DNA of 64,000 nucleotides from an uncultured Lachnospiraceae bacterium (GTDB lineage: Bacteria; Bacillota; Clostridia; Lachnospirales; Lachnospiraceae), in NCBI GenBank assembly GCA_947588995.1, contig CANPZI010000003.1, positions 1 to 64,000 of the forward strand, in the 5' to 3' direction. The translations under genes and the position numbers were made by a program. Of the stretch, positions 1 through 64,000 are shown in pieces; positions within the stretch are counted from its first letter, which is position 1, and each line of letters starts with the position of its first letter. The notes below the pieces were generated by a model. The model had not been told where the DNA came from, searched no databases, and worked only from the letters and a program-made list of their open reading frames with translations.

Positions 1-209
1 GCAAACTCTATCTTAACACAAAGCTGGTGCTTTCTTCTTTTGTCTATTTGATTTTCCTACAAAAACTTTACCCTAGCTACTGAGATCTGAACACCGAATA
101 CTAGAGAAGCCTGTATTCTCGATTCCTATATTACAATTTTCTCTCCTTACCTCAAACAATCCAGCTACATATTCCTCTAACCCATCCGTCTATACAGCCC
201 CTAACCCCA

Positions 210-1391
210 TCACCGTCCCGCCACCCGCGCGAATATCTCCGGCAGCTCGGCAATAAACTCCCTGCCGCTTAAGTCCGTAAAAGGCTCATCCAGCCGCGGG
301 AAGACTACCCTATAGGCATGCAAAAGCTGTGCACGCACCTGAAACCGGCTCCTGTACACATCGTTCCAAGCCCGGTCGCCGTATTTGTAATCGCCCAGAA
401 CGGGATGGCCGATGCCTGCCAGATGCGCCCGGATCTGGTGCGTCCTGCCCGTGAAAAGTTCAACCTCCAGAAGCGTCTTGTCGCCCTCTGCACAAACCGG
501 TCGATAACCTGTCTTAATGTAGGTACGCCGCAGACTCTCCGGCGCAGCTGAAGCCGTATAGGCATCTGCAGGCTCGACAGAAACCCTGTTGCGGGTCTCA
601 TCTTTCTTCAGATATCCTTCGATGAGGCTCTCGTCTGTAATCGCACCTTTTACATAGGTCCGATAATACTTATGCAGCGTCCTGTCCCGCAGGATATCGC
701 CGAGCATTCTGGCGCCCTGCAGAGTTTTCGCGCACAGCACAATACCGCTGGTGTTGCGGTCGAGGCGGTTGCAGACGGAAGGCTTGAAATAGCTAAGATC
801 ATCTTCCCGCAAAGCGCCGGAGATGAGCAGATAGCCGATCAGCCATTCGTTCAGAGACAGATCAGCGGACACCGCTTTCTGGGAAAGCAGGCCCGCCGGC
901 TTATCTGCCAGAAGCACATGCTCGTTCTCGTAGAGGACGGCAATCTTCTGCAGTTTCGCATAGGCTGCCTGGTACTCCTGCCGCACAGCCGTTCTGTCCA
1001 CTCTGCACGGCGGCGTTTTCCCGCCTGGCGTCCCGCCTGTCTGCTCTTCTGCGCCGTTGCCCGGAAGCGCCTGCCGCCCCATGAATTTCAAAAGGGTTTC
1101 ATCGGAGAAAAAAATCTTCACGCTGTCGCCCTCCATCAGCCGCTCGGCGCCGTCGGCTTTTTTGTCGTTCAGCGTGATGTTCTTCTTGCGCAGCATCTTG
1201 TGGAGAAACGCGTTTCCGGCCTCCGGCAGGATTCTGTTCAGATATTTATCCAGCCTTTGGCCGGCGTCTTTTTGCGTGATCTGCACCTGATACATATGAT
1301 TGCTACGTACCTCCGCTCCAATATATATTTTCTCAAAGTTAAATACCCCGCAGCAAGCTACGGGGTATGACTTAGCTTGTTCTTCTTTCAT
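210..1391 (-). CDS. RluA-family pseudouridine synthase (RluC/RluD-like) with N-terminal S4-like region
   Basis: Translation contains VCNRLDRNTSGIVLCAKT and the ELFTGRTHQIRAHLAGIGHPVLGDYKYG motif typical of RluA-family enzymes. The true start may be the internal MYQVQITQKDAGQRLDKYLNRILP. Confidence 0.93.
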   Translation of the reverse strand: MKEEQAKSYPVACCGVFNFEKIYIGAEVRSNHMYQVQITQKDAGQRLDKYLNRILPEAGNAFLHKMLRKKNITLNDKKADGAERLMEGDSVKIFFSDETLLKFMGRQALPGNGAEEQTGGTPGGKTPPCRVDRTAVRQEYQAAYAKLQKIAVLYENEHVLLADKPAGLLSQKAVSADLSLNEWLIGYLLISGALREDDLSYFKPSVCNRLDRNTSGIVLCAKTLQGARMLGDILRDRTLHKYYRTYVKGAITDESLIEGYLKKDETRNRVSVEPADAYTASAAPESLRRTYIKTGYRPVCAEGDKTLLEVELFTGRTHQIRAHLAGIGHPVLGDYKYGDRAWNDVYRSRFQVRAQLLHAYRVVFPRLDEPFTDLSGREFIAELPEIFARVAGR

Positions 1392-1433
1392 TCCGTCCCC
1401 GAGGTTTCCGGAAGCGGTGGGACTTGCCCCGAA

Positions 1434-2006
1434 TTAGATGGATACGGAATACAGCAGGCTGATCAGTCCGTCTCTCTCCCGGCACTCCTCAGGGTTTGTC
1501 TTTTCTAATCGACTCAGTCGGTCAATATAGTCCTCCCTGTCAGAGACAATCTTAACCGTCACATTTTTGATTCCTTCCTGCCGGATCATCTGCTCCAGAT
1601 GCTTCTGCGCCTCCGCAGGATCGCATTTCGGATTTTCGGTGATTCCACACAGCACGCCGCCTTTCAGCGCCATGTGGCTGACGGCATAATTCTTCTGATA
1701 GGAAGTAAAATACATGTCATAGAACACGGTAAAGTCCTCGTCGAAGCCCTGCAGAGCTTTCCAAAGCGTCTCGCTGCAGCCGGACGCCCTGAGAAAGAGA
1801 ATCAGGTTTACCGCACTCTTGCAGGCGGGCAGGCATCCCAGCACAGCCACGATCGTCAGCAGATTTCGGTTTGTCCCTGTCGTCTTATAGCCGATGAGGT
1901 AGAGGCCGATGCTGAGCGAAAAGAACAGAAGCGTCCTCACCGCCGCGACCGCCCGATGATTTCTGATATAGCCGTAACATCCTTTTTTGACAAACAGCGT
2001 CTTCAT
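1434..2006 (-). CDS. Hypothetical membrane protein, two predicted TM helices near the N-terminus
   Basis: 190 aa ORF; TLLFFSLSIGLYLIGY and LLTIVAVLGCLPACKSAVNLILF look like TM segments. Start overlaps the upstream SDR stop by 4 nt. Confidence 0.75.
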   Translation of the reverse strand: MKTLFVKKGCYGYIRNHRAVAAVRTLLFFSLSIGLYLIGYKTTGTNRNLLTIVAVLGCLPACKSAVNLILFLRASGCSETLWKALQGFDEDFTVFYDMYFTSYQKNYAVSHMALKGGVLCGITENPKCDPAEAQKHLEQMIRQEGIKNVTVKIVSDREDYIDRLSRLEKTNPEECRERDGLISLLYSVSI

Positions 2007-2818
2007 CTTTCCGTCTCCTTCCGCTCTTCCGACAGCGTCTCAGAGCAGGCGAAAAAATACTGTGCGATATTCTGTACGCTCTGTGTCGCCAGATATAATG
2101 CCCGTATGGGAAGTCCACAGGCAGACACGGCGCGGTGTCTTTTACAATCGTTGACAGCCTTTGCCACAACACGCGGCGCGTCCAGAGTCGTCAGCCGTTT
2201 CAATCCGCTCATCTCTTCCCTGTTCCCGTAGGCGTGTGCCAGGAAAGGCGTATCCACCGGGCCGGGACAGACCGTGGTCACATGGATGCCGCGCCCCCGC
2301 AGTTCTGCGCCGATCGCCCTGCCGAAAGAATAGGCATAGGCCTTGGAGGCGGCGTAAACTGAGAAACCCGGCTGAGGCACGAAAGCCGCGCCGGACGAAA
2401 ACAGCAAAATCTTACTGCCTCTGCGCATATAGGGCAGACACATTCTGACAAGCATCGTCTGCGCCGTCACATTCAGGCGCAGCATGGCCTGAATATCGTC
2501 CTCAGTCTGTGCGGCGAAGAGCCCGTGGCTCCCCACGCCCGCGCAGGAGGCAAGCAGCGTGATCTTCGGCGCCGCAATCGATAGTACTTCCCGAAACCGT
2601 TTAAGTTCCCGCTCATCCGCCAGATCTATGGGAATGACCCTCGTCCGCATGCGCATAGTCCCCGCCAGTTCCTCCATCGCTGCCTTATTCCGCGACAGCA
2701 GCCATATCTCGTCTGTCCTGCACAGTTGTGAAGCTATCTGTACGGCGAACTCCCTCCCCATGCCGGAGGAAGCCCCTGTGATGATTGCAATATTCATATT
2801 CATCCTCATTCCAGGCAC
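2003..2818 (-). CDS. SDR-family NAD(P)-dependent oxidoreductase
   Basis: N-terminal ITGASSGMGREFA; YAASKAYAYSFGRA (YxxxK) and CPGPVDTPF. Real start probably the internal MNMNIAIITG. Confidence 0.92.
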   Translation of the reverse strand: MPGMRMNMNIAIITGASSGMGREFAVQIASQLCRTDEIWLLSRNKAAMEELAGTMRMRTRVIPIDLADERELKRFREVLSIAAPKITLLASCAGVGSHGLFAAQTEDDIQAMLRLNVTAQTMLVRMCLPYMRRGSKILLFSSGAAFVPQPGFSVYAASKAYAYSFGRAIGAELRGRGIHVTTVCPGPVDTPFLAHAYGNREEMSGLKRLTTLDAPRVVAKAVNDCKRHRAVSACGLPIRALYLATQSVQNIAQYFFACSETLSEERKETER

Positions 2819-4716
2819 TATTTCTTTTTGTGGACATTGCGGATTGTCTTCGTCTTCTTTTTCATGTTTTTCTGCCGCCTGTCATTTGCAGGTTTTCCTG
2901 CTTTTTCTCTTTCCTTACCGGATAGTCTGCGGGGCCGGATCAGGCACTTCTCACCGAAACCGATCAGATCCGCGCGGCCGCCCTTTAAGAGCGCCTCTTT
3001 CACCAGCTCATAATTCTTCGGATCGCGGTACTGGATCAGCGCCCGCTGCATCGCTTTTTCATGGGGATTGCGGCAGACGTAAACCGGGCTGCCGTCCCGC
3101 GGGTCGATCCCCGTATAGTACATGACCGTGGACACCGTGGAGGGCGTCGGATAGAAATCCTGCACCTGCTCCGGCATATAACCCAGATCACGGACATACT
3201 CCGCCAGTTCAATGGCCTCTTTCAGCGTAGAGCCCGGATGCGAGGACATCAGGTAGGGCACGAGAAACTGCTTTTTGCCAAGCTGACCGTTGATTTTCTC
3301 ATATCTTCTGACAAAACGGTCGTAGACCTCCCGCTTCGGCTTGCCCAGCCTGTCGAGGACGGCGTCGGAGATGTGCTCCGGCGCGACCTTAAGCTGCCCG
3401 CTGACATGATGTTCCACAAGCTCCCTGAAAAAGGTATCGTCCCTGTCCGCGAGCAGATAATCAAAACGGATGCCTGAGCGCACGAACACTTTTTTGACAC
3501 CTGGCAGGGCTCTCAGCTTCCTGAGGAGCGACAGATAATCGCTGTGATCCACCGTGAGGTTCGGACACGGCTTTGGGAACAGACACTGTCTGTCTTTGCA
3601 GACACCCTTTGTCAGCTGTTTTTCGCAGGAGGGATGCCGGAAATTCGCGGTAGGGCCGCCCACATCGTGGATGTAGCCTTTGAACCCGGAATCCTGTATC
3701 ATCAGCCCGGCCTCCCGCAGAATCGATTCGTGGCTCCGTACCTGAACGACTCTGCCCTGATGGAACGTCAGGGCACAGAAGCTGCAGCCGCCGAAACATC
3801 CTCTGTTGCTGACCAGCGAAAACTGAATCTCCGCGATGGCGGGCACACCTCCCTTGTCCTTATAGGACGGGTGATAGGTCCTCATGTACGGCAGTTCGTA
3901 GATATCGTCCATCTCCTGCGTGGTGAGCGGCGCAGACGGCGGATTCTGTACCACGTACGTGCCGTCAGGATATGCCTCGACCAGCGTTCTGCCCGTGCAG
4001 GGATCAGTGTTGTCATACTGTATTCGGAAACTCTCCGCGTACCTTTTCTTATCTGTCTGCATCTCTTCGTAGGACGGCAGTATCTCGCCGTCGTACACAG
4101 ACTCCGGATGTCTGGTCTGATAAACCGTCCCCGCGACAAACGTGATATCTCTGACGGCGATGCCGCTTGCGAGTGCGTCCGCGATCTCCACAACGGATCT
4201 CTCGCCCATGCCGTAGGAGATCAGATCCGCCTGACTGTCCAGAAGAATCGAGCGCTTGAAGCTGTCTGACCAGTAGTCGTAATGAGCCATGCGTCTGAGA
4301 CTGGCCTCAATGCCGCCGAGAATCACGGGAATATCCTTATAAACTCTGCGAATCAGATTGCTGTAGACCACCGCCGCGTGATCGGGCCGTCTCCCCGTTT
4401 CACCGCCCGGCGTGTATGCGTCACTCTGCCGGTGGCGGCCCGATACATAATAGTGATTCACCATGGAATCCATATTGCCGGACGTGACGAGGAACGCCAG
4501 ACGCGGTTTTCCCAGAACCGTGATGCTTTGCTCATCCCGCCAGTCAGGCTGGGAGATGATTCCCACACGGTAGCCGTGCGCCTCCAAAACCCTGCTGATC
4601 ACAGCGTGCCCGAAAGAGGGGTGATCCACATAGGCATCCCCGACGACATAGACGAAATCCAGCTGCTCTATCCCCTGTGCAGCCATATCTTCCTTAGAAA
4701 TCGGCAAGAATCCCAT
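2818..4716 (-). CDS. YgiQ-family radical SAM protein
   Basis: [21 protein letters not shown] radical SAM CxxxCxx[21 protein letters not shown] and length match YgiQ/UPF0313. Confidence 0.95.
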
Positions 4717-5353
4717 CTTTGATCAGCTCCCTGAAATCGTAGGTATAGTAATCCGCAAGTCTTCTCTTCTCCTCGTCCTGATGTTCGGAGTATGGATCGT
4801 AGACGGCGCAGACCCGCATCCCGGCCGCCTTGCCCGCCTGAATGCCGGGTATGATATCCTCGAACACGAGGCAGTTCTCCGGCTGCACGCCGAGTGCACT
4901 GGCCACGGCGAGATAGATATCCGGAGAGGGCTTTCCTTTCGCCACGTCGCAGGCCGTCATGATACAGCCGAAATAGCGGTTCAGGCCGTGCACGCCGACG
5001 ACATTTTCCACCAGTTCTCTGGAATTGCTGGTGGCGATCCCCGCCTTGATGTCGTGTCCGGCGCAATACTCCAGCAGTTCCCGCACACCGTCCTTAAGCG
5101 GCACCTCGCAGGCATACTTATCCCATGCCATGCGATTCCAGTCAGCCTTGATCGTATCCAGATCATCCGGCAGCGCAAAACGCTCCTTGAAATAAGTTGC
5201 CGTCTCGGTGAAGCTCATGCCCTCGATACACGACTGCAGATTGTCCGGCAGAGCAATGCCGAATCTGCCGAGATATTCTATATCAATGGCACGCCACATC
5301 CACATGGAATCCACCATCGAACCGTCCAGGTCAAAAATTATCGCCTCTGTCAT
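4694..5353 (-). CDS. HAD-superfamily hydrolase (beta-phosphoglucomutase-like)
   Basis: [16 protein letters not shown] motif [27 protein letters not shown]. Confidence 0.93.
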
Positions 5354-6045
5354 TTCCGCAAATTCTCCGTCTCCTCCGCCGTCAGCCTGCGAAAGCCGCC
5401 CGCCGGAAGAGTTTCATCCAGCGCCAGCGCCCCCATGCGCAGCCGCTTCAGGTACACGACCTCGTTGCCCACAGCGCGCAGCATCCGTTTCACCTGATGG
5501 AACCTGCCCTCTGTGATCGTCAGGGTAATCCGCTTTTCATCCAGTATGCGCACCACAGCCGGCCTGGTCGGTTCTTTCTCGCCGATGTCCACGCCCTGTT
5601 CCAGCATATACTTCTGTGTCACGTCAAAGGGCCGGGCCAGCAGACACTCGTACTCTTTCTCCACATGTTTCGCCGGCGAGGTCAGTTCGTGCGCCAGCGC
5701 GCCGTCGTCCGTAAGCAGCAGAAGCCCCTCCGTGTCCTTATCCAGCCTGCCTACCGGGAATATTCCCTCGCGCCGCTCTTCCCCAAGCAGATCGAGAACG
5801 GTGCGCTCTTTCGCATCCTCCGTGGCCGACACCACACCCGCCGGTTTATGCAGCAGATAGTAGACATACTTTTCATAGATACAGGGCTTCCCTCTGTGGC
5901 AAACGCGGTCTTTGGCCTCATCGATCTGCTGTTCGGGCCGCAGTGCTTTTTCTCCGTTCACCGTCACAAGACCGGCTCTGATCTCTCTCTTGACCTCACT
6001 GCGCGTCCCGGCGCCGCAGTCGCACAGAAATTTATCCAGGCGCAT
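5350..6045 (-). CDS. RsuA/RluB/RluF-type pseudouridine synthase
   Basis: MRLDKFLCDCGAGTRSEVKREI S4 domain; VGRLDKDTEGLLLLTDDG; ITEGRFHQVKRMLRAVGNEV. Start trimmed from 6099. Confidence 0.93.
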   Translation of the reverse strand: MRLDKFLCDCGAGTRSEVKREIRAGLVTVNGEKALRPEQQIDEAKDRVCHRGKPCIYEKYVYYLLHKPAGVVSATEDAKERTVLDLLGEERREGIFPVGRLDKDTEGLLLLTDDGALAHELTSPAKHVEKEYECLLARPFDVTQKYMLEQGVDIGEKEPTRPAVVRILDEKRITLTITEGRFHQVKRMLRAVGNEVVYLKRLRMGALALDETLPAGGFRRLTAEETENLRK

Positions 6046-6162
6046 GGCACTTTGCTCTCTTTCAGTCTGTTTACATTGTCCGGCGTTTCCGGCAGCCAAA
6101 GCATAACGCTCCTGCGACAGGAATATACATAAGATGAATCATCCGCCAAAGGAGGCCGCCTC

Positions 6163-7158
6163 ATGCGCCAGACTGCCGATAGGCTGCAGCGGCTGCTGTC
6201 TGCTGCACTTGCCCTCTACCTGATCGTCCTTCTCCTGCGTTTTCCCGCACTCTCCCTGAAGTATGCCTCCACAGGGCTTACGCTCTGGTTTGAGAAAATG
6301 GTGCCCGCGCTGCTCCCTTTCATGATTCTCTCCGGCATCATGATCCGCATGAATCTGACGGAGAGTTTCGTCAGACTGCTCCATCCGCTCTTACACGCTC
6401 TGTTCGGCACATCCGAAAACGGCTCCTACACGATCGTCATGGGCTTCCTCTGCGGTTTCCCGATGGGCGCGCGGATCATCGGCGAACTTTGCGAAACGGG
6501 GCGTCTCTCCCGACGGGAGGGCGCGCGTCTTTTGGCTTTCTGCAACAATATCGGGCCGATCTATTTCTTAAGCTATGTAGTGCCCACCCTCGCCATCGAC
6601 AGGCCTCTTATGCCTTTCCTGATCATGTACGGCGTCCCGCTCTTCTATGGCTTTATCCTCTGCCGCGTGATGCCGCTTTGCGGCCGCCTGCAGTCTTCTT
6701 TAAGGCCTGCAGCCAAGACCGGCCGCCCTGCACTGCCAGCCCCAGACACCGCCGCAAAACAGAATGTGTCCGTCCCGTCCGGCGTCTCTTCGCCCATGCC
6801 TTTTCTGGCCGCCGCCGACGCCGCCGTACTGTCCGGGCTCCTCGGCATCGCCAGACTGGGCGGCTACATGGTATTCTTCAATCTGCTCAACATTGTCTTT
6901 GTGCCGTTTTCAAACGCCGACGGCAGTATCCTGTATATTTTCCGCTGTCTTTTAGAGATCACGGGCGGAATCGAATCCGGCGGTCCATCGCTCATCATTC
7001 CGATTCTGATCCTGCTTCCTTTTGGGGGGTTCTCCTGCATTGCGCAGACCTACAGCATGATCTGCCGGACAGAGCTGTCCTTGCGGCCCTACGTCTTTCA
7101 CAAAGCAATGCAGACCATCCTCACTGCCCTGTGCTATCTCGCGCTCCATGCTGTCTGA
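6163..7158 (+). CDS. YlbJ-like sporulation integral membrane protein (nucleoside-recognition-type)
   Basis: Polytopic; MVPALLPFMILSGIMIRMNLT and FLCGFPMGARIIGELCETGRLSRREGARLLAFCNNIGPIYFLSYV are YlbJ-like. RBS AAAGGAGG upstream of ATG. Confidence 0.85.
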   Translation: MRQTADRLQRLLSAALALYLIVLLLRFPALSLKYASTGLTLWFEKMVPALLPFMILSGIMIRMNLTESFVRLLHPLLHALFGTSENGSYTIVMGFLCGFPMGARIIGELCETGRLSRREGARLLAFCNNIGPIYFLSYVVPTLAIDRPLMPFLIMYGVPLFYGFILCRVMPLCGRLQSSLRPAAKTGRPALPAPDTAAKQNVSVPSGVSSPMPFLAAADAAVLSGLLGIARLGGYMVFFNLLNIVFVPFSNADGSILYIFRCLLEITGGIESGGPSLIIPILILLPFGGFSCIAQTYSMICRTELSLRPYVFHKAMQTILTALCYLALHAV

Positions 7159-7302
7159 CGAGCCTCTTTTTCATCCACCGTCATCTGCACGGTACCGCTC
7201 ATCACACAGGCCGGGACTGTCCCCGGCACGGCCGGCTCGGCGCCGCCTGTACGGTGGCTCATCACACTTTCTGTGACCATCTCTGACACAGTCGCTCTCC
7301 CT

Positions 7303-8694
7303 TTACCGTCTTCTGCGCCGTCTTCGCCGCCTGCGTCCGCGCAAAATCAGTATCATGGAAAAGACCAGCGCCAGCACGAGAAGCGCGCATACGCCGCAGA
7401 CAGCCAGGAAGTACCCAAATGACAGGGATTCCTCCTCTGTTTCCGACGCGTTGATCTGCTTCAGTTCAGCGTTTCTGCGCTGCTCTTCCGGATTTTCAGC
7501 GGATGCGGCGCCGTCCTCTGCGCGCCCGTCCGCCACATCGGCGGAAGCGCTCTCCAGCGCCTCTTTCTGCGCCTGCTCGGCGGCAATCTCCTCGGCCGTC
7601 TTGTAATCCATGGACGGCAGGGAAACCATATTGCTGGTCGTGTAGAGGTCATAACCGTTATATGCGTTCACAACGATCTGCGGCACGATATGCGGCGGCA
7701 CCTGCATGGTAAAGCGAAAGGTATCCGCCTCTTCGTCCGGCCAGCGCTGCAGCTCGGAAAAAGTCTCGCCGTTGTCATAGCTGTAAGTGTAATACAGCAT
7801 CCCGCTGTCGTAATCCGCGGCGGACACCTCCACAGTCACTTCTCCCGTCTCCATGTCCTGATCCGTCACATCAATCATGCACACATCCGGCTCAGACTGA
7901 TCCGGGCGCATCACGCCGGACGGAACAGGTACGGAGACCGTCTCGTAATCGCTGTAATCGACGCCGAGTGTCTCCGACCGCAGGCGGAAATATTTCGCTG
8001 CCGCCGTCGCGTCCAGCCTGCCGAAAGCTTTCAGTTTCTCGTCGTGATCATAAAAAGGCTGATCGTTCTCCTGATCGAGGTGGCAGTGCTCAATGAGTAC
8101 GCAGGGGAACCCCCGCTCCACGGCATGATTGATGATGCCGTAATAATCGCTTCCCCTGTCGTTGAGCCTCGTCTTGATGCCCCGGGAATACAGGCCCAGT
8201 TCTTTCAGCATACCAATCTCTATATCGGCAAAGCTATAACCCCTGCTGTAATATTCCCCGAACGCCGATACCCAGCACTCCGCGCCGAACAGCGTATGCT
8301 CTCCCGACATATTGAAGTGCAGGCAGAACAGGAAATCCGCGTCCACGCTCTTTGCGTAATCACAGCGCTCGCTCAGAGACAATTCCTCGTCGCTCTCTCT
8401 CGTGAGATAGACGGTGACACCCTCGTACTTCTCCAGCTCCTCTTTCATGGCTTTTGCCACGACGATGGTCATGTCTTTCTCCGTGTATTCCTCATACTGC
8501 CCGCCGAGATTCTCCCCGCCGTGTCCCGGATCGATCACAATCACCACGGGGTCAGGCGAGGGATTCGGCTCCTCGGCACAGACTCTGGCTCCCTGTACAG
8601 GCAGCACAAGAGAAAGAAACAGGGCCGCCGCCCACACTTTCACACTGCATTTTCTCTTTCTGGGATTGTTTTTGACGCAGTCTGTACTGTTCAC
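7303..8694 (-). CDS. N-acetylmuramoyl-L-alanine amidase (Amidase_3) with signal peptide, C-terminal TM helix and poly-arginine tail
   Basis: VIVIDPGHGGENLGG, FLFCLHFNMS and VLIEHCHLD. GTG start at 8694 preceded by GGAG; the track's TTG start at 8742 lies in a hairpin. Confidence 0.88.
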   Translation of the reverse strand: MNSTDCVKNNPRKRKCSVKVWAAALFLSLVLPVQGARVCAEEPNPSPDPVVIVIDPGHGGENLGGQYEEYTEKDMTIVVAKAMKEELEKYEGVTVYLTRESDEELSLSERCDYAKSVDADFLFCLHFNMSGEHTLFGAECWVSAFGEYYSRGYSFADIEIGMLKELGLYSRGIKTRLNDRGSDYYGIINHAVERGFPCVLIEHCHLDQENDQPFYDHDEKLKAFGRLDATAAAKYFRLRSETLGVDYSDYETVSVPVPSGVMRPDQSEPDVCMIDVTDQDMETGEVTVEVSAADYDSGMLYYTYSYDNGETFSELQRWPDEEADTFRFTMQVPPHIVPQIVVNAYNGYDLYTTSNMVSLPSMDYKTAEEIAAEQAQKEALESASADVADGRAEDGAASAENPEEQRRNAELKQINASETEEESLSFGYFLAVCGVCALLVLALVFSMILILRGRRRRRRRRRR

Positions 8695-8739
8695 CCGATC
8701 ACTCCATACATACAGATTCACCGGCCGTTCTGACCGAAA

Positions 8740-8765
8740 CAAGCCGGTTTCTGCAAACCGGCTTG
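8740..8765 (-). terminator. Perfect 11-bp hairpin, likely terminator downstream of the coaD/coiled-coil unit
   Basis: CAAGCCGGTTT-ctgc-AAACCGGCTTG, located after the stop at 8830. Confidence 0.55.
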
Positions 8766-8829
8766 TACATTCTATGTTCTCTTATCTGTGACGCGCACAG
8801 CTCTCATTCGCTGTTACCCGAATGATCCG

Positions 8830-9432
8830 TCACATGATATCCAGCTCCGAGGACTCTCCGCCGCTCTCCGCCTCCTTGAGCATCTGCTCCACCTGGACGG
8901 GCCTGAGTTCCGCGCGGTTCGCCTTGACTGTCTCATTGTAGCTGTTAATCGTATTGTAAAAACTCTCGTAATGCTCGGTGGTTGTAGCTAACGTCGCCGT
9001 CATGGCGCTCTCCAGATTGGCCAGCATATCGTCCAGATACTGCATGGCCGACGTCTTGACGCCATTGGCCTCCGCCGTGGCTGTATTCAATATCTCCTGC
9101 GCCTGCTGTGTCGCCATCTTGACAACCTCGTTAGCCTGCGCGTATGCCTGCTGCATAATCTCGTGCTCGTTGATCAGCTCCGTCGTCTGTGCCGTCGCAT
9201 CCTTGATAAGCGCTTCCGCCTTGGCACGCGCATCGTTTAAGATCGCTTCCTTGTTGGTGATGATCTTCTGATAGCGCTTGATTTCGTCAGGAGTCTTCAT
9301 GCGCAGCTCACGCAAAAGCTCGTCAATCTCTTCCTTATTGACGATAATATTCGTCTTGGAGAGAGGCTGGTATTTGCAGCCGTCAATATAGTCCTCAATC
9401 TCATCGATCAGTTGTTCGATTCTACTGCTCAT
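8830..9432 (-). CDS. Coiled-coil protein (often labelled ATPase or DivIVA-like in this lineage)
   Basis: Long Ala/Glu/Lys/Gln-rich helix (AILNDARAKAEALIKDATAQTTELINEHEIMQQAYAQANEVVKMATQQAQEIL); no nucleotide-binding motif seen. Confidence 0.8.
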   Translation of the reverse strand: MSSRIEQLIDEIEDYIDGCKYQPLSKTNIIVNKEEIDELLRELRMKTPDEIKRYQKIITNKEAILNDARAKAEALIKDATAQTTELINEHEIMQQAYAQANEVVKMATQQAQEILNTATAEANGVKTSAMQYLDDMLANLESAMTATLATTTEHYESFYNTINSYNETVKANRAELRPVQVEQMLKEAESGGESSELDIM

Positions 9433-9440
9433 CTTTACTC

Positions 9441-9929
9441 CTATCTGCCATATCCGTATTTTTCATAGATCGATCTGGCCACAAACTCCGGCACACACTG
9501 CGAGATGTCGCCGTTAAAGCTGGCAATCTCTTTCACCGTGGAGGAGCTTAAGTACGCATATTCCAGACTGGTCGTCAAAAACATTGTATCCAGCTCCCCG
9601 TTGGAGAATTTCCTGTTCGTCTGCGCAATCTGCAGTTCATACTCAAAATCCGTGATGGCGCGCAGTCCTCTGATCGCCACATGGATATCCTGCTCTCTGG
9701 CATAATCGATCAGCAGGCCGCTGAAAGAATCTATCCTGACGTTGGGCAGATCCCTCGTAGCCTCCTCTAACATCTTAACACGTTCTTCCACAGAAAACAA
9801 TGGAGTCTTTATTTTATTATTCAGTACGCTGACCGTCAACTCATCGAAAATTTCCGCGGCACGCCTGATAATATCCAGATGCCCGTAGGTCACCGGATCG
9901 AAGCTGCCCGGATAGATCGCCGCTTTCAT
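9441..9929 (-). CDS. coaD: Phosphopantetheine adenylyltransferase
   Basis: [46 protein letters not shown]; length 162 aa. Confidence 0.97.
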
Positions 9930-10066
9930 AGATGGCTGAATACCCTTCCCCTTTCATGCTGTCTTTACCATCATAAATCACTTTTGGGAAAATGTCTCTA
10001 TTTATTTTGAAATTTTTCCAAAATTTCCCCTGACCGCACAGCATGATTCTCATCCTGTCCCGCCGG

Positions 10067-10615
10067 TTAAGCCCTGCGGCAGAATACATGCTTATTCGTC
10101 TTATAGCGCTTTTCTTTCTCCAATACAAACCCCAGTTCCGGCAAAAAACCGAAATTTTCATCCAGTGCCGCCTCTATGACAATCAGTGTGTATGCCGTCA
10201 CATAGGGCATATTCCGCAGAATCTGCAAAGCCGCTCTCTCACAGCCCAAACCGTAGGGCGGATCCATGAAGACGACGTCCGCCTCTTTCTCGTGAATGCC
10301 CGACAACGCCGCCAGCGCGTCCTGCTTCAGGACGGTGGCACGGTCTGCCAGCCTGGTAAAGCGCAGATTTTCCGTGATACAGGCGATGGCTTCCTTACTG
10401 TTTTCCACAAAGTAGGCGTGCCTCGCGCCGCGGCTTAACGCCTCGATGCCGATGCCGCCGCTGCCGCTGTACAGATCGACAAAAACCGCGCCTGGCAGAT
10501 GCGGCTGAAGCATATTGAAGAGCGTCTCCTTGATTCTGTCTGTGGTCGGCCTTGTATCCATGCCCTCAGGCGTCTTTAACCGCAGGCTTCTCGCCGTTCC
10601 CGCTATCACTCTCAT
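10067..10615 (-). CDS. rsmD: 16S rRNA (guanine(966)-N(2))-methyltransferase
   Basis: MRVIAGTARSLRLKTPEGMDTRPTTDRIKETLFNML; LYSGSGGIGIEALSRGA; VVFMDPPYG. Confidence 0.95.
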   Translation of the reverse strand: MRVIAGTARSLRLKTPEGMDTRPTTDRIKETLFNMLQPHLPGAVFVDLYSGSGGIGIEALSRGARHAYFVENSKEAIACITENLRFTRLADRATVLKQDALAALSGIHEKEADVVFMDPPYGLGCERAALQILRNMPYVTAYTLIVIEAALDENFGFLPELGFVLEKEKRYKTNKHVFCRRA

Positions 10616-10651
10616 ACTGACCCTCCGTGCGATTTTTCACACGCTTCCTTT

Positions 10652-12901
10652 TTACGATATCCTGACCTTGACACCCTTGCTGTCACGATGGCCCGGTTTC
10701 AGTTTGTTCAGTTCCATCTGTCTGCCGCCGTACTCGATGGTCTTCTCCACCGCATTCTGCGTATAGTAGACCGCCTCCACGCTGTCCTTTGCGCCCAGCT
10801 TCATGCCGCGCACGCCGATGGCGCCTTTCTTTTTTTCCGGAATCTCTTCCACCGCAAATCGCAGGAAATATCCCTCCGCGGACTGCAGTACGATGTTTCG
10901 CTGCTCCTTGAGCGCCGTGACGCTCACAACTTCATCGCCCTCCTGCAGCTTTGTCGCCGCGACCGTCCGCTTCGCCACGTCGAACTCGCCGCCGTCCACC
11001 ACCTTGAGCATGGCCTGTTTTGTGACGAAAATGACGCGGTAGAGATTCAAGTCGCTCTGGCTCGCCGCATAGACGATACTCTCTCTGGCGGAGTCGTAAT
11101 TGCTGATATTATCCACGGGCACGCCTTTGTCACGAAGCTTTCCCATGGGCAGATCTGTCACTTTCAGCGTGTGCAGCTGCCCGGTATTGGTAAAAAGACA
11201 GACCTTGCCGGTATTCTTACAGGTAAATACATACTTGTTCTCGCCGTCCGCCGTCTCCTTATTTCTCTCATAAGTGGAGGTATCGATCGTTCTGGCATAG
11301 CCGAAACGGTCCATCAGGAAGACAATATCTGTCTCCTCTATCGGCTTCTCCACATAGACCGCCTCGCTCTGGTTGGTGATCTGCGTCCGTCTGGGCTGCC
11401 TGTAACGCTCCTTGATCTCGTCCAGCTCGTTGATGATGACCTGCGCCATGGAATCTCTTCTCGCCAGAATGTCCTCGTAGCGGTAGATGTTGGCCATCGT
11501 CTCCTCGTGCTCGGCGATCAGCGCCTCCAGCTCCAGACCGATCAGCTTGTACAGCCGCATGTCCAGGATTGCATTCGCCTGCTTCTCCGTGAACATGAGC
11601 TGCGCCGCCATGATCCTGGATTCCTTGGATTTGAACCTGATGCCGTCGGTTTTTCCCTCGATCAGGCAGGCTTTCGCCATATTTCTGTCCTTGGAACCGC
11701 GCAGGATCTCGATAATCAGGTCGATCACGTTGCACGCCCGGATCAGCCCTTCCTGAATCTCCTTGCGCTCCAGTTCTTTCTCGAGGAGATTGCTGTATTT
11801 TCTGGCAGCTACCTCGTACTGGAATTTGACGCACTCCTGTATGATCTGCTTTAGACCCATCGTCTCCGGCCTGCCGTCCGCGATGGCAAGCATATTCACA
11901 CCGAACGTATCTTCCAGCCTGGTTTTTTTGTACAGGAGATTCTTGAAATTTTCCACATCCGCGTCTTTGCGCAGCTCGATCACGATGCGGATGCCTTCCT
12001 TGGAGGACTGGTTGGTGATGTCCACGATGTCCTGCGTCTTCTTCGTCTCCGCGAGTGCCGCCACATCTGTCAGGAATTTCGCGATGTTGGCGCCGATCAT
12101 CGTGTAGGGGATCTCCGTGATCACCAGATTGATCCTGCCGCCCTTGGCTTTCTCCACCTCCACTTTGCCGCGCAGTTTGATCTTGCCCGTCCCCGTTTCA
12201 TAGATTTCGAGCAGCTCATCCTCGTTGATGACGATGCCGCCCGTAGGGAAATCCGGCCCTTTCACATAGCGCATCAACTCTCTTGTGGTGATGTTCTCAT
12301 CCAGCATATAGGCCTTGGTCGCCTCGATCACCTCCGCCAGGTTATGAGGCGGTGTGCTGGTGGCCATACCCACCGCGATACCCTCCGAACCGTTGATGAG
12401 CAGATTCGGTATCTTCACGGGCAGCACGCTGGGTTCTCTCTCCGTCTCATCGAAATTCGGGACGAAATCCACCACATCCTTGTCCAGATCGGCCAGAAAC
12501 GCCTCCTGCGTGATCTGCGCCAGACGCGCCTCGGTGTAACGCATGGCAGCCGCGCCGTCGCCCTCGATATTGCCGAAATTGCCGTGTCCGTCCACGAGCG
12601 GCAGTCCTTTCTTGAAATCCTGCGCCATGACGACCAGCGCCTCATAGATGGAGCTGTCGCCGTGCGGGTGATACTTACCCATCGTGTCGCCCACGATACG
12701 CGCCGATTTGCGGTATGGCCTGTCGTAGCGGATCCCCAGCTCGTGCATGTCGTAGAGCGTCCTGCGCTGCACAGGCTTCAAGCCGTCCCGCACGTCGGGC
12801 AGCGCCCGCGCGATGATGACGCTCATGGCGTAGTCTATGAAAGATTTCTGCATCACCTCGGAATATTCCGTTTTAATGATCCTGTCGTTTATCGCAGCCA
12901 T
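10652..12901 (-). CDS. parC: DNA topoisomerase IV subunit A (GyrA/ParC-type)
   Basis: [33 protein letters not shown]; paired with the adjacent ParE-type gene; 749 aa. Confidence 0.92.
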
Positions 12902-12928
12902 GTAACTATGTCAAACCTCCAACTATCT

Positions 12929-14860
12929 CTATATATCCAGTTCCGCGTCCTGCGCATGGCGGTATATGAATTCCTTGCGCGGAGGCACTTCCGTTCCCAT
13001 CAGAAGTTCCGTCATCTCCGACGCCATGCGGGCATCCTCGATCTCTACCAGTTTCAGAAGCCTCGTATCGGGGTCCAGCGTGGTTTCCCAGAGCTGTTCG
13101 GCATCCATCTCGCCCAGTCCCTTGTAGCGCTGCAGGGTAAAAGGCCCCTTGTGCTTTTTGCGGTACTTCTCCAGCGCCTTGTCGTCGTAGAGATACTCCT
13201 CCTCCCCCTTTGACGGCATGGCCTTGTAGAGCGGCGGCATGGCGATATAGATGTGCCCCTCGTAGATCAGCTCCGGCATAAAACGGTAGAACAGCGTCAA
13301 AAGCAGATTGGAGATATGCGCGCCGTCCACATCCGCATCGGCCATGATAATAATCTTGTCATAGCGCAGCTTACTGATATCGAAATCGTTGCCGTAGCCC
13401 TCCGAAAAACCGCAGCCGAAAGCGTTGATCATCGTCTTGATCTCGGCGTTCGCCAGAATTTTATCGATACTCGCTTTTTCCACATTCAGAATCTTGCCGC
13501 GGATCGGCAGGATCGCCTGATACATACGGTTCCTGGCCATCTTGGCGCTGCCGCCCGCGGAATCTCCCTCCACGATGAAAATCTCGCACCGGGAGGCGTC
13601 TTTCGACTCACAGTTGGCAAGTTTCCCGTTGGAGTCGAAAGAAAACTTCTGCTTCGTCAGCATATTCGTTTTGGCTTTCTCCTCCGTCTTGCGGATCTTC
13701 GCCGCTTTCTCCGCGCAGCCGATGATGCTCTTTAGCGTATCCAGATTGCGGTCAAAAAACCTGACAATCTCGTCGCCGGTCACTTTGCTGACGACTTTGG
13801 CCGCGTCCTGATTGTCCAGCTTCGTCTTCGTCTGTCCCTCGAACCGCGGATCGGGGTGTTTGATCGAGACTACCGCCGTCATGCCGTTGCGCACATCAGC
13901 GCCGGTGAAATTGACGTCTTTCTCTTTCAGGACATTCAGACCTCTGGCGTAGGTGTTGATCACATTCGTGAACATGGTCTTGAAGCCGGTCAGGTGCGTG
14001 CCGCCCTCGGCGTTGTAGATATTGTTGCAGAAGCCCAGTACATTCTCATGAAATTCGTTCACATACTGAAAGGCAACCTCCACCGTGATCCCCTCGGATT
14101 CCCCCTTGTAGTAGATCACGTCGTGGATCGCTTCCTTGGCCTTGTTCATATCCTTGATAAAACCGATGATTCCCTCCGGCTCGTGATACTCGATGTGCTC
14201 CGGCTCCTCACCGCGCCTGTCCTCATAGATGATCGTCAGCTCCGGATTTAAGTACGCCGTCTCATGCAGACGGCTCTTGACCTCATCCTCCTTGAAGCGC
14301 GTCCTGTCAAAGATCGTGTCGTCCGGCAGGAAATTGATGGTCGTCCCCGTCTCTTTCGTCCGGCCGGTCACGGGCAGCAGCCCTTTCTCAAGCGCCAGCG
14401 TCGGAACGCCCCTCTCGTAATCGTCCTCATAGATGAAGCCGCCGGTCTTGACCGTCACGTGCAGATGCGCCGACAGGGCATTGACGACGGATGATCCCAC
14501 GCCGTGCAGACCGCCGCTGGTCTTGTAGGCTTCATTGTCGAACTTGCCTCCCGCGTGAAGCGTCGTGAAGACAAGGCGCTCCGCGCTCATGCCTTTCTCG
14601 TGCATCCCCACGGGGATGCCGCGCCCGTTGTCCGACACGGTGGCGGAACCGTCCGCCTCCAGCGTCACCCATATTTTGGAACAGTACCCTGCCAGATGCT
14701 CGTCCACGGCGTTGTCCATGATCTCGTAGATCAGGTGGTTCAGGCCTTTCGTGGAGACGCTGCCGATGTACATGCCGGGGCGCACACGAACCGCCTCAAG
14801 CCCCTCCAGGACGGTGATACTGGAGGCATCGTAATTGTTTTCCGCATTTGCTCTTGCCAT
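12929..14860 (-). CDS. parE: DNA topoisomerase IV subunit B (GyrB/ParE-type)
   Basis: VRVRPGMYIGSVSTKGLNHLIYEIMDNAVDEHLAGY; SAGGSAKMARNRMYQAILPIRGKILNVEKA; IIIMADADVDGAHI. Confidence 0.94.
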   Translation of the reverse strand: MARANAENNYDASSITVLEGLEAVRVRPGMYIGSVSTKGLNHLIYEIMDNAVDEHLAGYCSKIWVTLEADGSATVSDNGRGIPVGMHEKGMSAERLVFTTLHAGGKFDNEAYKTSGGLHGVGSSVVNALSAHLHVTVKTGGFIYEDDYERGVPTLALEKGLLPVTGRTKETGTTINFLPDDTIFDRTRFKEDEVKSRLHETAYLNPELTIIYEDRRGEEPEHIEYHEPEGIIGFIKDMNKAKEAIHDVIYYKGESEGITVEVAFQYVNEFHENVLGFCNNIYNAEGGTHLTGFKTMFTNVINTYARGLNVLKEKDVNFTGADVRNGMTAVVSIKHPDPRFEGQTKTKLDNQDAAKVVSKVTGDEIVRFFDRNLDTLKSIIGCAEKAAKIRKTEEKAKTNMLTKQKFSFDSNGKLANCESKDASRCEIFIVEGDSAGGSAKMARNRMYQAILPIRGKILNVEKASIDKILANAEIKTMINAFGCGFSEGYGNDFDISKLRYDKIIIMADADVDGAHISNLLLTLFYRFMPELIYEGHIYIAMPPLYKAMPSKGEEEYLYDDKALEKYRKKHKGPFTLQRYKGLGEMDAEQLWETTLDPDTRLLKLVEIEDARMASEMTELLMGTEVPPRKEFIYRHAQDAELDI

Positions 14861-14910
14861 GTTATTCTCCGTAAATCTGTATCTTTCTCACAAAAATTTT
14901 CACGAAAAAT

Positions 14911-14939
14911 ATTTTACCACATATTTAGTGCTTTTGCAA
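14911..14939 (-). promoter_or_regulatory. Sigma-A-type promoter of parE/parC
   Basis: Minus strand TTGCAA (14934-14939), 17-nt spacer, TAAAAT (14911-14916). Confidence 0.65.
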
Positions 14940-14970
14940 AACAAAAATACTAAATATGGTGGCATAAGAA

Positions 14971-14995
14971 TATGGCAGCCCAATGGGCTGCCATA
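14971..14995. repeat. Perfect 11-bp hairpin between the histidine kinase and parE
   Basis: TATGGCAGCCC-aat-GGGCTGCCATA; no clear U-tract on either strand. Confidence 0.6.
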
Positions 14996-15074
14996 GCAGT
15001 CATATATACTCACGGCCCGCGTCTTCAGCGCTCTATTGGCCGTTTCACGGACTGCCCGCTTATTTTCTTAGCGG

Positions 15075-17270
15075 TCAGATATATTCGATCAGTTCCTCCG
15101 GCAGATACTTGTGGATCATCTCCTCCAGCTGCACGGAATCAATCGGCTTAGACAGATAGTCCGCAAATCCCTCTTTCAGATACTCCTCTTTCGCGCCCAC
15201 AATCGCGTTGGCGGTCAGCGCGATGACGACGGGTTTGTTCTGTATGTACTCCTCCATCTGCTGCATGTTGTGAAGCGTCTCAATGCCGTCCATCTCGGGC
15301 ATCATGTGATCTAACAGAATGATGTCATAGCGGTTCGCTTTCACCTTATCCAGACACTCCTGACCGCTTAAGGCAGAGTCAAACTGTACTTTCAGCCGTT
15401 TTAAGAGGCCTTTGACGACCGTGATGTTCACGCGCGTGTCGTCCACGGCGAGAATCTTTGCGCCTGGCGCGACATAGGCCTTGCGCGCCTGCGCATCCGG
15501 CAGCGTCACATCGTCGGCGGACTTCCGATAATCCCCCAGCGTCTCCTCCCCGGACACTTTCTGCGGGATGACAAAAGAAAACGTGCTTCCCTTGCCGTAG
15601 ATGCTCTCCACAGTCAGATTGCCGCCCATCATCTCCAACAGCCGCTTCGTGATGCTTAAGCCAAGCCCCGTACCCTCGATCGTCTTATTCTTTCGCATAT
15701 CCAGGCGGGTGAAAGGATCAAACAGCAGGTACAGGTCGTCCTCCTTGATGCCGATGCCTGTGTCGGAGACGGAAACCCAGAGATTGATGGAGTCGTCGTC
15801 GTTTTTCACATAATCCACCTGCATGGTGACAGAGCCTTCTTTGGTATATTTGACTGAATTGGTCAACAGATTCACAATGCACTGCTTGATACGCTTCTCG
15901 TCACCGTGCAGCATCTTCGGCATAGTCGCGTCCGTCACAATCCTGAACTGCAGATTCTTCTCCTCCGCCCGCAGGGAAATCATATTCTCGATGTCTAAGA
16001 GCAGATTCCCCATGTTGTAATCCGCTTCCATCAGCTCCATCTTGCTGGACTCGATCTTGGACAGGTCCAGAATATCGTTGATGATGGAGAGCAGGACTTT
16101 GCTCGCGCTGTAGATATTCGTCGCGTACTCCCTGACGCTGCCGAGTCCCGTCTCCCGCAGGATCATCTCGTTCATGCCGAGGATCGCGTTGATCGGCGTC
16201 CGGATCTCATGGGACATGCGCGCGAGGAAAGAGCTTTTCGCCTCGTTGGCGCGCTCCGCCTCCTCCTTTAACTCGATCAGCTGCTTCGTGTACAGATAGT
16301 TGTCCGTCGTGTCCGAGATACGGTACAGGATGCCGGCCAGACGCTTCTTGTCGTCATAGATTTCGCTCTGCTGCCACTCGTAGAAATGTTCCTGTATGAT
16401 AAAGCCGTCCGCATGTGTAGCCATAAAGTGGATCACCTGCTCGTCAACCATCTCCCTGTTCGTCCAGTCAATATTGGGAAAGATTGTGTCCGCCTCCTTA
16501 TTGACGTAGATCAGCGTTCCCAGTTCGTCCGCCACAAGAATACCTTCTTTGATATCGTCGAGTACTCTGTCCTTGGCGCTGTTCACCGCGTCGAAGAGGC
16601 GGTAACGGTACATGACGAACACCAGAATACATTCCGTGATCAGCATGGAGAACGGATACGAGTCATAATGCCCGAACGCACCCGCAATTCTCAGAAGCCA
16701 CATCCCGAAAGGAACGAACGAAGCCAGCAGGATGAAGAGCAACTCCGGCTTTTTATCTTCCTTGTGCTCCAGCACGGACTGCACCATGATCAGCGCAATC
16801 AGGATGCCCATCGCCGTGACGGACACAGTCCACCAGCGATAAAAGACGCCCGGCTCAAAAGTCAGCAGATACAGCCCGTCCTCCACCGTATAGCCGGCGC
16901 TCTTGTAATAGAGCGTGTGATACTCCATCGTAAAGATCAAAGACAGGATAAAAATATTGTTGACCGCATAGAAAGCCTTGATAAACCGAATCGGTCTGCT
17001 GTGCAGGTGATTGCTGTACAGACAGGTGAAATAGAGAAAGCTGAGCAGCCCGAGCGCCGTGCCGACATACTCTATCTTAACCGCCAGGCGGATGGCTTCC
17101 AGACTCTGTCCCTGCAGTTCAAAGAAATAACCGGATACATCCAGAAAAGTAAACACCGTTCCGGCAAACAAAATCTTCTGTTGTTCCGACGGTTTTGCCC
17201 GATACACGAGAAGTATCATAACAAATGCCACAACCGTCCCAACGCCGTGCAGCGCAACCATTGCGTTCAT
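15075..17270 (-). CDS. Hybrid sensor histidine kinase: 7TM N-terminus, PAS-like, HisKA, HATPase, REC
   Basis: FLARMSHEIRTPINAILGMNEMI; GTGLGLSITKRLLEMMGG; receiver DIILLDHMMPEMDGIETL. Confidence 0.95.
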   Translation of the reverse strand: MNAMVALHGVGTVVAFVMILLVYRAKPSEQQKILFAGTVFTFLDVSGYFFELQGQSLEAIRLAVKIEYVGTALGLLSFLYFTCLYSNHLHSRPIRFIKAFYAVNNIFILSLIFTMEYHTLYYKSAGYTVEDGLYLLTFEPGVFYRWWTVSVTAMGILIALIMVQSVLEHKEDKKPELLFILLASFVPFGMWLLRIAGAFGHYDSYPFSMLITECILVFVMYRYRLFDAVNSAKDRVLDDIKEGILVADELGTLIYVNKEADTIFPNIDWTNREMVDEQVIHFMATHADGFIIQEHFYEWQQSEIYDDKKRLAGILYRISDTTDNYLYTKQLIELKEEAERANEAKSSFLARMSHEIRTPINAILGMNEMILRETGLGSVREYATNIYSASKVLLSIINDILDLSKIESSKMELMEADYNMGNLLLDIENMISLRAEEKNLQFRIVTDATMPKMLHGDEKRIKQCIVNLLTNSVKYTKEGSVTMQVDYVKNDDDSINLWVSVSDTGIGIKEDDLYLLFDPFTRLDMRKNKTIEGTGLGLSITKRLLEMMGGNLTVESIYGKGSTFSFVIPQKVSGEETLGDYRKSADDVTLPDAQARKAYVAPGAKILAVDDTRVNITVVKGLLKRLKVQFDSALSGQECLDKVKANRYDIILLDHMMPEMDGIETLHNMQQMEEYIQNKPVVIALTANAIVGAKEEYLKEGFADYLSKPIDSVQLEEMIHKYLPEELIEYI

Positions 17271-17379
17271 GTCGTAACCTCTTCCCTCGCTGTCCCGATC
17301 AATTCTGCTTTATCCAGTTTATTATAACGGACAAAACGCAGAGAGACAAGTTCAAATTGCGCATCTTAACCGATAAGCC

Positions 17380-18126
17380 CTAGCGGTACTCCTCCGCCGT
17401 TTCGTAGAGATACTCCCTGCCCCGTTTCCCGCTCCTGACAAGAATGCCAAGATGGACGAGAAGCGGCAGCACCTCGCCGGCCAGATCCCTGCGTATGTGC
17501 GCCGCCTGCGCGAATTCCCGCACCGTAAAGGGATCTTCCAGCTCATAGGGCACAAGCTGCCGAAAATCCTCTGTCCGCTCGATGCACACCTCGTCGAAGA
17601 GGGCCAGCGGCATCCTGTCATAGCGGCTCGAACCCCTCTTGCGGTTCCTGCTCCAGCCGTTTAAGAGCCTGTACTCGTCCATATCCAGCAGCGGAAAGGC
17701 AAAAGACAGATTGGGATGCCCCAGATAGGCTTTGATGCGGTACAGCTCCGGAAAAGCGCTGTAGGCGCTTCCCGTCACCGGAGACTTATGCCGCTCTGAC
17801 AATTCCCCCGTCTCCTCATCCATCCAGACCACCCACTTGTAATGCGGAATCGGCAGTACCACCGTCACCGGGTAATGCGGCAGGAAAACCTCCAGTTTGG
17901 GCCGGAGTTTATTGAAATTGCCGTTCTGTATCTCAATGATCCTCTCACCCGTATAAATATCCGCAATATAGCCTTCGATCGGCACCTCGTGGCAGTCCTC
18001 ATTCGGCTCATAGTACAGCTTCATCACCGCGTGCACGGTCTTCTCCTGCAGAGTGCCGAAACCGTGCGGATCATGCTGTTTTAAGAGCACTTTCAGTTTC
18101 GCCTGTTCAAACGCTTCCCTATCCAT
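17380..18126 (-). CDS. Uncharacterised protein; PD-(D/E)XK-like N-terminal motif and C-terminal winged-helix-like region
   Basis: GYIADIYTGERIIEIQNGNFNKL resembles D-x(n)-E-x-Q; C-terminal DPFTVREFAQAAHIRRDLAGEVLPLLVHLGILVRSGKRGREYLYE looks like a wHTH. Confidence 0.7.
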   Translation of the reverse strand: MDREAFEQAKLKVLLKQHDPHGFGTLQEKTVHAVMKLYYEPNEDCHEVPIEGYIADIYTGERIIEIQNGNFNKLRPKLEVFLPHYPVTVVLPIPHYKWVVWMDEETGELSERHKSPVTGSAYSAFPELYRIKAYLGHPNLSFAFPLLDMDEYRLLNGWSRNRKRGSSRYDRMPLALFDEVCIERTEDFRQLVPYELEDPFTVREFAQAAHIRRDLAGEVLPLLVHLGILVRSGKRGREYLYETAEEYR

Positions 18127-18179
18127 TTCTTTCCTCTGTCCTGTCCCGTCTTTTATCCGAAAAATTGAGGGAATGGTAA

Positions 18180-18208
18180 TTTACATTGCATAGAATATAT
18201 TATATAAT
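18180..18208 (+). promoter_or_regulatory. Sigma-A-type promoter of the GGDEF gene
   Basis: TTTACA (18180-18185), 17-nt spacer, TATAAT (18203-18208). Confidence 0.7.
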
Positions 18209-18216
18209 CTTATCGT

Positions 18217-18261
18217 GCGTGTGTCCACGGCCGGACCATGCCGGTGGCGCGCCTGTTTTTT
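18217..18261 (+). terminator. Intrinsic-terminator-like hairpin in the 5' leader of the GGDEF gene
   Basis: GCGTG...CCACGG...CCGGTGG-CGCGC followed by CTG then TTTTTT (18256-18261), about 30 nt before the ATG. Confidence 0.6.
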
Positions 18262-18292
18262 ATGATACTTCCGAGAGGAAAATGACTGAGCC

Positions 18293-19381
18293 ATGAAAGA
18301 GAATACAGCAGATCGGGAATCCCGCATCTTTCGTTTTTTATTATTTTTATCCAACTATAAATTTCACCTGACAATCTTCAGCATCGGTGTCGTGCACACC
18401 CTGTTTTTTCTCCTGTTTCTCTTTCTGCATGTCACGCCGATGGTCGTTTTTAATCTATTCAGCGTGCTGACTTACCTGTCGTGCGGTATCATGCTCAGGA
18501 AACCGGGACGCCTGTTCCGCGTATTTCTGGCCACCTACTTTGAGATTCTCCTCCACTCCCTCGCCGCGGCGATCTGCATCGGCTGGCAGTACGGCTTCAC
18601 CATGTATATTCTGGCGTTAATCCCTTTCTGCTATTATATGTGCAACAATCTCGTGAGCGGGCGGAAGCGGTACATCGCGGCGACGCTGCTTGGCTTTATC
18701 GCTTTTCTGGCTTTCGCCGGATGCCGGATGATCATCCTGTTTCGGCCGCCGCTGTACAGCCTGTCGCTCTCACCTGTATTTTTGTTTCTCATCTATATGT
18801 TTAACGCGGTCTGCACCTGCATTTTCATGATTGTGTTCTCCCTGATTTTTCTGCTGGAAATCCATCTCTCGGACAGCAAGCTCCGCAGCCAGAACGAGCT
18901 CCTGGAGAAGCTGGCCAACACGGACCCGCTCACCGGTCTGTACAACCGCAGGAGTATGCAGGTATTCCTCGATCACGCCATGGAATCCGGCAGGGATTTC
19001 TGCCTGGCCATGTGCGACATCGACGACTTCAAAAAGGTGAATGACACCTACGGCCATGACGCCGGCGACATCGTGCTGAAAGAGATTGCCGAGATCATGA
19101 AAGAACAGACAGGTTCGCAAGGTTACGTCTGCAGATGGGGCGGCGAGGAGATCCTGATCTTCAGCAGCGTGAATACGGAACAGACCTGCGCCATGATGGA
19201 GAAAATACGCCGCAGCATCTGCAATCACATCTTCGTGTGCGGCGAGAAACTGGTGCGCTGCTCCGTCACCGTCGGCGTATCGGCCCATCGGACCGGCCGC
19301 TCCGTGGAGGACACCGTCACCGAGGCGGACTACAACCTCTACTACGGCAAAAAGAACGGAAAAAACAGAGTGGTCGCCTGA
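18293..19381 (+). CDS. Membrane-bound GGDEF diguanylate cyclase
   Basis: LANTDPLTGLYNRRSMQVFL; DIDDFKKVNDTYGHDAGDIVL; VCRWGGEEILIF (GGEEI active-site motif); hydrophobic N-terminus. Confidence 0.94.
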   Translation: MKENTADRESRIFRFLLFLSNYKFHLTIFSIGVVHTLFFLLFLFLHVTPMVVFNLFSVLTYLSCGIMLRKPGRLFRVFLATYFEILLHSLAAAICIGWQYGFTMYILALIPFCYYMCNNLVSGRKRYIAATLLGFIAFLAFAGCRMIILFRPPLYSLSLSPVFLFLIYMFNAVCTCIFMIVFSLIFLLEIHLSDSKLRSQNELLEKLANTDPLTGLYNRRSMQVFLDHAMESGRDFCLAMCDIDDFKKVNDTYGHDAGDIVLKEIAEIMKEQTGSQGYVCRWGGEEILIFSSVNTEQTCAMMEKIRRSICNHIFVCGEKLVRCSVTVGVSAHRTGRSVEDTVTEADYNLYYGKKNGKNRVVA

Positions 19382-19394
19382 ACCGCTCTGTTTT
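19362..19394. terminator. Bidirectional terminator between convergent genes
   Basis: AAAACAGAGtGGT-cgcctga-ACCgCTCTGTTTT; T-runs on both strands. Confidence 0.75.
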
Positions 19395-19418
19395 AGTCAG
19401 GGATGTCCGTATTTTCCC

Positions 19419-20201
19419 TCACAGTTTTCTGGCATTTCTGTCCCCGTGCAAAATCCGCTCTCTGTCGGAAGCGCTCGGCTCGATCACATTGCCCTGCCTG
19501 TCATAGTATGTCAGAAGCGTGGAGTTGTGCGCCACCGTCTTCCTGCCGTTATCCGTCAGCAGACTCACCACCTGCGACAGATCGCCGCTTCGCAGATAGG
19601 GCTGCACTTCCCTGTCGATACGCGCCTCCTCGCTGCGCATCCGCACGGTCAGCTCCTCTGCCGTAGGCGCAGGAATCTCCTGTGCCGCGGCAATCCGGTC
19701 ACTCTCCCGCACATCCTGCCGTATATCTTCCGCGCTTTCCGGCGCAGGGCCTGTATCCTGTATCTCTTCCGCGATATTCTCCGCCGCCGCATCCGCCTCA
19801 GGATTTTCTTCCCGCGGCGCGTCATACCACAGACGCCGTAACAGTGTCCTGATTCCCTCCGCCACGGCACGCACCGTATCGCGCAGAGATACCCACAGAG
19901 GCTGCTGCGTCTTCCCGGCGCCGGCCGGACCGGCATCCCGGGCTTCTGTCTCCGCATGGCGAAGCGTCTTCTGTCCCTGTCCCGACAGCTCCAGCCTGAC
20001 GCCGTCCCGCTCTGCCTGTCGGTCACGCTCCGCATCCGGCGCGGTTTGGCCGATCTTTGCTTTCTGCTCTTTGTCAGCCAGATCCGTATCTTTTCCGTAA
20101 TCCAGACTGAACTTTTCACCCGCCTCGATCCTGCCGCGGGGATTGGCGTTCTGTATCCTGGGATATTCGTACGGATCATGGTTGTCGATTCTGTTTACCA
20201 T
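19419..20201 (-). CDS. Hypothetical protein, largely charged/low-complexity
   Basis: 260 aa ORF immediately downstream of leuD (7-bp gap); Glu/Ala/Arg/Asp-rich with a more ordered C-terminus (EVQPYLRSGDLSQVVSLLTDNGRKTVAHNSTLLTYYDRQGNVIEPS). Confidence 0.75.
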   Translation of the reverse strand: MVNRIDNHDPYEYPRIQNANPRGRIEAGEKFSLDYGKDTDLADKEQKAKIGQTAPDAERDRQAERDGVRLELSGQGQKTLRHAETEARDAGPAGAGKTQQPLWVSLRDTVRAVAEGIRTLLRRLWYDAPREENPEADAAAENIAEEIQDTGPAPESAEDIRQDVRESDRIAAAQEIPAPTAEELTVRMRSEEARIDREVQPYLRSGDLSQVVSLLTDNGRKTVAHNSTLLTYYDRQGNVIEPSASDRERILHGDRNARKL

Positions 20202-20207
20202 AGCGCG

Positions 20208-20696
20208 TTATCTGCCGTTGATATAGTTTACCAGTCCCTCTGCGTCGATAATTTGCTGCATGAACTCCGGAAATGCCTGACCCTGATAAGTCGTCCCTTT
20301 TGTCACGTCCGTGATCACGCCCGTATCGAAATTCACTTCCACCGTGTCCCCCGCGTCGATCTCCCTCGCCGCCTCAGGGCACTCCACGATCGGCAGGCCG
20401 ATATTGATGGCGTTCCTGTAGAAAATTCTGGCAAACGTCTCCGCAATCACGCAGCTTACCCCCGCCGCCTTGATCGCTATCGGCGCGTGCTCTCTGGACG
20501 AACCGCAGCCGAAATTTTTCGTTGCCACAATGATATCTCCTTTCGCCACCCGATGGATGAAGTCTTTATCGATATCCTCCATACAGTGCAGCGCAAGTTC
20601 CGCCGGATCGGAAGAATTCAGATATCGTGCCGGGATGATCACGTCCGTATCCACATTGTCCCCATACTTAAAAACCGTTCCTTTTGCCGCTTTCAT
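20208..20696 (-). CDS. leuD: 3-isopropylmalate dehydratase small subunit
   Basis: [60 protein letters not shown]. Confidence 0.96.
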
Positions 20697-20756
20697 ATCA
20701 CTACCTCGCTCTTTCTGTTCTGTGCTGCTGATTTTGACAAGACACGCTTACGCCGC

Positions 20757-22022
20757 TCAGTCTAAGCGGCAGGGGCAGGAAATTTTGCCCGCCACCGCGC
20801 TGGCCGCCGCGACCGCGGGGCTCGCCAGATAGATTTCCGACTCCACATGACCCATGCGCCCGACAAAGTTGCGGTTCGTGGTGGACACGCAGCGCTCTCC
20901 CTGTGCCAGAATGCCCATATAGCCGCCCAGACAGGGGCCGCAGGTCGGTGTGCTGACCACCGCGCCGGCCTCGACAAAGATCTTTAGCAGCCCTTCCTCC
21001 ATCGCCTGCAGGTAAACTGCCTGCGTCGCCGGAATGACGATGCAGCGAATCCCTTTCGCTATATGCCTGCCCTGAAGCACTTTCGCCGCAATCCGCATAT
21101 CGTCGATGCGCCCGTTGGTGCAGGAGCCGATCACCACCTGATCGATCACAATGTCCTCCTTGATCTCATCGATGGTCTTCGTGTTCTCCGGCAGATGCGG
21201 AAACGCGATTGTCGGCCTTAAAGTGCTTAAGTCGATCGTGTACTCTTCCTCATAAACGGCATCCGCATCCGCCTCATAGACGGTGTACGGCTTGTCGGAA
21301 TGCTCTTTCATGTAGGCGGCCGCCAGCTCATCCACCGGGAAGATGCCGTTCTTGCCGCCCGCCTCGATAGCCATATTCGCAATCGTAAATCGGTCGTCCA
21401 TGGTGAGGTTCGCAACGCCCTCCCCCACAAACTCCATGGACTTGTACAGCGCGCCGTCCACGCCGATCATGCCGATGATATGTAAGATCACGTCCTTGCC
21501 GCTCACCCACTCGGAGGGCTTGCCGGTCAGGTTGAATTTTATCGCGGAGGGCACCTTGAACCAGGCCTTGCCCGTCGCCATGCCGGCCGCCATGTCCGTG
21601 CTGCCGACGCCCGTGGAAAAAGCGCCCAGCGCCCCGTAGGTGCAGGTGTGGGAATCCGCGCCGATAATCACGTCTCCCGCCACCGTCAGGCCTTTCTCCG
21701 GCAGCAGCGCGTGCTCGATGCCCATCTCGCCCACCTCAAAATAGTTGGTGATCTTGTTGCGGTACGCAAATTCCCTGACACACTTGCAGTGCTCGGCGGA
21801 TTTGATGTCCTTGTTCGGCACGAAGTGATCCGGCACGAGGGCGATCTTGTCCTTGTCGAAGACGCCGTCCACTTTCATCTTCTCCATCTCTTTAATCGCC
21901 ACCGGGCTTGTGATATCATTGCCGAGTACCAGATCCAGATTCGCTTCAATGAGCTGTCCGGCCTCCACTTTATCGAGTCCCGCGTGAGCCGCGAGAATTT
22001 TCTGCGTCATTGTCATTCCCAT
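20757..22022 (-). CDS. leuC: 3-isopropylmalate dehydratase large subunit
   Basis: [93 protein letters not shown]. Confidence 0.96.
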
Positions 22023-22153
22023 GACCGATACCTCCTGTCGTTGCGTTTATTTCCTGTATCATATTTTCATACGAATATCATTGTAGCATAGAATTTCGGA
22101 TAAGAAAAATACTTTTTGCCCGCTTCTTTGCCGTCTGAAGTATATGTCGGACG

Positions 22154-24340
22154 CTAATGCAGGGGAACCACGATATAGATCCCGGAATCCTCCGCTTCGG
22201 CCAAACCGTTTTGCAGCATCTCTGAGATGCTTTTATCATACTCTCCCTCCGCCAGCATCGTCTCCGCGAACTCTTTTTTGACGCACAGATAATCGGAGCC
22301 GTAATACACTTCTTTGAGCGAATCAAGCGTACTCGCCTGATCGATCACACCGCCGATCACATCCGGCCGGTAATAGGAAGAGCGGAAGTCCAGATCGCTG
22401 AAGATCACCACGGATTTCTCCGGGATTTCCGCATATGCCCTCTCCCAGCCGGCCCGCACGTCGCTGTAGTAGGCGCGCCCTTCTTTCAGTTCTCCGCTGT
22501 CAGTCAGCGAGAGCAGCGAGATCAGGACGACGGCAAAAGCAGCCCCCGCGAAATAAGAAAAAGCCTTTCTGCCTCTAAGGTATGGCAGGAGCAGACCGAT
22601 CAGCCCGATGCAGGCCAGGAAAGTCGCCGGCTCGAAAAAGCGGAAATAAAAACTGTCCATGGACGAAAAGTAGCGGATCACGATAAAGATCAGATAGTAG
22701 GATACCGCCATCGTCAAGAAAACAGATTCCGTCGTCCTGCGCCTGCAGGTTTTTCTGACAAACCAGATAAGGCCGGCGAACACAACCGCCAGGAACAGCA
22801 CCTTTTTGTCAAAAGGATAACCGTCGATCAATTCCGGCACCTGCAGGGAAAAGATGTTGAAGATCTCTGTCAGCAGAGACTGGATCAGATCGTTCGTCAG
22901 CTTCTCGTAGTCGTCCCACCACATCGTCCGGCTCACCCCGGAGGGCATACCGTTCATCAGCTTATTGACACAGAAATAACCGACCGACAGCAGTCCCGAC
23001 ACAAAAGCGGTGAGGGTAAGGCCGATCATTTTTCTGCACACCGCGCGTTCTCTCCTCTTCCGATAATCGAGCAAGAGCCCGCACAGATACAGCCCCGCCA
23101 CGATCCAGACATAGAGCCCGACATAGCGGGTGAGAAAAGACCCCAGCCCCGAAAGTCCCAACAGCACGTACCAGCGGGCTTTCACCTGCTCTTCCCGGAT
23201 GATCTTCGCAAGAACCAGCGAGAACAGGAGGAGAAACAGCATAAAGGGCACTTCGCTCCACGTATAGTAGGCCAGCTGCAAAAAGCCGAGGTTAGTCAGA
23301 CACAGGGCATAGATCCAGGCGTCTTTCCGAAAAGCCGCGTACAGCAGAAACAGAATGAGGGCGATCAGTGCCATCGTCACCAGTTTGGAGGCGAGATAGG
23401 CATCCGCTCCTCCGGTCAGGACAATCATCGCCGCAATCATCACCGGGTACAGGATCGGCCAGTTGGCGAACCAGGAGCGGTAACCGGCCAGACCGTCATA
23501 GGAAAATCCGTGCCCGCCGGCGAGATTGACCGCCTCCCGCATATAATCCGCCGAATCCGCGGAGATGTAGACTCCCTCGCAATAGGCTCTGCTGTATATG
23601 CTCAGGCACAGCGTCAGAAACAGCAGGAACAGAAACAATTCATTTCCCCACCGCCTGACCCACAAAGAGACGGGAATGCTCGCCAAAAAAGCACGGACCC
23701 GGCCGTACCCCGCCAGAACGAGCGCTATCGCCAGAACCGTCAAAACGATGACTGCCGGAACGGCATAATAAAAAATATCGCCAAACGTAACTTCCTTATC
23801 CGTCACCACGTCAATACCGAGCGACACGCCCAGCCCGACATCCTGACCGTTCTGGTATACCGTCTCCGTAAAAGGCAGCCTGCTGTCCAGATAATCCGTG
23901 TCCAACGCCATAAAATACGGTTCGCTCTCATCCGCGGTGAGTGTGAGCACATACTCGCTTCCCGCCGTGAAAAAGACGTCTCCCGCCAGTGTAAACCATT
24001 CTCCTGGCACGATCGTATCTGCGGACAGCACCTGATCCAGCAGAGTGTCCCCATCTTTTTGGGTCAGAAGAATATGGATTGTTCCTCTGCTGTCCTCGGA
24101 GAGATTGACCATCAGCAGTTCAAAACCGCCCAGCGAGACATCTTCTCCCGCGCGCATGACGATTTCCAGCGGAACATCTTTTTCGCATTTTACATAGCGC
24201 TGGATATCCGTCACTACCGGAAGTATTTTTTCGGTATCCCGGCTGTTCTTGACAGGATGCGCCAGTATTGCCATAACCAGTGCGGACAGCAGCAGAATCA
24301 CGATAACCGCCGCTGTCTTCAGCAGATATTTTTTCTTCAT
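22154..24340 (-). CDS. Polytopic membrane glycosyltransferase, GT-C/ArnT-like
   Basis: Many TM segments; SADSADYMREAVNLAGGHGFSYDG after TM1 of the catalytic core resembles the GT-C first loop. Confidence 0.7.
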   Translation of the reverse strand: MKKKYLLKTAAVIVILLLSALVMAILAHPVKNSRDTEKILPVVTDIQRYVKCEKDVPLEIVMRAGEDVSLGGFELLMVNLSEDSRGTIHILLTQKDGDTLLDQVLSADTIVPGEWFTLAGDVFFTAGSEYVLTLTADESEPYFMALDTDYLDSRLPFTETVYQNGQDVGLGVSLGIDVVTDKEVTFGDIFYYAVPAVIVLTVLAIALVLAGYGRVRAFLASIPVSLWVRRWGNELFLFLLFLTLCLSIYSRAYCEGVYISADSADYMREAVNLAGGHGFSYDGLAGYRSWFANWPILYPVMIAAMIVLTGGADAYLASKLVTMALIALILFLLYAAFRKDAWIYALCLTNLGFLQLAYYTWSEVPFMLFLLLFSLVLAKIIREEQVKARWYVLLGLSGLGSFLTRYVGLYVWIVAGLYLCGLLLDYRKRRERAVCRKMIGLTLTAFVSGLLSVGYFCVNKLMNGMPSGVSRTMWWDDYEKLTNDLIQSLLTEIFNIFSLQVPELIDGYPFDKKVLFLAVVFAGLIWFVRKTCRRRTTESVFLTMAVSYYLIFIVIRYFSSMDSFYFRFFEPATFLACIGLIGLLLPYLRGRKAFSYFAGAAFAVVLISLLSLTDSGELKEGRAYYSDVRAGWERAYAEIPEKSVVIFSDLDFRSSYYRPDVIGGVIDQASTLDSLKEVYYGSDYLCVKKEFAETMLAEGEYDKSISEMLQNGLAEAEDSGIYIVVPLH

Positions 24341-25554
24341 TTTCCGGTAAGTTCCTCCTCCAGGCGCATCGCCAGTTCCACCACAAGATCCGAGTTGTAG
24401 TGCTCATGCTCTCCCCAGCGTCCCAAGCCATAGATGCCGCGCTCTCGCATATAAGCCATAAGCATCCGCATCACCGCAGGCTTGTCCACCGTGTTCAGCG
24501 GATAGGCATAGCGGTTCAGATAGCGGAAATTGTCTCCTTTAAGGCCGCCTGTGTTCTCCTGCCTCGTCTCCATCCAATAGCCCTTGCTGCCCGCGGCAAA
24601 ATTATGCCGTACCAGAATCCTGTGACAGGGCAGATTCTCATCCGGTATATAAATCCAGTGCGCGGCGGTGTCGAGGTGTTCAGGGACATATCGGATCTCC
24701 ACCGCCGTATGTTTTAAGTGCGCGATGCCGGCCCTCAGCTCTTCCGGCATACCCGCGATACTGTTATAACAGTCCCAGGGAATCGTCGTGATGATGTGCG
24801 TCGCCTGATACCGTCCGCCATCCTCCGTCTCTATGATCCGCCTCTCCGCATCCAGCTGACAGACATTCTGCCTGTACCGGATATAGTCCTCCATAGACGC
24901 CGCGATCCGCAGCCATACTTCCCCATACCCATATTCCTTTGGATAATAAAAAGCGGCATGCCCCGGCTGTGTCCCGTAAGGCCTGCGCGTCAGGCAGGAA
25001 CGCAGCGTCTCCTCAAAGCTGACATTCGGCAGCTTGTCGAGCCAATAGGTGCCGAGTTCATTCAGATCATCCGCGAACATTTTCCGGTTATAAGGCAGCA
25101 TGTAGTCTTCCGCAATTCTGTCGCCTAACTTCCAGCGGATCCAGTCCACGAACTTCTCCGGCTCCGCCTCCCCTGTATTGCAGCCGGCGCGCGCGACAGA
25201 CAGCAGATATTCCACCTGGCTGTCAGCGTCAAGCTGCCAGAGATTCGCCTCAAAGGGATGTCCGATCGTTTTGCCGCGAAAAGCGATTCTGCTGTCCCGC
25301 TCAAAATACGCCCACTCATCCTCAGGCATAAAGCGAAACAGAAACGCGGTCACCGCAGGGCGTCTCACATCCAGAAAATGGCCGCCGCCGATGTCTAAAG
25401 GCGCAGAGTCCACCATGACACTTCTGCAGAGTCCTCCGGCTTCCTCTTCTTTCTCCAGCACAATAAAGGACGTCTCGCCGTGATCCAGCAGCCGCCTCGC
25501 AAACGTCAGGCCCGCAGGCCCGGCCCCTATAATCAGATATTTGACAGATTCCAT
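24337..25554 (-). CDS. FAD/NAD(P)-binding amine-oxidase-like protein (protoporphyrinogen oxidase / UDP-galactopyranose-mutase-like)
   Basis: YLIIGAGPAGLTFARRLLDHGETSFIVLEKEEEAGGLCRS Rossmann motif; IGGGHFLDVRRP. Confidence 0.85.
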   Translation of the reverse strand: MESVKYLIIGAGPAGLTFARRLLDHGETSFIVLEKEEEAGGLCRSVMVDSAPLDIGGGHFLDVRRPAVTAFLFRFMPEDEWAYFERDSRIAFRGKTIGHPFEANLWQLDADSQVEYLLSVARAGCNTGEAEPEKFVDWIRWKLGDRIAEDYMLPYNRKMFADDLNELGTYWLDKLPNVSFEETLRSCLTRRPYGTQPGHAAFYYPKEYGYGEVWLRIAASMEDYIRYRQNVCQLDAERRIIETEDGGRYQATHIITTIPWDCYNSIAGMPEELRAGIAHLKHTAVEIRYVPEHLDTAAHWIYIPDENLPCHRILVRHNFAAGSKGYWMETRQENTGGLKGDNFRYLNRYAYPLNTVDKPAVMRMLMAYMRERGIYGLGRWGEHEHYNSDLVVELAMRLEEELTGK

Positions 25555-25584
25555 TTTGCCGCTACCTTTTGCCTTTCGGGTTCT

Positions 25585-26295
25585 TTAGCCGCCGAATACA
25601 TTTTTCTCATTTTTTTTGATGCGGAACAATACCCTGAATGCCTCAGAGACGGCGGCCGGGGTCAGGCTGGACTTCCCGCCGGTATAGTGTATCGGTACTT
25701 CTACCGTGTGATAATTCCTGCAGTAATAGCGCATCTCCGTCTGATAGATATGCCCCTTGGAGAGGAAACGGTCAAGTCTCATCTCCTCCAGAATACTGCG
25801 CTGAAAAGCCTCAAAACCGCTCGTCATATCTTTCAGTCTGGTCCCCAGGACGAGATTGGCCAGGAGAGTGCCGCCGCCGCTCAGGATTCTCCTGTAAACA
25901 GGGAGCCTGCGAATGCCGCCGCCCTGGATGAAACGCGATCCCCATACGCAGTCATAGCCCTCTTCCAGTTTCTCAATAAACTGCGGTATCTCCGCCGGAA
26001 GATGACTGCCGCCGCCGTCCATCTCTATGATCTGCTCCGCGCCGTCCGCCAGCGCCTGTCTGAATCCTTCCAGATAACAGGAGATCACGCCTGTGGATTC
26101 CTGATAAAAAATACATTTTACTCTGCCGGTTTGCTCCCGCTGTCTGATAATCTCCTCCGTCCTGTCCCGCGAATAACTGTCTATCACGGGATAGACGGAC
26201 AAATTGTCATAGGGCAGCTCCAGGATTTCATCCAGAATCTGCCCCATCGTCTCTTCCTCATTGGCAACCGGCATCACAATTATCGTTTTTTTCAT
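25585..26295 (-). CDS. Family 2 glycosyltransferase (dolichol-phosphate-mannose-synthase-like)
   Basis: MKKTIIVMPVANEEETMGQILDEIL; IIEMDGGGSHLPAEIPQFIEKLEEGYDCVWGSRFIQGGGI. Confidence 0.88.
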   Translation of the reverse strand: MKKTIIVMPVANEEETMGQILDEILELPYDNLSVYPVIDSYSRDRTEEIIRQREQTGRVKCIFYQESTGVISCYLEGFRQALADGAEQIIEMDGGGSHLPAEIPQFIEKLEEGYDCVWGSRFIQGGGIRRLPVYRRILSGGGTLLANLVLGTRLKDMTSGFEAFQRSILEEMRLDRFLSKGHIYQTEMRYYCRNYHTVEVPIHYTGGKSSLTPAAVSEAFRVLFRIKKNEKNVFGG

Positions 26296-26312
26296 CTTCG
26301 CTTCAATCTACA

Positions 26313-26340
26313 AAGCCCATCGGCGTACGTCGGTGGGCTT
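26313..26340 (-). terminator. Probable terminator after ilvC
   Basis: AAGCCCATCGGC...GTCGGTGGGCTT imperfect hairpin just downstream of the ilvC stop on the minus strand; U-tract weak. Confidence 0.5.
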
Positions 26341-26364
26341 GTGGATATTCTGTTTTCTCTTCTC

Positions 26365-27411
<1,047 letters not shown>

Positions 27412-27475
27412 TTAATAGCTTTGTATGGTGATGATATATCATAGACTCCGGGATCCGTCTGCCGCGCAGCCGCTC

Positions 27476-27973
27476 CTAGAGATATGTCACGTTCTCGATG
27501 CCGCGGCCAAGTCCCGCGATGCCTGTCCGTGCCAGTTCCAGAATCTCGTAGCCGTCCAGCAGACTGATGAACGCCTCGATCTTCTCCTGGTTGCCCGTAA
27601 GCTCTATGATCAGGCTCTCCGGGGATACGTCGATGATTTTGGCGCGGAAGATATCCGCCACCGCGATAACGCCCTGCCGCTCGTTGGCCGACGCCTTAAC
27701 CTTGATCATCGCGAGTTCCCTGTAGACGCTCTCCGAAGGCTTCAGTTCCTTGATATCCCTGACATCCACCAGCTTGGCCACCTGTTTCTCGATCTGATCC
27801 AGGATCTCATCGTCGCCGGACGTCACGATCGTGATGCGGGTAAAGCGCGGATCGGCCGTCACACCCGCCGTGATGCTGTCGATATTGTAGCCTCTCCTGG
27901 AAAAAAGTCCCGCGATCCGGCTTAAGACGCCGGACGTATTGTCCACCAGCAACTGAAATACTTTCTTCCGCAT
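27476..27973 (-). CDS. ilvN: Acetolactate synthase small subunit, copy 1
   Basis: MRKKVFQLLVDNTSGVLSRIAGLFSRRGYNIDSITAG ACT domain. Start trimmed from 28009. Confidence 0.94.
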   Translation of the reverse strand: MRKKVFQLLVDNTSGVLSRIAGLFSRRGYNIDSITAGVTADPRFTRITIVTSGDDEILDQIEKQVAKLVDVRDIKELKPSESVYRELAMIKVKASANERQGVIAVADIFRAKIIDVSPESLIIELTGNQEKIEAFISLLDGYEILELARTGIAGLGRGIENVTYL

Positions 27974-28055
27974 AATACAAACCTTTCCGCACGCGGCATA
28001 CGCCGCCACGCGCTGTCAATAATTGTATCAACTCGCCTGTAAAAAGTCAACCTGT

Positions 28056-28544
28056 CTATGCGTCCGTCTCCAGACATTTCTGCAGGGCCAGCGTCCCAGT
28101 CCGCGCCACCTCCACGATACTGACGGACTGCATCATATCGATCAGAAGACGTATCTTCTCCGGCACATCACAGATCTGGATAATCATGGTCTTCTTGGAC
28201 ATATCCACGATCTGCGCTTTCATGACGTCGCAGATCTCCATGATATCCCGTCTGTTGTTCCTGTTGTACTTCACTTTCATCAGCATCAGTTCCCGGCTGA
28301 TGCTTGCTCCCTCGTCGAACGTCTTGACTTTGATGACGTCCAGCTTCTTGTTGAGCTGCTTCTCGATCTGTTCGACGGTGCGCTCGTCTCCGCTGCTGAC
28401 AATCGTCATGCAGGAGGTCGTCGGATCATCCGTCTCCCCCACTGCCAGGCTGTCGATATTGAAGCATCTTCTGGAAAAAAGTCCCGCCACTTTGCACAAC
28501 ACGCCGGAACGGTTTTCCACCAGAACCGAATATATTTTTTTCAT
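28056..28544 (-). CDS. ilvN: Acetolactate synthase small subunit, copy 2 (divergent paralogue)
   Basis: MKKIYSVLVENRSGVLCKVAGLFSRRCFNIDSLAVGETDD; same architecture as the adjacent copy. Confidence 0.92.
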   Translation of the reverse strand: MKKIYSVLVENRSGVLCKVAGLFSRRCFNIDSLAVGETDDPTTSCMTIVSSGDERTVEQIEKQLNKKLDVIKVKTFDEGASISRELMLMKVKYNRNNRRDIMEICDVMKAQIVDMSKKTMIIQICDVPEKIRLLIDMMQSVSIVEVARTGTLALQKCLETDA

Positions 28545-28556
28545 GGCCTTTTCCTC

Positions 28557-30173
28557 CTATTTTACCAGATCCATCGGATCGATCAGGCATTCGAGCAGCA
28601 CGGCTTCATCCTTTTCCAGAAAAGCGTCAATCGTCTCCTGCGCGCCCTCCATGGTCCGCAGACGCATAAACTTCGTGTCGTAGGCGGCCGCCAGTTTCTC
28701 CAGATCAGGACTGCCGGACAGATCCACGACAGAATAATTGTCCTTGTAGGTATAGTGCTGGTATTCGCGCACCATGCCGAGATAATTGTTCTTTAACACA
28801 ATGATCTTCACGGGAATATGAAACTGTCTCATGGTGGCAAGTTCCATCATCGACATCTGGAACGAGCCGTCTCCGCACACGGCGACCACCTGTTTTGTGC
28901 GGTCCGCCAGCTTCACGCCCATCGCCGCCGGAATGGAGTAGCCCATGGTTCCCATGCCGCCTGTCGTCATAAATCTGCCGTTTTTCACAATATGATAGTT
29001 GCAGGACCAGATCTGGTTCTGCCCCACATCCGCCACATAGACGGCGTCGTCCTGCATGCTCTCCGACAGCATACGGATAAAGCGTGCCGGATCCACATAA
29101 GCGGGATTCGGCTTCCTGACACGCCCCATTGTCTCCCGGTAGCCGTTCAGCGTATCGATCCACGCCTCGTGCTCACAGGCAAATTCCTCCGCCATGAAAT
29201 CCTCGATGATATATTTCGCGTCGCCCACAAGAGGGATCGTCGGCCCCACATTCTTACCGATTTCCGCCGGGTCCACGTCAATATGCACGAGCACTTTGTT
29301 CTCCGTGATCAGATCCGGCTGGTTCACCGCACGGTCCGCCACTCTGGCGCCAACCATGAGCAGCAGGTCCGACTCATTCATCGCCCGGTTCGCGTAAGGA
29401 TGCCCGTTGTTGCCCACCATGCCGTAGTACATCGGATGTCCTGTCGGCATCACGCCGATCCCCATCATGGTAGAAACCACCGGTATACGATATTTTTCCA
29501 CAAAAGCGCGGAGCTCTTTCTCCGCCCCGCCGAGCAGCACGCCGCCGCCCGCACAGATGATCGGCCGCTTTGCCCGGGATAGTTCTTTCACCACTTTTCT
29601 GATCTGCACCGCGTTTCCCTTGACCGTGGGTTTGTAGGTGCGCATGTTCACCTCGTCGGGATATTTGAATCTGGCAATCGGTGCATTCTGCACGTCAATC
29701 GGCACGTCGATCAGTACGGGACCCTTTCTGCCTGTATTGGCGACGTGGAAAGCCTCCCTGAAGATTCGCGGGATTTCCTCCGCATCCCTGACCAGATAGC
29801 TGTACTTCACGAAAGATTCCACCGCACCGGTGATGTCCGCCTCCTGAAAGACGTCGGACCCCAGCAGGGCACTGTTCACCTGACCGGTAATGCACACAAG
29901 CGGAATGCTGTCCGCAAAAGCCGTCGCGATGCCGGTAATCACGTTGGTCGCGCCGGGACCGGAAGTCACCGCGCACACGCTCACGCTGCCCGTCATACGC
30001 GAAAGGCCGCTTGCCGCGTGAGCGGCATTCTGCTCCGTGCGAATCAGGATTGTCTCGATTTCGGAGTCCAGTATGCTGTTATAAAAAGGACATATCGCAA
30101 CTCCCGGATAGCCAAACACATATTTTACGCCTTCTTCCTCAAGGCATCTTACCATAGCGTCTGCACCTAACAT
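28557..30173 (-). CDS. ilvB: Acetolactate synthase large subunit
   Basis: MLGADAMVRCLEEEGVKYVFGYPGVAICPFY; RTEQNAAHAASGLSRMTG; GDGSFQMSMMELATM (TPP motif). AAGGAG lies 9 nt before the ATG at 30173; the track ORF starts at 30194. Confidence 0.95.
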   Translation of the reverse strand: MLGADAMVRCLEEEGVKYVFGYPGVAICPFYNSILDSEIETILIRTEQNAAHAASGLSRMTGSVSVCAVTSGPGATNVITGIATAFADSIPLVCITGQVNSALLGSDVFQEADITGAVESFVKYSYLVRDAEEIPRIFREAFHVANTGRKGPVLIDVPIDVQNAPIARFKYPDEVNMRTYKPTVKGNAVQIRKVVKELSRAKRPIICAGGGVLLGGAEKELRAFVEKYRIPVVSTMMGIGVMPTGHPMYYGMVGNNGHPYANRAMNESDLLLMVGARVADRAVNQPDLITENKVLVHIDVDPAEIGKNVGPTIPLVGDAKYIIEDFMAEEFACEHEAWIDTLNGYRETMGRVRKPNPAYVDPARFIRMLSESMQDDAVYVADVGQNQIWSCNYHIVKNGRFMTTGGMGTMGYSIPAAMGVKLADRTKQVVAVCGDGSFQMSMMELATMRQFHIPVKIIVLKNNYLGMVREYQHYTYKDNYSVVDLSGSPDLEKLAAAYDTKFMRLRTMEGAQETIDAFLEKDEAVLLECLIDPMDLVK

Positions 30174-30186
30174 ATTTCCGCTCTCC

Positions 30187-32664
30187 TTACTCATCTTGAT
30201 CTATGTTCAGTATTCTTCTGGTCAGCTTTACCGCGTCCGCCGCATCCTTGGAATAGCCGTCCGCACCGATCTCGTCCGCGTACTCCTGGGTGATGACCGC
30301 ACCGCCCACAATGATCTTGGCGTCCACCTTGTTCTCTTTCGCATACTCGATCACATGCCGCATCTGCTGCATGGTAGTCGTCATGAGCGCCGACAGCGCG
30401 ATAACCTGCGCGTGATGCTCTTTGGCCGCCGCTATGATCTTCTCTTTCGGCACGTCCTTGCCCAGATCGATCACCTGAAAGCCATAGTTTTTGAGCATCA
30501 GCGCTACCAGATTTTTGCCGATATCATGGATATCTCCCTCCACCGTGGCGATCACCACCGTGGGCATTTCCCGCCCGGCCTGCCCTGTCATGAGCATCGG
30601 CTCGAGATATTCTATGGAAGCTTTCATCGCCTCCGCGCTGGCGATCAGCTGCGGCAGGAAATATTTCCCCTTGTCAAAAAGCTCCCCGACCTCGTTGATC
30701 GCCGGAAGCAGCACATCATCTAAGAGCGCTCTCGCCTCATGCCCCTCCGCAAGCGCCCGTTTCGTATCCTCCACGACAATGTCTCTGTTCCCCTTGAGCA
30801 CATCCGTATAGAGCCGGTCCGTGACAGAAAGCGGCGCAGCATTTTGCTGCCGCGAAGCGGAAGCGCCCGTGAAGCGGATCCCCGCACCCGCGGAAGACGT
30901 GATTCCCTGCGCTTCGCGCGCCGCTTTCGCCGCCTCCATCAGCTGAATATACCGGATATCCGCGCCGTCCTTGTGCAGCAGAAGATCCGCCGCAAAAGCA
31001 CTGCTCACCAGAAGTTCCTGCGAGGGGTTCGCAATCGCCATCGTCAGCCCGGCCTGAATCGCCATTGTCAGAAAAGCGGCGTTGACAAATCCTCTCTCCG
31101 GCAGTCCGAAAGAGATGTTGGAGAGGCCGCAGATTGTCGCCAGACCATCCGCCTTGCAGTATCGGATCGTCTCCAACGTCTCCAGCGCGGCATTTCCGTT
31201 CGCGCCCACGGTGGTCACCAGACCATCCACCACGATATCTTCTTTGCGCATGCCCAGTTCCAGTGCGCGCGTCTTGATCTTTTCAATAATGGAAATCTTC
31301 TCTTTCAGGCTCTTTGGCAGTCCCTCGTCCGAGAGCGGGAGCAGCACGAACATGGCGCCGTACTTCTTCGCCAGCGGAAGCAGATTGTCGAATTTCACTT
31401 TCTCATAGGAGACGGAATTGATCAGCGCCCGCCCCGGATAGCGGCGGAGTGCCGCCTCCAGCACATCGACATGGCTGGAATCCAGGGAGAGCGGCAAATT
31501 CGTCACACCGCTCACCGTCTCCAGCGCGCGGAGCATCATCGCTTTCTCATCGATGCCGCCCATGCCCATGTTGATGTCCAGCACCTCGGCACCGCAGGCT
31601 TCCTGCTCCTCGGCGAAATCTGCCACCATCTCCATAGAACCCTGCCGAAGCTGTTCCTGCAGTTTCTTCTTGCCCGTGGGATTGATTCGTTCCCCGACGA
31701 TAAGGAAACGGCCGTCGAGACCGAAAGACAGCGTCCGCCGCTCGCTCGCAAGGAAACGTCTGCCCTCGATGCTACGCGGCACAAGAGGCATATCTCTCAC
31801 GGCTTCCGCCGCCCTGCGGATATGCTCCGGCGTGGTGCCGCAGCAGCCGCCCACAATGGACGCTCCCGCCTCCACCAGCATTTTCATACATGCGCCAAAC
31901 TCTTCGGCTCCCATGTCATAGACCGTGTGCCCGCTCTCGTCAAGCGAGGGAAGCCCGGCATTGGGCTTCGCGATGACGGGGACGGAAGCCACCGAGGCAA
32001 TCTGCCTGACGATCTCTGTCATCTTGTCAGGTCCGGTAGAACAGTTCGTCCCGACCGCGTCGGCGCCGAGGCTCTGCAGCACCACCGCCGCCGTGACCGC
32101 GTCCGTGCCGTAGAGCGTCCTGCCGTCCGACTCGAACGTCATGGTCGCCATCACAGGCAGATCACAGACCTCTTTCGCCGCAATCAGGGCCGCCCGCGTC
32201 TCCTGCAGGCTCATCATCGTCTCCACCACAAGCAGATCCGCGCCGGCGTCCGCCAGATAGCCGATCTGTTCCTTATAGACGTCAATCAGCGCTTCAAAGT
32301 CCAGCGTGCCGACGGGCGCAAGCTGTTCGCCTGTCATGGTGATATCCCCCGCCACATAGGCTCTGCCGCCTACCGCCGCCTTGGACAGCGCCACAAGTTC
32401 GCGGTTGATTCTCTCTATCTCGCCCTCCAGACCATACTCTCTCAGTTTGATGCGGTTGGCCGTAAAGGTGGGGGCATAGACGATATTGCTGCCGGCGTCC
32501 ACGAAAGCCCGCTGAAGCGACTGCAAAATCTCTCCGTGCTCCAGAATCCACTTCTCCGGGCACACGCCCGCGGGCATACCTTCCCGCTGCAGATTGGAGC
32601 CTGTCGCGCCGTCCAGAAAGATGGGATGATCCTTGATAAGCGTCCGAAATTCCTGTCTGTCCAT
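30187..32664 (-). CDS. metH: Cobalamin-dependent methionine synthase-type protein (homocysteine, pterin and B12 domains; no C-terminal activation domain seen)
   Basis: GATGSNLQREGMPAGVCPEKWIL; VGGCCGTTPEHIRR; VGERINPTGKKKL; VEGDIHDIGKNLVALMLKNYGF (DxHxxG). Start trimmed from 32757. Confidence 0.92.
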   Translation of the reverse strand: MDRQEFRTLIKDHPIFLDGATGSNLQREGMPAGVCPEKWILEHGEILQSLQRAFVDAGSNIVYAPTFTANRIKLREYGLEGEIERINRELVALSKAAVGGRAYVAGDITMTGEQLAPVGTLDFEALIDVYKEQIGYLADAGADLLVVETMMSLQETRAALIAAKEVCDLPVMATMTFESDGRTLYGTDAVTAAVVLQSLGADAVGTNCSTGPDKMTEIVRQIASVASVPVIAKPNAGLPSLDESGHTVYDMGAEEFGACMKMLVEAGASIVGGCCGTTPEHIRRAAEAVRDMPLVPRSIEGRRFLASERRTLSFGLDGRFLIVGERINPTGKKKLQEQLRQGSMEMVADFAEEQEACGAEVLDINMGMGGIDEKAMMLRALETVSGVTNLPLSLDSSHVDVLEAALRRYPGRALINSVSYEKVKFDNLLPLAKKYGAMFVLLPLSDEGLPKSLKEKISIIEKIKTRALELGMRKEDIVVDGLVTTVGANGNAALETLETIRYCKADGLATICGLSNISFGLPERGFVNAAFLTMAIQAGLTMAIANPSQELLVSSAFAADLLLHKDGADIRYIQLMEAAKAAREAQGITSSAGAGIRFTGASASRQQNAAPLSVTDRLYTDVLKGNRDIVVEDTKRALAEGHEARALLDDVLLPAINEVGELFDKGKYFLPQLIASAEAMKASIEYLEPMLMTGQAGREMPTVVIATVEGDIHDIGKNLVALMLKNYGFQVIDLGKDVPKEKIIAAAKEHHAQVIALSALMTTTMQQMRHVIEYAKENKVDAKIIVGGAVITQEYADEIGADGYSKDAADAVKLTRRILNIDQDE

Positions 32665-32665
32665 C

Positions 32666-33301
32666 TTACTGCGCGCTCTCCTGACTGCCGTCCTCAGCCG
32701 GCTCTTCATAGAATACGGTATCGTCCGTCTCGAAATCGTCCTCGGACATATCCTCATTTTCAGAAGAGGAGTCTTCTTCCTCTTCCTCCTGCGTCTGATT
32801 CAGATAGCCGCCGCCCAGAATCTCGTTCTCTTCCGTGTAGGTGATTCCCTCGCCCTCCGGAATCTCACCGTGCAGGATCATAATGATATACTGAATGCGA
32901 AGATTCGCCCGGTCATAGTATTCTCTCGCCGCCTCCGCAGCCGCCTCGTCGAATGTTTCCGCCTCGTATGCCTGATGATACAGCGCAACCGCCTGCCGCA
33001 TGTTCTCATCCGCCTCGTCAGCCAGACTGTCCGCCGCCGAGAACTGGGACGGCGTCTCTAGTTCCGCCATCCAGGCAATCTCCTCCTGCAGTCCGTCCAG
33101 ACAGGAGAGCAGCTGCTCCCTGGCATCCTCCGCCGAGGGATCGATAGCGTTCATGGTGTCATTGTAGCCGGCGACATTCGCGAAAAAGGTATTCATGTCC
33201 TCCTGATAAGCGCTCAGCGCCTCGTCCTCCCCGCAGGCCGTCAGCGACAGGGCGCAGCAGATACAGGCACAAAGTATCGTCAGTTTTGTTATCCTCTTCA
33301 A
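32666..33301 (-). CDS. Putative lipoprotein with acidic C-terminal tail
   Basis: TTG start at 33301 preceded by GGGGAGGAG; LKRITKLTILCACICCALSLTACGEDE lipobox; EEEEEDSSSENEDMSEDDFETDD tail. Confidence 0.72.
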   Translation of the reverse strand: MKRITKLTILCACICCALSLTACGEDEALSAYQEDMNTFFANVAGYNDTMNAIDPSAEDAREQLLSCLDGLQEEIAWMAELETPSQFSAADSLADEADENMRQAVALYHQAYEAETFDEAAAEAAREYYDRANLRIQYIIMILHGEIPEGEGITYTEENEILGGGYLNQTQEEEEEDSSSENEDMSEDDFETDDTVFYEEPAEDGSQESAQ

Positions 33302-33350
33302 GACATTCTCCTCCCCAAACAGCAGACATCCACGCAGATAAGCCGCGCGG

Positions 33351-36338
33351 TCACGGCAGCCATTTGTCCAATGCTTCCTGCAGTTTCTCCACTTCCACCG
33401 GTTTTGCGATATGGTCATTCATACCGGCGTCGAGCGCCGCTCTGATGTCGTCCGCAAAAGCATTCGCCGTCATCGCCACAATCGGAATCGCAGCTGCATC
33501 CTCGCGTTCCATCGCGCGGATCTGTCTCGCCGCCTCATAGCCGTCCATGACAGGCATCTGGATATCCATAAAAATCAGATCATAATAGTGCGGGGCGCTT
33601 GCAGCCACCAGCTCGACAGCCTCCCTGCCGTCCGCCGCCTGCTCCACGGCGACGCCGATGTAGGAGAGCAGCTCCACGGCGATCTCGCGGTTCAGTTCAT
33701 TGTCCTCAGCCAGCAGGATGTGCTTCCCTTCGTGGCTCTGTTTCTCCAGTTCTCCCAAAGCCGGCTTCTGTCTGTCATCCTGCCCCAGCACGGATTTGAG
33801 CGCATATACCAGACGGGAACGGAACAGCGGCTTCTCGATAAACGCCTGAATACCGGCCTCGCGCGCCTCCGCTTCCACCTCCGTCCAGTCATAGGCTGAC
33901 AGAATGATGATGGGAACCTCGTTGCCGACCCGCCTGCGAATCTCTCTGGCCGTATCGACGCCATCCCTGCCGGGCGGCATCTTCCAGTCCAGAATGACGG
34001 TGGCATAATCCTCTCCGGCCTCGTGAGCTGCCACGGTCTTCTCGATGGCTCCGTCTCCGCTCAGCACCCACTCCGCTCTCATGCCGATACTCTCCAGAAT
34101 ATCACAGGTACTGATACAGGAACTCTGGTCATCGTCAGCCACCAGCACTTTCAGATCTTCCAGTTCCTGCACATCGTCGGCAACCGCATCCTGCAGCTTC
34201 AGATGTACCTGTACCGTAAATTTGGAGCCCTGCCCCGGCGTGCTCTCCACCTTGATATCGCCCTCCATCATGCGGACGATATTGCGGGTGATGGCCATGC
34301 CCAAACCCGTACCTTCGATCTTGTTATTGACAGAATCCTGTGCTCTCGTGAAAGGGTCGAAGATGGTCCGGATAAACTCCTTGTCCATGCCGATGCCCGT
34401 ATCCTCGCAGACAAATTCATAGCAGCCCATGCCATAGATGCGGCTCTCCCGCTCTCTGATATGGAACGTGATGATGCCGCCCTCCGGCGTAAATTTCACG
34501 GCGTTGCCGAGAATGTTGACGAAGATCTGCCTGAGGCGCAGCGTATCGCCGATAACGTCCTCATGAACGATCTCCGAGATATGGACGCGAAGCTGCTGCC
34601 GCTTGTCGTTCACCTGTGCCCTGATGATCGTGACCACGCTCTCCACCATGTCGGACATGGTAAAAGGCTCCTCGTTCAGGGTGACCTTTCCGCTCTCGAT
34701 CTTGGACATATCCAGCACGTCGTTGATCAGCGCCAGCAGATGCCGGCTGGATATCGTGATCTTGCTTAAGCAGTCGGTGAGCCGCTCCTGGTCGTCCATG
34801 TGCATCGCCGCCACGGCGGTCATGCCCATGATGGCGTTCATCGGCGTGCGGATATCGTGGGACATGCGCGCCAAAAATTCCGACTTTGCGCGATTGGCGG
34901 CCTCCGCGGCCTCCGAAGCGCTCTTTAATGCCATACGGATCTCAATTTCCCGCTCTTTGATCGACGTCACGTCCTGAATGGCGAACAGTAGCTGAACCGC
35001 TCTGCCCTCCTCACGTCTCAGACACATGACAGACATATTCTCCCAGCGATGGCCGTCCATATCGATCTGATATTCATACTGCAGAAACGGCGTATCCTCC
35101 GTCAGACGTTTCCGGATCTGCTCCGCGGTGATGATGTCGGCCATCGTCCTGCCGCTGTCGTCCTCCGCGATATATTTAGGCTGCAGATGGCTGATCAGGT
35201 CCGTATATTTTCCCTTTTCCGGCGCATCGCCTTTCTTGCCCTCCAGATACTCATAAGTATCGTTCTCCAAGTCCACCAGCGCAAACCGCGTAAACAGATG
35301 GGGGACGGCGTCAACCACCCTGGAAATTTCCTGTTTTTCGGAGAGCAGCTGCCGTCTCTGCAGCCAGTTCTTGATCAGCAGATAAGCGACATACAGGAGA
35401 AAGGCGATAAACAGCTTGATCTCCAGACGGATCCCCGCGGAGTTCGCACTCTGCGTCATGCCCTTGTTGAGACGGGACGGCAGACTCTGCACCAAAAAAA
35501 GCCTGCCTCCCTCTAACGCCGTGACATAAGCGCTTCCTGCGCCGCTTCCGCCGATATAGTTGAATTTGGCGGATGTACCCGTGGCGAGAGCGTTCTCCAG
35601 CTTGCCGAGTTCCGCGCTGTCGAGTTTTCCGTTGCTTTGCATCTCTTCCAGCAGATTGTCCGGCTTGCTGCCGCTCCCCGAATAGCTGACTACCCGGCCG
35701 TCCGCCTCCACAAGATAGGAACTGCCCTGCATATCAAAATAGTTCACGTTGGCAAGGTGCGCGGGTATCGTTTTCTCGCGCAGGATGCCGCTGAGAACGC
35801 CGATAATCCTGCCGTCATAATAAAAGGGAGTATAAAAGATGAGCAGCGTCTCGTCGGTGATCCGTGAATGGTAGACGACGCTCCTGCCGCTGTTGCCGCG
35901 CATACCGTCCTGAAAATAATCCCTGTCGGACAGATCCGCCGTCCTGCCGTCGGCGGACAGATCCATCCCATCCGGGGAGACAAATTCCACATAGTCAAAG
36001 AAAGAACGGTCCGTCATATCCCGAAGCATATCCTCATCCACAACCGGCTCGGTCATGATGGATCCGTAGAGATGTGCCAGTATTTCCACATTGTTGTCCG
36101 CAAGGGAGAGCAGGTCGTTCATGCGCGCAGCCGACTGCAGTGTCGCAGACTCAATAGAATTGTCGTTCTGCTCCAGAACGCGCCTGCTGTTGTCTCTTGC
36201 AAACGTAAAAAAGGAGAAAGAAATAAAAACCAGAAGCGCGCAGATAAAAACGGCTTCCCACAGTATGACCCTGCTTTCTTTTTTACCCGAAACCCTCATA
36301 AATCCTCCACGCTGTAATTTCTCTTGGTATCCCGACAT
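33351..36338 (-). CDS. Hybrid sensor histidine kinase with extracytoplasmic dCache-like domain, HisKA/HATPase and two receiver domains
   Basis: FLARMSHDIRTPMNAIMGMTAVA; GTGLGMAITRNIVRMMEG; receivers ATVILDWKMPPGRDG and DLIFMDIQMPVMDGYEAARQI. Confidence 0.95.
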   Translation of the reverse strand: MSGYQEKLQRGGFMRVSGKKESRVILWEAVFICALLVFISFSFFTFARDNSRRVLEQNDNSIESATLQSAARMNDLLSLADNNVEILAHLYGSIMTEPVVDEDMLRDMTDRSFFDYVEFVSPDGMDLSADGRTADLSDRDYFQDGMRGNSGRSVVYHSRITDETLLIFYTPFYYDGRIIGVLSGILREKTIPAHLANVNYFDMQGSSYLVEADGRVVSYSGSGSKPDNLLEEMQSNGKLDSAELGKLENALATGTSAKFNYIGGSGAGSAYVTALEGGRLFLVQSLPSRLNKGMTQSANSAGIRLEIKLFIAFLLYVAYLLIKNWLQRRQLLSEKQEISRVVDAVPHLFTRFALVDLENDTYEYLEGKKGDAPEKGKYTDLISHLQPKYIAEDDSGRTMADIITAEQIRKRLTEDTPFLQYEYQIDMDGHRWENMSVMCLRREEGRAVQLLFAIQDVTSIKEREIEIRMALKSASEAAEAANRAKSEFLARMSHDIRTPMNAIMGMTAVAAMHMDDQERLTDCLSKITISSRHLLALINDVLDMSKIESGKVTLNEEPFTMSDMVESVVTIIRAQVNDKRQQLRVHISEIVHEDVIGDTLRLRQIFVNILGNAVKFTPEGGIITFHIRERESRIYGMGCYEFVCEDTGIGMDKEFIRTIFDPFTRAQDSVNNKIEGTGLGMAITRNIVRMMEGDIKVESTPGQGSKFTVQVHLKLQDAVADDVQELEDLKVLVADDDQSSCISTCDILESIGMRAEWVLSGDGAIEKTVAAHEAGEDYATVILDWKMPPGRDGVDTAREIRRRVGNEVPIIILSAYDWTEVEAEAREAGIQAFIEKPLFRSRLVYALKSVLGQDDRQKPALGELEKQSHEGKHILLAEDNELNREIAVELLSYIGVAVEQAADGREAVELVAASAPHYYDLIFMDIQMPVMDGYEAARQIRAMEREDAAAIPIVAMTANAFADDIRAALDAGMNDHIAKPVEVEKLQEALDKWLP

Positions 36339-36406
36339 CTAAACATTTTACCATGAGAAATTTGATGTTGCAACAGCAAGACCGGATTTATGCGCTTTTT
36401 GTCTGA

Positions 36407-36625
36407 TTATATCTCAATGGCACAGTCGGGCTCCACCTTGCGGCAGGCTTTCAGGACCTGTTTCATGACAGCTTTCTCATCCGCCCCCTCTGCAAAATCC
36501 ACTTTCATCTTCTGCGTCATGAAGCTGACTACCGCCTCAGCAACGCCCTCTGTCCTGCCTGCCGCCTCCTGCATTTTCTCGGCACAGTTGGCACAGTCCA
36601 CTTCGATTTTGTACGTCTTTGTCAT
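36407..36625 (-). CDS. Small heavy-metal-associated (HMA) domain protein
   Basis: MTKTYKIEVDCANCAEKMQEAAGRTEGVAEAVVSF contains CxxC; RBS GGAGGATAGGAGC-ATG. Start trimmed from 36661. Confidence 0.9.
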   Translation of the reverse strand: MTKTYKIEVDCANCAEKMQEAAGRTEGVAEAVVSFMTQKMKVDFAEGADEKAVMKQVLKACRKVEPDCAIEI

Positions 36626-36673
36626 GCTCCTATCCTCCGTTTTCCCTTGATCTGCATTCACATATGTACAGAG

Positions 36674-37078
36674 TTACTCCTCCACATGCTCCATGCCCAT
36701 GCTGATAATCGCGCGGACATGCTCGTCGTCCAGCGAGTAGTAGACGGATTTGCCCTCCCGCCTGAACTTTACCAGTTTGGAGGACTTCAGGATTCTGAGC
36801 TGATGGCTCACGGAAGACTGGCTTAAATTTAAAAGCTTCGCGATATCGTTTACGCACAGTTCGTTTTCAAACATGGCATACAGGATTTTGATTCTGGTAG
36901 AATCCCCAAACACCTTGAAAAGCTCTGCAAGATCATACAGAATCTCATCGTCCGGCTGCTGTCTCGACACCTGCTCTACGATATCCTCACGCGCCGCGCC
37001 GTCGTCGTCCGGCGTGGTACGTTTTGTTCTGTCTGCATGTTCCGCCGCCATCTGTCCTCCTCCTCCTTTCATGTACAT
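36674..37078 (-). CDS. ArsR/SmtB-family transcriptional regulator (metal-sensor type)
   Basis: LFKVFGDSTRIKILYAMFENELCVNDIAKLLNLSQSSVSHQLRILKSSKLVKFRREGKSVYYSLDDEHVRAIISMGMEHVEE. Confidence 0.94.
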   Translation of the reverse strand: MYMKGGGGQMAAEHADRTKRTTPDDDGAAREDIVEQVSRQQPDDEILYDLAELFKVFGDSTRIKILYAMFENELCVNDIAKLLNLSQSSVSHQLRILKSSKLVKFRREGKSVYYSLDDEHVRAIISMGMEHVEE

Positions 37079-37127
37079 ATGTTTAATTGTTCATATGTAT
37101 ATTATTTCATTTTTAATGAAATGTCAA
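37074..37127 (-). promoter_or_regulatory. arsR promoter plus overlapping inverted-repeat operator
   Basis: Minus strand TTGACA (37122-37127), 17-nt spacer, TAATAT (37099-37104). Operator TACATATG-N10-CATATGTA at 37074-37099. Confidence 0.75.
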
Positions 37128-37219
37128 CCTTTTCCCCGAACATTCTTACTCGACTTCTCCCGCAGCGAGAAAGAACACGCTTTGCGGGTTCCACCCGTTA
37201 TCGCGGCGGCGCGCGCTTC

Positions 37220-38470
37220 TCAGGCGCGAATCTGGCCGTCGCCGCGGATCAGGTACTTGTAAGTGGTGAGTTCTCTCAGGCCCATAGGCCCCCTGGCGTG
37301 CAGTTTCTGTGTGCTGATGCCGATCTCCGCGCCGAAGCCAAACTCAAAGCCGTCGGTAAAGCGGGTAGAGGCATTGACATAGACACAGGCCGAATCCACA
37401 CCCTGCAGGAACTGCTCGGCATGTTCCGCATTCTGTGTCAGTATGGCGTCAGAGTGTTTCGTGTTGTAGCGGTTGATATGCGCTATGGCCTCCTCCACGG
37501 AGCCTACCGTCTTCATGGAGACGATATAGTCCAGATATTCCGTCCCGTAATCCTCCTCCGTGGCGGCCACGGCATCGGGAATCATCCGCCTCACAGTCTC
37601 GTCGCCGCGCACCTGTACATGCTTCTCCCGCAGCGCCTCGCCCAGCGCCGGCAGGAAGCGCGCCGCGATTCTTTCATGGACGAGCAGAGACTCACAGGCA
37701 TTGCAGACACCGATGCGCTGTGTCTTGGCGTTCAGGATAATCGGAATCGCCCGGTCCAGATCAGCGTCCTCATCCACGTAGATATGGCAGTTTCCCGTGC
37801 CCGTCTCGATCACGGGTATGGTGCTGTTCTCCACCACCGCCCGAATCAGGCCTGCGCCGCCCCGGGGAATCAGCAGATCCACATACTGTTTCAGCTGCAT
37901 GAAAGCAGTCGTCACCGCCCTGTCGTTGTCCGTGATCAGCTGCACCGCATCCGGATTGATCTGTTCGGCTAAAAGCGACTCTCTGATAATCTGTGTGATC
38001 GCCTCATTGGAGTGTGCCGCATCCCTGCCGCCTTTTAAGATCACCGCATTGCCGGTCTTGAAACACAGGCCGAAAGCATCCGCCGTCACATTCGGACGCG
38101 CCTCGTAGATGATACCGATAACGCCCATGGGTACCCTGACCTTGTCGATATGAAGCCCGTTGGGCCTGTCGAAGTGCTCCATCACCTCGCCGACGGGATC
38201 AGGAAGCGCTATAATCTGCTTAAGCCCTTCCGCCATCGCCGCGACCCGCTCAGGCGTCAGCTGCAGACGATCCAGCAGCGCCGCAGACATACCGCCTGCC
38301 TGCGCAGTCTGATAATCCTCCCTGTTTGCCGCAAGAATGCGTTCCGTCTGCCGCACGAGGGCATCCGCCGCCGCCGCCAGTCCTCTGTTTTTGTCTTCCT
38401 CCGTCAGCTTCTGCAGCTCGTATTTTGCCGCCGACGCTTTTTGTCCTAACTGTTCCAGATATTCCATCAT
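37220..38470 (-). CDS. proA: Gamma-glutamyl phosphate reductase
   Basis: VPMGVIGIIYEARPNVTADAFGLCFKTGNAVILKGG; NACESLLVH; TKHSDAILT. GAGG lies 6 nt before the ATG at 38470. Confidence 0.96.
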   Translation of the reverse strand: MMEYLEQLGQKASAAKYELQKLTEEDKNRGLAAAADALVRQTERILAANREDYQTAQAGGMSAALLDRLQLTPERVAAMAEGLKQIIALPDPVGEVMEHFDRPNGLHIDKVRVPMGVIGIIYEARPNVTADAFGLCFKTGNAVILKGGRDAAHSNEAITQIIRESLLAEQINPDAVQLITDNDRAVTTAFMQLKQYVDLLIPRGGAGLIRAVVENSTIPVIETGTGNCHIYVDEDADLDRAIPIILNAKTQRIGVCNACESLLVHERIAARFLPALGEALREKHVQVRGDETVRRMIPDAVAATEEDYGTEYLDYIVSMKTVGSVEEAIAHINRYNTKHSDAILTQNAEHAEQFLQGVDSACVYVNASTRFTDGFEFGFGAEIGISTQKLHARGPMGLRELTTYKYLIRGDGQIRA

Positions 38471-38485
38471 CTCAATCCTCATTCC

Positions 38486-38576
38486 GGAGCGTTTACGCGA
38501 CGGGGCTTGAAGTAAATTCCTCCGGAATTAACTTCGCCCTCAGGGGAATTTGTGACGCTCCTGTGCAAATTCCCCT
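38486..38576 (-). ncRNA. Candidate structured cis-regulatory RNA upstream of proA (two hairpins plus possible pseudoknot)
   Basis: AGGGGAATTTG...CAAATTCCCCT (38542-38576); GAAGTAAATTCC-tcc-GGAATTAACTTC (38509-38535); loop ACGCTCC (38555-38561) complementary to GGAGCGT (38486-38492). Confidence 0.45.
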
Positions 38577-39265
38577 CAGCGTATGACGCCGACCTCCGTC
38601 ACAATCCTGTCCGGCCTGATGTCATGCGCCCCGTTTGGAATTGTCTCCAGCACCTGGCAGCCGTAAGCCAGCGCCGCCGTAAGCAGGATCAGGCGCTGTC
38701 CCGCCTGGCACGCTCCGGCGGCCTGTCCGCCGTCTTCCCGCTCTATGCTAAGGCGTGCCAGATACCTGTCATAAAAACCGCCGCCATAGCCGATGCGGTT
38801 CTTCTCCCTGTCAAAGGCCACCCCCGGCATCCACATCACGGCTCTGCACGCCGCCTGCCGCAGCCCGGCCCGACCGTCCGCATCGCCATGTCTGCCGCCG
38901 CTTTCCGGGCGCTCTTTCTGTGCGGCAAGCCAGGCCGGAAAAGACAGCACAGGCTCCGGCTCCGGGATGCCCCGATAACCTTCCCGCAGGTCCGTCATGG
39001 CTTCTATCCGCCAAAATTCCATCTCCCGGCCCGACACTCTTGGCACGAACACCGCCTTGCCGTCGGCAAGCGCCTGTCCGATCAGCCTGCGCGTATCCGC
39101 CTCGCTTTGATAACTCACATAGGTGAGAACGGCTTCCGCCTCCTGATATTCTCTCATGCGCAGAGCCTGATCCGCCATGGCGGCGTCCCATGCCGCCCTC
39201 TGCGCCCCATCCAGCCCGCTGCGAAGAGACAGCATGCGCTTTCGCAGTTCTTTTTTCCCGTCCAT
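38576..39265 (-). CDS. 5-formyltetrahydrofolate cyclo-ligase family protein
   Basis: KKELRKRMLSLRSGL; WMPGVAFDREKNRIGYGGGFYDRYLARL. Confidence 0.93.
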   Translation of the reverse strand: MDGKKELRKRMLSLRSGLDGAQRAAWDAAMADQALRMREYQEAEAVLTYVSYQSEADTRRLIGQALADGKAVFVPRVSGREMEFWRIEAMTDLREGYRGIPEPEPVLSFPAWLAAQKERPESGGRHGDADGRAGLRQAACRAVMWMPGVAFDREKNRIGYGGGFYDRYLARLSIEREDGGQAAGACQAGQRLILLTAALAYGCQVLETIPNGAHDIRPDRIVTEVGVIR

Positions 39266-39301
39266 CGTCTTCCGAATGCTCCCTGCTGGCTGCTCCTTTG
39301 C

Positions 39302-39526
39302 TCACGATTTGCTGCCGAACTTCTCTCCGAGGTCAGTGACGGAACCGTCTTTTTCTATGATAGAGATATTGTCAAGCTGCCCGCGCAGATTCGCCCGCAC
39401 ATTGGCCACATACGCCTGCCTGAGGCGTTTCTGCTCTTCTTTCTCCGCCTCGGTCAGTCCCTCATCCTGTGATTTGTGATACAGCTCGTTAATCCGTTTG
39501 GTCATCTCCGCAACGGTCATATCCAT
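39302..39526 (-). CDS. DUF896 (YnzC-like) protein
   Basis: AEMTKRINELYHKSQDEGLTEAEKEEQKRLRQAYVANVRANLRGQLDNISIIEKDG. Confidence 0.92.
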   Translation of the reverse strand: MDMTVAEMTKRINELYHKSQDEGLTEAEKEEQKRLRQAYVANVRANLRGQLDNISIIEKDGSVTDLGEKFGSKS

Positions 39527-39614
39527 ACCTCAGCCCCTCCGCATCATCTGCCGCCGCGCGGTCTCATATCCCGCAGGGAACACCGCGCAGCCTGCGCGCT
39601 GGCCGCATATCGTC

Positions 39615-40493
39615 TCACTCATGCATCTGCTGTACATAGAGCGGCAGGTCGAAGCCCTCCTCCTTATGCGCGAGGAAAAGCGTACCGATATTCTGCCCTG
39701 CCAGAATCCTGTGGATCACCTTGATGTCCGCACTGTTGGCAATCACCATGTCCACACCCATATTGTTGGCGATCTTCGCCGCCTGCAGCTTCGTGTTCAT
39801 GCCGCCCGTGCCGGAATCACTGCCTGTGGAGGCCTTGCCCATCTCCATCAGCTCGTCCGTCAGTTTCTCCACCACTTCGATATATTTTGCCTCCGGGTTT
39901 CGCCGCGGATCGTCCGTGTAGAGCCCGTCGATGTCAGACAAAAGCAGCAGCATGTCGGCGTCGATCAACGAGGCGACGATCGCCGAGAGCGTATCGTTGT
40001 CTCCGATCCCCAGCTCATAAGTCGCAATGGTATCGTTCTCGTTCACAATCGGCACCACGCCAAGCTTGAAGAGTTCCATAAACGTGTTGCGCGCATTGAA
40101 ACGGTTCAGGTTGTCAATGATCGTATTCTTCGTCATCAGGATCTGCGCCGCCACCTGATTGTACTCCGCAAAAATCTTCTGATAGGTCATCATCAGCCTC
40201 GCCTGTCCGATGGCCGCGCAGGCCTGTTTCAGCGCCGTCGGATTATCCTCGCCGGTGTTCTGCATCATAATCGCTTTTTTCCCCGCGGCAATCGCCCCGG
40301 ACGTCACCAACACCACATCCTTGCCGCGATTCCTGAGATCGCACAGTTCACGCACGAGCACGTCCAGTTTTGTGTAGTCGAAATCTCCCGTCTCTTTATG
40401 CTGCAGGGACGACGAACCGATCTTGATCACGATCCGTTTCTTGTCTTGCAGCCTCTCTCTGATGTCTGCCATATTTTCCCCACTAAGCTCCAT
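39615..40493 (-). CDS. proB: Glutamate 5-kinase
   Basis: RIVIKIGSSSLQHKETG; VTSGAIAAGKKAI; GIGDNDTLSAIVASLIDADMLLLLSDIDGLYTDDPRRNPEAKYI. Confidence 0.96.
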   Translation of the reverse strand: MELSGENMADIRERLQDKKRIVIKIGSSSLQHKETGDFDYTKLDVLVRELCDLRNRGKDVVLVTSGAIAAGKKAIMMQNTGEDNPTALKQACAAIGQARLMMTYQKIFAEYNQVAAQILMTKNTIIDNLNRFNARNTFMELFKLGVVPIVNENDTIATYELGIGDNDTLSAIVASLIDADMLLLLSDIDGLYTDDPRRNPEAKYIEVVEKLTDELMEMGKASTGSDSGTGGMNTKLQAAKIANNMGVDMVIANSADIKVIHRILAGQNIGTLFLAHKEEGFDLPLYVQQMHE

Positions 40494-40505
40494 TCTTTAC
40501 CGCAT

Positions 40506-42161
40506 TTACCGCAGCCCGTTTTCTCCTGAAGACGCCGTAAACGGGCGGTATCTCGCCGCAATCTTCTCCGCAGTCAGCATACCGTCCATAGCCGCCGAGG
40601 TGATGCCGCCGGCATAGCCGGCTCCCTCGCCGCAGGGATAGAGCCCCCGCACAGCCGACTGTCCTGACTCGTCCCGCATAATCCGGACGGGCGAGGAGGT
40701 CCTGCTCTCCACGCCGGACAGCCAGGCGCCGCCGTCAGCAAAGCCGCGCATCGACTGACCAATCAAGTCAATTCCCTCGACAAGCGCCTCGTTCAATTCC
40801 CGCGGCAAAATATCGTGCACCGCCGCCATGCGGTACGCTCCCCTGACAGCCGGGGCAAAACCGACATAGTCCCGCGCGATCACGGACATGCCCGCATCCG
40901 TCCCTGTCACGGCCCGCCTGTAATCCCCGTAAGTCTCCACAGGCACGGCGCCTACCCCAATCCGATACGCCCGCTCTTCCAGTCTCCTCTGAAAAGCCAC
41001 GCCCGCAAGCGGCGAATCTCCCCCGTAGTCCTCCGGTGTTACCGTGACAATCACGGCGCTGTTGCTGTTTGCGCCGCCCCGGCCGCTGTAGCTCATACCG
41101 TTCACCGCGAGCTTGTCCCGCTCGGAGGAAGCGTTCACCACATAGCCGCCCGGACACATGCAGAAAGAATAAACGCCCCTGCCCGACGACGTCTGCGCCG
41201 TCACCTTGTAGCTGGCCGCCGGAAGCCGCGGATCGAACGACTGCCCATACTGAACCGCATCGATCATCCGCCTGGGGTGTTCCATACGCAGCCCCACCGC
41301 GAAAGCTTTCGCCTCCATCGGCACATGCCTGTCATACAGCATGGCAAAGGTATCTCTGGCGCTGTGCCCCACGGCGAGAACCACCGCCTCGCACACGATC
41401 GTCTCCCTGTCATTTACCACGACGCCCGCTATCTGCCCGTCCGTACAGCGTATGTCCGTCACCTGTGCCTCGAAGCGTACCTCGCCTCCCCAGGCGAGAA
41501 TCTGCTCTCTGAGACGGCGCACTACTCTGCACAGAATATCCGTACCGATATGCGGCTTCGCCTCGTACAAAATCTCCTCCGGCGCTCCGGCCTCCGCAAA
41601 GATGCGCAGCACTTCCCTGTTTCTGCCGTTTTTATCTTTCACCAGCGTATTCAGCTTGCCGTCTGAAAATGTCCCCGCGCCGCCCTCGCCGAACTGTACG
41701 TTGGATGCGGGATCAAGCACGCCCTCCCGCCAGAAGCGCTCCACGTCCTCGCGCCGCTCTTCCACACACCTGCCGCGCTCCAGAACGAGCGGGCTGTAGC
41801 CGTGCTTCGCCAGCAGATAAGCGCAGAAAAGCCCCGCCGGACCGCTGCCGATGACGACCGGCCTGTGGACAAGCCGCTCTGTGCCGCCTGCCGCAAAGGT
41901 ATATCTTTGCTCCGTCACCGCCTGTACCTGCGCGCTGTGACAGCGCGCCAGCACTTTCTCTTCCGTCTTCACGCTGACATCCACCGAATAGACGATGGAA
42001 ATCTCCGGCTTCTTTCTGGCATCTATGGACTTCCTGGCGATCTGCCAGGACAGAACCGCATCGGGGGAGATCCGCAGGATCTTCGCCGCTTTTTCCAAAA
42101 TATCCTCCCGCCTGTGTGACAGAGGGAGCCTGACCTGATTTACCCTGATCATCGCCCGCAA
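40506..42161 (-). CDS. Uncharacterised FAD-dependent dehydrogenase
   Basis: RPVVIGSGPAGLFCAYLLAKHGYSPLVLERG; GEGAGYAGGITSAAMDGMLTAEKI. Confidence 0.9.
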   Translation of the reverse strand: MRAMIRVNQVRLPLSHRREDILEKAAKILRISPDAVLSWQIARKSIDARKKPEISIVYSVDVSVKTEEKVLARCHSAQVQAVTEQRYTFAAGGTERLVHRPVVIGSGPAGLFCAYLLAKHGYSPLVLERGRCVEERREDVERFWREGVLDPASNVQFGEGGAGTFSDGKLNTLVKDKNGRNREVLRIFAEAGAPEEILYEAKPHIGTDILCRVVRRLREQILAWGGEVRFEAQVTDIRCTDGQIAGVVVNDRETIVCEAVVLAVGHSARDTFAMLYDRHVPMEAKAFAVGLRMEHPRRMIDAVQYGQSFDPRLPAASYKVTAQTSSGRGVYSFCMCPGGYVVNASSERDKLAVNGMSYSGRGGANSNSAVIVTVTPEDYGGDSPLAGVAFQRRLEERAYRIGVGAVPVETYGDYRRAVTGTDAGMSVIARDYVGFAPAVRGAYRMAAVHDILPRELNEALVEGIDLIGQSMRGFADGGAWLSGVESRTSSPVRIMRDESGQSAVRGLYPCGEGAGYAGGITSAAMDGMLTAEKIAARYRPFTASSGENGLR

Positions 42162-42220
42162 CGCTTTCTTTTGGCTGTCCGCATCGTCGTCTTTCCCATC
42201 CTATACCGCTCCGCGTCCGC

Positions 42221-43033
42221 TCAGAAATTCTCCACGAACGTCACCGCAAGCCGCACCCATGTAGTTACCTCAGGCTGAAGCTCTTTGCCGTTCTCCGAAC
42301 ATGTCAGCCTTGTACCGAGAGAAAGCCCATGGCAGCCTTTCGGATAAATATGGCTCTCGAAAGGTACGTCAGCCTTTCTCAGCGCCTGCATAAAGAGCAG
42401 TGAATTTTCCACCGGCACAGTCTGATCCTCATAGGTGTGCCACAGGAATGTTTTCGGCGTATCCGCACTCACCCGATATTCCAGAGACATCTGCCCAACC
42501 AGCTCGTCATACCTGCCGCCGAGCAGCTTGACGAAAGAATCCCTGTGCGCAAATTCACCGGATGTGATGACCGGATAGCTCAGGAGCATGCCGTCCGGGC
42601 GAAGCTGCTCTGCACGCCGTGCGCCCACAGCCTCACGCAGGAAATCTTCGCGCCAGAAGCATCCCAGCGATGCCGCCAGATGCCCGCCCGCGGAGGATCC
42701 CTGCACAAATATCCTGTCGGACCGGATATGCCACTCTCCCGCGTGCTCCCGCAGCAGCATCATCGCTTTCGCCAGTTCCAGAAGCTGTGCCGGATAGACG
42801 GCAGGCGCGACGGAATAGTGCAGCACGGCCGCATGAAAACCCGCAGCCAAAAACTGCAGCGCAATAAATTCTCCCTCTCTGACAGACACATGACTGTAGC
42901 CGCCGCCCGGACAGATCAGGATTAACGGCCTCTCTTTGATCAGCAAACCCTCCGGCGTATCCATCAGGTAAGTGGTGAGCACAGGCGCGCCAACGCTGCC
43001 CTCCACGCGCATGTCATATGTCTGATAGTGCAT
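42221..43033 (-). CDS. Alpha/beta hydrolase (acetyl-esterase-like)
   Basis: ILICPGGGYSHVSVREGE; FVQGSSAGGHLAASLGCFW (GxSxGG); C-terminal H in YPKGCHGLSLG. Confidence 0.92.
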   Translation of the reverse strand: MHYQTYDMRVEGSVGAPVLTTYLMDTPEGLLIKERPLILICPGGGYSHVSVREGEFIALQFLAAGFHAAVLHYSVAPAVYPAQLLELAKAMMLLREHAGEWHIRSDRIFVQGSSAGGHLAASLGCFWREDFLREAVGARRAEQLRPDGMLLSYPVITSGEFAHRDSFVKLLGGRYDELVGQMSLEYRVSADTPKTFLWHTYEDQTVPVENSLLFMQALRKADVPFESHIYPKGCHGLSLGTRLTCSENGKELQPEVTTWVRLAVTFVENF

Positions 43034-43118
43034 GATTATCCCTCCATGTGTCTCTCCGCACTCGCCATATCTGCCTTATTGTAGCAATGCAGAGCATAAA
43101 AGTCAATGAAGCCCCTCT

Positions 43119-44855
43119 TCACTCCGCCTGCGCATACAGACACAGGCTCATATTGCCCTGCAGCATGGCGGCATCACAGCCGCAGGGCAGCGCGAAGCAG
43201 TCTCCCTCGCCTATCAACTGCCCGTTGATCAGGCCGTCGCCCTCCTCTACACGCGCGAACAGGAAAGCATCTTCCCGCTTCAGCGCAAACGGCCCCGTGA
43301 CGGTCAGTCTCTCCGGCAGGCCTGCTGACAGCTTGGGAAAGCCCGCCGCCTTAGCGCCGCCGAACAGTTCCGGCTTCTCCCGCTGCAGCGCAGAGAGCGT
43401 CATGCCCTGATAGACACCCTCTTTCACCAGATAAGCGGCCGGATCCTCCTCCCTGCCCGTCGGTTCAAGGAACAGGAGCGGCCTTGGCGTCTGGTTCACG
43501 GAAAGGTTCGCCCCGTTTTCCGCCATCACTTTTTGATACCAGAAAGCGGAATCCTTGGCGATACGCTTCTGTGTCGCGAAATCCACATGCACGATGCCGA
43601 ACCGCTCGCTGAAGCCTTTCTCCCACTCAAAATTGTCAAGGAACGTCCACAGGAAATAACCTCTCACATCCGCCCCCTCATCGCTCGCACACTGCAGCGC
43701 GGACAGATAACGGTCGAGAAAAGTGATCCTGTTCGGGTCGTGCACCCGGCCGTCGGCGGAGATCAGATCGTGGCAGGACATGCCGTTCTCGGTTATGTAT
43801 AGCGGTGTCTTGTATCTGTCGTAGATAAATTTGACGCCCCAATACAGACATTCCGGCGTCACCGGCCAGTTTGCCGCCGTCTTTGGCGCTCCCGCGGGAG
43901 CCGAGACAAATTCCGGCTCGCCGTCCGCTCCTGCCCTGATGATATAACCGTTATAGATATTCTGGCCCATAAAGTCGATGGGCTGCGAGATCAGCTTCAT
44001 ATCCTCCTCGGTGATCTCGGGGAGATACTCCTTGAATTTTTCCAGACCGCTCTCAGGGTATTTCCCCAGAAAGACGGGATCGTTAAACCATGCCACGTTC
44101 CAGGTCCAGTTGTCGAGAGGACCGTAAAAAGAGAACAGCACTTTCCTGGCCGCCTCGATGTCCTCCGGTTTATTGCTCTCCGGGTACGCCATGCTGCAGG
44201 TGGGCGCATAGCCGATCTTGATCGGACGCTTCGCGTATTTGCGCAGCGTAATTACCGCCTGTCCGTGCGCCCGCATGGCATTGTGCGCGATCTGAAACGT
44301 CTCCGCAAGCGGCAGTTTCTTTCCCGGCGCATGTACGCCGGTCAGATGTCCCAGCCCGACGAAGCACTGAGGCTCGTTCAAGGTCACGATATACTCACAC
44401 AGATCGGTAAAATTCTCCGCAATTACTTTCGCGTACTCCGCAAACCACTGGATGGATTCCTCGTTGAGCCAGCCGCCCCGATCCTGCAGCGCCTGCGGGA
44501 ACTCCCAGTGATACATGGTCAGATACGGCGTAATGCCATTCTCTTTCATCGCCAGGATCATATCCCGATACATGGAGATGGCTTTCTCATTGACCCTGCC
44601 GGTTCCCTCCGGCATAATCCGGCTCCAGTTGACCGAAAAGCGGTATGCTTTGATGCCGAGAAGCCGCATCAGTTTATAATCGTCCCGGTATCTGTGCATG
44701 TGATCGCAGGCTACTGCCGCATTCCTGCCGTCCGCGGTATGCCCCTCCTCAGCGAAAGCATCCCAGATCATCCGGCCCGCACCGTCATCCGGATCCTTAC
44801 CCTCTATCTGATAGGCGCTGCTGGCAACACCCCAGACAAAATCGTCTCTGAACAT
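43119..44855 (-). CDS. GH1 glycoside hydrolase with C-terminal extension
   Basis: FVWGVASSAYQIEGKDPDDGAGRMIWDAFAE; TLNEPQCF (acid/base NEP); LYITENGMSC (nucleophile TENG). About 120 aa beyond the usual GH1 end. Confidence 0.94.
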   Translation of the reverse strand: MFRDDFVWGVASSAYQIEGKDPDDGAGRMIWDAFAEEGHTADGRNAAVACDHMHRYRDDYKLMRLLGIKAYRFSVNWSRIMPEGTGRVNEKAISMYRDMILAMKENGITPYLTMYHWEFPQALQDRGGWLNEESIQWFAEYAKVIAENFTDLCEYIVTLNEPQCFVGLGHLTGVHAPGKKLPLAETFQIAHNAMRAHGQAVITLRKYAKRPIKIGYAPTCSMAYPESNKPEDIEAARKVLFSFYGPLDNWTWNVAWFNDPVFLGKYPESGLEKFKEYLPEITEEDMKLISQPIDFMGQNIYNGYIIRAGADGEPEFVSAPAGAPKTAANWPVTPECLYWGVKFIYDRYKTPLYITENGMSCHDLISADGRVHDPNRITFLDRYLSALQCASDEGADVRGYFLWTFLDNFEWEKGFSERFGIVHVDFATQKRIAKDSAFWYQKVMAENGANLSVNQTPRPLLFLEPTGREEDPAAYLVKEGVYQGMTLSALQREKPELFGGAKAAGFPKLSAGLPERLTVTGPFALKREDAFLFARVEEGDGLINGQLIGEGDCFALPCGCDAAMLQGNMSLCLYAQAE

Positions 44856-44903
44856 CTATGTATCTCCTTTCAGCATGTGATCATAATAGACCGTATATTT
44901 ATC

Positions 44904-44947
44904 ATTGTACTATCGCGGCACGGAAAGTACAAGCACAACCGTGCCGC
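44904..44947 (-). promoter_or_regulatory. GH1 gene promoter with overlapping inverted repeat
   Basis: Minus strand TTGTAC (44927-44932), 17-nt spacer, TACAAT (44904-44909). GCGGCACGG (44915-44923) / CCGTGCCGC (44939-44947). Confidence 0.6.
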
Positions 44948-44967
44948 AACTCTTATGCACTTTTCGC

Positions 44968-46404
44968 TCACTCTTTCGATTCCGGCAGACGCAGGCGAAA
45001 CAGGCGCTTGGCCAGCTGTTTCGGATTGAAAGGAAGAATCGGATAGATATAGCTCTTGTCCGACAGCGTCTTGTTGCCGATGACCGCCCAGAGGAAAATC
45101 AAGATGGCGGCGATATATCCGTACAGTCCGAAAATCGCGGTCAGAATCAGATTGAGGATCCGCATGAATTTCAGCGCGTATCCGAGTTCATAATTCTGCT
45201 GGGTATAGTTGGCAAGCGCGACGAAAGCCATGTACAGCATGACCTCGGCGTTAAACCAGCCGCTGTTCACCGAAAATTCACCGAGCACAAGTGCCGCCAT
45301 CACGCTCAAGGGCGTACTCAGCATATTCGGTGTGTTGACCGCCGCCAGTTTCAGGCCGTCGATCGCCAGTTCCAGGATCAGGAATTGAGCGATCAGCGGA
45401 ATATTCGCTTTCTCCTGCAGCATAATAAACTCAAAAGATGGAGGCAGCCACTGCGGATGCTCCATCAGGAGCAGAAAAGTCGGCGTCATGATGTAAGTCA
45501 GAATGGAGATCAGGAATCTGGCCAGTCTGAGATACGTCCCCGTGATCGGCGGGAAATAGTAATCGTCCGCCTCCTCCACAATATCAAAAATGGATGTCGG
45601 CACAATCATGGCGGAGGGCGAATTGTCCACCAGAATCACGATGTCTCCCTCCAATACCTGCGCCGCCGCCACATCCGGCCGCTCTGTAAATTTGAATTTC
45701 GGGAAAGGATTGTACCATCTGCGCTGATACAGACATTCCGCCAGACTCTCCTGATTCATGGTCAGGGCATCAACTTTGATCTCCCCGATCCTCTTCTTCA
45801 CTTTTTCCAAAAAAACGTGATCCACCCGGTTATCCATATAACAAAGCACAATATCCGTGCGGGAACTCTCTCCTGCATTCATGATCTCCATGCGAAGCTC
45901 GGTGCTCCTGATCCGCCGTCTGATCAGAGCCGTGTTGAACACAATCGTCTCCACAAAACCGTCCTTGGAACCGCGCAGTGTCTTGTCTTTGTCCGGTTCC
46001 TCCACGCCTCTGGCAGGATAGGTGCGGGAATCAATCAGGATGCATCTGTCATAGCCGTCGATAAACAGGGCGAACACGCCGGACAGAATGCTGCAGAGAA
46101 TCTCATCCCAGGAATCCTTTAAGTCCACCTCCACATAGGGCGTCGCTTTCTTCGCCATCTCATGCACATTTTCCGGCATATCAGCGGGCTTTAAGCCAAT
46201 AAAATACTGCAGTATCTTCATCATCAGTTCATCCTTGCAGAAGCCGTCGATAAAATAAATGCACGCCTGCCTTCCGCCCACCTCGATCACGCGGTAGACA
46301 ATATCGAAACTTATGTCCGGTTTCATGTGCTCATCCATATAGGACATCGTCTGCTGCAGGGACGGTGTCATCTTGCCGCTCAGTCTCTCTTCTCTGTTTT
46401 GCAC
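44968..46404 (-). CDS. GerA/SpoVAF-family spore germination protein
   Basis: LEGDIVILVDNSPSAMIVPTSIFDIVEEADDYYFPPITGTYLRLARFLI; C-terminal TM bundle; 478 aa. Confidence 0.9.
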   Translation of the reverse strand: MQNREERLSGKMTPSLQQTMSYMDEHMKPDISFDIVYRVIEVGGRQACIYFIDGFCKDELMMKILQYFIGLKPADMPENVHEMAKKATPYVEVDLKDSWDEILCSILSGVFALFIDGYDRCILIDSRTYPARGVEEPDKDKTLRGSKDGFVETIVFNTALIRRRIRSTELRMEIMNAGESSRTDIVLCYMDNRVDHVFLEKVKKRIGEIKVDALTMNQESLAECLYQRRWYNPFPKFKFTERPDVAAAQVLEGDIVILVDNSPSAMIVPTSIFDIVEEADDYYFPPITGTYLRLARFLISILTYIMTPTFLLLMEHPQWLPPSFEFIMLQEKANIPLIAQFLILELAIDGLKLAAVNTPNMLSTPLSVMAALVLGEFSVNSGWFNAEVMLYMAFVALANYTQQNYELGYALKFMRILNLILTAIFGLYGYIAAILIFLWAVIGNKTLSDKSYIYPILPFNPKQLAKRLFRLRLPESKE

Positions 46405-46536
46405 TGCAAAAAAACTCCTTCCAGGGTCATACCGTATTTTCCTTAGTATGTCTTGAAAGAAGCTTCTCTATACGCCGCCGTATCTTGTTTTTGCCTGTCT
46501 CCTCTGTGTGCTGTGACAGCAGGCACGGTCTGCAGG

Positions 46537-46980
46537 CTACTGCTTTCCGGTGCTGCCATGACCGCCCCTGTCTGCGTCTTCAAGGTGCATGACTTCGTCG
46601 AAGACGATCTTCGGCTGGTTCTCCATAATGCGGAACTGGCAGATTCGATCGTTCACATGAATCTCGGTGTCCCGCAGCGCATACACCGGCATAAACCACT
46701 GGTCATTGTCGCCGCAGTAGGAAGAATCGATGACGCCCATATGATTGGTCTGAATGATACCGAAATTTTTATAGGTAGAACTTCTCGGCACTACATGCGC
46801 TTCATAGCCCTCCGGAAGCTTCATGCCCACCCCCAGCGGAATCAGCCGGAACTCTCCCGCTTTCAGCGCAACGTCCTCCGCGGCTCTCAAGTCGATCCAG
46901 TCGGACTTGCCGTCTATGTAAGCCAGCTTGTCTATCTTGTCCGTAAAATATTTGATGGTAATCGTCTCACTGCGCATCAC
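46537..46980 (-). CDS. dUTP diphosphatase
   Basis: [54 protein letters not shown]. Confidence 0.9.
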
Positions 46981-47073
46981 GATACTCCTTTTGCTGTCAA
47001 TCTGTTATATCACGCCGTATGGCGCAGCCGACACCGTCGGCACAGCCGCACTTCCTCTCTGTCCGCAGATATC

Positions 47074-47583
47074 TCATGCGTAATCTCCGCAATGCAATAC
47101 GGGATTCGCCGGATCTGTCTGTTTCAGACTCGCCTGCACGTCGATCACCCGCTGATTGCTGCTCCCCCTCCAGAGCAGTTTCGTGTCTTTCAGATCGACC
47201 TTGAACTCTCCATCCACGAGCACATCCACATACTTCATGACCGGATAGTGCAGAATATCTTCCCAGCTGTCTCCGGTATACAGCCAGATCGTCTTGTCCG
47301 GATATTTCGTCTTGATCTCTTTCATCAGACCGCGCACGTCGAGCCGGTTCGCCGCATGCAGCGGGTCTCCCCCTGAAAATGTGATGCCGCTGATGTATGG
47401 TTTGTCCAACTGGTCGAAGATCTCCTGCCTGGCGGCATCGTCAAAAGGAAGCCCCCCGTCAGGATCCCAGGTGATGGGATTGTGGCACTCTTTGCAGCAG
47501 TGCGTGCAGCCAGCCAGCCAGAGCACCACGCGCAGACCGTCGCCGTTGAGCATGTCGTCTTTGGTTATATTGTGGTATCTCAT
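47074..47583 (-). CDS. nrdG: Anaerobic ribonucleoside-triphosphate reductase activating protein
   Basis: MRYHNITKDDMLNGDGLRVVLWLAGCTHCCKECHNPITW; GISFSGGDPL-type GITFSGGDPLHAANR. Start trimmed from 47670. Confidence 0.95.
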   Translation of the reverse strand: MRYHNITKDDMLNGDGLRVVLWLAGCTHCCKECHNPITWDPDGGLPFDDAARQEIFDQLDKPYISGITFSGGDPLHAANRLDVRGLMKEIKTKYPDKTIWLYTGDSWEDILHYPVMKYVDVLVDGEFKVDLKDTKLLWRGSSNQRVIDVQASLKQTDPANPVLHCGDYA

Positions 47584-47642
47584 AGAACTGTCTTTCTCCC
47601 CATTTACTACATTTACTCCTGTGAAAATACTCATGTGAAAAC

Positions 47643-47756
47643 CTCTGCATGTCCCATGCAGAGCCCTCATTCGCTCCGTCTTTGACTCCGCTCATGATGG
47701 ACGCTCGCCATAAACATGCGATCTGCCGCAAGCGGCAATCGCATGTTCATGGCTCG
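47643..47756 (-). repeat. Two hairpins in the nrdD-nrdG intergenic region
   Basis: CTCTGCATG-tcc-CATGCAGAG (47643-47663, TTTT follows on minus). CTCGCCATAAACATGCGATCTGCCGC / GCGGCAATCGCATGTTCATGGCTCG (47704-47756). Confidence 0.7.
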
Positions 47757-47762
47757 CTGTTT

Positions 47763-49952
47763 TCACATGCTTTTCCTCTCTGCGATTTCGGCCATCTTGG
47801 CGTCGCTCAGTCTGGTGTCCCCGTGCACGCGGGAGTAAGCCAGATATCCGTTCATACGGTCAATCTTGGTCAGATTGCGGCTGCCGCAGACCGGGCAGAC
47901 ATCCATCTCCAGTTCCTGATGGCCGCAGTCGTCACAGTAGGCCAGGGACAGATTGACACCCTCGTAGAAGCCCATGTCCATCGCTCGGCGGATCAGTGTC
48001 TTGATCGCATCGATATTGTAGTCAATCGGGTACTTTACATACTGGATCTTGCCGCCGTTGGCCAGTTCCCAGAAGCGGTACTCCAGATCCTGTTTCTCGA
48101 TGGGCGTAATATCCTCGCTCACATGACAGTGGAAGCTGTTGGAGACATACTCCCTGTCGGACACGCCCTCGACGATGCCGTACTTCGCGCGGAACTGCTT
48201 CACCTGCAGGCCGCACAGATTCTCCGCGGGCGTCCCGTAGATGGCGTAGAGGTTGCCGTCCTCCTCCTTGAACTCGTTGATCTTATTGTTGATATGCTCC
48301 AGCACTTCCAGCGCGAAAGCGCCGTCCTCCACCAGCGATTTGCCGTTGTAGAGCTCCTGCAGCTCGTTGAACGCGGTGATGCCGAAGCTGGCCGTAGCCG
48401 TCTTTAAGATCGGCTTGATCTTGTCGTGCAGCTGCAGATGGCCGCCGAGAAAACCGCCCTCGCAGTAGGCCAGAGGGTTCGTGGAAGCCCGCATCTCTCC
48501 GAGATATGCGTAAGTCCTGATATGGAGCTGTCTGATCAGGTTCAGATAATAGTCCAGCACTTCATAGAAATCCCGGCTCTCCTGACGGGCTTTCGCCAGG
48601 ATCATCGGCAAATGCAGGGACACCACGCCGATATTGAAGCGTCCCACGAAAACCGGCACATCCTCGTCGTCCGCCGGATGCATGCCGCCCCTCTCATACC
48701 AGGGTGAGAGAAATGCGCGGCAGCCCATCGGCGAGATGACCTTGCCGTACTGCTTGTACATGCTCGCGATATAGCCCTTGCCCGTGAGACTGAGCCAGTC
48801 GGGGTACATGGTCTTGGCGGAGCACTGCACACCCGCCTCGAAGACATCCTCCAGCTCTTTCCCGGGTCCGTGCAGGTTCTCGTCGTACAGGAAGACGATC
48901 TTCGGGAAGAGCACCGGCTTCTTGCACTCTTTTTTGCCCTGCCCCCTGCGGCGCACATTCAGCATGACGATGGTCGCCATCTTCGCGAAACGCCCCGTAC
49001 CTATGCCGGCTGTCACCGTGATAAAAGGATAATCGCCGCGGCTGCTGGCCACGGTGTTGAATTTATATTCCCAGCCCTGGAAACCCTGCTCGAACTCGCG
49101 CTTCACGTCCGCCAGCGCCTCGGCCTCGGCCGTGTCCTGATCGATGCCGAGCTTCCTGTACTTTTCGATATTGCGCCGGTAGGATTTCTCCGCGTAAGGC
49201 TCCAGGATCTTGTCCACCTCCGGCACCGTAAAGCCGCCGTACTGCTGGCTCGCCGCGCTCAAAACGATGTCTCCTATGACATCGAATGCCACGTCGAGCG
49301 ACTTCGGCTCGTTGTACCAGATATTGCCCATCTCAAATCCGCCGCTCAGCACCTCCGCCACATTGAACAGGCAGCAGTTCATGGTGTCACGCCTCGCGGA
49401 CATGTCGTGCACGTACAGATAACCGTCCCGGCACGCCTGAATCTCCTCGGTCGTCATGAAGAATTTCTGATACAGTTCCTTGTTGAACTGGTTGAAAATC
49501 AGGCTTCTCTTCGTGGATACAAGGGCGCTGTCCGTATTAGCGTTCTCCTTGTCGCCCACGTACATGATCGACTGGCTTTTCTTGTAGACATCGTCCATCA
49601 TACGGACGAAATCCTGCTTATAATTGCGGTAATCCCGATAGCTCTTGGCCACGATGGGTTTGACTTCCTCCAGCGCACTCTCCACAATATTGTGCATGAT
49701 CTGGATCGGAATCTTCTCCTCGTCCATCTCGTTGACCCTGTCAACGACGGTCTGGCAGATATGCCGTTTCTCCTCCTCCGTGAATTTCGTCAGCGCGCGG
49801 TACGCGCTTTTACCCACGGCGTCAATGACTTTCTGGACATTGAACGCTTCCAGGCTGCCGTCTTTTTTGATGACTTTCACAGCCTTGTCCGGCTTGTATT
49901 CCGAGCCGTAATTCTCGGCGGTTTCCGTATCCGACTCTAACTTACTGCTCAT
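47763..49952 (-). CDS. nrdD: Anaerobic ribonucleoside-triphosphate reductase
   Basis: VIKKDGSLEAFNVQKVIDAVGKSA ATP-cone; C-terminal CDDCGHQELEMDVCPVCGSRNLTKIDRMNGYLAYSRV. RBS GGAGGGGGAAGGGA-ATG. Start trimmed from 50066. Confidence 0.95.
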   Translation of the reverse strand: MSSKLESDTETAENYGSEYKPDKAVKVIKKDGSLEAFNVQKVIDAVGKSAYRALTKFTEEEKRHICQTVVDRVNEMDEEKIPIQIMHNIVESALEEVKPIVAKSYRDYRNYKQDFVRMMDDVYKKSQSIMYVGDKENANTDSALVSTKRSLIFNQFNKELYQKFFMTTEEIQACRDGYLYVHDMSARRDTMNCCLFNVAEVLSGGFEMGNIWYNEPKSLDVAFDVIGDIVLSAASQQYGGFTVPEVDKILEPYAEKSYRRNIEKYRKLGIDQDTAEAEALADVKREFEQGFQGWEYKFNTVASSRGDYPFITVTAGIGTGRFAKMATIVMLNVRRRGQGKKECKKPVLFPKIVFLYDENLHGPGKELEDVFEAGVQCSAKTMYPDWLSLTGKGYIASMYKQYGKVISPMGCRAFLSPWYERGGMHPADDEDVPVFVGRFNIGVVSLHLPMILAKARQESRDFYEVLDYYLNLIRQLHIRTYAYLGEMRASTNPLAYCEGGFLGGHLQLHDKIKPILKTATASFGITAFNELQELYNGKSLVEDGAFALEVLEHINNKINEFKEEDGNLYAIYGTPAENLCGLQVKQFRAKYGIVEGVSDREYVSNSFHCHVSEDITPIEKQDLEYRFWELANGGKIQYVKYPIDYNIDAIKTLIRRAMDMGFYEGVNLSLAYCDDCGHQELEMDVCPVCGSRNLTKIDRMNGYLAYSRVHGDTRLSDAKMAEIAERKSM

Positions 49953-49978
49953 TCCCTTCCCCCTCCGTAGTATTTTAC

Positions 49979-50062
49979 GCGCAAAACACAGTGTGGGTTG
50001 ACATAAAAACACTATATTTTGTGGTTTGTTCCTAGTATATGACAATATATATGGTCTGTCAA
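49979..50062 (-). promoter_or_regulatory. nrdD promoter and NrdR-like boxes
   Basis: Minus strand TTGACA (50057-50062), 17 nt, TATACT (50034-50039). ACACTATATTTTGTGG at 50009-50024; weaker GCGCAAAACACAGTGT at 49979-49994. Confidence 0.7.
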
Positions 50063-50088
50063 TCATCTGCTCTCACGAAAAAGTACCA

Positions 50089-50107
50089 AAAAAGGATATG
50101 CCTTTTT
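50089..50107 (-). terminator. Probable terminator after the aminotransferase
   Basis: AAAAAGG-atatg-CCTTTTT; minus strand reads CCTTTTTTGG. Confidence 0.5.
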
Positions 50108-50163
50108 GTGACATATCCCGAATTGATTTGGTCATTTTCAAGTTCTTCACGCACGGCACGATC

Positions 50164-51351
50164 CTATGCGTTTTGCGGTCTTACCCGTATCATTCCCGAC
50201 TCCGCGATGGCCGCCACCGCCTCCCTGATGCGTTCCACAGGCATCGTCAGCGCGAAGCGCACATGACCTGCGCCGAGGGAGCCGAAACTGCTTCCCGGCG
50301 TACACAGCACCCCCGTCTTTTCTAACAGTTCCATGACAAACGCCACGTCATCCTCATAGCCGTCAGGAATCTTTGCCCAGGCAAACATCGTTCCCTCGCT
50401 GTCCTCCACGGGCCAGCCGATCTTTCGCAAACCGCCGCAGAGCGCATCCCGCCTGTGTTCGTACTCTTTACACTGCGCAAGTACCGTATCATCCGGCCCT
50501 GTCAGCGCCGCCACCGCACCGTACTGCACCGGCAGATAAGTGCCATAATCAATCTGGGAACGCAGTCTCTTGAAATTGGCCACGATATCGCGGTTCCCCA
50601 CGAGAAAGCTCATGCGCGCGCCCGTATAGTTGTAGGACTTGGACAGCGAGTAAAACTCCACCGCGACCTGCTTTGCCCCGTCGATGCGCAGAATCGACCT
50701 GCCGACCCGGCCGTCATAGATAATATCAGAGTAGGCGTTGTCGTGAATGACAACGATGTTGTGCTCTGCCGCCCACGGAATCAGCCTCTCGTAGAAAGCA
50801 TCCGGCGCCGCCTTGCAGACGGGATTGAGCGGGTAGGAGACAATCATGCACTTTGCCCGCGCAAGCAAACCCTCATCCATGCCGCCTAAGTCGGGCAGAT
50901 AGTGATTCTCCGCAGTCAGATCATAGGTGACGACCTCCGCGCCGGCCAAAGACGGCCCGATCCCAAAAATCGGATAGCCCGGATTCGGCACGAGTACCAC
51001 GTCGCCGGCATTGCACAACGTCATACAGATGTGGGCGATCCCCTCCTGAGAACCGTACACGGACATAATCTCGTCTGCCGCGAGACTAACGCCGTAGCGC
51101 TTCTCATAGCGGCTTTGCACCGCCGCGGTCAGTTCCGGCAGGTCTGCCAGCGCATACTTATAGTTCTCCGGCTTCCCGGCAGCCTCCGTCACTGCCTGCA
51201 TGATATGTGTGGCGGGCGGAAAGTCCGGTGTCCCCACCGACAGATTATAAATCTTCCTGCCCCGTCTTTCCGCCTCGTCTTTCTTCTCGTTCAAGACCTG
51301 AAAAATACCCGCCTCATAATCTTTCATGCGGTCTGCAAATTGTATTTCCAT
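50164..51351 (-). CDS. Pyridoxal-phosphate class I/II aminotransferase
   Basis: YNLSVGTPDFPPATHIMQAV; VLVPNPGYPIF; SLSKSYNYTGARMSFLVGN (PLP lysine). Start trimmed from 51417. Confidence 0.93.
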   Translation of the reverse strand: MEIQFADRMKDYEAGIFQVLNEKKDEAERRGRKIYNLSVGTPDFPPATHIMQAVTEAAGKPENYKYALADLPELTAAVQSRYEKRYGVSLAADEIMSVYGSQEGIAHICMTLCNAGDVVLVPNPGYPIFGIGPSLAGAEVVTYDLTAENHYLPDLGGMDEGLLARAKCMIVSYPLNPVCKAAPDAFYERLIPWAAEHNIVVIHDNAYSDIIYDGRVGRSILRIDGAKQVAVEFYSLSKSYNYTGARMSFLVGNRDIVANFKRLRSQIDYGTYLPVQYGAVAALTGPDDTVLAQCKEYEHRRDALCGGLRKIGWPVEDSEGTMFAWAKIPDGYEDDVAFVMELLEKTGVLCTPGSSFGSLGAGHVRFALTMPVERIREAVAAIAESGMIRVRPQNA

Positions 51352-51470
51352 CTCATCTTCTCCGTTTCCGCTCTGCTCTTGTCTCATCTCCGCCTCCGCT
51401 TTACCGGAGCTGCTCATAAAAAGAGGTGGCGCCGAACGGCGTCCGGCACCGTTTTTACGATTATCGGTTT

Positions 51471-52475
51471 TCAGGCATCCGGCTGCGCATACTGCTCCAG
51501 CACGGCGTTCAGATAGGCCCGATACTCCGCCACGACGCCGGCCGGCGCTGTAATCCTCGCGCCGGCGCCCAGTCCCGTCAGCCAGCCGAAAAACTGCCCG
51601 CTGACCGCCACCCGCACGCGCACGGCGAAGTGATCCGCGCCTTTTCTGCGCACGGACACCTCCCTGCCGAAGCGATCCATCACCACGCCGATAAAACGAT
51701 TCTCAAATTCCAGAGTGACGATCTCCTCCCTGCCGCCAAACATACCGAAAGTCTTATTGGCATAGGCCGCGATATCAAACCGTTCAAAGAGCGCCGCTCC
51801 CTTTCGCGCCACTCCCTCAAGTACCTGCATATGCCCCATCTTGTCCACGCGGAAATGCTTGATGGAATCGCTCTCTTCCTCATGCGCGATCAGATAATAA
51901 TTCTCGTCCTTGCAGGTCAGTGCCCAGGGACTGATCCGGTAGATCTTGCCGTCCTTGCGGGGCACCAGCTCCCTGTCCAGATTCCACTCCATATACTGAA
52001 AGGAAATCTGCTCGTTATTCTGTATCGCCCGATGAATATCATCTACAATATAGTAGATGCTCTCATTGGCGGTCTTGATCCGGTTGGCCACATACACCTG
52101 CCGCTGCAGCTGTCCCGCCTCGGACCTGGAGGCCAGCTTCTCGATCTTGGCAATCAGCTCTCTGGACTTTTTTACTGTCAGAAAACGTGAGGCCTGCACA
52201 GTCTCCACAAGAAGCTTCAGTTCCGCCAGTTCAAACTCCCTGCCCGCCAGATAGTAACCGCCGCCGCTCTTCGCCTTGACAAGCACAATATCGTACCCAA
52301 AATCCGTAAGCTGTGCGATATCGTCGTAGATGCTCTTGCGCTCCGCCTTGATATCGTACGCCGCCAGCGCCTCGATCAGCGCCTGCGCGCTCAGGCAGTG
52401 CTCCTCGTCCGACTGCTCCGTGAGAATTTTTAACAGATAGAGCAGCTTCAGCTTCTGATTCGCGCTTTTTGCCAT
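51471..52475 (-). CDS. WYL-domain HTH transcriptional regulator
   Basis: MAKSANQKLKLLYLLKILTEQSDEEHCLSAQALIEALAAYDIKAERKSIYDDIAQL; WALTCKDENYYLIAHEEESDSIKHFRVDKM. Confidence 0.92.
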   Translation of the reverse strand: MAKSANQKLKLLYLLKILTEQSDEEHCLSAQALIEALAAYDIKAERKSIYDDIAQLTDFGYDIVLVKAKSGGGYYLAGREFELAELKLLVETVQASRFLTVKKSRELIAKIEKLASRSEAGQLQRQVYVANRIKTANESIYYIVDDIHRAIQNNEQISFQYMEWNLDRELVPRKDGKIYRISPWALTCKDENYYLIAHEEESDSIKHFRVDKMGHMQVLEGVARKGAALFERFDIAAYANKTFGMFGGREEIVTLEFENRFIGVVMDRFGREVSVRRKGADHFAVRVRVAVSGQFFGWLTGLGAGARITAPAGVVAEYRAYLNAVLEQYAQPDA

Positions 52476-52522
52476 GATTCTTTCTCCTCATATATCCTGT
52501 CAGGCACACCGGTTCACGCAAA

Positions 52523-52547
52523 AAGGTGTTCCGTATGCGAACACCTT
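52523..52547 (-). terminator. Intrinsic terminator downstream of the 59-aa ORF
   Basis: AAGGTGTTC-cgtatgc-GAACACCTT; followed on the minus strand by TTTTGCG. Confidence 0.7.
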
Positions 52548-52618
52548 GCCACCAGACTCACTGACATGCAGTTTTGATTACAGCCGCGCGCGAGGGGACG
52601 CGCTGCCTGCCGGCTGCG

Positions 52619-52798
52619 CTATGATGCCGCAGCGTTGCTCTCCGCGCTCTCCGTCTGTTCTGCCAAAGCCGCTTTCGCGTCCTTGCTCTTGCGCCACTTC
52701 ACGCCGATGACGCACGCGACAATCACCAGCGCGATAATAAACAAGAACAAGAGCAGATAAGATAAAAACGAATTTACAAATAAAATCAGATTTGTCAT
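52619..52798 (-). CDS. Small single-TM membrane protein, 59 aa (absent from the ORF track)
   Basis: ATG at 52798 to TAG at 52619: MTNLILFVNSFLSYLLLFLFIIALVIVACVIGVKWRKSKDAKAALAEQTESAESNAAAS; AGAAGGAAG upstream; followed by a terminator. Confidence 0.6.
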   Translation of the reverse strand: MTNLILFVNSFLSYLLLFLFIIALVIVACVIGVKWRKSKDAKAALAEQTESAESNAAAS

Positions 52799-52843
52799 AT
52801 GTCCGCTTCCTTCTCTCTCAAAAGATATCGTCCAAAGCTACTC

Positions 52844-53329
52844 TTATGATACCACTCCTTGTACAGGATCGTCAAGTAAGTCTGTTCCGTCTGCGGCCGT
52901 CGTCGCCAGCCTGTCGCAGCGCTCGTTCTCCGGATGACCGTCGTGCCCCTTGACCCACTGATAGGTCACTCTGTGAGGCTGCATGGCGGCCAGAAGCCGC
53001 TGCCAGAGATCAATATTCTTGACAGGCTTGTTGCCGGCGGTTTTCCATCCTTTGCGCACCCAGCCGTCAATCCAGTTCTGATTGAAAGCGTCCGTCAGAT
53101 ATTTGGAATCTGAAATCAGCAGGACTTCGCAGGGCTTCGTCAGCGCCTCCAGCCCGACGATTGCCGCCATCAGTTCCATACGGTTGTTGGTCGTCTTCCT
53201 GTAACCCGCAGAATACTCTCGCTCGTGCAGAGTCCCCTTGCCGTCAATATACTGCAGCACTGTCCCGTAACCGCCGGGCCCCTCCGGATTGCCGCGGGCC
53301 GCGCCGTCCGTATAAATCGTCACATACAT
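52844..53329 (-). CDS. rnhA: Ribonuclease HI
   Basis: [62 protein letters not shown]. Start trimmed from 53356. Confidence 0.95.
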
Positions 53330-53343
53330 GGCAATTTCCTCTC

Positions 53344-55041
53344 TCATTCCGTCCAAACGCCGTCCGCAAGGAAGCGCGCCGCCATCTTCTCCGCCTCCGA
53401 CACAATCCCGCTGTCATAGCCCAGCACCCGAAGCAGGGCGATGGCGTTTCTGGTCGTGGCAGGCCCTTTCAGGAGCTTGTACGGAAAGACGACATCATCC
53501 TCCTCCATGCGCTCCTCAAAATGATAATTGTCGTACTCCCTTTCAAGCAGACGTGTCAGCTCCACGTCGTGAGTCGCCGCAAAGCAGAGCGCATTGCCCT
53601 CTGCAAGCATCTTCATAATCTGCGTGGAGGCCGCGATCCGCTCCACAGTGTTCGTGCCGCGCAGCACTTCATCCACAAAACACAGGACGGGCCGCCCGTC
53701 TTCCCCCGCCGCTTTCACCATATCCAGAATCCGCTTAATAGAACGAATTTCCACCATATAGTAACTCTGCCCGCCAATCAGATCATCCCGCAGCGACATG
53801 GAGGAGCATATGCAGAAAACCGGCGCTTCATAGCGATCCGCCGGACAGGTGTGAATCGTCTGGGCAAGAAGTGCGTTTAGCGCTGCCGCGCGCAGAAACG
53901 TGGATTTGCCGGAGGCATTGGAGCCTGTGATGAGAACGCCTCTGTCCGTCTGCACGGAATTTTTGACCGGCTCTCTCAGCAGCGGATGATACAGATTTTC
54001 GACGGCAAGCCGTCTGACCGCCCGCCGCTCATAGTGCAGCTTCGGTACACACCAAGATTCTCCCAGCGCTCTGCGGTAAGAACCGATCGCGATCGCCGTC
54101 TCGATCTGCCCGAAGAGCGTCACCATCTCATCGATCTGCCCGGCATGCTCGCGCACCGCGCCAAGCGCCCTGTTGAACTGAATGATATCCAGATAAAAAA
54201 TCATGCGCAGATAATCCGCCAGAATACCAAGCGGATTGCCGTTGCCCCGCTCCGTAAAAACGATCAGGTAACTGTTTCGGACAAAGCTTTGCATCTCCCG
54301 GCAGCATGCCGCAAGGCGCGCCTGCTCCCCCGCGATGGCCGGTATCGTCCTGCGGCTCATCTGCCTCGCGGCGGCGAGCAGCCTGTGGATATAGCGGAAG
54401 CTCGTGACGTATGGCTCAATCTGCCGATACTCTCTGTAATAGCCAACGATATTGTGGCACAGCATGACAAGCAGCGCGGCCAGTCCGATCGGCAGCGACA
54501 GAAACATCAGGCAGACACTGCCCGCCAGCAGGAAATTGCACAGCAGGTATTTCCCGTTTCTGCGCTCTCCCAGGATATCCAGATGATCCAGATATTCATA
54601 GAGCGAATACTTCCCCGTCCTGCCAAGCCCAAAGAGTATATCCTGCAGCTCATGCCGCCTGTCCTCGTGCTCCATAAAAAAGCGGACACAGTCCTCCATG
54701 CGCTCCGCCTCATCCGCATCGTAAACCGGCGTCCGCAGCCTGTAGTAGAGATACTCGTCCCCGGCCGCGCTCAAACATGTGTTGATCTGCCGATAGACAT
54801 CGTCCATGTGCAGATCGTTCCAGGTGATGTCGTCAATCTGCCGCGCCTCCCTGTGCCTGCGGCTGTACATGGCAATATGTTCCATCTCGCCCGCCTGATA
54901 CACCCTCTCCGGGAATGTGCCATAGTTTCGATAGAGCCTGTCCAGAAAACGGCGGCGCGCTTTCCCGGCATTGCGGTATTCGCTTCCCATCAGGAGCGCG
55001 ATCCCAAGCACAATCGCGCCCACGATAATCATATCTTCCAT
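53344..55041 (-). CDS. Membrane-associated MutS-family ATPase lacking the mismatch-recognition domain
   Basis: [27 protein letters not shown] Walker [20 protein letters not shown] Walker B/signature; N-terminal and central hydrophobic segments. Confidence 0.88.
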
Positions 55042-55043
55042 AC

Positions 55044-56348
55044 TTACCTGAGACTGTCTATGATCTCGTTTGCCTTTCCGTAGATCGCCTCCACATCGTA
55101 TGCGTCGGCAAATCTGCCGTTCTCATATAAGATTTTCCCGTTCACCATCGTCAGCTTCACATTCTGCTTGCTGCCGCTGTAGACGAGATTTTTCGGGATA
55201 TTGTTGATCGGCTGCATATTGGGCTGATGCAGATCTATCATGATAAGATCCGCCAGTTTTCCCGCCGCCAGAATGTCCGTGTCAGGCAGCTGCATCGCCC
55301 TGGAGCCGCCCACGGTCGCCATCTTAAGCACCTCCCAGGCGTCCACCGCCGCCGCGTCCTGCTCGCGCAGCTTCGCTAACCCCGTCACTAAGAACATTTC
55401 CCGGAACATATCCAGACAGTTGTTGCTGGCCGGGCCGTCCGTGCCGATAGCCACATTGATCCCTCTCTTCAGATAGTCGGAAATCGGCGCGATACCGCTG
55501 GCCAGCTTTGTGTTGGACCCCGGATTCGTGACCACGCTCAGCTTCCGCCTGCTGAAAATGTCCATATCCGCCTCGTCCAGATAGACACAGTGATACCCGC
55601 CGCCGCCGTAATCAAAGATGCCGAGGGAGTCAAAGAGTTTCACCGGCGACATGCCGTAGCGCTCCCTACATCCCGCCACCTCGCCTTTTGTCTCCGACAG
55701 ATGCGTGTAGACGGGCGCTTTGTATTTATGGGCCAAGTCTGCGACGCTCTCCAGAAGGGCGCGGGAGCAGGTATACTCCGCATGGAAACCGATGAAATAG
55801 CTTAAGAGCGGATCGTCATGGTTGTACTTCAGATAGCACTCCTCGGTCTTCTTCAGGGATGCTTCAAAACCTTCCTGCCCGCTCATGCCGCTCACCTGCA
55901 CGCAGCGCATCCCCATATCAACGCAGGCCTGTGCAATTGTGTCCGGCGTCAGGTACATATCAAAGATTGCCGTGATGCCGCTGGTGAGATATTCCAGGAT
56001 CGCCAGCTTCGTCAGATGATAAATCATTTCGCCGTCCATCCTGGCCTCCACCGGAAATACCTGCTTCGTCAGCCAGTCCTGAAGCGGCAGATCATCGGCA
56101 TAGGAGCGAAGCAGCGTCATGCCGGAGTGCGTGTGCGCATCCTTGAAGCCGGGCATCAGCAGATTGCCCTCGCAGTCGATCTCCCTGTCCCACACGATGC
56201 TGCCCAGATGCAGCTTCTCATAGACGCCATCCGTATCTCTGCCGTCTCCCACATACAGGATTCTTTCCCCCTGTACCCAAAGTTCGCCCGCAAAGACATC
56301 GGGCTTCTCCATCGTCAGTATTCTCGCATTGTAAAATCTGATGTTCAT
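55044..56348 (-). CDS. Amidohydrolase (S-adenosylhomocysteine / methylthioadenosine deaminase-like)
   Basis: LLMPGFKDAHTHSGMTLLRSYADDLPLQDWL; HLSETKGEVAGC; VAIGTDGPASNNCLDMFREM. Confidence 0.92.
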   Translation of the reverse strand: MNIRFYNARILTMEKPDVFAGELWVQGERILYVGDGRDTDGVYEKLHLGSIVWDREIDCEGNLLMPGFKDAHTHSGMTLLRSYADDLPLQDWLTKQVFPVEARMDGEMIYHLTKLAILEYLTSGITAIFDMYLTPDTIAQACVDMGMRCVQVSGMSGQEGFEASLKKTEECYLKYNHDDPLLSYFIGFHAEYTCSRALLESVADLAHKYKAPVYTHLSETKGEVAGCRERYGMSPVKLFDSLGIFDYGGGGYHCVYLDEADMDIFSRRKLSVVTNPGSNTKLASGIAPISDYLKRGINVAIGTDGPASNNCLDMFREMFLVTGLAKLREQDAAAVDAWEVLKMATVGGSRAMQLPDTDILAAGKLADLIMIDLHQPNMQPINNIPKNLVYSGSKQNVKLTMVNGKILYENGRFADAYDVEAIYGKANEIIDSLR

Positions 56349-56440
56349 GGTTCTGCACTGTCCTCCCAAGTATTTCTTTTGCACTCACAGTGTGCCGCCC
56401 TGTCCCTTTGCAGCGCCCAGCTCTCTTTACGGCTGCCGTT

Positions 56441-56878
56441 TCATCCCAGGTTCTTTGGCCCGAAACTCTCCGGCAGCATCTCCCGCAGCGTCGCCACGCG
56501 ATATGCGCCCGCCGGCCCCGCCACAATCACCCGGAACTCATCCGGATTGCCAAACTCCGCCATTACCTGCCTGCACACGCCGCAGGGCCAGGCATACTGC
56601 GTCAGCGTGTCTCCCTCAGGGCTTCCCGCCACAGCGATCGCCCGAAATTCCCTGACCCCTTCGCTGACCGCCTTAAAGAAAGCCGTCCGCTCCGCACAGT
56701 TCGTCGGCGTGTAGGCTGCGTTTTCGATATTGCAGCCCGTGACAACCTGTCCGTCCGCCGTAAGCAGCGCCGCCCCGACCAGATAATGCGAATAAGGGGC
56801 GTAGGCTTTTTTTCTCGCTTCCATTGCCGCCTGGATCAGCATCTGTATCGTATGGTGATTAGATTCCTCTTTCATCAT
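56441..56878 (-). CDS. cdd: Cytidine deaminase
   Basis: AYAPYSHYLVGAALLTADGQVVTGCNIENAAYTPTNCAERTAFFKAVSEG; PCGVCRQVMAEF. Confidence 0.95.
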   Translation of the reverse strand: MMKEESNHHTIQMLIQAAMEARKKAYAPYSHYLVGAALLTADGQVVTGCNIENAAYTPTNCAERTAFFKAVSEGVREFRAIAVAGSPEGDTLTQYAWPCGVCRQVMAEFGNPDEFRVIVAGPAGAYRVATLREMLPESFGPKNLG

Positions 56879-56897
56879 CGTCCCTCACAGGCAGTGA

Positions 56898-57731
56898 TTA
56901 CACAAATTTTTCAAACTTAATGACCGACTCAGTCAATAATTTTTCAAACTTCGGCGCGAGAGCATTCGCAGCCTCCTGCACTTCCTCATGCGTCAGCGGT
57001 GCGCTGTTCATACCCGCCGCCAGATTGCTGACACAGGATACGCCGCAGATCTTCATGCCCATGTGATTCGCGGCAATTGCCTCCACCACCGTACTCATGC
57101 CGACCGCGCTGACACCCAGCCTGTGCAGCATTTGAATCTCCGCGGGGGACTCAAAAGAAGGGCCTGTCAGCTGCGCGTACACGCCCTCGAACAGTTCGAT
57201 GCCGTTCTCTTTCGCCGTCGTCCTGATGATCTGCTGCAGATCTTCGTCATACACATGCGACATATCCGGAAAGCGCGTCCCCAGCTCATCGATATTCGGC
57301 CCGATCAGCGGATTCGGCGCAAAGCTGGAGATGTGATCCGTGATCAGCATCAGGCTGCCTGCATGAAAAGACGGATCTATCCCGCCGGAAGCATTGGTCA
57401 AAAAGAGAATCTTCGCGCCCATCATCTTCATCAGGCGGGTGGGAAGCACTACATCCGTGATGGGATAGCCCTCATAGTAGTGCACGCGCCCCTGCATCAG
57501 CACCACCGGAATCTCCCCGATATAGCCGAAGATAAATTTTCCCGCATGTCCCGGCACGGTAGACACCGGAAAGCCATCGATCTCGCTGTAGGGAAGTTCC
57601 GCCCGCACATCCACGGTTCTGGCAAAATTCCCCAGCCCGGAGCCGAGCACGATGGCCGCTTTCGGTTCAAAATCAATTTTTGCCCTGTAACACTCATAAC
57701 ATTTTAACAGTTTTTCATAAACCGGATTCAT
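56898..57731 (-). CDS. Purine nucleoside phosphorylase
   Basis: AAIVLGSGLGNFA; VVLMQGRVHYYEGYPITDVVLPTRLMKMMGAKILFLTNASGGI; VSAVGMSTVVEAIAANHMGMKI. Confidence 0.95.
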   Translation of the reverse strand: MNPVYEKLLKCYECYRAKIDFEPKAAIVLGSGLGNFARTVDVRAELPYSEIDGFPVSTVPGHAGKFIFGYIGEIPVVLMQGRVHYYEGYPITDVVLPTRLMKMMGAKILFLTNASGGIDPSFHAGSLMLITDHISSFAPNPLIGPNIDELGTRFPDMSHVYDEDLQQIIRTTAKENGIELFEGVYAQLTGPSFESPAEIQMLHRLGVSAVGMSTVVEAIAANHMGMKICGVSCVSNLAAGMNSAPLTHEEVQEAANALAPKFEKLLTESVIKFEKFV

Positions 57732-57789
57732 AAGGTATACCGCCTTTCTGTCGTATCGTATTTTTTCGCTTCCCTGGCTGCCGCGCCTC

Positions 57790-58206
57790 TCAGCGCAGCT
57801 CAGACGTACAGTGAGGGCATCTGGTAGCCTCGGCCGCGATCTGCTCCTTACAGAACGGGCATTCTTTGGTCGCGGGAGCCGAGGGCGCTTCTTTCTTTTT
57901 GACTGTCAGCCTGTTGATCGCCCTGATTAACAGGAAGATCACAAAAGAGATCAGCAGAAAGTTGATGATCGCCGCAATAAAGGCGCCGTAATTTAGTGTG
58001 GCGGCGCTTTCTCCCTCCCCCAGCACAATGCACAGCGAGTTGAAGTCAAAACCGCCGATAATCAGGGACAACAGCGGCATCAGCATGTCATTGACAAGCG
58101 ACGTCACGATCGCCGTGAACGCGCCGCCGATGATAATACCGACCGCCATGTCCATCACATTTCCCCTCGCGATAAATTTCTTAAATTCCGCCATAAAAGC
58201 TTTCAT
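57790..58206 (-). CDS. mscL: Large-conductance mechanosensitive channel with C-terminal zinc-ribbon-like motif
   Basis: FKKFIARGNVMDMAVGIIIGGAFTAIVTSLVNDMLMPLL; C-terminus CPFCKEQIAAEATRCPHCTSELR. Confidence 0.95.
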   Translation of the reverse strand: MKAFMAEFKKFIARGNVMDMAVGIIIGGAFTAIVTSLVNDMLMPLLSLIIGGFDFNSLCIVLGEGESAATLNYGAFIAAIINFLLISFVIFLLIRAINRLTVKKKEAPSAPATKECPFCKEQIAAEATRCPHCTSELR

Positions 58207-58302
58207 CCTGTGTCCCTCTCCTCTCCCGTTATCGCCTGTTTTTTTCTACGGCTTATCATACCATGAAATGACGCTCGCCGCAATCCATTGTTCGGGAATA
58301 TC

Positions 58303-59790
58303 CTAGATAATGATGCACACCATGCCGCCGTTGCTGTCGTTGACGATCTTCTGCATTGTCTCCTGCAGTTTCGCCTGACTCTCCTCATTGATCATGGATA
58401 TCTTGCCCGTAATGCCGTCATTGACGAGCTGCTCCACCGTCTTGCCGAAGATGTTCGTCTCCCAGATGCCGTCCTCACTCGTACCGGTATCGGAGATATA
58501 CTGAATCAGATCCCTGGCCTGTTCTTCCGTGCCGACGATCGGCGAGATTTCCGTCTCTATGCTCGCTTTAATCATATGAATACTGGGACTCTCCGCCTTG
58601 ATCTTGACGCCGAACTTGTTCCCCTGCCTGATCAGTTCCGGCTTCTCCAGCATGATCTCCTCGCGATCCGGCATGACGACGCCATAACCCTTATACCGCA
58701 CGGCTTCCAGCGCGTGAAGAACCTTCGTGTACTCATGCTTCATCCTCGCCATCTCTTTCAGGGTCGCGAGCATCTGATACTCACTCGTGATCTCATCCCC
58801 GACCAGATCGCTTATCATTTCATAATAATAGGAATCGTCCACATCGAGAGTCACCCTGACGCTGCCGTCGGACATATTGATGCCGTCCAGCTTGCACTTC
58901 CTGATATACTCGCTCTCCGGCATGAACCCGCCCGCCGTGATGTCTCTGATGCTGGTCAGTTCATCCATCAGTTTCCTGATCTGCGCGATGATGTCTTTCT
59001 TCATCCTATGGTCACAGGGAAGCATTTCCACCCACTTCGGCATATAGAATTCGATCATGGTAAGCGGGAACTCATAGAGCACGTTCTCCATGATACGGTT
59101 GACATCCTCCCGCTTTAACTGTTCACAGTTGACCGGCATCACCGTCACATGGTACTTTCCGCTGATTTCATCCGCCAGCGCGATCGTCTCCTCCGCATAG
59201 GGCTTTGCAGAATTGAGCAGTACGACAAACGGTTTCCCCAGCGACTGCAGTTCCTGAATGGTCCGCTCCTCCGCCTCCAGGAAGCTCTCTCTGTCCAGTT
59301 CCCCGAAAGAGCCGTCGCAGGTCACCACGATGCCGATCGTGGAGTGATCCCGGATCACCTTGCGCGTGCCAATCTCCGCCGCTCTGGTAAAAGGAATCTC
59401 CTCCGCAGACCAGGGCGTCTTCACCATGCGCTCCATATCCTCCTCCATATGCCCCGTGGCTCCCTCCACCATGTAACCCACGCAGTCGATCAGCCGGACA
59501 TCTACGTCAATATCCGTCCCCAGCCTGATGTGCGCCGCCTCTTTCGGGATAAATTTGGGTTCCGTGGTCGTGATCGTCCTGCCGCCCGCGCTCTGCGGCA
59601 TCTCGTCCTGCGCCCGTTCTTTCTCATTCTCATCTTCCATAAAAGGCAGCACGAGCAGATTCATAAACCGCTTGATAAAAGTCGATTTCCCCGTCCTGAC
59701 CGGGCCTACCACGCCCAGATAGATTTCGCCTCCCGTGCGGAGCTGTATATCTTTATACAGGTCATATGTACTGTTCTGCAAAAAATCCAT
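58303..59790 (-). CDS. spoIVA: Stage IV sporulation protein A
   Basis: DLYKDIQLRTGGEIYLGVVGPVRTGKSTFIKRFMNLLVLP; 495 aa with C-terminal GMVCIII. Confidence 0.97.
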   Translation of the reverse strand: MDFLQNSTYDLYKDIQLRTGGEIYLGVVGPVRTGKSTFIKRFMNLLVLPFMEDENEKERAQDEMPQSAGGRTITTTEPKFIPKEAAHIRLGTDIDVDVRLIDCVGYMVEGATGHMEEDMERMVKTPWSAEEIPFTRAAEIGTRKVIRDHSTIGIVVTCDGSFGELDRESFLEAEERTIQELQSLGKPFVVLLNSAKPYAEETIALADEISGKYHVTVMPVNCEQLKREDVNRIMENVLYEFPLTMIEFYMPKWVEMLPCDHRMKKDIIAQIRKLMDELTSIRDITAGGFMPESEYIRKCKLDGINMSDGSVRVTLDVDDSYYYEMISDLVGDEITSEYQMLATLKEMARMKHEYTKVLHALEAVRYKGYGVVMPDREEIMLEKPELIRQGNKFGVKIKAESPSIHMIKASIETEISPIVGTEEQARDLIQYISDTGTSEDGIWETNIFGKTVEQLVNDGITGKISMINEESQAKLQETMQKIVNDSNGGMVCIII

Positions 59791-59797
59791 AGAAAAA

Positions 59798-59833
59798 CCT
59801 CCTGCTTATACTGGTAAATGTATATGCAGGAGG
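59798..59833 (-). terminator. Hairpin with terminator-like T-run overlapping the spoIVA Shine-Dalgarno
   Basis: CCTCCTGCTTATAC-tggtaaat-GTATATGCAGGAGG (13 of 14 bp); on the minus strand followed by TTTTTCT-ATG. Confidence 0.65.
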
Positions 59834-59850
59834 CGTTCTTTCTATTCTGC

Positions 59851-60912
59851 TCAGTCTTCGATTTTGTGGAAAATAATGCAGTTTGGCTGATTGACCTGAA
59901 TCTCCCGTCCGTTCATGACAAGCAGGCCTTTTTTCAGATCCACCGTAAAAAACGTCATCGTGTTGGACTCCTGATTTAACGACACCAGATGCCTGTTGTC
60001 CGGAAAAAGGTTGACATCTTTCGGATAATCCCCGCTGATCGGCAGACAGAGAATTTTTTCAAGCATCCCCGTCTTCTGGTCGATCCGGTAAATGATTGCG
60101 CTGTTGTCCCCGGCATTGGAGCTGACCATATATTTGAAATCCTCAGAGATATTCAGCGCGCTTGCTGCCGAACCGCCCGCATGGTAATCGTTCAGCGTGG
60201 AGATCGTCTGGATCTTTTCAAATTCCGGATTGCCGTTCTCCTCCGCATAGGTATAGACGTCGATATAGTTTTTCAGTTCATGCACAATGTAGAGAAATTT
60301 TCCGTCCTTGGAAAACTTCATATGGCGGGGCGCTGACTCCTGCTCGCTCCTGATCATATCGATGGGTTTTAACTTGCCGTTCACATGATCCAGACGGTAG
60401 ACGTTGACATGATCCAGCCCCAGATCGGCAGCACACAGATAGTGATTGTCACGCGTCATCTTCACGCAGTTGACATGAGGTCTGAAATTGCGCTCCGCGA
60501 TACTGCCGAGTCCTTTGTGATAGATCTCGTCCGTGATCTCCCCGACACCGCCGTCCTCCCTGAGGCGGAGCACCGTGATCTTGCCGTCGTGGTAACCGCC
60601 CACAAACAGGAACTTATCCTCATAGTCTGTGGACAGATAGCAGCCTCGCATACCGTTGATCGTCCCCTCGTTGATGACTTCCAGATCACCGCCCGGCAGA
60701 ATCTTGTAGGCCTCCACGCCGAAATCGGTAATCGAATACAGATACCTGCCGTTGTGGGAGATCGTAATATAGGAAGAATTGGTGATCTTAACCTGATTCT
60801 TCTCCGCCATCCGGCCGTTCTTCATGTCCACATCATAGATCTTGATGCCGTACGTCTCCTCCCTGCCGACTGTGTAAGTGGAAACATACGCCACATATTT
60901 TCCCTGACTCAT
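59851..60912 (-). CDS. Lactonase-family (6-phosphogluconolactonase-like) beta-propeller protein
   Basis: YVAYVSTYTVGREETYGIKIYDVD; ESAPRHMKFSKDGKFLYIVHELKNYIDVYTY; YPKDVNLFPDNRHLVSLNQESNTMTFF. Start trimmed from 61038. Confidence 0.88.
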   Translation of the reverse strand: MSQGKYVAYVSTYTVGREETYGIKIYDVDMKNGRMAEKNQVKITNSSYITISHNGRYLYSITDFGVEAYKILPGGDLEVINEGTINGMRGCYLSTDYEDKFLFVGGYHDGKITVLRLREDGGVGEITDEIYHKGLGSIAERNFRPHVNCVKMTRDNHYLCAADLGLDHVNVYRLDHVNGKLKPIDMIRSEQESAPRHMKFSKDGKFLYIVHELKNYIDVYTYAEENGNPEFEKIQTISTLNDYHAGGSAASALNISEDFKYMVSSNAGDNSAIIYRIDQKTGMLEKILCLPISGDYPKDVNLFPDNRHLVSLNQESNTMTFFTVDLKKGLLVMNGREIQVNQPNCIIFHKIED

Positions 60913-61110
60913 ACCCAACCCATGCCTTTCATACCTTCGCGCGGCATCTTCAATCTCTGACGATGCCTCCCGCGTTTTTCCATCCGTGCCGTATCCTATA
61001 CGGCATACAGAAACCAGATTTATTGTATCATAGTTCACGGGCTTTGTTAACCGTTTTCACAAAAATGATCATCCTGACGATATACTGCGCGGGAATATGC
61101 CATTTACACA

Positions 61111-61656
61111 CTATTGAACACCCTGATAATTCTGAAACGCAGTATTCAGCGCATAGGCCGTATCTTCCTCCGCCATGACATAAAAAATCACGTTCTCCCT
61201 GCTCTCGATCAGTACTGTCTCCGCGCTTACGCACACCCACTTATCCGGATTGGCAGCATCCCTAAGCTGCTGCTTCACCTTATCGACACTGTCTGCATCG
61301 ACCCGGAGAAGCACACACTGATAGGCAATCGATGACATCATAGGCATAGAAACCACAGCCTCCACATATTCGATCTCGTCTGTTCCGAGAATGGATGTCT
61401 CCATATCCTCAGTCAGGGCGACAGTCTCAAAATTAGCCAGCCCCTGCCTGAAATCATCCGACAGATCCGCCGTTTCATAGATCCCGTCCATAATATCGGT
61501 GAGGCTGTCTGTAAAGACCGCTTTCTGTTCCCCGCCGCATGCCGTAGACAGGCACACCACAGCAAGAAACAACGCCGCGCATATCCGATTTCGTGCCCTT
61601 TTTCCCTTTCTGCTCATCTCCGCTCTTTTCATATTCCCTCCCACCTTATCTTTCAC
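61111..61656 (-). CDS. DUF4358-like lipoprotein
   Basis: RNRICAALFLAVVCLSTACGGEQ lipobox; IMDGIYETADLSDDFRQGL; MPMMSSIAYQCVLLRVDADSVDKVKQQL. Confidence 0.8.
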   Translation of the reverse strand: MKDKVGGNMKRAEMSRKGKRARNRICAALFLAVVCLSTACGGEQKAVFTDSLTDIMDGIYETADLSDDFRQGLANFETVALTEDMETSILGTDEIEYVEAVVSMPMMSSIAYQCVLLRVDADSVDKVKQQLRDAANPDKWVCVSAETVLIESRENVIFYVMAEEDTAYALNTAFQNYQGVQ

Positions 61657-62349
61657 TTACTCATCCGGCATCCCCGCGTCCTGCCGCGGTGACAGTCCTC
61701 CGTTCTCCCCGGCCAAAATCCGCACAAACTGTTCATTCTTCAACCGCAAATCAAACTGAACGTAAAAATCGCGCTGTGTATCATACGGCGTCTGGTAAAA
61801 TATCTTCAAAAAAACGACATTTACTTCCTGCGTATACCTATCTGATTTCTGCCCGGCAATGCGATTTTTCAGGTCTTTCCGCAGATTATGCCACTCCGTC
61901 AGGAAGCTCTCATATGCCGAAAAATCAGCGATGTCCAGCCACTTTTTTACCTTGATTTTGGCTCTGTTGCCTACCTTGCAGGCATCCTCCAGCAGAAAAT
62001 ACCTGAGCCCGTTTTCATCATAATTTCTTCCCAGCGGGAAGAGTCTGCACAGACCCGGTCTGTGGCTGTGAATTCCGCATCTTCCGTCCCCGTTCAGAAA
62101 ACCGCATGCTCCCGTATCTTCCTGCATGGCTAACGAAGGCAGAATCAGCCCGTCTTCCACATGCAGGCCAATCTTCTCCTGCATAAGCTGAGAAAAGTTC
62201 TGGCCTGTGGCCGTCTGCAGCAGATAGATATCATATGGGTCGAGCACAATGGAATCGCCCATATTCCTGCAGCAGTCACTGCACCCCGCACAGCCGCCGC
62301 ACCCAAGCCTTGCCATACCGTTGGCGTCAATCAACGTCCGCATTGTCAT
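61657..62349 (-). CDS. YkgJ-family cysteine cluster protein
   Basis: CGGCAGCSDCCRNMGDSIVLDPYDIYLL; CGFLNGDGRCGIHSHRPGLCRLFPLGR. Start trimmed from 62424. Confidence 0.88.
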   Translation of the reverse strand: MTMRTLIDANGMARLGCGGCAGCSDCCRNMGDSIVLDPYDIYLLQTATGQNFSQLMQEKIGLHVEDGLILPSLAMQEDTGACGFLNGDGRCGIHSHRPGLCRLFPLGRNYDENGLRYFLLEDACKVGNRAKIKVKKWLDIADFSAYESFLTEWHNLRKDLKNRIAGQKSDRYTQEVNVVFLKIFYQTPYDTQRDFYVQFDLRLKNEQFVRILAGENGGLSPRQDAGMPDE

Positions 62350-62857
62350 ATACCCGCAACCCCTTATGATGAATATTTTCCCCACCGGGCAATCCTTTAC
62401 GCAGACTTTTGCTATGCTCGGCAACCACTTTTTTCAGGATAGCGACATCGTCCTGCAGAGCATCGATCGCCTCCACACCTGCCTGATATCGCTTAAATGT
62501 CGACAGGTAGCAGGATTCTATATTCTGCAGTCTTGGCAGAATGTCATTTTCCTGTGTCAGTTCGATTTTCTTCAGGCGCGCGTTAACGGGCTTAAACTTA
62601 TGGTCCATCATATCCGACAGGGACAATATCAGATTCGGTTTCAAATCATTCTCTGCCAAATCCGTCACAGCATGCATCAGATCCGGCTTCAGTTCATTCT
62701 GTACCATATCGCGCATCGAGTGCATCAGGTCAGGTTTCAGCTCGTTCTGTACCATATCGCGCATCGACTGCATCAGATCTTCCCTTAAATCTTTCCGCAT
62801 CGTATCTGTGGCAGACTGCATCGTATCTGAAATAGCATTCAATAATTCACGATCCAT
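62327..62857 (-). CDS. Hypothetical coiled-coil protein with 16-residue repeats
   Basis: Start MDRELLNAISDTMQ with SD AAGGAGGTGATA; repeats LMHSMRDMVQNELKPD x2 plus degenerate units. Confidence 0.82.
   Translation of the reverse strand: MDRELLNAISDTMQSATDTMRKDLREDLMQSMRDMVQNELKPDLMHSMRDMVQNELKPDLMHAVTDLAENDLKPNLILSLSDMMDHKFKPVNARLKKIELTQENDILPRLQNIESCYLSTFKRYQAGVEAIDALQDDVAILKKVVAEHSKSLRKGLPGGENIHHKGLRVYDNADVD
62698..62793. repeat. 48-bp tandem repeat, about two near-identical units
   Basis: GTACCATATCGCGCATCGA recurs at 62701 and 62749, offset 48 nt. Confidence 0.8.
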
Positions 62858-63224
62858 ATTTATCACCTCCTTTCGTGTGGACTTGATTATAACACGATAT
62901 TTTACAAAAAGTACAGATACATTTCCTGCATGAAAAAATGTCTGTGTAATAATTGCACAAACAACATCTTGTGGTTCGCCGTGCAATTTTTCTTTTCTGA
63001 CCATGTATATTGATTCTCTCTTCTGATTGTCAATATTTCGTTGATCATTTTTCTACATGCTATCTGCGAATCAGCGTATAACCATAACTCTCCCTTTCTT
63101 TCATCAGAATTTCGTGCGTACCACAGATAAAGCTTTTCCAGGCCTCCTCATCCCGAAACGGACATTGGTTTTCTTGGCAGCGGAATTATCTGTCCGATAA
63201 TACACTGCAGTTTGCTTAGAATAA

Positions 63225-63253
63225 TTGAAAATATATGTATTTTGTAGTATACT
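63225..63253 (+). promoter_or_regulatory. Promoter of the right-edge leucine-rich-repeat gene
   Basis: TTGAAA (63225-63230), 17-nt spacer, TATACT (63248-63253). Confidence 0.7.
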
Positions 63254-63286
63254 GATGGCAAATTTATTTTGTAAGGAGAAGCGTCT

Positions 63287-64000
63287 ATGGAAAAGCAACA
63301 AAGCAGCACACTGTCAATCTTATCTCTTGTTTTCGGCATTATTGGTCTTTTGTCGGCTATTGTACTTATCGGCTTTCTGCCTGCCGCCGCCGGTATTGTG
63401 CTTGGTGCTTTAGCACTAAGCAACAAAGAACCGGCAAAAGGTATGGCAATTGCCGGAATTGCATGCGGTTCTGTCGGTGCCCTAATCGCGTTCTGTATGT
63501 TTGCTCTACTTTACGGAATCGGCAGCCGGACAGAGGACACAGGTAGTTCTCATGACATTGAGGCGGAAACCGCAGAGACGAATACAGTCACGGTTGAGGG
63601 TACTGCATATGTCGAACCGAAAGAAGATGAGAGCGGCTTATGGGCAAATGAATTCACGCCGATTAGTGACTTCCGATACACATTGGATAAAGACGCTAAA
63701 ACGATCACCCTTATCAGATATGAGGGCGAAGACGAGAAGATCATGCTCTCTCCCGTCTACCACATAGATGATATTGACTATACTCTTGTATCTATGGGTG
63801 ATGATGCGTGTTTCTTGTCGGAAACGTATATTACAAGCGTGTATATCCCTGATGGCGTGACATTCATAGGCGCATCGTGCTTTAACTCATGTGCATCTTT
63901 AAAGTGTATCTATCTACCGGCAAGCATTGAGGAAATACCCAATACATTCTTCTCGTACTTTGATGGGTACAACGTGTACTGCAACGCCGAATCCTCTATT
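63287..64000 (+). CDS. DUF4190-like membrane domain plus BspA-type leucine-rich-repeat protein, 3' truncated by the window edge (absent from the ORF track)
   Basis: ATG 63287 with AAGGAGAA upstream; open for 238 codons to the edge. MEKQQSSTLSILSLVFGIIGLLSAIVLIGFLPAAAGIVLGALAL...; ITSVYIPDGVTFIGASCFNSCASLKCIYLPASIEEIPNTFF LRR_5-like. Confidence 0.88.
   Translation, partial: MEKQQSSTLSILSLVFGIIGLLSAIVLIGFLPAAAGIVLGALALSNKEPAKGMAIAGIACGSVGALIAFCMFALLYGIGSRTEDTGSSHDIEAETAETNTVTVEGTAYVEPKEDESGLWANEFTPISDFRYTLDKDAKTITLIRYEGEDEKIMLSPVYHIDDIDYTLVSMGDDACFLSETYITSVYIPDGVTFIGASCFNSCASLKCIYLPASIEEIPNTFFSYFDGYNVYCNAESSI

Follow-up and report, generated by a model that had tools for sequence, protein, structure and literature searches.

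A dispersed repeat of Lachnospiraceae upstream of proA, carrying its own SD sequence and a conserved predicted pseudoknot: a putative mobile translational switch

The region upstream of proA

In the window, i.e. the entire stretch of 64,000 nt from an uncultured Lachnospiraceae bacterium that was analysed here, proB, a 5-formyltetrahydrofolate cyclo-ligase-like gene (candidate name; 38576-39265) and proA (gamma-glutamyl phosphate reductase; 37220-38470) lie consecutively on the minus strand (37220-40493). The gap between the cyclo-ligase-like gene and proA contains two hairpins, with the RNA corresponding to the minus strand, as the initial annotation had stated. Direct reading of the sequence also bears out its description of hairpin B (38542-38576), which has 11 bp and a 13-nt loop: the arms are AGGGGAATTTG (38576-38566) and CAAATTCCCCT (38552-38542), the loop is CACAGGAGCGTCA, and the outermost pair takes the last base of the TGA of the upstream gene. 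The predicted complementarity between this loop and the leader is exact over 7 nt, GGAGCGT (38561-38555; GGAGCGU in the RNA) pairing perfectly with ACGCTCC (38492-38486) immediately 5' of the SD sequence GAGG (38480-38477). The latter strand is part of the core ACGCUCCGG (38484-38492), which would serve both as second strand of the pseudoknot and, through its CUCC, as a candidate anti-SD. Hairpin A, located between hairpin B and the core, is of the GAAGTTAATTCC type (here GAAGTTAATTCCGGAGGAATTTACTTC, 38535-38509). A GGAGGA was thought to be exposed in it; just the GGA resides in the loop, the remainder being stem. At -45.8 kcal/mol, the predicted fold of the 121-nt region is more stable than those of its dinucleotide shuffles (-33.5 +/- 3.7 kcal/mol; z = -3.3).

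Hairpin B, hairpin A, core and SD together form one copy (38471-38575, minus strand) of a repeat family described below. This copy is an ordinary, slightly decayed member of the family: it abuts the stop codon of the cyclo-ligase-like gene and is devoid of the 5' hairpin C of full-length copies. Its SD lies at the 3' terminus of the element, in the register common to the family. According to this register, proA probably starts at 38470 (ATGATGGAATAT..., MMEYLE), with the start codon (38468-38470) 9 nt after GGAATG. The listed proA reading frame begins at 38482, within the SD region. In most copies, the AUG of the GGAAUG at the 3' end of the element (GGAATGGAGATTANNATG) is in frame and 12 nt upstream of the start codon, which is why automatic gene-start calls are shifted, for proA to 38482 instead of 38470.

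Repeat architecture and distribution

The initial annotation had regarded dispersed genomic copies as an argument against its own proposal, and such copies do exist: besides shorter fragments, the 161-bp region has some 20 substantial matches at other places of the 3.2-Mb genome. The repeat is roughly 105-170 bp long. Aligned copies appear as mosaics with a constant 3' part, CGTCGCGNNAACGCTCCGGAATGGAGATTANN-ATG, and full-length copies begin with hairpin C, which in some of them is followed by a hairpin D; next come hairpins B and A, the core and the SD. Hairpin B has the consensus TTTGTG-CCGGAGCGT-CACAAA and its basal pairs covary, being fully paired in 109 of 155 copies versus 25 after shuffling. 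Hairpin C, GTGTGAAAAATCACACTGATGTGCTGATTTTTCACAC or similar in the full-length copies, changes in sequence while its arms stay complementary. The position of hairpin A is occupied by several unrelated stems, and in most copies the hairpin differs (e.g. GACGCGAATTTGAGATTCGCGTC) and shows no AAUUCC/GGAAUU complementarity. An arm swap between hairpins A and B, as envisaged for the proA leader, is therefore not a feature of the family and was rejected. Shortened copies without hairpins retain the core, the SD and the ATG register.

Several copies deviate from this scheme. In our genome, L026/L302, L301 and L304 carry internal deletions but keep the ends; such forms consist of hairpins C and D with the core, or of hairpin C fused to SD and ATG. 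Four loci (L160, L183, L202 and L255) have tandem or neighbouring copies, of which the second directly follows, or lies near, the 3' SD end of the other; this would be expected if that end itself is a target of the element. The stem found as hairpin A in the proA copy (GAAGTTAATTCC...GGAATTTACTTC) also occurs on its own, at position 65350 of the same contig, just past the window (L021), and at position 1874 of contig C23 (L023), and once as a near-tandem pair. Stems of this type may represent a separate dispersed palindrome that has been exchanged into the larger element. Apparent orphan hairpins were mostly the palindrome read on the opposite strand. Since many copies have no 5' part, we also considered 5'-truncated retro-insertion; decay is likelier, because copies beginning within hairpin B mostly have no adjacent SD. 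No longer autonomous version with both ends was seen among the fetched loci.

Of 60 genomes sampled from the genus, 43 gave a DNA match. With a covariance model, 46 of the 298 genera sampled within the Lachnospiraceae were positive, many of them having at least 13 copies each among the matches listed, and the repeat was also detected in a second family of the order. In a class-wide sample, three of 291 genomes were positive: our genome, another member of its family and, with a weak match, a genome from outside the order. An independent scan with an exact pattern gave matches in Acetatifactor, Eisenbergiella, Roseburia and other Lachnospiraceae; Bacterium C-53 and IMSAGC_005 are cultured examples with copies. 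Viral origin was rejected, as viral contigs and plasmids gave zero matches and just two weak ones came from unannotated faecal phage records.

Position relative to start codons

Among 118 pattern hits, a start codon followed by an open frame was located at most 22 nt away in 108, and an ATG exactly 9 nt after GGAATG in 90; at random positions of the same DNA the corresponding values were 22% and 0.7%. Element-free native GRAWGGAG sites in the same DNA have a broad spacing (13/76 at 9 nt; Fisher p = 6e-20). Such sharpness leaves two readings: either insertion occurs at a point defined by the start codon, or strong selection acts on the spacing. The orientation relative to the start codon is likewise fixed among copies. 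The genes behind the copies are unrelated and, as named from reading their protein sequences, include clpB, galT, pyrG, hslO and those for a UDP-sugar dehydrogenase, an ABC permease and a penicillin-binding protein.

An SD-like 4-mer is present within 16 nt 5' of 97 of the 113 full-length copies (background 21%), and the 5' flanks mostly end in TA ahead of GTGTG. Often, GTG-TGA or ATG-A lies just a few nucleotides beyond the abandoned native SD, at the foot of hairpin C (e.g. L226 and L201), a start-stop arrangement that is not strictly conserved (GGGGG and GTGCG variants).

For clpB, sites with and without the element can be compared. Relatives without it have GGGCAGAGGAGGCG-ATATC-ATG or GGGCAGAGGAGGCG-ATGTT-ATG, whereas our genome has GGGCAGAGGAGGCG-CG, then the element (GTGTGAACAATC...GAATGGAGATTATT) and then the ATG. 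MAFFT aligned the native SD of clpB with the 3' terminus of the element; on inspection by eye, GGGCAGAGGAGGCG, a match of 14 nt, belongs to the 5' side. Read in this way, the aligned sequences show an apparent insertion between native SD and ATG, the old SD lying outside and the new one being borne by the element. Similarly, in galT of our genome the SD AAGGAGAGAGTA is directly followed by the element. At clpB there is no clear target-site duplication. Among the copies, the similarity between the 5' flank and the 3' SD region of the same copy (6.15 versus 5.36 when permuted, p = 0.0002) suggests a target duplication, a comparison confounded by lineage.

Pseudoknot conservation

Covariation, which the initial annotation had proposed to look for, was indeed found. 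In 46 distinct loop-core pairs, counted as distinct sequences and not as independent events, 92% of the cells are paired and seven of the nine pairs show compensatory changes. The covariation score is 0.387 versus 0.221 +/- 0.016 in shuffles, none of 500 reaching it; sliding the partner lowers the pairing to 23-41%, and the loop of a copy matches its own core better (7.37) than permuted ones (5.94 +/- 0.15). Coordinated changes of loop and core are seen, for example, in CCGGAGCGU/ACGCUCCGG, CCGAAGCGU/ACGCUUCGG, UUGGAGCAU/AUGCUCCAG, UCUGAGCGA/UCGCUCAGA and UUGGAACGU/ACGUUCCAG, in copies found by the covariance model and not by the exact pattern. Loops longer or shorter than 9 nt were positioned with a GAGC-like anchor. 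This gives an advantage to the middle pairs and has less influence on the outer ones, which bear most of the compensation. With the full alignment, RNAalifold recovers hairpin B alone because the families of hairpin A are out of register with one another, and the pseudoknot was therefore counted separately. As judged from the sequences, the predicted pseudoknot is strongly supported as a conserved feature of the repeat family. Its pairing stops about 4 nt before the SD, and its least variable positions are those also able to pair with the SD.

Comparison with known elements

No Rfam 15 family matched the proA region at gathering score, the only hit being a miRNA model at chance level (E = 0.57), and in ten loci with copies tRNA alone was matched. 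We did not find a description of the repeat in the open-access literature searched. The repeat resembles BOX elements and miniature elements of the MITE type in kind, and differs from them by being fixed in place between SD and ATG, by bringing an SD of its own and by its covarying pseudoknot. The BOX elements of Streptococcus pneumoniae (boxA-boxB-boxC) are, in the excerpt of the source used here, likely to affect co-transcribed genes (PMC3049150). As described in that excerpt, they share with the repeat a modular, stem-loop-rich organisation, a dispersed intergenic location in a Gram-positive genome and a supposed non-autonomous mobility; a fixed SD-ATG placement, an SD of their own and an SD-proximal pseudoknot are not among the features given there (PMC3049150). 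In sequence and modules, BOX elements appear to differ from the repeat. Like MITEs, the repeat is small, non-coding, dispersed, present in high copy number and apparently mobilised in trans (PMC10969869). Unlike MITEs, its insertion is tied to translation start sites, and it has no terminal inverted repeats, the 5' end (GTGTGAAAAAT...) and the 3' end (...CGCTCCGGAATGGAG) not being inverted; the words "ribosome" and "start codon" are both absent from a review of prokaryotic MITEs (PMC10969869).

Folded hairpin ends, the absence of obvious inverted termini and a preferred target side recall REP/REPIN and IS200/IS605-derived elements, from which the repeat differs in that no Y1 transposase was detected in our genome. 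REPs are not known to lie at a fixed distance from an ATG. As in pseudoknot-type translational riboregulators, a conserved, covarying pairing adjoins the SD. In the preQ1 riboswitch and the S15 operator, a strand of the leader that is able to pair with the SD is either sequestered or set free by a second strand within a pseudoknot; these are gene-specific leaders, whereas the repeat is dispersed and putatively mobile, precedes unrelated genes and has no known ligand.

Proposed function and alternative explanations

The explanation that we favour as a whole, and consider probable, is that of a mobile SD-replacing element with a conserved pseudoknot and a putative anti-SD switch. It would be a small non-autonomous mobile element of the Lachnospiraceae that inserts between SD and start codon. 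The sequences show that the old SD stays on its 5' side, that its 3' end supplies a new one with a fixed spacing to the ATG, and that the hairpin B loop is complementary, with compensatory changes across the family, to as many as 9 nt of the core adjoining the new SD. Translation would be off when the CUCC of the core strand, acting as anti-SD, pairs with the element's own SD, and on when the loop captures the core, which would remove the anti-SD and open the SD. The invaded gene would thus be kept translatable and possibly adjustable. Since pairing with the SD is likewise open to the core strand, a role as anti-SD/anti-anti-SD switch or as insulator appears likeliest from the folding models. 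In pseudoknot-free folding of 161 copies, the mean unpaired fraction of the SD is 0.27, and 0.49 with loop and core held occupied; pairing between CUCC and SD averages 0.41. Occupancy of loop and core opens the SD in 65% of the copies and closes it in 17%, from which we infer the competition and its direction. Against our explanation we count that no mobilising enzyme was found, Y1 transposase giving no match in our genome, that the switch rests on pseudoknot-free folding and that the latter copies behave in the opposite way. C-type cores are mostly combined with GGAG or GGGG SDs, and GAGG prevails with A/G-type cores (11/15), an association that is confounded by lineage and by which the core-SD stem stays possible.

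If this is true, a short interspersed repeat with a covarying RNA switch can invade the gap between ribosome binding site and start codon, even of likely essential genes, which would be possible because the element brings a replacement ribosome binding site. A family that includes major gut commensals would then allow direct tests of how mobile DNA rewires translation, with many natural variants available for studies of the competition between SD, anti-SD and pseudoknot.

Mobility is supported at the sequence level by unoccupied sites, tandem or neighbouring copies and dispersion. Against the switch, the same pairing of loop and core could serve recognition of single-stranded DNA. Hairpins and pseudoknot would then be bound in this form by a transposase or recombinase acting in trans, and effects on translation would be incidental. 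We regard this as a serious if doubtful possibility. The repeated, mobile-looking distribution, the structured ends, the persistent complementarity of the changing hairpin C arms and the retention of both ends in the internally deleted L301 and L304 are consistent with it; that the pseudoknot partner adjoins the SD, that its least variable positions can pair with the latter, and that hairpin-less copies preserve core, SD and ATG register argue against it. Moreover, Y1 transposase (PF01797) had no match in our genome, five of 14 control genomes being positive, and a Y1/IS200-type mobiliser was rejected.

It is rather unlikely that the pseudoknot is instead the OFF state, blocking 30S loading beside the SD, with translation rising on its opening. 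Pseudoknots adjoining the SD are known repressors, as in preQ1 riboswitches and the S15 operator, and the end of the pairing so close to the SD would suit such a role. The folding models, with the SD opened by occupancy in most copies, point the other way, and constitutive repression would be costly for likely essential or highly expressed genes such as pyrG and clpB. We consider it unlikely, too, that the element targets the translation initiation region itself by recognising the site between SD and start codon, swaps the ribosome binding site for its own and, by means of a portable pseudoknot switch, makes unrelated genes respond to a common signal such as temperature, a small molecule or a protein. 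An ordinary REP/BIME, ERIC or terminator-like intergenic palindrome without any role at the start codon would account for a short, palindromic, intergenic high-copy sequence, yet is very improbable in view of the fixed orientation and ATG distance, the element's own SD and pseudoknot, and the absence of a detected Y1/RAYT-type protein and of an Rfam match at gathering threshold.

To a proA-specific riboregulator with two competing hairpins, the original reading, we give practically no credence: its location between the cyclo-ligase gene and the proA start and the strong folding of the region would fit, but the sequence is a dispersed repeat ahead of mixed unrelated genes, the arm swap is unconserved and the repeat is absent upstream of proA in the relatives examined. 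What stands of that proposal is the conserved loop-to-leader pseudoknot adjoining the SD of the gene, whereas gating specific to proA was rejected. Leader structures before single genes can be copies of a repeat. Orthologs of proA are present in 75 of 77 genomes of the genus. The element is absent from the proA leaders of the related genomes examined, one of which has an unrelated, decayed copy; the nearest relative reads TGA-GGCGGAAATGGAGAGCGGA-ATGATGG and is element-free. In several relatives, the upstream neighbours of proA differ.
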